46,554 bases of DNA from Stenomitos frigidus ULC18 (GTDB taxonomy: Bacteria > Cyanobacteriota > Cyanobacteriia > Leptolyngbyales > Leptolyngbyaceae): NCBI RefSeq assembly GCF_003003795.1, contig NZ_PVWK01000102.1, positions 1 through 46,554 of the forward strand. Direction: 5' to 3'. The notes below the pieces were generated by a model. The model saw nothing but the letters and a program-made list of their open reading frames with translations. It was not told the origin of the DNA and made no database searches. Position numbers and translations under genes: made by a program. Positions 1 to 46,554 of this stretch are shown here, piece after piece. Every line of letters starts with the position of its first letter. Within the stretch, counting starts at the first letter, position 1.

Positions 1-977
1 ATTCGGGAACTGCGAAAGCGGGACTGAATGTTGGCCTGACGCCATGTCGCTTTACGTACTTTTGCGTAAAAGAACCCCACTCGCACATTCTGCCGTCCGC
101 CATCGGGAATAGTTTTGGGATCAAAGCGCCATTTGGAAAAGGTTTCTAAGGTTTCTCGATCCAGATCAGAGTTACCACTCGATTGCCGCAGGCGAACATT
201 CGTGACTCTGCCATCGGAACCAATGTCGTAGGTGACGCGCGGACTGCCTTCAGAACCGCGATATTTTGGTTTGGGACATTCTAAGCAAACGGGTTGCGGG
301 GCACGATCGCTCTTAGGTGGAGCCGTTCGCGTGGCGGTTTCGTCCGGTTTGCCCGCCGGATCGCCGTTCACCTGTCCATCCGATTGTCCATTGGGGACTC
401 CCCCCGCTTTACCGTCTTCCTGTTCACCTGGTTGTCCATTTGGTTTACCAGTCGGCTTGCCATTAAGATTAAACCCAGCGCCAAATCCACCGAAGCCAAA
501 GCCAAACCCTTGACCGTCTGGGCTAGTGATGGGACCAGAACCGCCAGATTGGGTAGGGTTTTCACCCGTTTGATTGGTGAGGGGAGTTACAGGATCGTTT
601 GGCGACGCAGGGGCATCTTTACCAGGGGCATCTTGTCCGGCAGGCAGAGGAGCTTGGCTGGATGGGGCAAGCGGCAGAGGAGCAGGCGCAAGCTGAGCCG
701 CGATCGCCACGTCCTGAGCGGTGGCAACGGCAGTAGGGGGTTCGGGTGGGTCAGCGACCATCTTTTCGACGGTGGGTGGGTCAACAGGCGCATCTTCTAC
801 CACAACTTCCAAGTCATCCTCGTAGGCTGGAATGGCCGGATTCCAGAAGTTACCAACCTGCACCGTCATGGCGATGGCGTGCGCCATCAACGAACCAAGT
901 ACGCTGCATCCCAGAAAGAGCTTGAGTACTCTCTGTTCCTTGTGGCGTTGGTGCAGGATGCGTTCAGAGGGCTTCAT
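1..977 (-). CDS. tonB: TonB-family energy transducer, 3' end beyond window
   Basis: The frame is open from the ATG at 977 down to base 1 (325 codons), so the C-terminus is missing. Residues about 19-39 form one membrane segment after a basic start. A long Pro/Gly/Asn-rich linker (about 45-220) would span the periplasm. A TonB_C domain follows from about 226, seen as the stretches SEGSPRVTYDI, GRVTNVRLRQSSGNSDLD and FSKWRFDP. TonB proteins carry proton-motive energy from ExbB/ExbD to outer-membrane receptors. The start overlaps the exbD stop as ATGA, and only C-rich repeat DNA lies before it, so translation probably depends on coupling to exbD. The likely client is the receptor at 2618-4981. 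The family call is firm; the exact end is not visible. Confidence 0.9.
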   Translation of the reverse strand, partial: MKPSERILHQRHKEQRVLKLFLGCSVLGSLMAHAIAMTVQVGNFWNPAIPAYEDDLEVVVEDAPVDPPTVEKMVADPPEPPTAVATAQDVAIAAQLAPAPLPLAPSSQAPLPAGQDAPGKDAPASPNDPVTPLTNQTGENPTQSGGSGPITSPDGQGFGFGFGGFGAGFNLNGKPTGKPNGQPGEQEDGKAGGVPNGQSDGQVNGDPAGKPDETATRTAPPKSDRAPQPVCLECPKPKYRGSEGSPRVTYDIGSDGRVTNVRLRQSSGNSDLDRETLETFSKWRFDPKTIPDGGRQNVRVGFFYAKVRKATWRQANIQSRFRSSR

Positions 978-1417
978 GGGCGGGGTGAGGGGTTGGGGGT
1001 GAGGGGTTGGGAGGAATGGCGGGTGGCGATCGCGAGTTTAGCTCCAGGAATTTGGCGAATTTGATCCATTACCGCGATGACGTGGTCGTGAGTAACAGAG
1101 CCATCTGCATTCAGCACCACCACCAAATCTTGACCAGGTTGAGCAAGTTGCTTGATTGAGTTCGGCAACGATGTTAACCCGATTGCATTCTTGTTGAGAA
1201 AGAGATTACCTTGTTTATCTAACGTGACGGTGGCGCGAACTGTTTTTTGTGGTTTCGCCGATTGAGCTTTGGGCAGGTTAACAGTTAAGCCTTCAAAGCG
1301 TCCCAAAACCAGTGTAGACATGATGAAAAACGTGAGAATGGCAAAGATCACATCGATCATCGGCACAATGTTAATTTGGGGTGGCACATCAGGTTCAATG
1401 GGCATTCGTCGTCGCAT
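974..1417 (-). CDS. exbD: Biopolymer transporter ExbD
   Basis: The product is 147 aa with a single N-terminal membrane helix (about 14-40) containing Asp22 in PMIDVIF. This matches the protonatable Asp of the ExbD/TolR family. A periplasmic domain follows. The protein works with ExbB as the proton-driven motor for TonB in the inner membrane. Its start lies inside exbB (23-nt overlap) and its stop overlaps the tonB start (4 nt), so the three genes form a tight operon. The last dozen residues (ending PLTPNPSPRP) are encoded by a G-rich simple repeat and look like a late extension, not part of the fold. Confidence 0.93.
   Translation of the reverse strand: MRRRMPIEPDVPPQINIVPMIDVIFAILTFFIMSTLVLGRFEGLTVNLPKAQSAKPQKTVRATVTLDKQGNLFLNKNAIGLTSLPNSIKQLAQPGQDLVVVLNADGSVTHDHVIAVMDQIRQIPGAKLAIATRHSSQPLTPNPSPRP
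978..1014. repeat. G-rich simple repeat at exbD 3' end
   Basis: The block reads as imperfect copies of GGGGTGAGGGGTTGG. Such heptamer-like G-rich repeats are common in filamentous cyanobacteria. It encodes the Pro/Ser/Thr/Asn tail of ExbD and lies directly before the tonB start. Confidence 0.75.
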
Positions 1418-2057
1418 AGAATGCCTCCCGTTGTAATTTGAGATGTCGTCGGTGGATTAATTCTAATTCTGCTGCGTATTCTTGAATCAAGGCAAGTTGT
1501 CGCAGGTAAAAGCCCCGAAACAGGTTGGCAAAAAACAGGGTGAATACAGCGACGACCAACCCAAAAGCAGTAGATACCAGGGCTTCGCTGATGCCTGAAG
1601 TGACTCCGGCAGTTTTGGTGCCGCCAATGTCGCCCAGGTTGAGGGCAGAAAAGGAACGGATTAACCCCAACACAGTTCCCAACAAGCCCAGCAGAGGCGA
1701 CAGGGTGACGATGGTATCAAAGATGTTGCTGAAGCGTTTGAGCACTGGAACCTCGGCTTGAATAGCACCGTCGATCGCCAGGGCAAATTCTTCGGGTTCA
1801 GCATCTTCTAAAGATAGGGCTTTGAAAAAAATGCGGGCGATGGGGAGATCAACGTTACGGTCTAATTTCTCGATTGCCAATTTGGGATCATCTCGATACA
1901 ACACTAATACATCTTTGATCACCCGTTCTTGACGACGGTTAAGCCGTCCCCAAAACACAATGCGTTCGGCAATCAGCGCGATCGCCGTGATGGAAAACAA
2001 CAGCAAAGGAATCGCTACAATTCCTGCTGCCATTAAGATTTCGCCCACTCTTTGCAT
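1395..2057 (-). CDS. exbB: MotA/TolQ/ExbB proton channel protein
   Basis: The product is 220 aa with three membrane segments at about 7-33, 116-135 and 158-184, the ExbB/TolQ topology. The segment containing PLLGLLGTVLG and the later STAFGLVVA are family signatures that line the proton path. It forms the stator channel with ExbD and energises TonB. It is the first gene of the leftward exbB-exbD-tonB operon and overlaps exbD by 23 nt. It is transcribed away from the receptor gene at 2618, so the 0.5-kb region between them should carry both promoters. I saw no clear operator for a metal-sensing repressor there. Confidence 0.93.
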   Translation of the reverse strand: MQRVGEILMAAGIVAIPLLLFSITAIALIAERIVFWGRLNRRQERVIKDVLVLYRDDPKLAIEKLDRNVDLPIARIFFKALSLEDAEPEEFALAIDGAIQAEVPVLKRFSNIFDTIVTLSPLLGLLGTVLGLIRSFSALNLGDIGGTKTAGVTSGISEALVSTAFGLVVAVFTLFFANLFRGFYLRQLALIQEYAAELELIHRRHLKLQREAFYATTNAH

Positions 2058-2197
2058 AAATCACTCTGAATTAGCTTGCTCAAACACCCTACTGCAAAAC
2101 ATATTGCACATTAATGTTCTATGGAGTTGAGAGCAAATAACAATCCTACCAGGGGGGATATAACCAGAAATTTATCTGTAGATTTGAGCCAGCCAGT

Positions 2198-2377
2198 TTG
2201 CAATTAAATGACACGGGCTTTGGTGCAGATGTTCATACTGGTTTGTGCTATCGAGGCACTACGCTCAACCAAAACCTGTTCGTGCTAAACGGGCGACCGC
2301 TCAATACCATCATCAGCACTTACCACGGTGCCACCGATTTAAACCATATTTTGACCAGTGGCATCGATCGCCCTCAG
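2198..2377 (+). pseudogene. Relic of a TonB-dependent receptor plug domain
   Basis: This short frame translates to a plug-like stretch: YRGTTLNQNLFVLNGRPLN, then ISTYHGATDLN, then SGIDRP. Plug domains of TonB-dependent receptors have the same order: RG, then NQ..L.L.NGRP.N, then DL..I....I(D/E)R. The match stops where the I-E-V-L-x-G-P continuation should come. There is no signal peptide before it and no barrel after it. The closest start codon in frame is a TTG at 2198. It is probably a remnant of an older receptor gene left upstream of the intact one. The identification rests on pattern alone. Confidence 0.5.
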
Positions 2378-2617
2378 AAAAATTCTAATAGCGCTGATTT
2401 TTGTTGAGCTTATCCCCACCCAGGGCATAGTATCTCCTTGCTTTCATTGATAACATCTACAGAACAATAAAACTGGTGAAAACCTTTTACCAGCTCGCTT
2501 CTAGTATTTCAGACTTAATTTGAAGCTGATGAAATCAGCATTTTATATGGCAATGTTTTGGAAATCAAATTGATTTTCAAAGCGCTGACGTTGTTTGATG
2601 TGTGTGAGGACTGGGTA
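2378..2617. promoter_or_regulatory. Leader region of the receptor gene with two small stem-loops
   Basis: There is no gene here. A perfect 6-bp stem with a GAA loop lies at 2525-2539 (GCTGAT/ATCAGC). A weaker hairpin (CTGGTGAAAA against TTTTACCAG) lies near 2473-2493. The ribosome-binding sequence GAGGA at 2606-2610 sits 7 nt before the ATG at 2618 and decides that start. I looked for the cobalamin riboswitch core and did not find it. Confidence 0.4.
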
Positions 2618-4981
2618 ATGCAACGGTTAGGAATATATGGGGCGAGTGTTGTCGCGGTCGTCGCGACGGCCGCGCAGCCTGCTTGGGCACAAGTTGTGCA
2701 GGTTACGGGTGTAGAAGTTCGAGCTGTGGATCAAGGCATTGAAGTGGTATTGCAAGCGGCAGGTGGAACCCTGGCGACCGCAACTCCAACCCGTGACCAG
2801 AATGTGTTTACGGTAGATATGAACAATGCCCAATTACAGTTACCGGGCGGTCAGCCATTTGAGCGAGCTAAGCCATTGGCCGGCATCTCCAATATTTCTG
2901 TAACTCAACTGGGTGAATCCACCCTTCGGATTGCGATTACGGGAGAGACGCAAGCACCGAATGTGAAAATAGTCCAGAGCGATCGCGGCTTAGTCCTGGC
3001 CGTGACTCCAGGGAGCGCGGTGGAGGAAGAGGAAGAAGAAGTGACCGTAGTGGGAACCCGAAGACGGACGTTGCGTTCAGAAACTCCCGCCACCGTTGAG
3101 GTGAAAACAGAGGAAGAAATTCGGCGAGAACAACCCCTCGCCCGCACCATTGCCGAAAACCTGCAAACCCTACCCGGTATTTCTTTGAATCGGTTGGGTT
3201 TAGTCACAACGAACCTCAACATCCGAGGCTTGACTGGAGAGCGAATTGGCTTACTGGTAGATGGTCTGCGGGTGCCAAATCGCCAGTTTGGTCCACCCTT
3301 CGGCAACTACGATCCATTTCGGATTGAGCGGATTGAAGTTTTGAAAGGTCCGGCTTCGTCAATTTATGGAGCCGATGCCTTTGGGGGAGTGGTTTCTTTG
3401 ACCACGACTTCTCCCCGCCCCGATCGCCCGTTTCGAGTTCGCACAAATTTGTTTGGCGGTGGGTATGGCGAATTTGTCGCCAATGGAGAAGTGCAAGGAC
3501 CAAATTTCATTGTGGGTGCTTCTACTCGGCGGGGAGGTGATGCTCGCGATGGCAACGGGAATCGCATTCCCTTAGGCACTACCTATGAAATTTTTGATGT
3601 CTACGCTGCCGGACGAGCCGACATTAGCCCGATTGAGCGGCTAGAGGTGCGCTTCGATCGCTACCGCCAAAATGACGTAGACTTGCCCGGATTCGCCAGT
3701 GATCCTACCAGTGTCTTCCAAATTACGGCTGCTAGAAACGTCTTTCAGAATAATGATAACTACTCACTGGCGTACATTAACGAGGGCGTACCTGGTGGAA
3801 CCAACTTCTCCGTTCGCACTTCTTATCAACAGTTCAAAGACCAGACTAACCTCAACAACTTACTCTCAATTCCGGGTCGAGTCGTGAATCGGGGGCCTTT
3901 TCTGCCCCCTCTAGTCATTCCGCCACTCCAGATTCCTGGCTTTTCATCCAGCAACTTTCTGACAGAAACCGTTAGCGTTTCGGCGCAGGGCAACACGCCC
4001 ATCGGCTCTGCTATTCTCACTTATGGCTATGACTTCAGCCGTGATAGTAATGCTTCGCAAGATTTGGTGACGAACCTATCCGGTCCCTTAACGACTCGCA
4101 CCTTCAACGGGATTTTTCTACAATCGTCTTACACTGTGGTGCCACCTCTCACCCTAGCAGGCGGTATCCGGTTTGATACGTTTGACTCCACCAGTAATCG
4201 CAGTCGCGATCGCAATGATAGTGCTGTCACCTTCAACGCTGGAGCAATCTATCGCATCACCAATGAATTCGCCGTTCGCGGTAATTTTGCCCAGGGGTTC
4301 CGTCCACCCACACTCCTGACGTTATTTGGCAGTAACATTGATGGCTCCTTCTTCGCGCCCACTCGTGGTCCGATCGTCTCCAATCCCAATTTAGAGCCAG
4401 AACGAGCCAACAACTTTGACCTTGGCTTAAACTACTCTTCCGGCTCTTTTCGAGGTGGAGTGACGTACTTCCGCAATGACATTTCTAACTTTTTGGGATT
4501 TACCGCGATTAGGTCTCGCCCGACTGCCGCTGGATTCGCCAGCTTCCAAACCGCGAACAAGCGAGTGATTTTGCAAGGCGTGGAAGTGACAGCCGCTTAC
4601 CTTTTCAGTCCACAATGGGCATTAGAAGGAAACCTCACCTACTTTGATAGCCGCGATACGTCTGGTGTGCCGTTACAGCAACTCGAAGTGCTACCCACCA
4701 CGGCTCTGGTGCGGTTGCGGTATGATGACGGTCGCTTCAGCGGCTTTTTGCAATCCCGCATTTTCGGCGGACAAGGCACCGTGCTTTTAGCAAACAATGT
4801 TTTAGGTAAAGGTAGCCCTGCCGCGACCGTATTTGATTTTCAGGTGGGCTACCGCTTTACTCCTGGCGCTCAAGTCACCCTCAGCATCGAAAATATGTTT
4901 AATGCCGATTACGTCTTCCCCACCGTCAACCTATCCGCCCCCGGAATCCGGTCCCTAATTGGTCTCCGCATCGATTTTTGA
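2618..4981 (+). CDS. AMIN-domain TonB-dependent outer-membrane receptor
   Basis: The product is 787 aa from the ATG at 2618. A longer frame from a TTG at 2558 exists, but the ATG has GAGGA 7 nt upstream and begins a clear signal peptide (cleavage likely after AWA, residue 24). Residues about 26-135 form an AMIN domain, common in cyanobacterial receptors and thought to bind cell-wall polymers. An acidic run and a TonB-box-like VTVVGT follow near 142. The plug has NIRGLTGERIGLLVDGLRVP and RIERIEVLKGPASSIYGADA. The remainder is a beta barrel ending in Phe, as outer-membrane proteins do. It would import a chelate or corrinoid powered by the adjacent TonB-ExbBD. The ECF and CobN neighbours suggest cobalt, corrinoid or porphyrin; the substrate is not shown by sequence. 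Confidence 0.93.
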   Translation: MQRLGIYGASVVAVVATAAQPAWAQVVQVTGVEVRAVDQGIEVVLQAAGGTLATATPTRDQNVFTVDMNNAQLQLPGGQPFERAKPLAGISNISVTQLGESTLRIAITGETQAPNVKIVQSDRGLVLAVTPGSAVEEEEEEVTVVGTRRRTLRSETPATVEVKTEEEIRREQPLARTIAENLQTLPGISLNRLGLVTTNLNIRGLTGERIGLLVDGLRVPNRQFGPPFGNYDPFRIERIEVLKGPASSIYGADAFGGVVSLTTTSPRPDRPFRVRTNLFGGGYGEFVANGEVQGPNFIVGASTRRGGDARDGNGNRIPLGTTYEIFDVYAAGRADISPIERLEVRFDRYRQNDVDLPGFASDPTSVFQITAARNVFQNNDNYSLAYINEGVPGGTNFSVRTSYQQFKDQTNLNNLLSIPGRVVNRGPFLPPLVIPPLQIPGFSSSNFLTETVSVSAQGNTPIGSAILTYGYDFSRDSNASQDLVTNLSGPLTTRTFNGIFLQSSYTVVPPLTLAGGIRFDTFDSTSNRSRDRNDSAVTFNAGAIYRITNEFAVRGNFAQGFRPPTLLTLFGSNIDGSFFAPTRGPIVSNPNLEPERANNFDLGLNYSSGSFRGGVTYFRNDISNFLGFTAIRSRPTAAGFASFQTANKRVILQGVEVTAAYLFSPQWALEGNLTYFDSRDTSGVPLQQLEVLPTTALVRLRYDDGRFSGFLQSRIFGGQGTVLLANNVLGKGSPAATVFDFQVGYRFTPGAQVTLSIENMFNADYVFPTVNLSAPGIRSLIGLRIDF

Positions 4982-5010
4982 GTCTTTATGAACGGTTGCA
5001 AACGCCCTTA

Positions 5011-5043
5011 CCATCCCTCTACTTCCCCACTCCCTACTCCCTC
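5011..5043. repeat. Pyrimidine-rich simple repeat before the ECF S gene
   Basis: The block is CCCTACT/CCCCACT-like. It makes an apparent N-terminal extension from a TTG at 4978 read as low-complexity residues, which argues for the ATG at 5044 as the true start of the next gene. Confidence 0.6.
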
Positions 5044-5589
5044 ATGAAACCCTGGACACTCAAAGACTATGTTTTTGCAGCCTTCATGACCATTGGTATT
5101 GCCGTTGCCTCTGCGATCGCGGTGCCACTCACCTTAGGCATTCCCTTACCTGGTGTTCGCACGATTGTTTGGGCACCCTTTGGCGGCATTTTTCTCACCC
5201 TGGGGATGGCTCGACTACAACGCAGTGGGAGCGTTGCCTTGATGATTGGGACCTTGGCGTTGCTGCTCAGTCGGTTGTCGTGGATCATTACGGCCTTTCT
5301 GGTAATTTCCCTGGTGATTACCGAAATTATGATGCTAGTGCGAGGAGGCTACCGCAGCAAGTTTAATCGCTTACTCGGAAATGTAATCTTCTTTGCCAGT
5401 ACGACGGTAACGGGAGCGCTCATTGGTGCCTACACTGCGTCTCCAGGTCTCACCCAATGGCTATCTCAACCGTGGATTTTGTTGCCGATGACACTCCTCT
5501 CTGGTTTAGCTGGGGCGATCGGCTGGTGGTTAGGTGAACTGGTGATTAAGCAACTGCAACGAGCTGGAAAACTGGATGTCGATCGCTAG
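5044..5589 (+). CDS. ECF transporter S component (substrate-binding membrane subunit)
   Basis: The product is 181 aa with about six membrane helices, including YVFAAFMTIGIAVASAIAV, FGGIFLTLGMA, WIITAFLVISLVI and LLSGLAGAIGWWLG. This small, very hydrophobic six-helix shape is that of S components of energy-coupling factor importers. The EcfT (14-nt overlap) and EcfA genes directly downstream confirm the role. It resembles the MptD-like group more than the vitamin-specific families I can recall, so the substrate is open. Co-location with a TonB receptor and CobN suggests a cobalt- or tetrapyrrole-related compound. I chose the ATG at 5044 over the overlapping TTG at 4978 because the extra residues come from a simple repeat. 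Confidence 0.75.
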   Translation: MKPWTLKDYVFAAFMTIGIAVASAIAVPLTLGIPLPGVRTIVWAPFGGIFLTLGMARLQRSGSVALMIGTLALLLSRLSWIITAFLVISLVITEIMMLVRGGYRSKFNRLLGNVIFFASTTVTGALIGAYTASPGLTQWLSQPWILLPMTLLSGLAGAIGWWLGELVIKQLQRAGKLDVDR

Positions 5590-6301
5590 GGCTTCATCGA
5601 AATCTCCAGGTTTTCTAACCAGAGTCAAACCACTGGCAAAAATCATTGTCAGTTTGGTCATCACGGGCATGGCATTCTCGGTGAAAAATGTGTGGGCAAT
5701 GGGTGTTTTGGCGGCGGTGTTAGTGGTGTTGCTCATGCTGTGTATCACCCGTCAAAACATTCGCCAGATCGGGCAAGGGATGATTGCTGGAACGATCGCG
5801 TTGCTGTTGTTTGTGGCGATCGGCACGTTGCTCCTGAACAATGTTCAAGCTGCGTTGCTGTACGGGTTACGTCTGGTTGCAATTTTGCTGCCCACGCCTC
5901 TACTTGCCCTCACTACTCCTCCAGCCGATTTAGTTCGGGCACTTCAGGCAGCAAAACTGCCATCGTTTCTCATTTTGAGTTTGATGCTGACCTGGCGATT
6001 TTTGCCCATCATTCAACAGGAGTCACAGCGCATTCTGGAGGCAAATCAATTACGGGGAGTCGATATCAGCCGTCAACCGCAGCATTGGTTTGCCGGATTA
6101 TTTGTGCCACTCATCTTTCGCATTGTTAGCTATGCCGATGATGTCACAATTGGTTTGGAGACGAGGGGATATGATCCCAACGCAACTCGGAGTATGAGTC
6201 AACCCTTGGTCTGGCAGCTACGCGATACTCTATTCGTAATCGGTTCTGTATTAGTGGTGGTATTGGTCGGATATTTAGATTCAGTCAATGCAGGAGGATA
6301 A
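5576..6301 (+). CDS. ecfT: ECF transporter transmembrane subunit EcfT
   Basis: The product is 241 aa with an N-terminal helical bundle (for example LAKIIVSLVITGMAFSV and LLLFVAIGTLLL) and a cytoplasmic coupling region. That region has the two short Arg-Gly motifs expected in EcfT: ANQLRGVD and LETRGYDP. These dock onto the ATPases and couple ATP hydrolysis to toppling of the S component. The start overlaps the S gene by 14 nt, and the ATPase gene begins 10 nt after its stop, so the three are one operon. The family is firm; substrate identity depends on the S component. Confidence 0.87.
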   Translation: MSIARASSKSPGFLTRVKPLAKIIVSLVITGMAFSVKNVWAMGVLAAVLVVLLMLCITRQNIRQIGQGMIAGTIALLLFVAIGTLLLNNVQAALLYGLRLVAILLPTPLLALTTPPADLVRALQAAKLPSFLILSLMLTWRFLPIIQQESQRILEANQLRGVDISRQPQHWFAGLFVPLIFRIVSYADDVTIGLETRGYDPNATRSMSQPLVWQLRDTLFVIGSVLVVVLVGYLDSVNAGG

Positions 6302-6310
6302 TTCAATAGA

Positions 6311-7669
6311 ATGCCTTCTCTGCTAACCATTACTGATTTGTCCTTTACCCATATCGGTCGATCTCAACCCACGATCAACCCCATCCACCTCACTCTACAG
6401 GTGGGAGAAATTGTATTGATTGCCGGGGCAACGGGAAGTGGTAAAAGCACATTGCTCAACTGCATTGCCGGTATTTCACCGATTCATACAGGCGGCACGC
6501 TCACCGGCAATATTCAATACAATCATGAATCGATTTTAGAGTGGTCAGTGCAGCAGCGATCGCGCATTTTAGGCATCGTTCTACAAAATGTGGAAACTCA
6601 ACTTTTTACCGACCAAGTCACTGAAGAACTAGCATTTGGGCTGGAGAATCTCAATCTTCCGCCCGCTCAGATCGGTCTTTTAACCAACGCGGCTTTGCAG
6701 GAATTTGGGCTAGAGTCCCAACGAAATTGGGCAATTACTCAACTCTCTGCCGGACAAAAACAACGCTTGATCCTGGCGTGTGTGCTGGCAATGAACCAAC
6801 CCCTGCTGTTGCTCGATGAACCCTTTGCCTACCTCGATCGCGCTGGGGCAGAATTATTATTACGCTTGCTCAAGCATCGCGCCACCCAAGGACAATCCAT
6901 TCTGCTGGTGGAGCATCGATTGGATTTGGTCAAGGACGTGTGCGATCGCGTTTTTCAGTTTGAGGCCGGTCATTTAGTCGAAGGGGGTAGGGCGTTGGCT
7001 TCCGTGAGCGTCAACCGAACGGGAGTAGAGAGTGAGGAAGCCATAAAACATGCCCCTTCCGGTTCTCACATTCTCCAGACGCAGAATGTGAGTTGGGGCG
7101 GGTATCCTGCCTTTCCTGATCTGGAAATTGGTCAGGGAGAAACGGTTTTACTGAAAGGAGACAATGGCTGTGGCAAAACGACATTGCTCAAACTGCTGTG
7201 TGGATTGTTGAAACCATCGACCGGAAAAATTAAACTATTCGGTCGCAATACGAGAAAACAGCGGGTCGTTCATATCGCCAAAACCGCTGGATTTGTTCTC
7301 CAAAATCCGAATCATCAGCTATTTGGTGATAGTGTGCGGCAGGAAGTCTTACAACCCGGAGTGACGACTCTGGCAGCGGAACAAATGTTGGAGCAGTTGA
7401 GGTTGAGCGATCGCGCTGAACAACATCCCCAATCGCTTTCTCAAGGACAAAAACGCCGATTGGCCCTGGGAGCAGTTCTCGTGCGTCAACCCCAACTCTG
7501 TTTGCTGGATGAAATTACCGTTGGACAAGATCCCCAATCCCTCAGCCTGATGCTAGAGGTATTGAGGAATTTCACCCAACAAGGCGGTACCCTGATCCTC
7601 ACCAGCCACGACCCGCAAGTGGCAGATTGTCTGAATGCCAGAGTGATCCAGATAGGATCTAGGGGCTAG
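6311..7669 (+). CDS. ECF transporter ATPase, two ABC domains fused
   Basis: The product is 452 aa holding two complete ABC ATPase domains. Domain 1 has Walker A GATGSGKST (39-47), signature LSAGQKQR and Walker B LLLLDEP. Domain 2, from about 250, has Walker A GDNGCGKTT, signature LSQGQKRR and Walker B LCLLDE. ECF importers normally need an A1/A2 pair; this gene supplies both halves in one chain. It ends the S-T-A operon. The last codons and stop lie at the edge of a CTAGGGG repeat (7659-7691), so the C-terminus was probably set by that repeat. Confidence 0.92.
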   Translation: MPSLLTITDLSFTHIGRSQPTINPIHLTLQVGEIVLIAGATGSGKSTLLNCIAGISPIHTGGTLTGNIQYNHESILEWSVQQRSRILGIVLQNVETQLFTDQVTEELAFGLENLNLPPAQIGLLTNAALQEFGLESQRNWAITQLSAGQKQRLILACVLAMNQPLLLLDEPFAYLDRAGAELLLRLLKHRATQGQSILLVEHRLDLVKDVCDRVFQFEAGHLVEGGRALASVSVNRTGVESEEAIKHAPSGSHILQTQNVSWGGYPAFPDLEIGQGETVLLKGDNGCGKTTLLKLLCGLLKPSTGKIKLFGRNTRKQRVVHIAKTAGFVLQNPNHQLFGDSVRQEVLQPGVTTLAAEQMLEQLRLSDRAEQHPQSLSQGQKRRLALGAVLVRQPQLCLLDEITVGQDPQSLSLMLEVLRNFTQQGGTLILTSHDPQVADCLNARVIQIGSRG

Positions 7670-7691
7670 GGGGGCTAGGGGCTAGGGGCTT
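7659..7691. repeat. CTAGGGG tandem repeat between convergent genes
   Basis: About four imperfect copies of CTAGGGG(G) fill the gap between the ecfA stop (7667-7669) and the VOC gene stop (7690-7692). The two genes converge here. No T-rich terminator hairpin is evident. Confidence 0.75.
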
Positions 7692-8064
7692 AGTGCGCTA
7701 TCCCTGCTCCTGCGGGTTGGGCGGCAGGTTGGAGCAAACTGAGCAAATGACCATCGGGAGTGCGGACGGCGGCAACTTTACCAAAGGAGGGTTCGCGGAC
7801 TCGACCTTCTAACTTCGCGCCCATTTCTTCCAGTTTGGTCAGCATGGCATAGACATCATCCACATGGAAACTGAGAATGGGCGTATCCCCAGCATTGTAG
7901 GTGTGTTCTGCGGAGTGCAGCGCGATCGTGGTGCCGCCTGCATCCAGTTCTGCCCAACCGGGGCTTGCCATTCTGACGGTTAAACCCAACCCTTCGCTGT
8001 AAAACTTTAACGTCGCTGGAATGTCTTTCACCATCAACATAATATGCTTGAATTCTGCCGTCAT
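7690..8064 (-). CDS. VOC (glyoxalase/bleomycin-resistance) family protein
   Basis: The product is 124 aa and fits the vicinal oxygen chelate fold. It shows FKHIMLMVKDIPATLKFYSE (first beta-alpha unit), GTTIALH, PILSFHVDDV and TPDGHLLSLLQP (second unit). His and Glu/Gln positions typical of metal ligands are present, but the reaction cannot be assigned; members include glyoxalases, dioxygenases and binding proteins. The Ala/Pro/Gly-rich last 14 residues fall outside the fold. It converges on ecfA and stands alone, about 120 nt from the hydrolase gene, which lies upstream in the same direction. Confidence 0.82.
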   Translation of the reverse strand: MTAEFKHIMLMVKDIPATLKFYSEGLGLTVRMASPGWAELDAGGTTIALHSAEHTYNAGDTPILSFHVDDVYAMLTKLEEMGAKLEGRVREPSFGKVAAVRTPDGHLLSLLQPAAQPAGAGIAH

Positions 8065-8188
8065 AGATTGCTCCTTATCGTTTCAATTGAGGATTACTAA
8101 CACTTACCTGCCGATGATTCGTTCAAAAGTTTCGTCAGTTGCTTCTTACCTTAAAGTAACTGTTCTTAGAATTGCAATACGAATGCCC

Positions 8189-9100
8189 TTAGTTTTGCAA
8201 ACTAAAGTCTAAGATGTGTTTCGCTGTGACTTGCGGTTGCTCAATGTGGGGAACGTGTTTGCTGTCTCGAATCCAGATGAGTTGACTCCCAGCAATGTCC
8301 CGATGAAATTTTTTCGCGTCATCAGTGCCCAACACATCATCTGCTTCACCCCACAAAATTAGTGTGGGGTTGGTAATGTGACCAATGCGATGCCCATGGC
8401 TCATGCAGGCATTTTCACCCAAAAAACTGTAGCCTCCACTTTTAGTAAAGGAAACCATTGAATCATGCCAACCAGGCATTTCTGTATGAATGACCGAACA
8501 GCGCAGCAGATCTAGCAGATCGGGATCAGCGTTTGTGGACGTACTGAACTCCAACGCTTTGAGTTTGCGCTGTCGCAGATACTCAACGGCCCAATAATCC
8601 AGAGGTGGGAACAGAAATTTGACGTAGGGCGGCGGTCCGGTGTAACCTACGCTGTCAATCAACACCAGTTTGGCAAAGATTTCGGGATGGGAGAGAGTGA
8701 AATCGATCGCCACCGCTCCGCCCATCGATGCCCCCACCAGAATCATGGGTTGACGAATTTGAGTGTGCCAAAAATGATACAGGTGAGTCTTGATGTAGTC
8801 TGGAGTGCAGGCAACGGTAGCGGGACGAGCGGTGAAACCAAACCCCAGCAAATCGAGTAGCCAGGTTGATTGATGTTGCAAAAGCGGGAGCAAATAGCGA
8901 AACTCCAGCAAAGAACTATCGAAGCCGTGCAACAGCAGGATAGGAATACCATCGCCTGACTGTTGGACAAAAGCAGTTTCAATGGGTCGAGGACATAAGG
9001 GAGTAGCGATCGAGCACCGTTGCATTGCTTGCACTAAACTTACTGACTCTTCTGCGGTTAATTGCGCGATCGAGTCGGGCAAAAAATCGTGTGTTTGCAT
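8189..9100 (-). CDS. Alpha/beta-fold hydrolase
   Basis: The product is 303 aa with the alpha/beta hydrolase core. It has an oxyanion-hole motif LLLHGFD (56-61), nucleophile elbow GASMGG with Ser125, a likely acid in WGEADDVLG, and the catalytic His in DSKHVPHIEQP near the end. The substrate is unknown; epoxide-hydrolase or esterase-like activity is possible. The gene starts 3 nt after the stop of the CobN C-terminal half and runs the same way, so it is probably the last gene of the cobN transcript. That places it in the same pathway block, but the tie is by position only. Confidence 0.85.
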   Translation of the reverse strand: MQTHDFLPDSIAQLTAEESVSLVQAMQRCSIATPLCPRPIETAFVQQSGDGIPILLLHGFDSSLLEFRYLLPLLQHQSTWLLDLLGFGFTARPATVACTPDYIKTHLYHFWHTQIRQPMILVGASMGGAVAIDFTLSHPEIFAKLVLIDSVGYTGPPPYVKFLFPPLDYWAVEYLRQRKLKALEFSTSTNADPDLLDLLRCSVIHTEMPGWHDSMVSFTKSGGYSFLGENACMSHGHRIGHITNPTLILWGEADDVLGTDDAKKFHRDIAGSQLIWIRDSKHVPHIEQPQVTAKHILDFSLQN

Positions 9101-9103
9101 AAG

Positions 9104-10105
9104 TTAGCTCAACACCCCAACTTTGTCAGATTCCTGTGCTCCTCGCTTCTGCGCCCCAGTCCCCATTTCAATTTGAGCTTCAATGTCGTGATAAATCTCC
9201 TGTAGTTTTTCTCGTTCTGCATCCGTCGGTTGCCAGTAGCCGCGATGGTCTGCCTCACCCAGTTTGCGAATAATTTCCGCTTCAGCATAAGGATTGTTGT
9301 CCATTAAACGTTGGCGCATGGCATCATCAAATACAAACCGTTTGGCAACCTTGCTCCAGGTGGCAGTGCCGACACTCTGAGTCAGGGCATCGAGTCCAAT
9401 CAAATACTCCACTCGATTGGCGATTTCCTGCGCTCCTTTATGGTCATGGTTCAGCATCCCGTCAATCCATTTTGGGTTAAACAACCGACTGGTGACACCC
9501 TGGCGCACGGCTTCTTCAATGGTTTTGACTTGAATCCGTTCTTTGGTCGTATCGGCAATGAGGACTTGCGGACGATCGCCGCGCACCATGGTGGTTGCCT
9601 GCGCCATGCCTCCAAAGAACTCGTAGTAGTGGTCTACATCGGTGACTTCAAATTCATGGGAGTCGCGCACCTGAGTAATGAATTTCGTACGTCCCAGTGC
9701 AGCCGTAAATGCCTCGCGAGATTGTGTTCCGGTGAGGCGATCGCCATAAAGATACTGGGTGCGGTTGATATACAGTTCACCCAGGTCGGTTTCGCTTTCC
9801 CAGGCGGCTGTTTCAATCATCGTACTCAAGCCGTTGCCATACTCGCCAGGCGGAGGCCCAAATAACCGAGCAGATGCTAGTCGAAATGCCTGCGGATCAT
9901 TGCCAAGCTGCGCGGCAAGGGCGATCGCATGACGACGAACCGAATTCGTCTCCAACGGCTCATCTAACTGGGCGACGGTCTGAAACGCCAGATCGATCAG
10001 CCGTACCAAGTTGGGAAATAGATCCCGGAAGAACCCGCAAATGTTGACAGTGACATCCACTCTGGGGCGACCCAATTCTTCTAGAGGAATGATCACTGGC
10101 TTCAT
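9104..10105 (-). CDS. cobN: CobN-family chelatase, C-terminal part
   Basis: The product is 333 aa and equals the last quarter of a CobN/ChlH-type large chelatase subunit. Recognisable stretches are [37 protein letters not shown] and [21 protein letters not shown]. It begins with an ATG that overlaps the stop of the N-terminal part (ATGA) and lies in the -1 frame to it. The two parts sum to about 1,280 aa, the usual CobN length. A weak AGGG lies about 8 nt before the ATG, so separate translation is possible. The alternative is one gene broken by loss of a T in the short T run on its coding strand (A run at 10106-10109). Confidence 0.85.
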
Positions 10106-12948
10106 AAAATAACCCTGCCCCGATCGACCTTTACGCCGATGTAGCGCAGAATCTGACCAATCGTTTCACCGTAGGTCTTGCAGGTTTCAAAGCCCCAGAG
10201 AATCACGCCCACTGCATCTGGATAAGTTCCGTGTTCCGTGTGGTATCGACGCAGAGTTTCCTCGGCAATACTTGCGCCTCGTTCGTAAGCGCTATCAGTC
10301 GGAAGTTTGGTGGGATCAAATTGGAACGTATTGCGTCCGGTGGGATACGTGTGAGGCGATCGCACCGGATCGCCACCCAGTCCCGGTTCCACGTAGCCAC
10401 CATTCAAAGCATGAAGTAGGGATGCCATCTCATCGGTTGTTTCGACCCACTGAGCGACTTGATGCAGGTAATCTAAGGCGGGTTGGAAGGGGGGGAGAGG
10501 GGGAGAGGGGGAGAAGAGTTCTGCAATCATTTCTCGGCTCTGTTGTGCCAACGTTTCAATGCGGGAGTCTGCATTGTCTAATAGCTGATCGTAATCGAGC
10601 CCCTGCGTTTGGGCGATGAGGCGAGGTAGAGCAGGGGCTTCGGGGCGATCGTACCGGGCGATCAGGTTCAGGTAATCAACTAAGCTGTCTCCCTGTAAGC
10701 GATGACCAAACGTGTGTAGCCCCACTGGAATGGCAACTCGTTTCAGTTCAAATAAATCCTGATGGAGCGTTTCTAACGCATTTTCATACGATGCAAAATC
10801 AAATTCTTCAATCGTTTCGATGGTGTCTAACTGATCAATCTGAGCCGATGTTAATTGCAGCGGTACATCGTGCTCTAGACAAACGGCGGCAATCTGCCGT
10901 AGAACACTCACCGCACGCGGCAAACTCGCTTGCTTCTGCACTTCATATTCATCGACTAAATCTTCTAAATGATCGAGATACTCATACAATCCGGCAGGAG
11001 TAAAGGTGGGGGAGGCATAGCTCACCAATTGGGCATAGCTGCGGCGTTTCGCGATCGTCCCTTCTGACACATTCACCACATGATACACGTAGGTATGCGG
11101 CACAGTTCCCAACAATGCATCTGGTGTAGAATCCTGAGCTAAAGCGACCTGCTTTCCAGGTAAAAATTCAAAGGTGCCGTGGGTGCCAATATGCACAATC
11201 GCATCTGCATTCCAGCCGCTTGGCTCGTCTAGCCAACGGTAAAACGCATTGTATTGATGGTGGGCGGGGAGACTATCATCATGCTGCAACTTGCTGGGGT
11301 CTTCATGTACTCCCCGCGAGGGCTGAATTGCCACGACGACATTGCCAAATTCAATCCCTGCAATCAAAATGTCATCCCCGTCTACCATCAGATCGCCGGG
11401 AGGAAGTCCAAAGGTGTTTTCAGTTTGTGTTTGTAATAGTTTAGGTAATTGCTTATACCAGTCTAAATAGATTTTTAAGGGAATGCGAATGGCGTGTTTG
11501 GCAGTCAGGTGAACCGAGGTGAAGTCGCCGTTATGCAATAGTCCGCGACTTAACAGCAGTTCCTTCAGGGTGTTGGCTGCGGGTGGCATGACACTGTAGC
11601 CTGCTGCCTGCATTTGCACCAGAATGTGTTCAACCGAGGCAAACACATCCAGGAATGAAGCTGTTCCCAAAGTGCCTTCACTGGGCGGATAGTTAAAGAT
11701 GACGATCGCCACTCGTTTCTCAGCATTTGCTTTACGTTGTAGGGCAGTGCGTTTCAGAATCCGTTGTGCCAACCGTTTGCCGCGTCCAGCAATGGGAGTG
11801 GCGATCGCGTCGTCGGATAATCCATAAATAATCACGGGGTCAATCGCCCCATCCAATTCAGGAAATGCCACCGTCGAAAGCGTCTCAATGGGTGGGAGAC
11901 CTTCCGCCGTTTGTTCCCACTGAGTAATTTCTCGATTATTCGAGGTAATGGCAACGTAATAGGGAATGTCTAGTGCTTTCAGGAGCGCGATCGTTTTTTC
12001 GGGATTGCCGCCCAGCGGACCGCCATCCAAGCGGAACCATAGTAGAGAGACGATCGCATCACAAATCCGTTGTCCATTGTGGAAAAAATGCTGCCGCAAC
12101 GCTTCGGCAGTGCCAATCCCATCAGCAAAGAAGGGAAGTACGTTCGCCCCATTCGCCAATTCTGCAAATAATTCTTGCCCGCCTGCTAAATTTGTCGCCA
12201 TGCTAGTGCCGCCATAGAACAACACCGCCACTGTCGGACGAGACGCATCGAGGGGATGGTCAGCGATGTAGTCGGTGTAGGAAAGGTAGCGATCGCCTGT
12301 TGTCAGATCCATAAAGCCAAAATCTGGATAGGCGATCGGCTCTGCGGCTTCCACCTCAACTCCGGCATACTCCGCCGCCACAAATCTAAGCAGATTGGCT
12401 AAATTCTCCACTCCAGAATTTGTCCAGTAGCTGAGGCACTTCGCCCAATTTTTCGCATGATGCATCGCTTCCGGAGACAGCATTCCCGCCATGCGCTCAA
12501 GCCCCTGCCCCATCTGTTTGATCTGGCGATAATCAGTGCCCGCAGAAGCGCTAGCTGGAATGCCTGCATTCTCCCGACTTCCCCTTTGCCCTCCCATCGC
12601 CGCGCTCGAAAACTTACCCATCCGAGTTAACGCCATGACACTCGGACCACCTCCAAACACGGGGATGAACGCAACATCTTGCCCCTGGGTTTCGACAAAG
12701 GCTCGTTGAATGACGGAAATGGCTAAATCAGGATTGCCTCGCAGATCAAATAAAACGGCTTTCGACTCCCGAATAGTCGCTAAAACGCCTTCTATCGATG
12801 CTGGGTCATCTTGAATCTGGTGAATCAGAAGCGTTGTCAAGTCAAACTGTTTTCCATCTTTTTCGTGGATGTGTTGTAGAGCACTTGATAAATCGCCCAA
12901 TGGAGAAGCAGATGAAATCAGCGTCAACCGTGGTAGTGAGTTTGGCAT
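10102..12948 (-). CDS. cobN: CobN-family chelatase large subunit, N-terminal part
   Basis: The product is 948 aa from the ATG at 12948, with ctGGAAG upstream. CobN/ChlH features include the early [10 protein letters not shown] and [10 protein letters not shown], the [11 protein letters not shown] region, [14 protein letters not shown] near 585-600, and [17 protein letters not shown] close to the end. CobN is the large subunit of the ATP-dependent cobaltochelatase that inserts cobalt into the corrin ring. In cyanobacteria it is thought to work with ChlI/ChlD-type AAA subunits, which are absent here. HmuS-type CobN relatives occur in haem-uptake loci, so porphyrin handling is an alternative. 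The frame stops 4 nt into the C-terminal ORF. A GA-rich simple repeat inside the gene codes for a Pro/Ser stretch. Confidence 0.88.
10487..10515. repeat. In-frame GGGGGAGA repeat inside cobN
   Basis: The block is about three copies of GGGGGAGA. On the coding strand it gives the low-complexity SPSPPLPP loop in the chelatase. The frame is kept across it. Confidence 0.7.
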
Positions 12949-13315
12949 AATGAAGCGCTTCCAGAAGTCTGTTTTCGTTAAAGCAAATATTCCAGCAGAA
13001 TCACCAAGACCCAGCGTTGATCCGCTCCTTCCTCAGGAAAGGATATCTGCTGTCAGCCAAATATGCAATAGTTCTGCTATTGCTTGCTTTAGCCAGCACT
13101 CTGGCACTTCATAACTTTCACTATTTTTCTCTCGTTTAGAGTTTGCTTTCTAAGTAGTCGGACAAGATAATTTACATACCATTTCACGGCAGATTAAGGT
13201 TTCCAGCACAGTTCATGAGTAATTAATTCTGTACAACTACTTATAGACGTAGAAAGCAGTGATTGAACCGTGATAAGTCGTGTTATTCACAAACCACCCG
13301 CTTTTCCCACTGCCC
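12949..13315. other. Gene-free leader region of cobN and tail of parE
   Basis: I see no gene in these 367 bases. Read on the minus strand it should hold the cobN promoter. No cobalamin riboswitch core or B12 box could be found, and no strong promoter stands out. Confidence 0.5.
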
Positions 13316-13660
13316 TTATACGTCGAGATCGCGCTCACGCCCCAAATTGATCACGGAAAATGGCTCCAGATCGCGGGAGCCGTTGATCACTTTGAGGATT
13401 TCAACCTGATCGCGGAGAGAACGGTCGAACACGAGATAATCGCTAAACTCCTTCACCTGCCAAGCGCGGAGGTTCGCCAGTTTGGGGTGTTCAAACGGCC
13501 AGACTTTGCCGATGTCGGGATCGGTGGCAAGGCGGACGAAGGTGTCATCGCAGGCGGCATAAAACCTGAGACCAGCATCTTGACCCGCATATTCAGCGAT
13601 GCCAAAGGCTTCCCGATCCACATCGGCGATCGCGGTTGGAAGCATGACCTGCTTTTTCAC
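13316..13660 (-). CDS. parE: ParE-type toxin of a type II toxin-antitoxin system
   Basis: The product is 114 aa if translation begins at the GTG at 13660, which overlaps the parD stop as GTGA. A longer frame from 13711 runs deep into parD and is unlikely. The body follows the RelE/ParE pattern: MLPTAIADVDREAFGIAEYAG, then GLRFYAACDDTF, then a core beta strand region and VEILKVINGSRDLEP, close to the family ending with the V-hydrophobic-H/N-G-xRDLE motif. ParE toxins poison DNA gyrase in the known cases. The partner antitoxin is directly upstream. The role is probably post-segregational stabilisation of the replicon. Confidence 0.87.
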   Translation of the reverse strand: MKKQVMLPTAIADVDREAFGIAEYAGQDAGLRFYAACDDTFVRLATDPDIGKVWPFEHPKLANLRAWQVKEFSDYLVFDRSLRDQVEILKVINGSRDLEPFSVINLGRERDLDV

Positions 13661-13920
13661 TGTTGCCGCGCTTGCATCCGGCTGATCAAGGCTTGGCGGC
13701 GCTGCTCCCAAAATTCTGGAGTGATGTCCACCGGCTCACCCGATTCCAGACTTTCTAACAGCAGGGCTTCTAGTTTCTGCTCTTGACGGTGCTTCTGGTC
13801 TTCGCGCACCAATGTCCGCATATATTCGCTAGGAGTGCTGAAAGCGCCTTTCTGCACCTGGGTTTCAATGTATTCTTTCATCGCCCTGGGAAGGGAAATG
13901 TTGAGGGAGGTCATGTCCAT
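13657..13920 (-). CDS. parD: ParD-type antitoxin (ribbon-helix-helix)
   Basis: The product is 87 aa from the ATG at 13920. A long 212-aa frame extends upstream, but its extra residues look random, whereas MTSLNISLPRAMKEYIE is the canonical ParD N-terminal beta strand and helix. KGAFSTPSEYMRTLVRED completes the RHH DNA-binding unit. The C-terminal part (LEALLLESLESGEPVDIT) is the usual toxin-wrapping region. ParD neutralises ParE and represses its own promoter. The toxin start overlaps its stop. Two CAGTTAATG repeats 10 bp apart lie just upstream, a natural place for the operator. Confidence 0.9.
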   Translation of the reverse strand: MDMTSLNISLPRAMKEYIETQVQKGAFSTPSEYMRTLVREDQKHRQEQKLEALLLESLESGEPVDITPEFWEQRRQALISRMQARQQ

Positions 13921-13953
13921 AGGGTAATGCCGCTGGAGGTGACAGGATGACTG

Positions 13954-13976
13954 ACAGTTAATGGCAGTTAATGACA
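13954..13976. promoter_or_regulatory. Candidate ParD operator: two CAGTTAATG repeats
   Basis: The 9-mer CAGTTAATG occurs at 13955 and 13965, one helical turn apart, 35-55 nt upstream of the parD start. A CATAAT-like -10 box on the minus strand follows near 13977-13982. RHH antitoxins bind such tandem short sites. This is inference from placement. Confidence 0.45.
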
Positions 13977-14034
13977 TTATGCCGCACTCCATGAATTCCA
14001 ACCCAGACCCGGCACTAAAGCCGCAAATTTTGTC

Positions 14035-14044
14035 CCCACGTGGG
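14035..14044. repeat. CCCACGTGGG palindrome
   Basis: A perfect 10-bp palindrome, extended imperfectly by GTCC/GGAC, lies between the parD promoter and the repeat cluster. Function unknown. Confidence 0.4.
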
Positions 14045-14100
14045 ACTTCTGCAGACGGCGCAGAAGCGCGACAAGAGAATGGGGCTTTCAGCCTTGCCGG

Positions 14101-14202
14101 TGGCTGCTTTTGGCTGCTTTTGGGCCTCTGTACTACTCGGCTTGAGTCCAACTTGAGTCCATTCGAGTAGTACAGCCATTTTTGTGACCGTTTTCGACGG
14201 TC
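14101..14202. repeat. Cluster of tandem, direct and inverted repeats
   Basis: In 100 bp there are four elements. TGGCTGCTTT is tandemly doubled (14101-14120). A perfect 12-bp inverted repeat, CTGTACTACTCG/CGAGTAGTACAG, lies at 14128-14139 and 14164-14175. Inside it are two direct CTTGAGTCCA copies (14141-14150, 14152-14161). A GACCG/CGGTC inverted repeat lies at 14186-14202. The cluster sits beside the broken end of the pseudogene that follows. It could be a recombination, integration or protein-binding site. Confidence 0.7.
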
Positions 14203-14207
14203 GCGAT

Positions 14208-15287
14208 CTACACCTCGCTTTTGCTTTTGAGGCGATCCGATGCCATCGATTTCAAGTTTAAGCTTGTCGCTAAATTGAGGAGAGCATTGCTGCAATAAAG
14301 CGGTCTATGTAATTGACATTTCACAAAGGTGCGATCGTGCGCCACAAATAGGGGGGGCATGAGCACTTTGCGACTGTCACTCATCGCCGACTTGAAGAAC
14401 TTACTGCCGATGTCACCCGGCAAGCGGTCGGCCCAGTTCGTCATTTCTTCCGACACCACGCTGGTAATGCGCTGCTGCTGCCGTAAGGACTGCTGCCAGT
14501 CTTCCTCAGTTAACCCAGAGCGGTTGAACTCCTGATAGCGGCGTTCGATTTCGTCGAGGTACCACTTGAGGAAGGCCGCGATCGCGCGGTAGTTCATCCC
14601 GGCACCGATATGCCGAATGCCCTGCCATTCGTGGTTGGCAGCGTGAGGGTCGAGCACAACGACCTGGTGCCCCGCGCGCACTTTCTGCATGACCAGATAA
14701 CGCGCTGTCCAGCTCTTCCCGGCCCCCATGCCACCAAACAACAACCCTGGATATTCCAGGAAGTTTTGCAGGTAAGCGGTGGTATCAGCCGTCGCAGCAG
14801 ACGCGGGAGTGACAGGACTGGCTGGCGACCCAGAAGCAGCGGCGGCTGGTGGGGACGCTTGTGGCATCGCTGGCGGGGGTGCCGGGGGTACTTCCTGGTA
14901 CTCAGCGTATTCATCGGGCAGATAGGGGGCCATCTGTGGGTAGAACTTTTCGGCAGTTTGCAGTTGTGCTAACTGACTGTAAACCTGCAAATCAGACTGC
15001 TGCTGAATCGCCTGTAGCTAGCTCTGCTGCAGTAATGTTTGGCGCTCCCACTCCTGGTATTGCCGCCGATAATCACGTCGGGTTTGGGTGAGCAGCCAGG
15101 CGGATATGCACAGTCCAGTGTCGATCAACGACAGGGGAATTTTACGATAGGCCGCTTGATAGGTGAGCTGGGTGCCCAGAAAACGAAACGTTTCGGGCTG
15201 ATGCAGGTAGCCGCTGACCGCGAGAGCGGTGCTGGTCACTCCAGCGGCTAAGAGTCCGACAATCTGAGGTAGATAGGGGTCTTTCAC
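14208..15287 (-). pseudogene. Broken membrane-anchored VirD4/FtsK-like ATPase
   Basis: One frame runs from a GTG at 15287 to 14208 but is cut by an in-frame TAG at 15018-15020. Before the stop are two membrane segments (LPQIVGLLAAGV region; PLSLIDTGLCISAWLL) and a basic helix. After it the same frame continues with a Gln-rich coil, a Pro/Ala linker and an ATPase core with Walker A GGMGAGKSW and QVVVLDPHAANHEW. After MPPLFVAHDRT the expected sequence is replaced by unrelated residues, so the C-terminus is also lost. The domain order resembles the intact ATPase at 43711-46104. Such ATPases pump or couple DNA for conjugation or partition. Two lesions make function unlikely. Confidence 0.75.
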
Positions 15288-15469
15288 CGTAAAACCTCCT
15301 GCACCTGTTGCTGCACTTGCTGTTGCACCTGTTGACTGGTGTGGGCGAGTTGGTCAAACCAGCCCGTGAAGATGGCGACGACGAGAGCGATCGCCAGGGC
15401 CAGTAACCGGGCACTGCGAGACAAGTATGCGGGCAGAGCCAGGGACAGGAGGCAGGCGATCGCACCACA
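15284..15469 (-). pseudogene. 5'-truncated small membrane protein
   Basis: An open frame ending in TGA (GTGA overlap with the pseudogene downstream) encodes two hydrophobic segments (AIACLLSLALPAYL and LLALAIALVVAIF) and a Gln/Val-rich tail. It is closed upstream by a TGA at 15470-15472, with no good start. The intact operon at 43.4 kb likewise has a small membrane protein directly before its ATPase, so this looks like the decayed equivalent. Confidence 0.5.
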
Positions 15470-15535
15470 TCAGCACTGTCTAGCATCTCTCCGTCATCTT
15501 CGGCACAGTGGTCATAAACGACATGAAGCCGCTGC

Positions 15536-16324
15536 TTATTTCGGCTTTACAGGGCTACTCTGTGCTTCACCCTCATCTTGAAGGGAAGTTACCAACCGTT
15601 GGCGTAAGTCTTGAATTTGCTGGTCACGCGCAGCAGGGCTAGGATCGTTGTTGTAGGGAAGGTTCAGTATCTGAGTAATGAAGTAAGCTGCTAAATCCGA
15701 CACCCGATAGTGCATGTACATATCGCTAATGGCTCCCCACTCACTGGAGCCATACCGCAACCCATTGTTGTTACTAAGTAAACGAGACAGACAAGGCAGG
15801 GCCGCCTGCCCATAACCAATTAGTGTCCTGCCAAAAATCGCCGCTCCATGACCAGGTACTCCCCATAGGTCATAGGAAATTTTGCCTTCAATAGTACTTT
15901 GCATAGTCTGGCAGTACGCTCCTACAAGTCTCTGATCTGCTGATTGACCCGCTTTAATAAGGTTTTCTTGAGCATAGACCCGCAGCTTGGGTGGAAGGTA
16001 CTGCCTTGCTACAATCTTGGCTAACTCTAACTCTGCATTCGGTTGCGCTAAAACGATTTCTATACGCTCAGAGAAGAACGGCGCTATCCCAAAGATAGAG
16101 TTTAGGCGATCTCCCAGTAGCCACTTCTCAATCGTGTTGGCATCTGCTTCTGAGATCAACATCGCTGCAACTACAAGATTTGACGAAGGTGGGTGAAAGC
16201 GAAACGCCTGATTGTGCTTAAGATCTGCTCCCATAACAGCAAATCCTGTTATGTATCCGAGAAACGGCATCACTACTCCGCCTGTCTGTGCTATTTGAAA
16301 AAGCAGCGGCTTATTTCGGTTCAT
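15536..16324 (-). CDS. Conserved-looking hypothetical protein
   Basis: The product is 262 aa and I do not recognise the family. It is soluble-looking with no convincing signal peptide, although residues 10-32 are fairly hydrophobic. The middle is helical (LELAKIVARQYLPPKLRVYAQ). A Gly-rich stretch with GVPGHGAAIFGRTLIGYGQAALP is followed by a Tyr-rich segment (SDMYMHYRVSDLAAYF). The helix pattern would fit HEAT-like repeats, but that is a guess. Its ATG is 4 nt after the stop of the giant repeat protein on the same strand, so the two are almost certainly co-transcribed and may act together. Confidence 0.7.
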   Translation of the reverse strand: MNRNKPLLFQIAQTGGVVMPFLGYITGFAVMGADLKHNQAFRFHPPSSNLVVAAMLISEADANTIEKWLLGDRLNSIFGIAPFFSERIEIVLAQPNAELELAKIVARQYLPPKLRVYAQENLIKAGQSADQRLVGAYCQTMQSTIEGKISYDLWGVPGHGAAIFGRTLIGYGQAALPCLSRLLSNNNGLRYGSSEWGAISDMYMHYRVSDLAAYFITQILNLPYNNDPSPAARDQQIQDLRQRLVTSLQDEGEAQSSPVKPK

Positions 16325-16328
16325 AGGA

Positions 16329-19300
16329 TTATTTCAGTGGCAGAGGGACTGTAGGAGTAAGAATTCCGTTAATCATAAACTTCTGGCTATTCCATTTCTT
16401 GGCAGCAGCTAAGAAGTTGGCGGTTGGACGACCTTTAGACACTGAACTTAGAGATTTGTCCAGAAAATTACCTTGCGCGTCAAATTTAAATCCCCAAGAT
16501 ACTGAGCCATAATAAGTGCCTTTGTCCCGCCCATCAATAGCAATAGCGTAAGTCTCAAAGGTAAACTCTAATGTGTTTCCAATAGGAAGATTTTCAGCTC
16601 TAGGTGAGTCACCAATTAGAGCATCAACTTTTAAACTACCGGAAGTAAGACTTCCAAAACGAGCGTTTGCAAGAGTTACCCCTGTATTGTTCACTCCATA
16701 GTAAGGATAAAGGTAAGGCATTCCTGCTGAGTCGTTTTTTCTATCAATACTCAATCCTTCAGTACCCTCGGTCTTTGACAAAGCCCGTGCTCTCATCTCT
16801 AGTGTTGGGTAATTGGGTCTGTTGTTTTCTAGACTAACTATAGTTTGAACCATAGCAATTTTGGTAGAGTTGACTTTGCCATTCGGCGCAAACCTAAGTT
16901 GGGCATCATATGCAACGAATAATGTGTTAGCAGTAGGTCCATTTGTTACTATTGGATTAATTCTCTGTATTGAAAATGTACCGAAGTTAGTATTTTGAGG
17001 GCTTTGAGGGGAAAGTTGAATGGTACTACTGAAACTGCTAGCCTTTGACTTGCTAGGATCAGTGTCTAGATTGCTTCCACTCTCACCGTTAGAAATCACT
17101 CCTGTCGAGACAAAACTGGTATCGTCTCCTATCCAAAACAGGCTATCGATGTAAGAATCGATAGCATCATTACTTTGGACTGATAATTCAGTTCCATATT
17201 CAAGAGCATAAGCTCTGACCCAAGCAGATAAACTACTAACATTTACAGCATTATTCTTTTTCTGCTGTAGCTCTGGTGCAAGATTGAGATCTGTCAATGC
17301 TTTTCGTTCAAGAGCTAGGAAGTTAATCTGCTGAGTTGGTGTATCAAAGCCATTAAGGAAAACTTCAAGCTCACTTGCCCCATTTTGTAATCCTTGGCTC
17401 TGATTTTTGTAAATCGTGTCAAGGAAAAAATCGAAAGGCATTTCGGTGGATGGTGTTGTGGTAGATGGATTCAAAGCAGCATAAGCACTGCCAAGTCCGA
17501 CGAGTTGGCTAAGGAATTTAGCATCCGTCTTCTGATCGCCGATAGAAGATACCTGTTGAACGGCATCCATCAAATTATCCGCAAAGTCCAATGCCACGAT
17601 GCGATTGTTCAGCGTATTCAAGCCTGTAAAGAAGGCACTCAGCCCTCCCTGTGCCTGTTTAACATCTGTCTGCTTGCCCTGCAATAGGGTATTGAGAAAT
17701 GCTGAAACCGCTTCATCACTGTTTGCACTGTCGGCAGCAGTCGGATTCAATTTGGCAAACTCCACGCCAAACTCCATCAGTTCCCGTAAGAACGTCGCAT
17801 CTTTCACATCCCCCTTCAAACTCGTAACATTACTCGCCGCCTGCACGAGGTTATTAAGAAACTGAATCGCCCGCACCTTATCATCCACTCCTTCTAGCAA
17901 GCGTCCCACTGCCGCCACACTCTCTGCCAGCGTTTGAGCAATGGCATTACCATCCTTAAACACCCCATTCGCATCCGGAATCTGCAACCGCCACAGCTCG
18001 TCCAGGAAGCCAAAATCCTCCTCCCCTCCCGGCACCGTCGCCTCCGGATTAGGGTTCAACCAGGCATAGGTCTTCGCCAATGCCATCACTGCCGCCGTCA
18101 ACGCTTTTTGTTGCGCCCCATCCGTCACCCCCGGCGTTGCCTCCGTCACCACCGCCAGCAACGTCGCCTGAAACACCTGCTCCCGCACCGACAACTGATC
18201 CGTCACCAGCGCCTGCGCCAGCCATGCTCCACCAGATAGCACATACCCTGGTTCCACGCCCGCTTGACTACCCGCTGGCGCATAAGCATCGGCAAATAGC
18301 CCTTCCATTGCCGGACGCAAGCGCTCGATCAACGCCTGGTCTGCTGCCTCCTTAAAGTTACCGTTTGTACCATTGATCAACCCTGACAACCGCTCCCCCA
18401 GACCCCGTAGAAGCTCTCTACGATTTGTCAGTGCTGCTTTCTTTGCAATCGTGTTTGGGTCAGTGCTAATGAGGTCGATCGCCTTGTTCACCAGTTGGTT
18501 CACACTCTCAGCGTAGGTAAACTCATAGCCACTACCCTCCAGGTTCGTCGGGTCTCCCTTCAGGTCATCGCTCGGTTTCGGGTTTGTGGGACCAAACCCG
18601 CCGGGTGTCGAGGTGAAGGCACCCGGTCCACCGCCATTCGGATAACTCCAGAACCCCCAACCACTACTGCCGACATAGCCCCAGCTACCCACATTGCCCA
18701 CCGTTGCAGTAGCGGGGTCTGGTGGCGTGGGATCACCCGTATTGCTAGAACCACCCGGCAACGTGTCATCATCACTAACATGGCGATCGCTGGGGATGAA
18801 GAACTGGAAGCCACTGCGTTGGGTATTACCCGCGCGATCGGTGCTGGTCAGCACTAAGTTATAGGGAGTCTCTTCGGTGAGCGTCGCGGTATTCAGTACC
18901 TGGTCAAACGCCTGGTCGGTCACTGGCAGCGTGCGCGACGACCCTACGGCGACACCATTCACCGTTTCAAGCTGATAAGTGACATTGACATTCTCTGAGG
19001 CTTCCACCACCGTCCCTTGCAGATGGGTGCCCCGCTCCCAGGCAATCCCATCAATCAGGTTGGGTAAGGTTGTCACCGGAGCCGTCCGGTCGAGCGTAAA
19101 GTTCACCACTTGCTCGGCGATCTGGTTGGTATCAGCCTGCACGCGCAGGCGCAGCGTATAGGCACCATCCGCCAAGTCACCGCCTGCCAATGCCGCCAGG
19201 GTCTCCTCGTCCAGCGCAAACGTCCCATCGGGTTGCAGCAAGGACGAAAGATCCTGGAAGACAGCATTCGTCGCCGTGTCAAACGTTGCCAACAGTGCTG

Positions 19301-22300
19301 TGATCACACCGGGTGCAGACGCGACACCCGCAATACCAGGTATATACGTCCAGCCATCGGACGCATCACTCCCTGTATCCTGTAGCAATTGTGCCACTAA
19401 CACAGGTGCCTCGCCCCCACCGTCATTGGTGGCAGAGACATTCACCAGGAACGGTGCCAACGTCGTCGTATTTCCCGCCACATCCGTCAGCGTGACGCTC
19501 AACGTTTGATTGTCCCCGCTATTGCTACCCGTGAAAGCCAGACGGTAGTTAAACAGCCCATTTGCCGCCACAGGTACCGTCACTGCTGGATTGGTGCCCA
19601 GTTGGTATTGCAGCGACGCCACGGCAGACGTGGTGCCATGCACCTGCCCCAGGAGCCTTGTGCCCGTCGTCAGCGTCACACCATTCGCCAAGGCAGTCGC
19701 CGTTGTGCTACCCGTCGCCAGCACACTCAACTGTGTGGTCGTCGGTGCCACCGTATCGATCGTCGTCAATAGAGTGGCTGTTTGACTGTCCCCGATCGCA
19801 TTGTGCGCCACCACACTCAGACTTTGCTCACCCTCTGGCAGTGCCGTCGTCAGCGCGATGCTCCAGGCACCCGTAGTGATATCCGCCGTGGTTTCGCCTA
19901 ACAATTGCTGCTCCCGGAACAGCCGCACCGTGGCACCTGCTTCGGTCGTGCCGACGATCGTCGGGGTGGCATTGTTCGTAATGTTGTCCGTCTGGCTCTG
20001 TCCACCGTCTGTCAATGCCGTGAGCCGTAACCCTTGCGGAACCGATGGCACCAGCGTCGTAATCGTCACGTCCGTCGCGGTGGTCGCCAGACTGGTATTG
20101 CCAGCAACATCACTCGCTGTCGCCGTCAGGCTGTGAGTGCCGTTACGCAGTTGGCTCGTCGTCACCCGCCAGCTACCTGCCGCATTCGCCAGCGCTTCGC
20201 CAATCAACGTCGTCCCTTCAAACAGTTGCACTTGAGCACCCGCCGCCGCGTTGCCCGTGATTGCCACGGCATACATGCCAGCGGGAGTCAGACTGAGGTT
20301 CGTTGGCGCTGTCGGTGCCTGGGTATCGAGGTCAAACGTGATCGCTAAAGGACTTGTCACCGTGCCCACGGTATCCACCGCTTGCAGCGATAGCGTGTAG
20401 TGAGCGTCCAGGAGTGGTCCCCCGTAAAGGGTTTCTAACTGCGTCCGATTGAGTGTAAAGCTGCCATCAGCTTGCAGTTGCGGCGTGATATCCACATAGT
20501 TCACGCTCGCCCCAGTGCCAAAGCCTGCCCGCAAGACCGCTGGCGCATTGGTCACCTGTCCGCTGATCGTGGGGTTACTGGTCACACCATCGTCATTCGT
20601 AAACCCATTGGGTGCCGTATCCTGATCTAACGCGGCTGTGACTACCGGAGCACCCCCTAGCGCCACCGTGACAGGGGTTTGCAGCGTCTTAACATTCCCC
20701 GCTGTATCCGTGGTCGTGATGGTGAGCGTGTGGGTATTGCTCGTCATGCCAGTGAAGTCGAGTGCTTGATCAAAGATACCTGTCGCCGGATCAAACGCCA
20801 GCGCAATCGCCGGACGGTCATCAAAGTGGTAATTGGCGGCGGCGATCGCCGAGCCAGTCCCAGCCACTGTTCCGGTTAAGCGTGTACTGCTCCCCAGCGG
20901 TGTCGTGAGCGGTGTGGTCACGGTCAGGGTGGGTAGGGTCGTATCCACCACCAGGCTCAGTGGTGCCGAGTTGACACTCACGTTGCCTGCCACATCGGTG
21001 GCGGTGGTTGTGAAGGTATGGACACCCTCGGTGAGTGTGGGTGCGGTGATTTGCCAAGCCCCCGTCTCATCCGCGATCATCTGTCCGATCACCTGCCCTT
21101 GGTCGAGGAGTTGCACCAGCGCATAGGCAGCGGACTGCCCCACCACGGTCGGAGTCGGGTTGGCAGTCACACCATCACTGGCACTGCTGCCCGTGTCACT
21201 GATCGCGCTCAGAGGCAGCAGGGTCGGTGCCGTTGGTGCCTGCGTGTCGATGATGAGTACTAAGGCGGGGGAGGCAAGGCTGCGATTCCCTGCCAGATCG
21301 AGGGCAAAGGCAGAGAGGACGTAACCCCCATCCGCCAGGGTGGGTGTCTGGATCTGCCAGTTGCCGTTCGCGTCTGACGTTTGCTGTCCCAGGAGTTGCC
21401 CCTCGCCCCAAAGCTGCACCAGCGTGTGGGGTGCGGCAGTCCCCGTCACAATCGGGGTGTTCACGTTCGTCTGCCCATCCGTGCTGCTGCGTCCCTTGTC
21501 TATGCCAGCGGCAAACCGCACATTGCCAGGGGCGGCTGGTGCTACCGTATCCACGGTCAAGAGCAGCGGGGTGGAAGCGGCACTCACATTCCCCGCCTGA
21601 TCCGTCGCCGTCGCACGCAGGGTGGCGAGACCCTGCGGCAACGACAGCGTGGTGAGTTGCCAGAACCCACTCGCGTCCGTGCGCGTTTGACCGACGACTT
21701 GAGCGTTGTTCCAGAGGGTAATGTCCGTCCCGGCTTCCGCGTGTCCGGTGAGGGTCGGGGTCGGGTTGCGCGTGATGCCATCACTGTGACTCTCACCCGT
21801 ATCCGCCGTGGAGTCTAACGGTAAGAAGCTCGGTGCACTGGGCGCTTGGGTATCCACCACCAGGCTGAGCACGGTCGAAGCGGCACTGACATTGCCCGCC
21901 ACATCGGTGGCGATCGCCGTCAGCGTGGTGGTGCCTGCCACCAATGGCTGTACTGTGATCTGCCACACGCCATTCCCAGCCGCCGTCCCCTGCCCAATGA
22001 CTTGCCCCTGGCTGTAAAGCTGGATGAGCGCTCCGGCTTCTGCCGTCCCTGTCACAGTGGGAGTAGTCACATTGGTCACGTTGTCACTGGCACTCTGTCC
22101 ACTATCGCTCCCCGCCGTTAACTGCAAATTACTCGGTGCTGCGGTGGTGCGGTCCAGTGTCAAGGTGAAATCCGTGGTCGTGACGAGGACATCCTCTACC
22201 CCTGTAGCGCGGAGATGCAGCACATAACTGCCGTCCGTGAGCGGCAGACCGCCGTTGATGGACTGGAGCTGCGCGGGCGTGAGGGTTACGCTGCCTGCTT

Positions 22301-23942
22301 GGAGTGGCACGGCAATGTCCGTGTAGTTGGCAACCAGGGTGTTGTTGAAGCCCGCGCGGAGGTGCCCCAGGGGGCGCTCTGTACTAAGCTGCACGCTGAT
22401 GGTGGGGTCGGCAGTGCGCCGATCCGTATTCGTGCCATTGAGCGCGGTATCGTTGACCAGCGCGACGGTGACCGTGGGTGGAGCCGCATCGAAGACCGTG
22501 CTGAGCGTGTAGTTGGCACTCACACTGCTGGTGGCAGGCAAGACGCGCAGGTAATAGGTGCCTGCCGTTAACGCACGTTGCATGAGTTCGGCAGTGGTAC
22601 CGCTATTGCTAGCGGTTTGCAGGGTATTGCTACTGCCATCCAGGAGTTGCAGATTGGCATCCCCACTCAGTCCCTTGAGTGCAAGCGTGAAGTTGGGAGC
22701 CGCTGTAGACAACGTGAACCGATAGTAATCATTCACATCGCTGCCGTTCACGGTCCCTGTGTACGTTGCTTGCCCAGTGAGCGTACCCACATCAAACGCT
22801 GTAGCTGGCGTATTTCCCGCCGTATCCAAGCTACCCGGATCGCCGTAATGGACAAACGAGGCGGCAATTTGCCAGTTCAAGTCACCGATGGGGTTAAAGT
22901 ACACCCCACCGTTCGATAGCAGCGTCGTCCCGTTCATGAGCCAGATGACATCTTCACCCGTGCTGTAACGCCGCCACAGAATGTCAGTCTGACCATCGTG
23001 GTTAAAATCCCCTGTCCCACTGATGCGCCAGTTCGGATCGCCCACTGCTTGCAAATTAACTGCTGTACTGAAGGTGGTGCCGTTCATGAACCAGACCACA
23101 GTTTCACCCGTGCCGTCGTAACGCCGCCACAGCAAATCGGTCTGCCCATCGTTGTTGAAATCACCCGTCCCGTTAATTTGCCAACTTGGATCGCCCACGG
23201 CTTGCAAATTAACCGTTGTACTGAAGGTGGTGCCATTCAGCAGCCAGACCACATCTTCACCCGTACTATAGTTGCGCCAGACCAGATCGGTCTTGCCATC
23301 GCTGTTGAAATCACCCGTGCCGCTGATGTGCCAGTTCGTGCCCACGGCTTGCAGATTCACTTCAGACAGAGAGGTCGTGCCGTTCATGAGCCAGATCACA
23401 TTCTGCCCCGTGCTGTAATTACGCCAGACTAAATCCGCTTGTCCATCCCCAGAGAAATCGGCTGACCCTTCCAGTCGCCAGTTCACGTCGCTGATCGGCT
23501 TGAGGTCGGTGCTGGACACCCGCGTCGTGCCGTTCATCGCCCAGGCAGTGTTTTGACCCGTGCTGTAGTTGCGCCACAGAATGTCTGTCTGCGCGTTGTT
23601 AATGGCTTGACGCGTGAATGTATAGGGCGCGTTGGTGGTGCCACTGGCGGCAAAGACCCGCACGTAGTAGACTCCCGCGCTCAGATCCGTCAGGTTCACG
23701 TCCTCGGCGGCGGTGCCTGGATTGGTGGACTGTTGCAGGACTGTACCCGCGCCATTGAGCACCTGTAAGTCAGCGTTGCCGCTCAAGCCTGTCAGTGTCA
23801 GGTTGATACTGCTGCGCCCACTCAACGTGAAGCGGTAGTAGTCGTCTGGGTCAGCCGTACTGACGGCATCCGAGTAGGTTTGACTCCCCGCATTGATGGC
23901 GATTAACTGGGCTGTGGCAAGGGTGTTACCTGGGTCTGACAT
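16329..23942 (-). CDS. Giant PPC / FG-GAP (VCBS) / Ig-like repeat protein
   Basis: The product is 2,537 aa from the ATG at 23942; a GTG one codon earlier is also possible. Approximate order: a PPC domain (1-110, DPDDYYRFTL); five FG-GAP/VCBS repeats (about 116-366) with WRNYSTGQ, W.MNGTT and Ca-binding-like DFNSDGKTD units; a second PPC domain (370-482); many Ig-like repeats (484-1717) with DVAGNVSA and VDTQAP; a Gly/Trp/Tyr-rich linker; then a largely helical C-terminal third. Such proteins are usually exported adhesins or surface proteins, yet I see no signal peptide, LPXTG, PEP-CTERM or RTX nonapeptides. Export by a type I system or another route is possible. The partner gene at 15536 follows by 4 nt. 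Confidence 0.85.
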   Translation of the reverse strand: MSDPGNTLATAQLIAINAGSQTYSDAVSTADPDDYYRFTLSGRSSINLTLTGLSGNADLQVLNGAGTVLQQSTNPGTAAEDVNLTDLSAGVYYVRVFAASGTTNAPYTFTRQAINNAQTDILWRNYSTGQNTAWAMNGTTRVSSTDLKPISDVNWRLEGSADFSGDGQADLVWRNYSTGQNVIWLMNGTTSLSEVNLQAVGTNWHISGTGDFNSDGKTDLVWRNYSTGEDVVWLLNGTTFSTTVNLQAVGDPSWQINGTGDFNNDGQTDLLWRRYDGTGETVVWFMNGTTFSTAVNLQAVGDPNWRISGTGDFNHDGQTDILWRRYSTGEDVIWLMNGTTLLSNGGVYFNPIGDLNWQIAASFVHYGDPGSLDTAGNTPATAFDVGTLTGQATYTGTVNGSDVNDYYRFTLSTAAPNFTLALKGLSGDANLQLLDGSSNTLQTASNSGTTAELMQRALTAGTYYLRVLPATSSVSANYTLSTVFDAAPPTVTVALVNDTALNGTNTDRRTADPTISVQLSTERPLGHLRAGFNNTLVANYTDIAVPLQAGSVTLTPAQLQSINGGLPLTDGSYVLHLRATGVEDVLVTTTDFTLTLDRTTAAPSNLQLTAGSDSGQSASDNVTNVTTPTVTGTAEAGALIQLYSQGQVIGQGTAAGNGVWQITVQPLVAGTTTLTAIATDVAGNVSAASTVLSLVVDTQAPSAPSFLPLDSTADTGESHSDGITRNPTPTLTGHAEAGTDITLWNNAQVVGQTRTDASGFWQLTTLSLPQGLATLRATATDQAGNVSAASTPLLLTVDTVAPAAPGNVRFAAGIDKGRSSTDGQTNVNTPIVTGTAAPHTLVQLWGEGQLLGQQTSDANGNWQIQTPTLADGGYVLSAFALDLAGNRSLASPALVLIIDTQAPTAPTLLPLSAISDTGSSASDGVTANPTPTVVGQSAAYALVQLLDQGQVIGQMIADETGAWQITAPTLTEGVHTFTTTATDVAGNVSVNSAPLSLVVDTTLPTLTVTTPLTTPLGSSTRLTGTVAGTGSAIAAANYHFDDRPAIALAFDPATGIFDQALDFTGMTSNTHTLTITTTDTAGNVKTLQTPVTVALGGAPVVTAALDQDTAPNGFTNDDGVTSNPTISGQVTNAPAVLRAGFGTGASVNYVDITPQLQADGSFTLNRTQLETLYGGPLLDAHYTLSLQAVDTVGTVTSPLAITFDLDTQAPTAPTNLSLTPAGMYAVAITGNAAAGAQVQLFEGTTLIGEALANAAGSWRVTTSQLRNGTHSLTATASDVAGNTSLATTATDVTITTLVPSVPQGLRLTALTDGGQSQTDNITNNATPTIVGTTEAGATVRLFREQQLLGETTADITTGAWSIALTTALPEGEQSLSVVAHNAIGDSQTATLLTTIDTVAPTTTQLSVLATGSTTATALANGVTLTTGTRLLGQVHGTTSAVASLQYQLGTNPAVTVPVAANGLFNYRLAFTGSNSGDNQTLSVTLTDVAGNTTTLAPFLVNVSATNDGGGEAPVLVAQLLQDTGSDASDGWTYIPGIAGVASAPGVITALLATFDTATNAVFQDLSSLLQPDGTFALDEETLAALAGGDLADGAYTLRLRVQADTNQIAEQVVNFTLDRTAPVTTLPNLIDGIAWERGTHLQGTVVEASENVNVTYQLETVNGVAVGSSRTLPVTDQAFDQVLNTATLTEETPYNLVLTSTDRAGNTQRSGFQFFIPSDRHVSDDDTLPGGSSNTGDPTPPDPATATVGNVGSWGYVGSSGWGFWSYPNGGGPGAFTSTPGGFGPTNPKPSDDLKGDPTNLEGSGYEFTYAESVNQLVNKAIDLISTDPNTIAKKAALTNRRELLRGLGERLSGLINGTNGNFKEAADQALIERLRPAMEGLFADAYAPAGSQAGVEPGYVLSGGAWLAQALVTDQLSVREQVFQATLLAVVTEATPGVTDGAQQKALTAAVMALAKTYAWLNPNPEATVPGGEEDFGFLDELWRLQIPDANGVFKDGNAIAQTLAESVAAVGRLLEGVDDKVRAIQFLNNLVQAASNVTSLKGDVKDATFLRELMEFGVEFAKLNPTAADSANSDEAVSAFLNTLLQGKQTDVKQAQGGLSAFFTGLNTLNNRIVALDFADNLMDAVQQVSSIGDQKTDAKFLSQLVGLGSAYAALNPSTTTPSTEMPFDFFLDTIYKNQSQGLQNGASELEVFLNGFDTPTQQINFLALERKALTDLNLAPELQQKKNNAVNVSSLSAWVRAYALEYGTELSVQSNDAIDSYIDSLFWIGDDTSFVSTGVISNGESGSNLDTDPSKSKASSFSSTIQLSPQSPQNTNFGTFSIQRINPIVTNGPTANTLFVAYDAQLRFAPNGKVNSTKIAMVQTIVSLENNRPNYPTLEMRARALSKTEGTEGLSIDRKNDSAGMPYLYPYYGVNNTGVTLANARFGSLTSGSLKVDALIGDSPRAENLPIGNTLEFTFETYAIAIDGRDKGTYYGSVSWGFKFDAQGNFLDKSLSSVSKGRPTANFLAAAKKWNSQKFMINGILTPTVPLPLK
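22845..23595 (-). repeat. Five FG-GAP/VCBS coding repeats
   Basis: Units of roughly 150 bp encode WRNYSTG..V.W.MNGTT....L..VGD..W...GTGDFN.DG.TD. The third and fourth copies are closely alike at DNA level (around 23040-23100 and 23190-23250), which points to recent intragenic duplication. Confidence 0.8.
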
Positions 23943-23945
23943 CAC

Positions 23946-24929
23946 AAACTCGACGGAAGGACATCCCGTGAGCTTAAGAATTGTGACGCGGCTCCGCCTA
24001 GAGCACGAGGCGCTTTTTTACCGTAAATTCACGTATTAATTTATACTTAACCTGAGCAGGTTGGGTACGGAGAAACTTGGTGAAGTTTGGGCAGCGACAG
24101 CCCACTACTGCTTCCAAGCCCGTGTTGGAATGCGGAGCGCGGCACGGACGCAAAAAGCTTCATTAATAGTATATAAAGTAGCTTCAAAACTAAGTGCAAA
24201 TACTTAAACGCTGGAACCAGAGGCGGGCAGCGCTACTGGACGAGGCACCCTTAATCGCTTTGGCGGCACGGGCTCCAACGGCAGGCGTGCAGCAAGGTTG
24301 ACGCACTCAAACCACAACGTGCGCTCAAGCAGAAATCGGCTCGACGGCAAAAGTTTTACAGTGGAGCGTGTGGCAGGACCGCTGCGGTCAACAGACTCGC
24401 TCGCATGACTGGAAACGGCGCTCAATTCCAAGCAGGCGATGCGTCACCACGGTGTGACGCATCGCCAAGTCGTGTAAACAGCACTCACAGCAGTCAAGGC
24501 AAGCCAAAGCTTTGATCAGCATGAACTTTAGTCAAAACGTAAAAGTGCTAGACCTGTGTCGATCGCCACCGTTTTAATCAGCTTTAAATGAGGAAGTGCC
24601 TTTAGCCAACGGGTGACGGTTTCTTGCTCTACTTGGCGCTCTTCGCCAGTCGCTTTGGCTCAACCTCTATTAGCTTCAGCAAGGCGATTCAGTTACAGTT
24701 TAGTGAGAGCTGCCTTCACAGCGACGCATCCCCGCTGGGCTACGCCGAAACATAGCGCACGCCTAAGTAAAGTGCTGGCGCATGTTGGCACTAAAACTGA
24801 CAGTCGCATCACAGCTGTTCCAGGGCTGGGGAATAGCTGTTGTCGAGCTTCATGTTAATACCAATTAATCGCTACACTGAATCCAGTCAACTTTGGCTTT
24901 AGAGATAGTCTAAAACTTGTAAGCAAACA
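23946..24929. other. Gene-poor spacer of about 1 kb
   Basis: I see no convincing gene on either strand. The short frames present have no homology I can recognise and no good starts. It holds the strong inverted repeat at 24435-24466. It also holds a stretch near 24705-24740 (TTCACAGCG with GCTACGCC) resembling dispersed cyanobacterial palindromic repeats; a related TTCACAGCG word recurs near 46430. It must contain promoters for both flanking genes, which diverge. Confidence 0.5.
24435..24466. repeat. 13-bp perfect inverted repeat, 6-nt loop
   Basis: The arms GGCGATGCGTCAC and GTGACGCATCGCC flank CACGGT. It is GC-rich but has no T run on either side, so it is not a standard terminator. It could be a recombination site, protein-binding site or transposon remnant end. 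Confidence 0.7.
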
Positions 24930-27900
24930 ATGCCTGACTCTAGGGAAGTTTTTGAGCATCCTATAGAACACTGGGATTTTCTGACAGCCTCAGACGATAC
25001 AGAGTTTGAAGGTCAATGTTTGGATCGCAAAGAAGCTGGGCGAGTTAGGCAGAATGACTGCATTAGCTCCAAAGAACTAGATGCCGTCCTGGAAAAAATA
25101 ACTACTTGTATCTCTGCATTTGCTAACACAAATAAATCAGGTAGCTTGCTAGTTATTGGGATCTCTTCACAGGGTGAAGTAAAAGGAATTAGCCACTTGT
25201 CAGATACTCAAAGAAGTAGACTGACAGCGTTTAACTCACTATTGCTTGATCAAGCGGCTCAGGCGAAATTTTTTGAATGTACCAACGACTTTGGTAAGAA
25301 AGATCTCATCTGTCTAGTCTACGTCCCTTACACGTCACGGCGAATTTGTCAGACTGTGGGTAATCATCCTCGTGCCTGGGTGAGGCAAGGTTCGCAAAAT
25401 ATCTGTCTCAACCAAGCACAACTTGAGCAATTGCAGCGAGATAAACGAGTTGTAGACTACGAGCAAGCAGATTGCTGCCCTTATGATTCTAGAGATTTAG
25501 ACCGAGCAGCTTTTCAAGAATTTTGTAAGGCGTTTTTATCAGATGCTTCTTATGATGACTACAGTGATGAAAAGATCCTCTACGACGTAGGTGCAATAAA
25601 TAGGGACGGTGTAGAATATACCTTCACAAATGCAGGTTTACTATTTTTTGCATTAAATCCTCAAAGAGTTCTGCCTGCCTCTTTTATTCGTCTAGTTAGA
25701 TTTGAAACCGATGTAGAAAACATTGATAATCGAGGCTTGCCAACATTTGACAGAAAATTCACAGGATCAATTACAAAGCAAATTCGTGATGTAAGAACTT
25801 TTTTTAGAGAATCAGGATTCTTCAAGCTTTACCAAAAAAGAAAAGCCGGGGGGGGCTTTATTGAAGAGCCAGAATATCCTTTTGATGCCATTGATGAAGC
25901 AATCGTTAATGCGGTAGCTCACCGTGAATATGCAATTGGATTGCCTATTGAATGCGAATCTTATAGGAATGCCTTTGTTGTCCGTAATTCAGGACGACTT
26001 CAGCAAAGAGATAGGGATGTTCCCGAACAGTTTTCTCTTGAGACTACACGGTTAATTCCATCTCCACGTAATCCGAAACTTATAGAATGGCTAAAAATGA
26101 TGCGTGATGAGCGCGGTGCTGAGTTTGTTAGAGCGCTCAGTGAAGGCACCAGGCGTATGCGCGACGAGATGAAATCTCTAGGTTTGCCAGCGCCCATCTA
26201 TAGGGTAAGCGAATCTCAGACAACAGTTGTTTTATTCAATAATTCTCAAGAAAGAGAATCTGCTCTTCGATTATTTGCTACATCCGAATCGACCGAATTT
26301 TCCAATTTGTTCCCTTTGACTTTTGTATCTGAGAGCAACGAAATTTTTAGTGCTGATGAAGTGTCTAATCACTATAGAGAGATTATGGCTGGCTTAAGAG
26401 ACGCTCTTGCAAATCACGATTGGTATATAGATAGTTTTAAATTCAGTAAATTAATAGCTCATAGACAGGGAATACACATTCCTTTATCTTCCTCGGTCAA
26501 TGAGTTAGTTAGATTTTATCCTGCCTATACGTTTCAATTACGCCAGTACTTAGGAAATTATTATTTATGCGTTGACTATACGTTGGAAGTGAAAAATATT
26601 AGAACAGCTAAAGATTCTCTAGCCTATTTCTCTCCAGATGAACTAATTGGTAGATCAGCAGTTGTTAGATGGGATGGGTGGGAGCGCGGAAAAATCATTT
26701 CTGTTGATCATGAATGGACTGGCGTATACCTATTTGATTTTAAGCAAGAAATTCAGATTGCCAGTAACAAGGTTATTCCAAATTTATCGAGAGCAAAAAT
26801 TGAACGTTTACTCAAGCAGCACAAAATTAGATTTGATTTAGCTAGAGCAATAAAGGAGCATAGCTTGTCATTAGAGCCAAATTCTTCAAGAATTCGTGCT
26901 GAGAAAACTCAAACAACGGCTACAGATCTCGCTCAGGAAATATTTCCATTGAAGGTTAATGGATATTGGTGCCACCTGAAGCCTGAGACGACTCCTTTAC
27001 ACAGGCAAAGCGATTCTTTAAGTGGTTTGCAAGTCCGTAGTGTGCCAGAACCAGATGTTGAATTTAGCCATCATCGTGAATCTAAAGATATTCGTGATGG
27101 TATTACGAAGTTTGGAGCTTATAGCAATGTTGAAAAAATCATTGAAATTATTCCTATTTGTGTATCAGACTTACGTAGTAATATGGCTGCTCTCATTGAG
27201 CGCCTGAAAACAGGAAAGTATAAATACCGTGGTTCAGAACGTACCTTTAAAACACGATTTCATTATTCTTCTATTATTACACCTACATCAGCTGAAGACA
27301 CTTTAACTGAATGTAGAAGGCTGCTTCAAGAGCATCCGAAATGGATTGGAGACCAAAGTCTTGAGCGGATATTTCTTGTTAGTGTTCCTAAGGGAAGTTA
27401 CTCAATTGATGATGAGGGATCTCCCTACTATATCGTTAAAAAATTCTTGCTTGAGAACGGTATTCCCTGTCAGATGATTGACACACCTACGCTTATCAAT
27501 CCCGACTGGAAAGATCTGAACCTATCATTAAATATAGTTTCAAAATGTGGCGTTACCCCCTGGGTCTTACCAGGAGCAATACCTGATGCTGATTTTTTCA
27601 TTGGTCTTTCGTACACACAGAGTACTCGTGGCAATTTTGAGCGTTTAATGGGATATGCAAATGTTTTTGATCAATACGGTAAATGGCAGTTTTATTCTGG
27701 AAATATAGATACTTTTCCTTATAGCGAAAAGATTAGATCTTTTAGTTTATTAATAGAGCAAACTTTAACTAGACTTCCATTATCTGAAACCCCAAGCATC
27801 TATTTTCATTATTCTGCAAAATTCTCGCGTGAAGACAGGGCAGCAATTCTCGAAGCGGCTCGACGGATTAGACCACAAGGAAAGTACTCATTTGTTTGGA

Positions 27901-28301
27901 TAAATTCACATCACAATGTAAGACTTTATGATGGGCGTTCTGAGACTGATGGAAGTTTAAGTCGAGGCAGTTATGTCATTACCTCTCCTAATCAAATCTA
28001 TCTTTCAACAACAGGGTACAATTCCTACCGTAAAGCTCTCGGAACACCCGTTATGCTTGAGATAAACGTAAGAGTAGAGTATTCAAAGGGAACACCCAAC
28101 TCTCCTCCAGATTTAAGAGCAGTAGCTGCACAAATTCTGAGCTTAACTAAACTTAATTGGGGTTCTACTGATTCATTATGTGGTGAACCAATCACAACTA
28201 AATATGCAGGAGACATTGCTTATTTGACATCTGCCTTTATGAGACAGGGTAATACTTTCCATTTGCACTCTGTTTTAGAGAGAACACCCTGGTTTATTTG
28301 A
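24930..28301 (+). CDS. Schlafen AlbA_2 / RecG-like ATP-binding module fused to long prokaryotic Argonaute
   Basis: The product is 1,123 aa. Residues about 20-175 are a Schlafen AlbA_2 domain (AFANTNKSG at 63-71, LLVIGISS 73-80, EVKGI 83-87). Residues 185-438 follow RecG-like HATPase_c_4 proteins (AIDEAIVNAVAHREY 320-334, FVVRNSGRL 349-357, SPRNP 378-382, EGTRRM 405-410). Residues about 445-800 match the N/L1/PAZ-like part of long Argonautes (QYLGNYYLCVDYTLEV). MID has the Y/K/Q/K set: Y833/Y834, K837/K838, GIPCQ with Q848, K872. PIWI ends in LSLTKLNWGSTDSLCGEPIT, close to RsAgo-type (long-B) proteins. Ser894 replaces the first catalytic Asp (FIGLSY), and the RDG site is absent near 961-970, so slicing is unlikely. 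I infer guide-dependent defence in which the N-terminal module is the effector. The gene stands alone and is AT-rich, suggesting transfer. Confidence 0.85.
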   Translation: MPDSREVFEHPIEHWDFLTASDDTEFEGQCLDRKEAGRVRQNDCISSKELDAVLEKITTCISAFANTNKSGSLLVIGISSQGEVKGISHLSDTQRSRLTAFNSLLLDQAAQAKFFECTNDFGKKDLICLVYVPYTSRRICQTVGNHPRAWVRQGSQNICLNQAQLEQLQRDKRVVDYEQADCCPYDSRDLDRAAFQEFCKAFLSDASYDDYSDEKILYDVGAINRDGVEYTFTNAGLLFFALNPQRVLPASFIRLVRFETDVENIDNRGLPTFDRKFTGSITKQIRDVRTFFRESGFFKLYQKRKAGGGFIEEPEYPFDAIDEAIVNAVAHREYAIGLPIECESYRNAFVVRNSGRLQQRDRDVPEQFSLETTRLIPSPRNPKLIEWLKMMRDERGAEFVRALSEGTRRMRDEMKSLGLPAPIYRVSESQTTVVLFNNSQERESALRLFATSESTEFSNLFPLTFVSESNEIFSADEVSNHYREIMAGLRDALANHDWYIDSFKFSKLIAHRQGIHIPLSSSVNELVRFYPAYTFQLRQYLGNYYLCVDYTLEVKNIRTAKDSLAYFSPDELIGRSAVVRWDGWERGKIISVDHEWTGVYLFDFKQEIQIASNKVIPNLSRAKIERLLKQHKIRFDLARAIKEHSLSLEPNSSRIRAEKTQTTATDLAQEIFPLKVNGYWCHLKPETTPLHRQSDSLSGLQVRSVPEPDVEFSHHRESKDIRDGITKFGAYSNVEKIIEIIPICVSDLRSNMAALIERLKTGKYKYRGSERTFKTRFHYSSIITPTSAEDTLTECRRLLQEHPKWIGDQSLERIFLVSVPKGSYSIDDEGSPYYIVKKFLLENGIPCQMIDTPTLINPDWKDLNLSLNIVSKCGVTPWVLPGAIPDADFFIGLSYTQSTRGNFERLMGYANVFDQYGKWQFYSGNIDTFPYSEKIRSFSLLIEQTLTRLPLSETPSIYFHYSAKFSREDRAAILEAARRIRPQGKYSFVWINSHHNVRLYDGRSETDGSLSRGSYVITSPNQIYLSTTGYNSYRKALGTPVMLEINVRVEYSKGTPNSPPDLRAVAAQILSLTKLNWGSTDSLCGEPITTKYAGDIAYLTSAFMRQGNTFHLHSVLERTPWFI

Positions 28302-28600
28302 TTTAGCCACCATAATCCACCTTTAAATTCAATCGTCAGCTTTAAGTTCTAAAAAGCAGGCATAGTGAAGCCAAGAACACTTAAAGGGTCAATGCAGCAT
28401 CGTCAAGGGTTGATAGCTCGTGCGTCAAGGCAAGGCGTTTCTCTCTCTAGGTCGGTACTACTGACACAAAGGCGTTAATGCAGCAGCAGATGTAGTTTTA
28501 GTCGGTGTTCACCATACTTTAGCCCAATCTGTCCAGCTTTTCTAACTGACTAAGGGCACTCTATGGAAGATGACCTACTCTCTGATGGCACGGGGTCGCT

Positions 28601-29143
28601 ATGGAACCAATACTCCTATTTTTAGACATTGATGGCGTGTTAAGCGTCTCTGATACCGCTATCGTAGACCAGGAGATGCCTTTAGATGGGTCGCTTGTCT
28701 ATCCATTGCCGGGAGCCAGAGCCTTTCTTCAAGCGATCAACCGCTCTCCTTGGATTCAACCGCTTTGGCTCTCTTCTTGGGGAGAGCGCTCTTACTGTTG
28801 GAACGATTGGGCTGCTACAGAGCATTGGATCCATGCTCATCCACTGCCATGCACACAGCGTCAATTGGCACAGACCCAATTTCAAGCTCAGAATCCCGAA
28901 GCAAAATATCTCTCTGTGCGTTGGCATAGCCGCCATTGGAATCATGCGATTGTCTGGATTGAAGACGGTTTCACGCAAGAAAGTAAAATTTGGGCAGACC
29001 AAAACCCCAAAGTGCGGCTAATCGATACTGATCCTCTCTTTAAGCGTCACCTGAGAGACGCGAAGAGAGGTCTGCGTCAGTGGAATATTGCTTTGATTTG
29101 CAGTACGCTCGGAATTGAGGAGAGTATTGCGGTCTCGCTCTAA
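28601..29143 (+). CDS. HAD-superfamily protein
   Basis: The product is 180 aa beginning with the HAD motif I, FLDIDGVL, with Asp9 and Asp11. LWLSSWGE supplies the motif II Ser/Thr position, and VWIEDGF fits the motif IV acid. The gap to the Argonaute fusion stop is 299 nt. Short stand-alone HAD proteins of this look resemble the HAD domain found in bacterial RNA-repair polyproteins (a 5'-phosphate or 3'-phosphate trimming role). Here that is only a similarity of pattern. The substrate is unknown. It might belong to the same defence island as the Argonaute gene, but no sequence tie shows this. Confidence 0.72.
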   Translation: MEPILLFLDIDGVLSVSDTAIVDQEMPLDGSLVYPLPGARAFLQAINRSPWIQPLWLSSWGERSYCWNDWAATEHWIHAHPLPCTQRQLAQTQFQAQNPEAKYLSVRWHSRHWNHAIVWIEDGFTQESKIWADQNPKVRLIDTDPLFKRHLRDAKRGLRQWNIALICSTLGIEESIAVSL

Positions 29144-29293
29144 GCCGTCGTTGTAATCGCTCAACCAGCAACACTCATCAAGATCACAGGAGATCGACAC
29201 GACTACAGCGATTACCAAAGCAGCACAAGCCACCCCACGTTAGTAGAGCGATGCCTATTAGTAGTAAAAAGCAGTGGGTATCGCTAACTCTAG

Positions 29294-32200
29294 CTACCCA
29301 ATGACACCCAGATGCCTCAAAACGTACTCTGGAATCGCCCGTCGCAGACTTGCCAAGACTTCTGGATCGTCGCCTGCCTGCAACACCAGGTTTTGCACAT
29401 CTGCCAAAACTGCTGGCAGCAACCATGCAACCACATCTTCAGGCGGATCACCCACGTCTTTAACCAACTCAAAAACAACAGGTGATCCAACTACGTCCCC
29501 CTCGACCAATTTGGCTTGCAGACGTTGCCGCTTCGCCTCCCGACGCTCTAGTACCGCTGACAGCTTGCCCCAATGCTCGGTATCGAGCGTGTAGGTCCGC
29601 AGCTTTTGCCCTTCATAGCCAACAAACGAGCGTGACCAACACATCGTGAGCTTAATCCCTAATTGGGAGAGTAGCTGATGGATGACCTGGGTATCGCTCA
29701 TACTCTCCCGGATGGTGAAGTGGAGCGCCACCTTGACTTGGGCGGCTAACGCCCTGGCGCGATCGGCATAGGGTTTGAGATCGTACCGGCACCACTGCCA
29801 GCCGTCACGCAGCCTTGCCAGGAGCTTGTCAATGCCAATTTCGACGAGCAACCAACGTCGGAGGGGAGCATGGGCGATGTCCCACGGACAAAATCCCTGG
29901 TTCCACGTTGCCTGCTTCTCTAGCGCTCTAGCGGTACGGTCAAACGCAACAGTCGGAAACAGCAACGCCTCCAGTCCGAGTAATTCGCCCCGTCTGCGTC
30001 CGTTGCTGTCCCAAAGGCAGTCATCGACGGTCAGCGTCTCTAAGTCGTAGAAGTCCAGTAAGTGCCACTTAGCGATCGCTAAATGTTCTTCAGGACTCAG
30101 GCTTTCTTTTTGTTCCAGTGCCACGACTTCTGTATAGGTCAGGGTTTCCGTGGTCACCAGTGCCTCCGCCTCTAACAGTTGCAGCTCGGCTCTGGTTTGA
30201 GCAAGCAAGGCTCTGAGCGCCGGGTCACTGCCTCTGTCCTCGATCGTCAGTGTATTGCCCTCAAAGCGCAGGCGTGTCAGCAACGCCTCCCGTAAGCAAC
30301 GCATGGAGTAGTTCTGTGCCGCTGCCAGCTGACAGTACAGCCCTAAATGGGGATCAGAGCGCCAATCGATCGCGTCCACGCCTGCCAGAATGTCTTCTTT
30401 GAGACTGGAACGCAGCAGTTGGATCGTGGCGGTCGTTTGTGACTGGAGGTGGGAGCGGACTTCTAAGGGGTTGACCGAGAGACTCACCTTCGCATAGTTG
30501 GAACCAGTTTTGGCACACCACACGACTCGCTCTACAGGTTCCCGTACCCGACTAAGGGACTGGCTCATATCGGCATCCGTGGCACTCACGCCCGTAAAGA
30601 TGCCATAGACCGCTGCAATCACACCCCGGCATTCGATCGACACACCTGTAGCGACAGACGGGGAGCAAAGGATGAGGTCATAGTCGCCCCGTTCCAGCAC
30701 TGTGTCCGGCGTTTGCAGAAACTCACGCTCACACTCGCCCCCTGTGGTCTCGCTATTTAACAGTAAGACCCGCTTTTTGGGCTGCTGCTGCGTGATGAGT
30801 CGATGTAAGGCTTTGCTGGTGGCTTTGCTGTCAGTTGCCACAAACAAGACTTTTCCGGGCGGCAACTGAGCGATCTCCCCTAGCAATGCACCGGTAATGG
30901 CGGTGCGGTCTGGTGCTGCTAGCAAGCGGCAAGCGTAGGGTGCTGGCTCAAAGTCGTTTTTGACCAGAAAAACAGGCGCATTGTCCCCACGCAACGACTG
31001 CAAATAGTGCAGGGTCGCGTTATCTAAGTCCGCATCGGCAAGGAGTACCCGTTTGGCGTTTTTGACCAGCGCTCGGAACCGTGCCAGTAGCGCCGGACGT
31101 TTCCCGTCACGGGCACAGGTCGAGCTGGTCAGCAAATGCCGGACGAGCTGCACGGCTTCATCCAGCACCAGGTCGCCCCCAGCAAACTGGTTGGGGTCGA
31201 GACTCAGCAAGCCATCGACACAAGAGCCGATTCGTAAGGTGTAGCCGGAGGCATGGATATATTGCCCCTTTAATTTATCCAAATCGCCCCGGTAGTAGAG
31301 TCCCGTGCGGGTACAGAGGTTGCGTCCTAAAGCAATGCGGTGGGTCAGTGACAGGACGCGCTCTTGGTGGGCTAAGAGAGCGGCAATGAGTTTAGTTTTC
31401 CCCGTCCCTTTGGGTGAACACAGGGCAATCATGCCCTCAGAAGGCAGTTGAGCGGGGTCTAGCTGGGCTAAATCGCCCAAGTTGACCCGCAGGTTGATGG
31501 GGACGGTGAGTTGCCGTTCGAGCCGTTGCAGGATTTGCCATTGGTTGAAGGGGAGAGCGTTCGCAGCAGCGGCTTCCCAGGCGGTAGCACCTGCGTTGAC
31601 GATCAGGTCATCCAGTCCTTTCCCTTGCTGGCTGTGCCAACGAGCGATCGCTACGTCACAACCCTTAGCAGCTAACAAGGACCCGAAGCGTGCCTGAGCG
31701 ATCGTGACCTGCCGCCGCGTCTTCTCGGTGTCGTCTTCGTCAAAGGCAAGGATGATAGGACGACCAGAGACGGCAAACCGAGCGAGGTCAGGAATCAGTG
31801 TGGGAGCGATCGGCTGACCCAAGACATCTTTAGTGCGATACCCGCCGTTGCAGCCGTAGAGCGCAATGGTCACAAAACCTTGACTGAAACCCGCCAAACC
31901 CTTTTTACCGCCTTCGGTCACGGTGAGCGGGATTTCGGGGTGTTGCTCAAACCAAGTCCAGAAGTCACCGTCCAAGGGGACGTAGATACCGTAGCGCTCC
32001 GCAAGGCGTTGCCGGATGTCCGGTGGCACAGGTGGCAGATACGCTTTCGCCCCGTTGCCCACGGGCGTTTCGTATTTCTGTGCTTTGCCTTTTGCGTCTG
32101 CCCGTGGCTGACTCAGTTTGGCTTGCCAGGTGGAGCCATCCTCGTTTAAGAAGAGCGCGGCGTACAGCGTCTCTCGTGCCTGATAGCCAAAGCGGGTCAC

Positions 32201-32431
32201 ATGCCAGTTGAGTGCTTCGTGGATCGGGTAGGCAACGTCCCCACCCGCAAAGGTTTCGGTATCGCTGACAAGGGCGATCGCTGCTTGGAAAAGTTCTGGA
32301 GCGATCGCGCTGCCATGAGTGCACTCGGACTCAAGCTGCTGGCGGAAAGCACTGAAGTCGACAATCGTGATCGCCGCCGAGCGAGGGGTGCTCGCAGGGC
32401 GTGCAAAGCCTAGGAGTTGGGAGGGTGTCAT
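29294..32431 (-). CDS. CyRepA1-type plasmid replication protein (DUF3854 Toprim-like + helicase)
   Basis: The product is 1,045 aa from the ATG at 32431, chosen because GGGAGG lies 9 nt upstream; a frame from 32467 lacks this. A DUF3854/Toprim-like domain comes first: TEGGKKG (172-178), LAFDEDD (to 234) and GKGLDDLI (270-277). A P-loop helicase follows, with Walker A SPKGTGKTK (339-347), DLVLDEAVQL as Walker B and SPSVATGVSIE. Proteins of this build are the replication initiators of several cyanobacterial plasmids, combining primase-like and helicase parts. It marks the window as plasmid DNA or a plasmid insertion. The upstream 790 bp hold inverted repeats, a small ORF and a terminator that could form the origin and copy-control region. 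Confidence 0.85.
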   Translation of the reverse strand: MTPSQLLGFARPASTPRSAAITIVDFSAFRQQLESECTHGSAIAPELFQAAIALVSDTETFAGGDVAYPIHEALNWHVTRFGYQARETLYAALFLNEDGSTWQAKLSQPRADAKGKAQKYETPVGNGAKAYLPPVPPDIRQRLAERYGIYVPLDGDFWTWFEQHPEIPLTVTEGGKKGLAGFSQGFVTIALYGCNGGYRTKDVLGQPIAPTLIPDLARFAVSGRPIILAFDEDDTEKTRRQVTIAQARFGSLLAAKGCDVAIARWHSQQGKGLDDLIVNAGATAWEAAAANALPFNQWQILQRLERQLTVPINLRVNLGDLAQLDPAQLPSEGMIALCSPKGTGKTKLIAALLAHQERVLSLTHRIALGRNLCTRTGLYYRGDLDKLKGQYIHASGYTLRIGSCVDGLLSLDPNQFAGGDLVLDEAVQLVRHLLTSSTCARDGKRPALLARFRALVKNAKRVLLADADLDNATLHYLQSLRGDNAPVFLVKNDFEPAPYACRLLAAPDRTAITGALLGEIAQLPPGKVLFVATDSKATSKALHRLITQQQPKKRVLLLNSETTGGECEREFLQTPDTVLERGDYDLILCSPSVATGVSIECRGVIAAVYGIFTGVSATDADMSQSLSRVREPVERVVWCAKTGSNYAKVSLSVNPLEVRSHLQSQTTATIQLLRSSLKEDILAGVDAIDWRSDPHLGLYCQLAAAQNYSMRCLREALLTRLRFEGNTLTIEDRGSDPALRALLAQTRAELQLLEAEALVTTETLTYTEVVALEQKESLSPEEHLAIAKWHLLDFYDLETLTVDDCLWDSNGRRRGELLGLEALLFPTVAFDRTARALEKQATWNQGFCPWDIAHAPLRRWLLVEIGIDKLLARLRDGWQWCRYDLKPYADRARALAAQVKVALHFTIRESMSDTQVIHQLLSQLGIKLTMCWSRSFVGYEGQKLRTYTLDTEHWGKLSAVLERREAKRQRLQAKLVEGDVVGSPVVFELVKDVGDPPEDVVAWLLPAVLADVQNLVLQAGDDPEVLASLRRAIPEYVLRHLGVIG

Positions 32432-32554
32432 CAGGCGGCACCTCCCATAGGCTTGACTCCGTGCCATCGTCGATCAGGCGCTGCTGTCCGCACTAACGTG
32501 TCCAGTGTCCAGCGACACTGCCACCAGCGGTAGGGCGATCGCACCCGGTTCCGG

Positions 32555-32582
32555 GTGTCACTGTAAGTTTTTACAGTGACAC
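32555..32582. repeat. 12-bp perfect inverted repeat in the rep leader
   Basis: The arms GTGTCACTGTAA and TTACAGTGACAC flank GTTT. It lies about 125 nt upstream of the rep start. The 11-mer TGTCACTGTAA recurs at 36106-36116, and CACTGTAAAAG occurs at 36109 and 46157. It is a candidate Rep or regulator binding site, or a leader hairpin. Confidence 0.7.
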
Positions 32583-32739
32583 GGTTTGGGTGGAAGGCTG
32601 CGAGCGTGGGAGCAGGCTGCGGCGATCCCCAAAAGACGCGCCGCTGACAGTGGCTACCGCGCCGCTGGTAGCAACTCTTTGGACAAACTTTATACATGAC
32701 TAACACCCTTGCTGTGTGTGGTTTGAGCAGGAGAAAGCC

Positions 32740-32841
32740 ATGCAGCAGCTAGGGGTCAAAATCGCAAAAAGTTGCATCTTTCGCGAACTTGCCCCTAAAA
32801 TAAGACATGAAAAGCCGTGCTACATGGCAACCGCCTTGTAA
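32740..32841 (+). CDS. Possible 33-aa small protein upstream of rep
   Basis: An ATG at 32740 has AGGAG 6 nt upstream and opens a 33-codon frame ending in TAA at 32839-32841. The product starts MQQLGVKIAKSC and is basic and Cys-containing; I know no relative. It is divergent from rep and followed by a structured stretch and a terminator at 32925-32961, so it could be part of a short plus-strand transcript that controls replication. It could equally be chance. Confidence 0.35.
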   Translation: MQQLGVKIAKSCIFRELAPKIRHEKPCYMATAL

Positions 32842-32859
32842 CTGGTTTCCCCGGTCGGT

Positions 32860-32895
32860 CTCTAACAACGTTGCCGCCAAGCTAAGGAGTTAGAG
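32860..32895 (+). repeat. CTCTAAC/GTTAGAG inverted repeat
   Basis: A 7-bp inverted repeat with a 22-nt interior lies 30 nt before the terminator at 32925. It may be a hairpin of the same small plus-strand transcript. Confidence 0.4.
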
Positions 32896-32924
32896 CCGTA
32901 ACCTATTCAAAATTAGCTATCCTT

Positions 32925-32961
32925 AAAAGCCCCTTCTGATTTGCGGTCAGGTGGGGTTTTT
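32925..32961 (+). terminator. Intrinsic terminator, possibly bidirectional
   Basis: AAAAGCCCC (32925-32933) pairs with GGGGTTTTT (32953-32961), allowing one G-T pair. An inner CTGA/TCAG pairing and a T5 run complete it. It would end a plus-strand transcript starting upstream, in the region antisense to the likely rep leader. Confidence 0.7.
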
Positions 32962-33221
32962 AATTGGTTGCTTGATTCGTTAGTCCGTCCTCCTGCTTTT
33001 ACAAACGTGGAAACTTGTGGTCTCATCTGCGTGCAGCGCTAGTACAGACGCTTTCTTCAGAGAGCTTACCTGATCTAACCTCAGATCGCGCTCTTCGCCG
33101 CATTTTTTGTTGAGATGAGGCAGCCGTCTGCAACCTGTCTCTCCGTGGAAAGCGTTGATCGTCTCATCCTCGCAGTAGCGGTTCACAGATTGCACCATAC
33201 GTGTGGTCAGCGGTAGCAGCG

Positions 33222-33806
33222 TCAAAAGTTAGTTGGCTCTATGGCTTGGCGAAACGCTTTGATTGCCGCCAGTTTTGACGGCATCGTCATGCATTGACAG
33301 AGCAGCGTTAGATCAATGCCTGGCAAGGCTTCGCTTGCCTCCACCTGGACGTAGTGCTCGCCTTGCAGGCAATGCAAGGTAAACTTGCCCTTTTTCCAAA
33401 ACCAGACTTCTGGTACGCCCATGCGCTTGTATTTCCGAAGCTTTTTAGTGCTACCACTGGAAATAATGATCTCAATACAGAGATCAGGGCGATCTTTATC
33501 GGTGCCCAGGCAGTAAGACAGATCTGATTGATACTCAGTGATGCCCTCGACGATTTGAGAATAGCTGCCGCTAGGGAAGAACTCAAGCTCCATCGTTTCA
33601 AAATAAGCACCGAGCAGTAGAGCCAGAGTACTCGCGATCGCTTCATGCGGTTTTGAGATCCCCAAGATTTCCAGCTCTCCCTCACAGTAAGTCAACCGCA
33701 CGTTGGGAATGTGCTCAAAGCTGTGTTGTATCGCTTTGAACTGCGCCCATGTCACGCCTGTTTGCACAAAGATTTGTTTTGGCTGCTCTAGAACTTGTGT
33801 AGTCAT
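33222..33806 (-). CDS. Uma2 family (DUF820) putative endonuclease
   Basis: The product is 194 aa. The restriction-endonuclease-like pattern of Uma2 is clear: GELEILG, KPHEAIAS, DLSYCLG for the metal-binding Asp region, RPDLCIEIII with the Asp/Glu pair, and KKLRKYKRMGVPEVWFW near the end. Uma2 proteins are very common in cyanobacteria and have no agreed biological role. The gene lies 46 nt after a small RHH protein on the same strand, an arrangement like antitoxin-toxin pairs. A nuclease fold is known for the family; activity here is inference. Confidence 0.87.
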   Translation of the reverse strand: MTTQVLEQPKQIFVQTGVTWAQFKAIQHSFEHIPNVRLTYCEGELEILGISKPHEAIASTLALLLGAYFETMELEFFPSGSYSQIVEGITEYQSDLSYCLGTDKDRPDLCIEIIISSGSTKKLRKYKRMGVPEVWFWKKGKFTLHCLQGEHYVQVEASEALPGIDLTLLCQCMTMPSKLAAIKAFRQAIEPTNF

Positions 33807-33852
33807 GGCGATCGCCTTCTTTGCTTTGATGCTGGTGCCAGCGATGAGCTAG

Positions 33853-34050
33853 CTAATTTTGCTCTGGCGGATTATAACCATTTTGTTTAGCCATATCTTC
33901 AAGCATTTTCTCAATGAAGTTTGAGAGGGAACGCTTTTCAGCACCTGCCTGCTTTTCTAGAAAGTCTCGCAGTTCGAGATCGCACACAAAAGTGATTCGC
34001 TCCCGTTTGGTAGGCACGTCTGGAAGAAAGGATGAGTTAGTTACATCCAT
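33853..34050 (-). CDS. Ribbon-helix-helix (CopG/Arc-like) DNA-binding protein
   Basis: The product is 65 aa. TKRERITFVCDLELRDFLEKQAG fits the RHH beta strand plus first helix, and KRSLSNFIEKMLEDMAKQ the second helix. Such proteins bind short palindromes as dimers of dimers. Two AGTTCNGAACT sites lie 40-70 nt upstream of its start, inside the divergent promoter of the ribonuclease gene at 34274. It therefore likely represses itself and the ribonuclease. It precedes the Uma2 gene, with which it may form a toxin-antitoxin-like pair. Confidence 0.8.
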   Translation of the reverse strand: MDVTNSSFLPDVPTKRERITFVCDLELRDFLEKQAGAEKRSLSNFIEKMLEDMAKQNGYNPPEQN

Positions 34051-34090
34051 CGTATCGCCTGTGTCGAACTTCCTTGATCTTACCCGAAAA

Positions 34091-34133
34091 AGTTCAGAAC
34101 TTAATTGACACAGTTCCGAACTAAATCTAGCAT
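34091..34133 (+). promoter_or_regulatory. Promoter with two AGTTCNGAACT operators
   Basis: AGTTCAGAACT (34091-34101) and AGTTCCGAACT (34112-34122) are 21 bp apart centre to centre, two helical turns. Between and across them lies TTGACA (34105-34110), 17 bp, then TAGCAT (34128-34133), a good sigma-70-type promoter pointing at the ribonuclease gene. The second operator fills the spacer. The adjacent RHH protein is the obvious candidate ligand. Confidence 0.7.
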
Positions 34134-34273
34134 CATGCGTAGGCAGTGGGTAAGAGCCAGTTGCTTCCCATGCCTTCGACCGAAGAACTCGCTTTAGCCT
34201 CAGATGTGCAGCCTCAAAAGACTGGTTTTATAATTTCATCTCTTGCCAAAAGACACGATGGGGCACCAAAAGC

Positions 34274-36025
34274 ATGGAAACAGTCACAGGCTTTACGATC
34301 GACGATGCCTCATCACAAGACTTAGATGATGCGATTTGGGTCGAAGCAGAAGGGGCGCAGACGCGGCTACAGGTGCATATTGCCGATGTGTCACGGGTAA
34401 TTGAAAAGGGAGCTTTCCTTGACCAGCAAGCACTCAAGCGGGGTGAAACGCTGTACCTGCCGCAGTCGATTAAACCCATGTTCCCCCAGAGTGTTGAGGC
34501 ATCACTAAGCCTCCTACCCTTTGTCGAGCGTCCAGTCGTGACGGTCACCATGTTGCTTGATGCGGTCGGAGAACTGCTTAACGTTGAAATAGCTGAAAAT
34601 AGCCTCGTCAGTCAGGAAAAGTTCAGCTACGAGGCAGTGGCAGGGATACTGAGTGGTGCACCTCATCACCTCCAGCCACAGTTAAAGCTGCTAGAGCAAG
34701 TGACACAGGCACTCATGCACCAGCGACAGCAGCAGGGAGCCATCTACGGGCGTACCTTTGGTAGCGTTTATGTGGATGAAGAGGGGCGGCTCATCACACA
34801 GTCAGTCAAAGCGCAACCGATCATCGCTGAACTCATGATCTTAACCAATCGGGTTGTGTCCCAGTACATGCACGACCAGCAGCAGCCTTGGATCTACCGC
34901 ACCCACAATTACAGAGATTTGAGTGCACTGCCCGCAGCGCGACAACGGTTCATCCGATCACTGGAGGCGATGAACGATGATGAACAACTACAACGGGCAC
35001 TAGCGAATCACTATGATCGTGCCGCCTATAGTGCTGTTCCCGGTCGTCATGTGGGCTTGGGCTTGGATGCGTATACGCACTTTACCTCACCGATTCGCCG
35101 CTATGTGGATGTCGTCAATCATCGGCTGCTCAAAGCTGCGATCGCGGGTAGTCCGGCTCCCTATACCCAGGTTGAACTGGAAACTATTGCTGACAGTCTG
35201 ACCGCACGGCAACGAGCCATTCGAGACAAGAAAAATGAGCACCATCGAGCACTGCGGCATCAGGACAGAGACAAGCTAATGGCAACTGGCAAGCTTGATC
35301 AGCTAGAGGCACTGGCACCCGCTGAGTTTACGCGTGTACTCAAAACAGCCGTGAGCCAGCAGCAAATGGCAGCACTAGAGTCTGTCATCTTGCAGCGCTT
35401 AGAAGCTGAAACATTACAACCGCTAGATTTCTACCAAGTGTTAATAGCACTGCCAACCACTGCCGAGAACATTCAGTTTAAGCTGCAACTGTGGCAGGCG
35501 ATCGCTGCTAAACCGCTTACGCTCCAGGTGATCAACCTATGCCGCGATAACTGGAAACCAGGCACAAAGGTTGAGTTCCGTGAACAAGGAGAAATGAACG
35601 CCTGGGCATCGCTCTGCGTTGTGACCAGTGAAGGGCTAGAGCAGTGCCCACCGCTCTGGTCAGTGGCACAGTCAAAAGCGACTGCACGGGTACAGTCCGC
35701 CCACCAGTGGCTAGAGTCCTGGCTGTGGGAAGAACTTACAACGCCTGAGCAAGCTCAGATGCCAGCGCCAGAACCAGCAGCACCCCACGCTCAAACGCCG
35801 AAGCAAAACAGACTTGATTCAGAAGCTAAAACAGATTACATCACCACCATCAATCTCTATGCTCAGAAGCATGGAGAGCCTCAAGCAGAGTACGAGTTTG
35901 AAACAGTGAGCAGCACTCATTTTAAGTGCAAATGCTATTTCCTTGAACTGGTCGGCGAGGGTGAAGGGAGTAATAAGAAAACAGCTAAGAGTGCTGCCGC
36001 AGGACATCTCTGGAAGCAGCTTTAA
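34274..36025 (+). CDS. RNB (RNase II type) ribonuclease with C-terminal dsRNA-binding domain
   Basis: The product is 583 aa. The RNB catalytic centre is complete: Asp10, Asp16, Asp18 and Asp19 in TIDDASSQDLDDA, the same spacing as the catalytic Asps of RNase II, plus YTHFTSPIRRYVDVVNHR. RNB enzymes digest RNA 3' to 5'. Here the usual N-terminal cold-shock domains and C-terminal S1 domain are missing. Residues about 521-583 instead form a dsRNA-binding motif (GEGEGSNKKTAKSAAAGHL). That pairing would direct the exonuclease to structured RNA, perhaps plasmid control RNA or defence-related duplexes. The promoter upstream overlaps two RHH-type operators, so expression is probably tightly held. The catalytic call is strong; the role is inferred. 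Confidence 0.88.
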   Translation: METVTGFTIDDASSQDLDDAIWVEAEGAQTRLQVHIADVSRVIEKGAFLDQQALKRGETLYLPQSIKPMFPQSVEASLSLLPFVERPVVTVTMLLDAVGELLNVEIAENSLVSQEKFSYEAVAGILSGAPHHLQPQLKLLEQVTQALMHQRQQQGAIYGRTFGSVYVDEEGRLITQSVKAQPIIAELMILTNRVVSQYMHDQQQPWIYRTHNYRDLSALPAARQRFIRSLEAMNDDEQLQRALANHYDRAAYSAVPGRHVGLGLDAYTHFTSPIRRYVDVVNHRLLKAAIAGSPAPYTQVELETIADSLTARQRAIRDKKNEHHRALRHQDRDKLMATGKLDQLEALAPAEFTRVLKTAVSQQQMAALESVILQRLEAETLQPLDFYQVLIALPTTAENIQFKLQLWQAIAAKPLTLQVINLCRDNWKPGTKVEFREQGEMNAWASLCVVTSEGLEQCPPLWSVAQSKATARVQSAHQWLESWLWEELTTPEQAQMPAPEPAAPHAQTPKQNRLDSEAKTDYITTINLYAQKHGEPQAEYEFETVSSTHFKCKCYFLELVGEGEGSNKKTAKSAAAGHLWKQL

Positions 36026-36105
36026 GGTCAGGGCAACGGCATCCGAAGGATGAGCCACAGCGTATAAGAGGCGCTAGTTATAAGCGAAACAGCACTGCTG
36101 CCTGA

Positions 36106-36119
36106 TGTCACTGTAAAAG
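36106..36119. promoter_or_regulatory. Recurring TGTCACTGTAAAAG motif
   Basis: The first 11 bases equal one arm of the rep-leader inverted repeat (32555-32582). The last 11 (CACTGTAAAAG) recur at 46157-46167. It lies in the gene-free stretch before the 187-aa gene. A shared regulator-binding site is possible. Confidence 0.35.
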
Positions 36120-36262
36120 ACTTGCACTCAGGTTTGGAATCAAGAAAGCATGATCGAGAATATCGGTTTCAGGCAAGGCGTGGCTAGAAGCTGAGTCCAA
36201 ACTGAGCGAGCACCGATCGCGTTCCTTTTTACAGGCAGAGGGTCACTCTAGAGGTGAAAGCC

Positions 36263-36319
36263 ATGACGCGCCAAAGCGCTCTAGTCCACCATGACTTTTC
36301 TAGAGCCACCAGACCATAA
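36263..36319 (+). CDS. Possible 18-aa leader peptide overlapping the next gene
   Basis: GAGGTG (36251-36256) lies 6 nt before the ATG at 36263, which opens an 18-codon frame ending in TAA at 36317-36319. The next gene starts inside it at 36291 in another frame and has no ribosome-binding site of its own. The pair looks like a coupled leader and main ORF, but a chance frame cannot be excluded. Confidence 0.35.
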   Translation: MTRQSALVHHDFSRATRP

Positions 36320-36854
36320 GGACGCAGTTGCTGCCGATCAGCTGACGCGGGCGGCCTATGCGCTTGCCGACTTTTTTAACGGTATCGTGATGGACGAGCA
36401 CTACAACCGCGTGCCATGTCCATCACTTTTGCCGGACCATTACTCCGACCACTTTCGACTACAGCCAGAGCCAACGTTCATTGGTGACGTAGAGCTTTGC
36501 CCGTATGCTGCCGAGCCAGCAGACGCACAGGGGCGCGTTCAACTGAACGTCTTTGCCAATGCTGCACGCTCTGGTCCCGTGCCAATTTCCCTCAAGCAGA
36601 TTCGAGCCTGGTACACGCTGGCGAAAGCGTTGCATCGTCCTGAAGGCTATTTGGCTCGGATTGCCGCACTCGGTCAGCTTTTTAAGCAGCAGTATGGTGA
36701 GGCTCAGCCGGACATGATACAGCCGTTCACTGGATGGACTGCCGAAGATGTTGAGCACTGGCTATGGGATTTGGCTGTGCAGGAGCAACGGTCATTGAGC
36801 GCGGACTCAACACCAACCACTGATCCTGCCAAACAAATGGATTTATTCGGTTAG
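36291..36854 (+). CDS. Hypothetical plasmid protein with clamp-binding-like C-terminus
   Basis: The product is 187 aa of unknown family, soluble and acidic, with helices around AADQLTRAAYALADFFNGIV and LKQIRAWYTLAKALHR. The C-terminus is KQMDLFG. Q-x-(S/D)-L-F at an exposed end is the pattern by which bacterial DNA-repair and replication proteins bind the beta sliding clamp, so a role at replication forks is plausible. The start lacks a ribosome-binding site but lies inside a leader frame with a good one. It converges with the next gene, sharing 4 nt at the stops. The function itself is not known. Confidence 0.7.
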   Translation: MTFLEPPDHKDAVAADQLTRAAYALADFFNGIVMDEHYNRVPCPSLLPDHYSDHFRLQPEPTFIGDVELCPYAAEPADAQGRVQLNVFANAARSGPVPISLKQIRAWYTLAKALHRPEGYLARIAALGQLFKQQYGEAQPDMIQPFTGWTAEDVEHWLWDLAVQEQRSLSADSTPTTDPAKQMDLFG

Positions 36855-37435
36855 GTTGGGGTCTGCATTCTTCCCAGGCTTGGGGTCGCTAGAGGCAACA
36901 TCGCTTTTGGTCGTTGTGGGTTTGCTTCTACAAGCGTTTCTGGTTTAGTTTGAGCGACGGTTTGCGTCTCAGCCTCATTTTTGCCGTTCCTTGTACTGGG
37001 TCTGTCTGCTAGGCTCCGGTCAACGGCACTCGTTGTGGCAGTCACAGTGCTTACAGTGGGAGCCATTGGCACTGTTTTTAGCGTTTGTTCGGTCGTTTCC
37101 ACCACCGGATCAGTTTTAGCGGTGACAGCATCATCACCAGCTCTGAGATATTGCCGCAACGTCACCAGCGAGATCTGAATATCGATCGTCTTTAGCAACT
37201 CCGCCACATCTTGCTGTGTATAGCCCTGCTGTAAGGCGAGGAGAATCTTCGGGCGCATTTTTTCAATCGCTTGCTGAAGCGTGAGGCACTTCGGTTTTTT
37301 TGCCATCTCAGTCAGAGCCACGAGCGCCTTGTTTGTCTGCTCTTCTGAAACGTATTGTTTGCGCTTTGCCACAACGACACCCTTACCGCTGACATCATTC
37401 CCTAAGATGCCCTTCAGGCGGTCTGAATGCGTCAC
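36851..37435 (-). CDS. HTH-type plasmid accessory protein
   Basis: The product is up to 194 aa from a GTG at 37435. A GTG at 37372 (VAKRKQYVSEE), with AAGGG 7 nt upstream, may be the true start, giving about 173 aa. The N-terminal part reads as a helix-turn-helix: EKMRPKILLALQQGYTQQD, then VAELLKT, then SLVTLRQYL. This resembles small DNA-binding proteins beside mobilization genes. The C-terminal half is a Thr/Val/Pro-rich, disordered-looking tail. It is transcribed away from mobC across the candidate oriT, a usual place for a relaxosome accessory or transfer regulator. I cannot name the family. Confidence 0.7.
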   Translation of the reverse strand: MTHSDRLKGILGNDVSGKGVVVAKRKQYVSEEQTNKALVALTEMAKKPKCLTLQQAIEKMRPKILLALQQGYTQQDVAELLKTIDIQISLVTLRQYLRAGDDAVTAKTDPVVETTEQTLKTVPMAPTVSTVTATTSAVDRSLADRPSTRNGKNEAETQTVAQTKPETLVEANPQRPKAMLPLATPSLGRMQTPT

Positions 37436-37445
37436 GTGCCTTCAT

Positions 37446-37474
37446 AGAAGTTTGACTTCTCTTTGGGCATCCTA
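37446..37474. other. Candidate oriT / nic region
   Basis: A perfect 6-bp inverted repeat AGAAGT/ACTTCT (37446-37451, 37455-37460) is followed 7 nt later by CATCCTA (37468-37474). This differs by one base from the YATCCTG core cut by IncP-type (MOBP) relaxases. It lies between the divergent accessory gene and mobC, where oriT is normally found. The nick site is a prediction. Confidence 0.45.
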
Positions 37475-37568
37475 GCTTACGGAGTGCACTGCTCACTTTG
37501 GTGTCAGCCCTGTAACTTTCTTTGGCGAGTTGTGCCTTCGGGGTCTATGAACAAGATGAAAAACGGCT

Positions 37569-38048
37569 ATGGAAGATGAAAGACTGCGGCAATTGCAGCA
37601 ATTATTGCAGCCAGAATTGGCAGCGATCGCGGCTATGGGTGTGCAAACGGGGGAGAAGCGCACCGAGTATATTCGTGTTTATCTCACCCCTTCAGAGAAG
37701 GCAAAGCTGGATGAAAGCTGTGAGGGTATTGGCACCTCAAAGTTCATCCGCTCGCTGCTCTTGCGCTTGCGTCCGCTTGTCCGTCGCCGGCCTGTGCCTC
37801 AAGTGAACCGCGATGTTTACGTTGAGCTTTTGCGCGTTGGTCGCAACATCAATCAGCAGACACGGGCACTGCATGAAGCGCTGCAACGAACGCAAAGTTT
37901 GCCCGCTCTCGATGTGCGGATCGTCCAAGACTACCAGAGTCAACTAGAGGCATTAGCGCTGCTACTGCACCAAACCCGCAAAGCGCTTTTGCCCCTCGAT
38001 CACGAGGAAGCGGATGCGATCAGCGATCGCAAAACGAATGAAAATTGA
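37569..38048 (+). CDS. mobC: MobC-type mobilization accessory protein
   Basis: The product is 159 aa. The core RTEYIRVYLTPSEKAKLDE, then SKFIRSLLLRLRP, then VNRDVYVELLRVGRNINQQ, is the MobC/relaxosome pattern. It combines an RHH-like DNA-binding start with the conserved L..iG.NlNQ.a segment. MobC helps the relaxase open oriT DNA. The relaxase gene follows about 140 nt downstream. The last codons lie in a 104-bp segment that has been tandemly duplicated, so a dead copy of the mobC 3' end fills the space before mobA. Confidence 0.87.
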   Translation: MEDERLRQLQQLLQPELAAIAAMGVQTGEKRTEYIRVYLTPSEKAKLDESCEGIGTSKFIRSLLLRLRPLVRRRPVPQVNRDVYVELLRVGRNINQQTRALHEALQRTQSLPALDVRIVQDYQSQLEALALLLHQTRKALLPLDHEEADAISDRKTNEN

Positions 38049-38178
38049 GGCCCAAAGCAATGAAGACGGAGCCACAAACCCGCAAAGCGCTTTTGCCCCT
38101 CGATCACGATGAAGCGGATGCGATCAGCGATCGCAAAACGGATGAAAATTGAGGCTCAAAGCAATGAAGATGAAGCCA
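37971..38178. repeat. 104-bp tandem duplication of the mobC 3' end
   Basis: Bases 37971-38074 are repeated at 38075-38178 with about five mismatches. The unit covers the last codons and stop of mobC plus the following bases. Since 104 is not a multiple of three and the first copy ends the gene, the second copy is non-coding spacer. Confidence 0.9.
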
Positions 38179-38191
38179 TGAGTGAGGCAAC

Positions 38192-39337
38192 ATGATTGGT
38201 AAAGTGAGGCAAAACGACTCCTTTCGCGCTACAGCGGGGTATGTGCTAGGCAAGCCTGGGGCACGGATCATTGGTGGCAATATGGTGGGTTCTAGCCTGG
38301 ATGAATTAGCCGCAGAGTTCTGTTTGTCCCGCGACCTCAAGCCGATGCTAAAGCGTCCCGTGGGCCACCTTATGCTGTCGCTGCCGCACCATGAATCGTT
38401 GTTAGATGAGCCACTGGTAGACCTGGGCGATCGTTATCTTCAGGGGATGGGCTTTGACTTGGATGAGCACCAATATGTGATGGTACGCCACATCGATCGA
38501 CAACATGAACATGTCCATATCATTGCCAGTCGGATTAATGTCCTTTCAGGCTTAGTGGCGGATGACTCCTTTGAGCGGTATCGCTCACAAGCGGTGGTGC
38601 GCGGTCTGGAACGTGACTTTAATTTGACTCCAGTGTTGAGTAGCTGGGAAGTCGGACGGCGATCGCCCACCAGAGGTCAGCGAGAGACATTGACAAAAAC
38701 TGGTGTCGAAGCGGTGCAAACCAGGCTGCAAAACTTGATCGAAAAGAGTGCTCAACGTGATGCTCCTGTGATGCAGTTTTTACAAGCAATGTCTGAAGCA
38801 GGAGTTGATTTGGCAGTCTATAGTGATGCTCAGACGAACGAAATCGCGGGTATCAGCTACAGCCTGGACGGTGTCAACATGAGTGGGAGTGATCTGGGGA
38901 ACCGCTATACTTTCCCTGGTTTGCAACGCACCTTTAACCTGCAATATGAGCCAGAGCGAGACAACGCACAGATCCAAAACTTCTTTGCTCAGACGGACAG
39001 AGTGAACGCGATCGCGATGGCTTTGCTTGATACAGCACGGCTGTTACATCGCTATCACCTCAACTTATTAGACGGTAAACAGTACCGTCTGACCATCCGC
39101 AATCAACCTCAAAGAGAACTCGTTTTACAGCGTAAACGGCAGGCTTCAGAGGGCGTAGAGGTTGAGAAAATAGCCTCAATTATGCTTGAAAAGCCACTAC
39201 GGGCGATCGGGTATAGCTTAAGTCAATCCGATGTGGAGCATTTTGAGCAGCAACAAGAGCCATTGAAACGACTGCTGGCGTTGTCCGATCAAGGTAAGCT
39301 TCAAATCAATAAGATTGTGGAAGCGATGCAGTTATAG
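38192..39337 (+). CDS. mobA: Relaxase / mobilization nuclease (MobA/VirD2 family)
   Basis: The product is 381 aa with an N-terminal relaxase domain. Motif III is clear as QHEHVHIIASRIN, with His105, His107 and His109 binding the metal. Tyr17 in TAGYVLGK is the likely nicking Tyr, and GHLMLSLP is a typical strand before it in these enzymes. GTGAGGC lies just before the ATG. The relaxase nicks oriT and stays bound to the 5' end during transfer. No large helicase or primase domain follows; the C-terminal part is helical and may contact MobC or the coupling ATPase. Together with mobC it makes this DNA mobilizable. Confidence 0.9.
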   Translation: MIGKVRQNDSFRATAGYVLGKPGARIIGGNMVGSSLDELAAEFCLSRDLKPMLKRPVGHLMLSLPHHESLLDEPLVDLGDRYLQGMGFDLDEHQYVMVRHIDRQHEHVHIIASRINVLSGLVADDSFERYRSQAVVRGLERDFNLTPVLSSWEVGRRSPTRGQRETLTKTGVEAVQTRLQNLIEKSAQRDAPVMQFLQAMSEAGVDLAVYSDAQTNEIAGISYSLDGVNMSGSDLGNRYTFPGLQRTFNLQYEPERDNAQIQNFFAQTDRVNAIAMALLDTARLLHRYHLNLLDGKQYRLTIRNQPQRELVLQRKRQASEGVEVEKIASIMLEKPLRAIGYSLSQSDVEHFEQQQEPLKRLLALSDQGKLQINKIVEAMQL

Positions 39338-39374
39338 CACTTGTACCTGATCTTTGGCAGACGATGCCACTGTC

Positions 39375-39686
39375 TTAAGCGGTTTGTTGCGTCCAGCCGC
39401 CTCGGACAGACCGAATCGCCTTAGTATCGATCCGATCGGCGAGAGCATCCACCCGCTCATCGAAATCAGCCGCTGCCTCTGTCATCATGCCTTCCCAGAG
39501 CAGCGCATGGACTTCAGTGCCGGAGCGCTGGTGGATTTGCACCACTTCAGTTTTGAACCCTAGTGCTTGAGCCACCGTCACCAGTTCGGGCAAGCTCACT
39601 AGCGCCAAGTTGACCGAGAGATATTGCTCTCCTTGCCTGGGAATGGTTGGGATCGTTTTGATGCCTTCAAGTGTTGCTGCCATCAT
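39375..39686 (-). CDS. Hypothetical small protein
   Basis: The product is 103 aa; GGAG lies 7 nt before the ATG at 39686 (a second ATG follows at once). I do not recognise the family. A strand-rich middle (QYLSVNLALVSLPELVTVAQALGFKTEVVQIH) is followed by helices and a polar end. It is last in an operon of four small genes and starts 20 nt inside the gene before it, so its translation is probably coupled. It converges with mobA, 37 nt away. Confidence 0.65.
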   Translation of the reverse strand: MMAATLEGIKTIPTIPRQGEQYLSVNLALVSLPELVTVAQALGFKTEVVQIHQRSGTEVHALLWEGMMTEAAADFDERVDALADRIDTKAIRSVRGGWTQQTA

Positions 39687-39894
39687 TTGTTATCTCCGCT
39701 TTGAACCAACAGATAAATTTATATTCGCCCTGCTTGGTCGGCTTTTTAGTGACTTGGGTGACATTGATCACTTCTGTCAAATCACCTGCGATCGCCTCAC
39801 ACATTGACTGGGCTGTATGAAGGTTTGGTGCCCAAACATCTGCCTCCCACGACTCGCTAAGTTTTTCAGGGTCAGTTAACACGCGAACACCCAC
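39667..39894 (-). CDS. Hypothetical small protein
   Basis: The product is 75 aa from a GTG at 39894, 7 nt after the preceding gene. No known family. It shows an alpha/beta pattern with LHTAQSMCEAIAGDL as a helix and EYKFICWFKAEIT as a terminal strand. The size and the overlap with the next gene suggest it acts in a complex with its operon neighbours. Confidence 0.6.
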   Translation of the reverse strand: MGVRVLTDPEKLSESWEADVWAPNLHTAQSMCEAIAGDLTEVINVTQVTKKPTKQGEYKFICWFKAEITNDGSNT

Positions 39895-39901
39895 CTCGGT
39901 T

Positions 39902-40300
39902 TTAATCTTTTTCGCTTAGAAAAACTCGAAGCTCTTTCCTTAGAAGCGCTTGAACCCGTCGTGCTTTCGCCTCCGCATTGGCTTGAATGATGTATTTCCC
40001 AGCATCGCGCACTCCAGAAATGGCAGCCGCTTGAGGATTTCGCAGGGCTGACATGATCTGGCTGACCGCATCAGCGAGTGGAGAGCCAATGAGTTTGGCA
40101 CATTCTTCTTTGAGGTCAGTCCAGTCCTCGCGGGAAAATTCTTCCCCAGCCTTCGCCCGCTCCAGCATGGCGATCGCCCGGTCAACTAAAGCTACTTCGT
40201 CAGGGTCATCGGCGATGTGCTGTAGTCCGAATTGTGGATGTGTGAGGAATACGAATGCCAGTTCATGCAGGTTGTTAAGTTTCTCCAGTACCGATGTCAT
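39902..40300 (-). CDS. Hypothetical helical protein
   Basis: The product is 132 aa with a good AAGGAG before the ATG at 40300. It is almost all helix: LEKLNNLHELAFVFL, VDRAIAMLERAKAGE, then AGKYIIQANAEAKARRVQALL. I know no family. The first 26 nt overlap the end of the gene before it. A helical, charged protein of this kind could be a binding partner or anti-restriction-like factor, but nothing in the sequence shows that. Confidence 0.65.
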   Translation of the reverse strand: MTSVLEKLNNLHELAFVFLTHPQFGLQHIADDPDEVALVDRAIAMLERAKAGEEFSREDWTDLKEECAKLIGSPLADAVSQIMSALRNPQAAAISGVRDAGKYIIQANAEAKARRVQALLRKELRVFLSEKD

Positions 40301-40658
40301 CGCTTTTCTCCTTTAAATCAGTTTTTGGGGGGTTGGCTGTGACTTCACAGCCAAAGTTTGTACCTTGTTCCTCTAGTAGTGCGAGTGGCGGTTGTTCTCT
40401 TGCCCACGCAAAATCCTCGTCTTTGTAAGGCGGATCGCGTGAGACAAGGAGGATATAGGCTGCTTCCCAGGAAAGCTCGTATTTTCGGGCAAAATACCCA
40501 ACACGCTTGACGTATAGCGGTTTGAAGCGGACAAAATGACCGCTAATAATTTCTCCCACTTTTGCTCTAAGGGCGACCCCCCGCAGATTGCACACGACTT
40601 TCATCCAATCTGCGTCGTCGTCAGGTAAGTCAACGTTTCCTGTGTTGATTCTTGGCAC
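40275..40658 (-). CDS. Hypothetical protein, first of a four-gene operon
   Basis: The product is 127 aa, unknown. It carries a beta-rich middle (AKVGEIISGHFVRFKPLYVKRVGYFARKYE) and a helix with WEAAYILLV, then a polar tail that overlaps the next gene. It is transcribed divergently from the 40877 operon. The AT-rich space between them contains three copies of a TTTTAATTAC motif that could control both directions. Confidence 0.65.
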   Translation of the reverse strand: MPRINTGNVDLPDDDADWMKVVCNLRGVALRAKVGEIISGHFVRFKPLYVKRVGYFARKYELSWEAAYILLVSRDPPYKDEDFAWAREQPPLALLEEQGTNFGCEVTANPPKTDLKEKSDDIGTGET

Positions 40659-40699
40659 GTCGGAGGGGCTGTACGGCTCACACTTCAGAAGAATTTTAC

Positions 40700-40788
40700 T
40701 TTTAATTACCTGTAGTTATCTGCCTTTGTTAACGAAAGATAACCAATACGCCATTTTTAATTACCTGTATGTTGTCTGTAATTAAAAA
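40700..40788. promoter_or_regulatory. Repeated TTTTAATTAC motif between divergent operons
   Basis: TTTTAATTACCTGTA occurs at 40700-40714 and 40755-40769. An inverted GTAATTAAAAA at 40778-40788 pairs with TTTTTAATTAC at 40754-40764. The AT-rich gap separates the leftward small-gene operon from the rightward transfer-like operon, so it is a likely shared operator or, less likely, an origin element. Confidence 0.55.
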
Positions 40789-40876
40789 TATGTTATTTTT
40801 CTTGTAAGCGAACTTCCTGGTAGCCCCCATGCAACGCCAGAAGCGATCGCAAAACTTTGCATGGAGACGAATAAAA

Positions 40877-41752
40877 ATGCCCAAACCCCTTATCAGCAAT
40901 GACTTTGACCCAATCGCCCCAGCTTTGAGAGTCGTTCCAGGAAATTTGCGCGAAATTCCCGCAAACGTTGCGCGAAATTCCCGCAACGCATCCGCGAAAT
41001 GGGGCAGCCCTAAATCGTCTCGTGAGATCGCTGAAATGCTGGTGCCCAACCCTGAGACTGCTAACAGCGTCGAAAACTTTCGGCGCAACGTCGCTAATTG
41101 GTATCCCGTGATCCGGCAGGCTTATTGCTGGATGCCTGAGCAAGAACTCAGAATTGGCTCTGGTAAAGGGACTCGCTATACACCCTTCTGCTGTGAACAG
41201 ATGGAAGCCTTGATGAATGCAACCGCTCAAGGTAGCTACGGGGATTGGATTGCCTCTGTCCACCAGGATCATGCGGAGGACTATGCAACGTATCAGGCTC
41301 AAGCTGTCCAAGCGGCTGAGCCTGTCCAAACGCCTGTGCAGCCAGCGATAACGGCTCTTGATGGTGAACTGATTGACACTGTATCCACTGTTCCGGCATC
41401 CACTATTCCGGCTAGTCAATTAGTGACCTTTAATGAAACCTCTTATCGGGTTGGCGGTTCGCTTGTGAATGTCAACGTTGGCGCACTCAACATCACTGTG
41501 CAAGCGGCTGATGCGTCTCCGATTCAGGCACAGACGCAGTTTTACGAGGATTTAGCTGCTCAAGCTGCTTCGGTCTTGAATCAAGGCTTTACCGCTGAGG
41601 CTCAAGCTGAGTATGTCGAGGCGAAGGCTCAGGTTGGCAACGCGATCGCAGGCATGAAGGCGAATGCTCTACTCAATCTTGTCCGGCAGCAGCAAACCGA
41701 ACCAGCGCCGGGAAAGCCATCCGAAAGCGAAAACTCTGGCTCTGTGTCGTAG
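40877..41752 (+). CDS. Hypothetical DNA-binding-like plasmid protein
   Basis: The product is 291 aa from the ATG at 40877, which has GGAG 10 nt upstream; a frame from 40829 lacks this. The N-terminal third looks like a compact helical DNA-binding unit (SSREIAEMLVPNPETANSVEN, then FRRNVANWYPVIRQAYCW). The middle is Ala/Thr/Val-rich and strand-like. The end is helical and polar. The family is unknown. It is first of five rightward genes ending in the ATPase, so it may recognise DNA for that machine or regulate the operon. An 18-bp direct repeat lies in its first codons. Confidence 0.65.
   Translation: MPKPLISNDFDPIAPALRVVPGNLREIPANVARNSRNASAKWGSPKSSREIAEMLVPNPETANSVENFRRNVANWYPVIRQAYCWMPEQELRIGSGKGTRYTPFCCEQMEALMNATAQGSYGDWIASVHQDHAEDYATYQAQAVQAAEPVQTPVQPAITALDGELIDTVSTVPASTIPASQLVTFNETSYRVGGSLVNVNVGALNITVQAADASPIQAQTQFYEDLAAQAASVLNQGFTAEAQAEYVEAKAQVGNAIAGMKANALLNLVRQQQTEPAPGKPSESENSGSVS
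40947..40986. repeat. 18-bp direct repeat, 22-bp spacing
   Basis: TGCGCGAAATTCCCGCAA occurs at 40947-40964 and 40969-40986, with a partial third copy (CCGCGAAAT) from 40991. The 22-bp period is not a multiple of three, so the copies are read in different frames and are kept, if at all, as DNA. Iteron-like. Confidence 0.8.
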
Positions 41753-41842
41753 CGGTTGCTGCCCTTATGACAGTTCTTGCCTCTCAACGCCTGACTGTCA
41801 CTGTCAAACTTGCCAGTCCTCCACCCTCTATCGGAGTCCCCC

Positions 41843-42805
41843 ATGAGTGAATTTCTGCAATTTCTCATCCCGGATCGTGATTATGGTTACTTGTTCCCTC
41901 ATAGCCGCTCTGTTGCCGCCTTTGGAGCCATGAGCGAGTACCACATTACGAAGCATCGCCCTCACTTAACCGAAAGAGTCCACTTTATCAAAAGTGCTGG
42001 CAATGGTGCCGATCACGTCATGCGCGTTTTTTATACCTTCAGCGGTTTGTTGCTCCTATCTGATCTGGTCGGATCGGCTCAAGCCGTGCAACTCAAACAA
42101 GCGCTACTTGACCATGCCCAACGTCAAGCACAGGCACCGGGAGCGCTAGTGCCCGCTCATGGTAGCGGGATGAGCTATACACAGCCACAAGTCCAGCCTA
42201 CTGGACATTACGACTCGACCTACGCACAACCTGGACAGTCTCAGCAATGGGGACAGCCTGCGATCCACCAGCCGGGACAGCTTGTGCCCAACGCCCACGG
42301 TTATTTGCCCGTGCAACAACCCTATGGACAGCCACAGCCTTATGGACAGTCTGGACAGACTGATCCAGCACACCAGGTGGCAGCAGCCTTAGCACCGTAT
42401 GTCGATCGCAGCGTTGATCGTACTGTCTCTCGGCATCTGGGCGCGGTTCAAAGCCAGCAAGAGCAAGCATTACAGCTAGTAGACGGCGTAGCAAACACCA
42501 TGCTCAGAGTCCAAGAGCAAACGGCTACCCACATCTCACGGGCATACGAGCAAGCGGCCGGCAATCCCAACGTAGAGCGATCGACACCGGATGTCTTGCT
42601 GTTGCAGCAGCGATCACGGTCAGGGTGGTGGCAAGAAAATGATCCCTGGTTCGCCCTGCTAGTCGGTGTCAGCCTTGCCACGGTGATCGGCGTGGGCACC
42701 TGGCTCATTGCCAGCACTGTGCTGCGTGGAGGGCAGTCACAGCCAAACTCACAGCCCGTCAGACTGGCACCTGCATACCCGTCTTCTGCCATACCGCTTA
42801 ATTAG
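41843..42805 (+). CDS. Hypothetical tail-anchored membrane protein with Pro/Gln linker
   Basis: The product is 320 aa from the ATG at 41843 (GGAG 7 nt upstream). A folded N-terminal part (to about 105) is followed by a Gln/Pro/Gly/Tyr-rich linker with YGQP-type repeats. A helical segment (VDRTVSRHLGAVQSQQEQALQLV) and a single membrane helix near the end (WFALLVGVSLATVIGVGTWLIA) come next. The form suggests a protein held at the inner membrane with its bulk in the cytoplasm. It may be a partner of the ATPase downstream. Family not recognised. Confidence 0.65.
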   Translation: MSEFLQFLIPDRDYGYLFPHSRSVAAFGAMSEYHITKHRPHLTERVHFIKSAGNGADHVMRVFYTFSGLLLLSDLVGSAQAVQLKQALLDHAQRQAQAPGALVPAHGSGMSYTQPQVQPTGHYDSTYAQPGQSQQWGQPAIHQPGQLVPNAHGYLPVQQPYGQPQPYGQSGQTDPAHQVAAALAPYVDRSVDRTVSRHLGAVQSQQEQALQLVDGVANTMLRVQEQTATHISRAYEQAAGNPNVERSTPDVLLLQQRSRSGWWQENDPWFALLVGVSLATVIGVGTWLIASTVLRGGQSQPNSQPVRLAPAYPSSAIPLN

Positions 42806-42873
42806 TTTCAATTAGCTTCATCAGTCTTTTTGCACAAATTAACCACAAACTCATCACAACCTACAAGGTCACA

Positions 42874-43416
42874 ATGCCAGAACTCATCAGATACTCGAAA
42901 CAGCCCGATACGACGGTCACAAACATTGTTCCGCACGATCGCGAGTCCGTCACACCCGAACTTTCAGCCCTGGAGTTTGAAACCCAGCTTGAGGGGGTCA
43001 AGCGCCAGCAGCGTGGGGTCAAATTGGCGATCGCCCAAGCCGAACTTGCCAAAGACCGACACGTCTTACGCGCCAAGCTGATTGAAGTGGGCACGGCTGA
43101 AATTGGGGTGGAGCTTGCCAGACAAGCCTTCCACACGCAAGCGTACAAACTGATTGAAGCCCGTGCTACAGCTGCGATCGCGCAGGATAACGCTGGCGCA
43201 AAAGTCAAAGAGTGGGCATTTAACCAGGACGGGATTCGCAACAGGCTGGAAGCGCTGGATCTGGGCATCAAGCAGTCCCAGGCAGAGCTAGAGGTGAAAA
43301 ACAGTGCCTTCAGCTTCAAAGGTCTGTCAGGCTTGGCAGCAAAGGTAACAAACGCCGTCAGCGCAGCCGTGACGACTGACTCCAGCACCAGTCGTTCACG
43401 CAAGCAAGCCAGTTAA
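42874..43416 (+). CDS. Hypothetical coiled-coil protein
   Basis: The product is 180 aa, AAGG 6 nt before the ATG. Residues about 30-135 are an unbroken, charged helix pattern (QLEGVKRQQRGVKLAIAQA, then LARQAFHTQAYKLIEARA) typical of coiled coils. The end is Ser/Arg/Lys-rich. No enzyme motif. It lies 69 nt after the membrane protein gene and 13 nt before a small membrane protein, so it is likely a structural part of the same complex. Confidence 0.65.
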   Translation: MPELIRYSKQPDTTVTNIVPHDRESVTPELSALEFETQLEGVKRQQRGVKLAIAQAELAKDRHVLRAKLIEVGTAEIGVELARQAFHTQAYKLIEARATAAIAQDNAGAKVKEWAFNQDGIRNRLEALDLGIKQSQAELEVKNSAFSFKGLSGLAAKVTNAVSAAVTTDSSTSRSRKQAS

Positions 43417-43428
43417 GGAGGTCTAAAC

Positions 43429-43680
43429 ATGCCACGACTCGCGTATGCCGCAGCCAGTCTACTCAGCGCCAACCTCCTGGCTGAAGCCATCCGTGCGCTC
43501 TGGCGTTCAGGTGTGCTGCCACCGTTTAACCTTCTCCTGCTGGTGCTAGTTGTCCTGGGCATGGTTGCTCTGGTCTGGTTTGCCACGCTGGAGGCTTCAC
43601 CCCGTTGGTATGAGTACGAACGGGAAGCCAAAGTCTGTGCCATCGCAGGTTTAGTCGGTGCTTTGTTGGTTTTTGTTTGA
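43429..43680 (+). CDS. Small integral membrane protein
   Basis: The product is 83 aa with a strong AAGGAGGT before the ATG. Two or three membrane segments are visible: NLLLLVLVVLGMVALVWFA and VCAIAGLVGALLVFV, with a weaker one near the start. The next gene has the same AGGAGGTCTAAAC leader, so the two are probably made in similar amounts. It corresponds by position to the damaged membrane ORF at 15284-15469. Confidence 0.7.
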   Translation: MPRLAYAAASLLSANLLAEAIRALWRSGVLPPFNLLLLVLVVLGMVALVWFATLEASPRWYEYEREAKVCAIAGLVGALLVFV

Positions 43681-43710
43681 GTCTGATAGACAAAACAGGA
43701 GGTCTAAACG

Positions 43711-46104
43711 ATGGTCGCCCCTTCCCCCTTCCAGCTACGTCCATCTTGTCACGATCGCCAACCTGCCCATCTCGCAGCGACACCGCATCTCCTAACAGGC
43801 ATTGCTTGCTTGAGCCTGTTCAGCTTTGCTATGACTGGAAACAGCGGTGTGAGTGGCTCTCGTTGGTTCTGGAATGGCGTGAAGCTGCTGGGAGCAGGGG
43901 CAGCGATCGAAGCTGCTATCCTCTATCGAAAAAAGGAACGTGAGGAGGCTTTCACCCTGGAGAGCCAGCATATTTCCCATGTGACGGGTGATCTCCGCTA
44001 TGGCTATGAGACGCAGCTAGACGCGCAACGTTACCACTATGAGCAAACCATGCAACAACTCGTGGCACAGTCTCAAGCGGATGTGCAGGCGTTGCGGCAG
44101 CAGTTAGAACAAGCTGAGTTACGCAAGCTACAGGCAGTTGAAACCGAGCGCGAACGGCTGTCGCTGGAGTGGCAGCGATTGCAGCGTGAACTGGAAAGAG
44201 TGCAGTCGGAACGTGCCCTACTCGACCAATGGCATGAGCAGCAGCAGGTTGCTTTGGCTGAGTGGGAAGTGTCGCTCACGGAGAAGGAGCAGACCTTTGA
44301 AGCGGCTCTAGAAGCCCAAATCCAGGAGGCTCAAGACCACTACGATGCGAAACACGCTGAATTAGAGTCCCGGCATGAAAAGCTACTGGCAGCGATCGAA
44401 GCTGAAATGCAGGAGCAAAAGACCTTCTATACCGAGCTTGTGGGCGAAGCGCTCAGTGAAGCGCACAAGCTCAAGAAGCCTGATCTGCCTGCGGGTGGCT
44501 CACCCTATGAACTGCTGGCGCGGGATGCCATCCGCACGTTGTATGAATATGGCGTGATTGTGAAGCAACCCGTCGTCAAACCGCTGACCAAGAGCCGTTT
44601 TGAACTGAGTTTTGCCATTCTGCCGATCGAGCCAGCCCCCACAACTGGTAATAACAAGGCGACGAAAGTCCATTTTGTCCGTAATCTCGCTGAGGCGTAC
44701 AAGCTCATCGAGCGCGACCTTCTAAAGCCCTTGAGAGCCGCTGTCCCTGGTTGCAATAGCGATCCAAGTGTGGAACCGATCAGCGTCCCGTTTGCAGGCG
44801 TGAAGCTGACCTTTGATGTCTCTGGCATCGACTGGGTGGAGCATGAAAAACTGGAGAGAGCCAACCCTGCCTTACTCCTCAAAGAGCCGTCACCAGAACA
44901 CTTTCAGACGTTTATCCAACGGGCATCACACATTGGTTTGTTTGGCGGGACACGGGTCGGTAAAACAGTGGCGATGAACAACATCATTGCCGTCCAGCAG
45001 CAACTTCTGGGCGGCGATGCCAAGCTCATTGTCGGGGATGCCAAGCTCTCAGTCGAAATCCGCGCACTGCGACCGGCTTACTTGGGTGCTGAAGAATGTC
45101 TACTCATGCTCCGAGATGCCTCGGACGAGGTACAGAAGCGGATTGACTTGCGGGCTGAGGATTATCGCCAGAATCGTCCTCTGCGGCTGTTTGATGCCGA
45201 TAAACGCATTTATTTGTTAGATGAAATCAATGAGGTCATTTCACGCTTTAACAACCCGCTAGACCCCAAAGACATCGAGTTTCTGGACGCGCACGAAATG
45301 CCCAAACGCTTTGCCGTCAGCATCTACCTGCTGCGAATCTGGCGGATGGGAGCGGAGTTAGGACTGTTGAGCCTGATTGCGGGACAGAACCTCATGGCAA
45401 ACGTCCTCAAGATGAACATCGTCGATCTGGAGAACCTCGGCATTCTCTTTGTCGGGGGTGCGATCAGCGTCGGCATTGGCTATCGCTGTAAAGGCACTGA
45501 GAAAACAGCGATGGAGCAGGAGTTTCAGCAGCGACGTGCCCTCCGTGAACAGTTCCCCGACGATCCAGCGTTCAAATACTACGCCATGTTTGCTCTTGCC
45601 AATGAAAAACCCTATATGGCAAAGATGCCTGGGGTGGGCGAGTATGCTGTGACGCTGGATGCGGACGGGCAGAAGGCACAGGAAGCCTTTAACGCAGCGA
45701 TCGAGACAGCAAGGGGTTTAAGTGATGCTGAGGAAGAGTCGGTAGCGGATGAGTCGGTAGCGGGGAGTGGGTCCGATCGTGTGCTGGAGCAATTGGAAAG
45801 CCTTTACAACCTGCCCGCGATCGCGCCGGAGAATCTGCATACTAATGCCCCAGATTTCGACGCGCTCACACCGGAAGCCGTTGAGTTTCTGGCGTATCTG
45901 GAGGGCAAAGAGTGGCTGGATGTCTTTCAGGGAGTCCGTCATTATCGCCGCTATTGGGGTGAGCGCAATGGCTTCAATGCTGAGGCATTTCTGCAATTCC
46001 TGACGGCGATTAATCTGGCTGGCTTTGGTGCCTTTGATGATGACGCAACCAAATGGCGATCGCGCCACTATCCGCAATTGCCTGACGAAAGCCACTTTGA
46101 GTGA
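43711..46104 (+). CDS. Membrane-anchored coiled-coil VirD4/FtsK-like ATPase
   Basis: The product is 797 aa with GGAGGT upstream. Hydrophobic segments near 28-65 are followed by a long coiled coil (about 90-245; LRQQLEQAELRKLQAVETERE is typical). The ATPase core has Walker A GGTRVGKT (412-419) and Walker B RIYLLDEINEV with Asp504/Glu505. The family of ring ATPases that couple DNA to a transfer channel (VirD4, FtsK, TraG) is the best fit. The long coiled coil in front of the motor is unusual for classical T4CPs. It closes a five-gene operon and could serve the MobA relaxosome, or partition. C-terminal 100 residues may bind the substrate. Confidence 0.82.
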   Translation: MVAPSPFQLRPSCHDRQPAHLAATPHLLTGIACLSLFSFAMTGNSGVSGSRWFWNGVKLLGAGAAIEAAILYRKKEREEAFTLESQHISHVTGDLRYGYETQLDAQRYHYEQTMQQLVAQSQADVQALRQQLEQAELRKLQAVETERERLSLEWQRLQRELERVQSERALLDQWHEQQQVALAEWEVSLTEKEQTFEAALEAQIQEAQDHYDAKHAELESRHEKLLAAIEAEMQEQKTFYTELVGEALSEAHKLKKPDLPAGGSPYELLARDAIRTLYEYGVIVKQPVVKPLTKSRFELSFAILPIEPAPTTGNNKATKVHFVRNLAEAYKLIERDLLKPLRAAVPGCNSDPSVEPISVPFAGVKLTFDVSGIDWVEHEKLERANPALLLKEPSPEHFQTFIQRASHIGLFGGTRVGKTVAMNNIIAVQQQLLGGDAKLIVGDAKLSVEIRALRPAYLGAEECLLMLRDASDEVQKRIDLRAEDYRQNRPLRLFDADKRIYLLDEINEVISRFNNPLDPKDIEFLDAHEMPKRFAVSIYLLRIWRMGAELGLLSLIAGQNLMANVLKMNIVDLENLGILFVGGAISVGIGYRCKGTEKTAMEQEFQQRRALREQFPDDPAFKYYAMFALANEKPYMAKMPGVGEYAVTLDADGQKAQEAFNAAIETARGLSDAEEESVADESVAGSGSDRVLEQLESLYNLPAIAPENLHTNAPDFDALTPEAVEFLAYLEGKEWLDVFQGVRHYRRYWGERNGFNAEAFLQFLTAINLAGFGAFDDDATKWRSRHYPQLPDESHFE

Positions 46105-46554
46105 CGACACGCTGACGACTGACGACTGACGCTGGTTTGAAGCGGTCAGTGCTGACCACTGTAAAAGTTTGGCAGTCAGAGGCGTTGAGAGTCGTCAACA
46201 GACCACAGGGACGGTTGAGCAATGGAACCAAGCGTTTCGTCAGTCGTCATTCCTGGCTCTGCCAGTACGTCACCCCCAAAAACGGTAGGGATTAGCTTTT
46301 TACAGAAGCCAATGGCGATCGCCTTCTTTAGTCACAAGCCTTACAGCGAGACCGATCAGCTCATGTCTAGTAGAAAATGCCTCGACTGCACAGGCTTTGC
46401 CATTGAGAGACTGGTTAACGGCTGTCTTCACAGCGAAGCACCACGGCAAAAGAAGCCAAAGGGGTTCTCTAGATGTAAGGGACTAGCAAACAAATAAGGT
46501 ACCGATTAGGTTGGGGCAATTGAAATATCCCATTTAGGTAAGCTTTCAGAACGC
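46105..46554. other. Gene-free right end with small repeats
   Basis: Directly after the ATPase stop there are GACGACTGAC-type tandem copies (about 46105-46131). A perfect GGTCAG-TG-CTGACC stem follows at 46144-46157, which may help end transcription. CACTGTAAAAG recurs here (46157-46167). A 91-codon frame at 46222 has no recognisable protein features and is not called. Confidence 0.5.

Follow-up and report, generated by a model that had tools for sequence, protein, structure and literature searches.

Which gene do the two palindromes embedded in the promoter at positions 34,091–34,133 serve: the ribonuclease gene at which this promoter points, or the small RHH gene that lies divergently from it? 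The window analysed here, that is, the whole stretch of DNA under study, comprises all 46,554 bases of contig 40 of the Stenomitos frigidus ULC18 genome (G000), a plasmid-like contig. A first-pass annotation had read the locus as a system in which the RHH protein binds the palindromes and silences both a nuclease and itself. The features on which the present analysis is based are collected in Table 1.

Table 1. Features of the RHH control region and its surroundings, in window coordinates.
Feature	Position	Strand	Remarks
CyRepA1-family plasmid replication protein (DUF3854), 1057 aa	29294..32467	-	NCBIfam NF042913, 334 bits (cut-off 200); Pfam DUF3854
Uma2-family gene	33222..33806	-	between the RHH gene and rep; Pfam Uma2
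RHH (CopG/Arc-like) protein, 65 aa, presumed repressor	33853..34050	-	Pfam RHH_5, E 1.4e-3; family profile A3
Conserved 289-bp unit (RHH gene and control region)	33853..34141	-	blastn, 75.8% identity to G079
Lone half-site AGTTC	34066..34070	-	kept in the G079 alignment
O1, palindromic putative operator AGTTCAGAACT	34091..34101		just 5' of the plus-strand -35; exact match
-35 TTGACA, divergent promoter	34105..34110	+	between O1 and O2; TTGACT in G079
O2, palindromic putative operator AGTTCCGAACT	34112..34122		inside the -35/-10 spacer; exact match
Predicted extended -10 TGCTAGATT of the RHH promoter	34124..34132	-	overlaps the plus-strand -10; same in G079
-10 TAGCAT, divergent promoter	34128..34133	+	same in G079
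RNB exoribonuclease with C-terminal dsRNA-binding domain	34274..36025	+	Pfam RNB and dsrm
Three genes related to the G079 divergent operon	41810..46104	+	tblastn, 32–44% identity (41852–45876)

Two exact palindromes are embedded in a putative bidirectional promoter

The palindromes O1 and O2 are both exact and lie, as initially described, 21 bp apart from start to start. Among the 55 exact 5-N-5 palindromes of the window, AGTTCAGAACT/AGTTCCGAACT form the sole identical pair separated by no more than 40 bp, and no such pair appeared in 200 dinucleotide shuffles of the window. The lone half-site AGTTC may possibly represent a weak third site. Exact single sites number six in the whole of G000, about the chance expectation for 7 Mb; two of them belong to the window, three to a 63/21-bp tandem repeat on contig 28 and one to an ORF on contig 160. 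The spaced pair was found in 6 of 388 genomes of the class (16 places, several of them in apparent repeat arrays) versus 5 of 388 (6 places) for the backward control, and the bare pattern is not clearly enriched across these genomes. A scan of viral contigs returned seven stretches with the paired pattern, every one at 22-bp spacing. The case rests on the position of the sites and on what conserves them.

Contig 28 of G000 (L054, positions 5507–5689) carries a 21/63-bp tandem array holding AGTTCNGAACT, and the spaced pattern repeats at close intervals in genomes G005, G086 and G262 and is found singly on two G001 contigs. Such arrays and closely spaced copies are a trap for motif searches, and they would fit a reading of the palindromes as functionless leftovers of a 21-bp tandem repeat. 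However, no tandem array was detected at positions 34,000–34,300 of the window, the spacer carries a conserved TTGAC element, and relatives have palindromes at the same place that share the TTCNGAA core and differ in their outer bases. We therefore regard an origin as functionless repeat remnants as barely credible.

The TTGACA-17-TAGCAT promoter noted in the first pass was recovered on the plus strand, overlapping the palindromes, with a spacing of 17 bp and 10 of 12 consensus matches. A match of such quality has a shuffle mean of 0.9 in the 700-bp stretch scanned, i.e. it is expected about once by chance, and it counts only because relatives keep the promoter. The extended -10 element predicted on the opposite strand would serve the RHH gene; the -10 hexamers of the two strands overlap at positions 34128–34129, and no good -35 was found on the RHH strand of the window (best 3/6). 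Transcription is predicted to start at approximately position 34140 on the plus strand and at approximately 34117, the centre of O2, on the RHH strand. These divergent starts, both of which are sequence predictions, lie 23 bp apart, within the 7–25 bp reported for the divergent starts of bidirectional promoters (PMC10268837). Overlapping -10 elements on opposite strands are likewise described for bacterial bidirectional promoters (PMC12825309, PMC10268837). Unlike those promoters, the present one is predicted to have a repressor dedicated to it, and its starts are predicted ones. A short ORF of 59 aa (34146–34325, plus strand) lies between the promoter and the RNB gene and overlaps the start of the latter in another frame.

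The divergent gene encodes a small, probable RHH protein

In line with the first description, the RHH gene lies divergently at 40 nt from the palindromes, with its start codon at position 34050 on the minus strand. The encoded protein scores below the curated Pfam cut-offs for RHH families, with 18.8 of 26 bits for RHH_5, 19.5 of 27 for RHH_6 and 13.1 of 20.5 for RHH_1. A single-sequence monomer model contains helices at residues 15–37 and 42–56 (block pLDDT 78–87), and the strand is not formed in this monomer model. Arc heads the list of Foldseek matches, in which CopG falls within the top 15 and the CopG structures 2CPG, 1B01 and 1EA4 appear, every E value exceeding 1; a sequence search against solved structures gave weak matches (best E 0.2). 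The strand of the protein reads ITFVC, within a family pattern xxFxC, and its residue T20 presumably points into the DNA groove, by comparison with CopG and Arc. No relatives of the protein were found on viral contigs.

The control region is conserved together with the RHH gene

Searching 144 genomes, its own included, yielded a single close relative (75%) of the RHH protein, in genome G079, which belongs to another family of the class. The conserved 289-bp unit, spanning the RHH gene and its control region, is the only DNA match detected by blastn between the window and the fetched 10.5-kb G079 locus. The G079 equivalents of O1 and O2 are AGTTCAGAACC and AGTTCTGAACC; the 21-bp spacing is kept, and both palindromes are changed at the same outer base with respect to the window. 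The half-sites are identical at 18 of 20 positions, versus 50 of 71 in the rest of the non-coding stretch, a difference that is weak when taken alone (Fisher p 0.06).

Additional relatives were gathered through genome searches and plasmid searches, the latter giving 20 distinct plasmid records, of which 18 were examined and the two others are 95%-identity matches like that of locus L117. Rows with less than 120 bp upstream, with no start codon in reach, or with more than 70% ungapped identity or an identical protein were dropped. The resulting family consists of 20 de-duplicated xxFxC genes, those of the window and G079 included, and the comparison set consists of 34 RHH relatives without the xxFxC strand; the upstream stretch scored was 160 bp in length. 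The 20 rows are partly related, as in the sets L101/L103/L011, L007/L008 and L104/L117. A scan of the genome collection with a two-sequence profile gave one match, a decayed RHH relative (80%) in an uncultured cyanobacterium (L088, positions 2016–2165), which has an in-frame stop and no operators and is not counted among the 20 rows; a match at G294:C675 appears to lie on this same contig.

At least two TTCNGAA palindromes were present upstream of 8 of the 20 xxFxC genes (shuffle mean 0.038, maximum 1 in 1000 shuffles), a count that overstates independence because these eight members come from about four lineages, and upstream of none of the 34 other RHH relatives. In total, the 20 upstream stretches contain 24 TTCNGAA sites (shuffle mean 1.3) and the 34 contain three (shuffle mean 1.4). 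The outer bases around the core differ between relatives, as in AGTTCNGAACT, GCTTCNGAAGC and ACTTCNGAAGT. Moreover, 14 of the 20 family members have a divergent TTGACn-16..18-TAnnnT promoter (shuffle mean 0.23, maximum 3); sense-direction copies were found in 2 of 20, and divergent ones in 4 of the 34 other relatives (shuffle mean 0.38, maximum 5). A palindrome lies within the hexamer spacer in all eight two-site members. In the sense direction, 18 of the 20 carry an extended -10 of the form TGnTAnnnT (shuffle mean 5.1, maximum 11). Of the 14 members with a divergent promoter, 13 have this element overlapping the -10 of that promoter; it is common upstream of the other RHH genes too (16/34, shuffle mean 7.5).

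The remaining 12 family genes do not have a TTCNGAA pair. Sorting the family by the strand residue, the pair occurs in 8 of 13 members with a TF strand, so that five with this strand are among those 12, and in none of the seven with MF, NF or AF, the split being post hoc and the rows non-independent. This association bears on the question of which protein would bind the palindromes. As binding by the RHH protein is a prediction from sequence, another regulator could occupy the sites, with the RHH gene merely linked to them. A third-party binder would not explain why the palindrome type follows the predicted DNA-contacting residue of the RHH strand, and we consider such a regulator very unlikely.

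The RNB ribonuclease is probably an incidental neighbour

The promoter does point at the RNB gene, as had been claimed: RNB starts at position 34274 on the plus strand, with no other large gene between it and the conserved plus-strand promoter. Its product begins directly with the catalytic domain, as does the relative encoded on contig 81 of genome G002. This position would fit a switch dedicated to the silencing of RNB by the RHH protein, as in a toxin–antitoxin or a conditional nuclease pair, and so would the occurrence of RNB relatives on plasmids (172 of 72,556 plasmid records, including 35 from Rhodococcus and 9 from Acaryochloris), the copy on pIITB6_1 lying one gene away from a CyRepA1 gene. 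The neighbourhoods of RNB relatives argue against it. Four relatives were considered, one on contig 156 of G000 (57%) and three in G002, on contig 2 (57%), contig 81 (56%) and contig 28 (a broken copy with pieces of 65% and 45%). No window-type palindromes, allowing up to one mismatch, were found in the fetched DNA of these four, and the RHH family profile matched at one of the four loci (L059 10831–11064, on G002 contig 28; E 4e-9), at a distance of approximately 2.6 kb from the broken RNB copy. The same profile gave no match in the pIITB6_1 or pMB07 stretches. Furthermore, RNB was detected in none of the 29 loci around RHH relatives (tblastn, E ≤1e-3), and the conserved regulator–nuclease linkage of a toxin–antitoxin system was not observed.

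The control region in G079 faces not RNB but a different operon, whose first gene is orthologous among G079, G022 and G150 (62–67%), where it occupies the same divergent position; G299 gave a partial match (50%). A switch dedicated to the nuclease is improbable in view of these loci. Genes related to the G079 operon are also present in the window, starting approximately 7.7 kb from the promoter and 6 kb past the end of RNB, with RNB itself, an unassigned gene, mobilisation genes and others lying between the promoter and these relatives. As these relatives are found beyond RNB, the ribonuclease gene appears to occupy a slot that holds the other operon elsewhere. RNB is probably incidental to the RHH unit rather than its conserved target, and it may be repressed because of where it lies. 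These data suggest that the palindromes belong with the RHH gene, not with RNB. What stands of the first-pass interpretation is this tie, carried by the 289-bp match to G079, and the position of the palindromes, at which a bound protein would block the plus-strand promoter and probably that of the RHH gene itself. The comparison thus supports the predicted binding, but lends no support to a system whose purpose is to silence a nuclease.

The RHH gene is linked to plasmid replication genes

As in a CopG-like arrangement, the RHH gene is located upstream of, and co-oriented with, a replication gene, here that of CyRepA1, from which it is separated by a gap of 1.4 kb containing the Uma2 gene. The RHH–Uma2–DUF3854 order is also found in Oscillatoria pOSC7112.03, with small genes interspersed. 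At 13 of the 20 family loci (L007, L012, L112, L117, L104, L128, L120, L129, L122, L132, L130, L126 and L124), a replication-type gene was found downstream of the RHH gene and on its strand; the count is 10 of 20 without the AAA_25 and DUF3987 proteins. The latter are the products at L122 and L130 (AAA_25, helicase-like) and at L132 (DUF3987), which we take to be of replication type; the stricter ten are supported by CyRepA1/DUF3854, PriCT-2 or a dnaB annotation. The rep gene of L128 was deduced from coordinates, and L104 was read via its plasmid copy L116, which has an identical upstream sequence. At five loci the downstream protein has no assigned family (L101, L011 and L008, which are mutually related, L103 and L153), and no downstream replication-type gene was seen at L020 and L095.

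Viewed from the replication gene, no annotated RHH gene was found upstream of the nearest of the CyRepA1 relatives examined (Leptolyngbya boryana p1, 55%), and in eight CyRepA1 neighbourhoods selected by rep similarity (L135–L142) the RHH profile produced one weak match only (L137, E 0.017). The RHH linkage therefore does not hold for CyRepA1 genes in general. Two further genes were observed in this part of the window. A large protein with a Schlafen AlbA_2 domain (Pfam; 24930–28301) adjoins the replication region and is possibly a defence gene, and a HAD_SAK_2-like protein, an RNA-repair-related HAD just under the Pfam cut-off, is encoded at 28601–29143.

RHH proteins encoded beside plasmid partition and rep genes are also known from ParG/ParR partition systems, which combine autoregulation with repeated sites. 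The RHH protein of the window could be a ParR/ParG-like adaptor, with the palindromes as a small centromere and autoregulation as a side effect. The divergent gene is actin-like, with Pfam scores above cut-off, at no fewer than five of the 20 family loci (L128, L130, L132, and L177 and L178, which are the loci of L020 and L012), the scan having covered part of the 20, and that of pNPM7 is annotated as ParM/StbA. Loci L116, L117 and L118 (UHCC 0870, PCC 7601 and pNPM7) have four spaced sites. In related Tolypothrix and Nostoc plasmids, genes annotated as ParG are found at the place equivalent to that of the RHH gene (L137 2782–2952 and L138 2635–2850), between a divergent operon, which includes parM in L137, and CyRepA1. 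However, of these ParG-annotated proteins one is the weak match to the family profile already mentioned and the other gave none. In contrast to ParG/ParR systems, the window and G079 have only two sites, placed precisely around the -35 as a promoter operator would be, and the window genes adjoining the site are RNB and Uma2, with no adjacent actin-like gene. Pfam scans of neighbouring genes in the window beyond its first 24 kb, one of them run on nine window or G079 proteins, gave no actin-like or ParA-like match among the scanned window neighbours, several of which had no Pfam match at all, and no adjacent ParM or ParF gene was seen. A partition role is plausible for the members facing actin-like genes; as an account of the palindromes in the window we judge it unlikely, though less so than a dedicated nuclease switch.

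Comparison with known regulators

CopG of plasmid pMV158, an RHH repressor of copG-repB, is the nearest working analogue. The RHH protein of the window resembles it in being a tiny plasmid protein encoded upstream of rep, a predicted autorepressor with palindromes over the promoter, this last likeness being judged on the DNA letters only. It differs from CopG in that two palindromes with a TTCNGAA core and a predicted two-way promoter are present here, the rep gene encodes CyRepA1 and is not directly adjacent, and similarity in both sequence and fold is weak.

Among cyanobacteria, autorepression by an RHH protein has been proven for TrcR (all0854) of Anabaena PCC 7120, which acts at a site overlapping the -10 of its own gene (PMC10272220). 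TrcR differs from the present protein in controlling translation-related genes and a tRNA operon through another motif, and linkage to rep is not mentioned in the available part of that report (PMC10272220). In pSYSA, replication through ssr7036–slr7037, the latter encoding a CyRepA1 protein, is described as being controlled by an antisense RNA and RNase E, and there too a small ORF lies immediately upstream of CyRepA1 in the replication-control region (PMC9978351). The family profile matched neither Ssr7036, which was considered as a possible relative (E 0.5), nor anything else in that pSYSA stretch. Neither "ribbon" nor "CopG" occurs in the main text of the cyanobacterial Rep papers mentioning CyRepA1 that were covered, mostly from outside the subscription literature.

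A proposed self-repressing regulator on a putative bidirectional promoter

Taken together, the evidence makes it probable that the locus encodes a plasmid-borne, replication-linked RHH regulator that represses itself from a bidirectional promoter. The 65-aa protein would bind O1 and O2, probably as one dimer per palindrome, and the two sites, two helical turns apart, could allow cooperativity across these turns. The O1-TTGACA-O2-TAGCAT array would constitute the control region of the bidirectional promoter. Once bound, the pair would cover the plus-strand -35, the spacer and the RHH start site, which may shut both directions, and the predicted outcome is negative autoregulation of the RHH gene. 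If the RHH transcript runs on for 1.4 kb, the same repression would act as a brake on CyRepA1, much as CopG acts on pMV158. Other plasmids carry different genes in the divergent slot, including actin-like partition genes in some cases; here RNB sits in it and is probably repressed by position.

In summary, the locus is a conserved operator–promoter–repressor unit in a plasmid replication region. Its sites, their conservation, the layout of the promoter and the rep linkage are seen in the sequence; binding, dimer stoichiometry, cooperativity, repression of RNB, read-through into rep and an effect on copy number are predicted. A more far-reaching proposal, which we offer tentatively and hold to be less likely than not, is that an undescribed family of portable switches of approximately 290 bp, each made up of the RHH gene and its two-way promoter, sits between rep and a plugged-in operon, that T20 sets the TTCNGAA code and that RNB is a recent plug-in. 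If a single residue of the strand determined the operator code, compatible plasmids would carry different operators and exchange their payload operons. The locus would also be a naturally occurring example of a bidirectional promoter that has a repressor to itself. A rep-linked RHH repressor with a readable operator, if true, would represent a second, protein-based route of CyRepA1 control beside the antisense RNA described for pSYSA (PMC9978351), one that lends itself to testing and to use in plasmid vectors.
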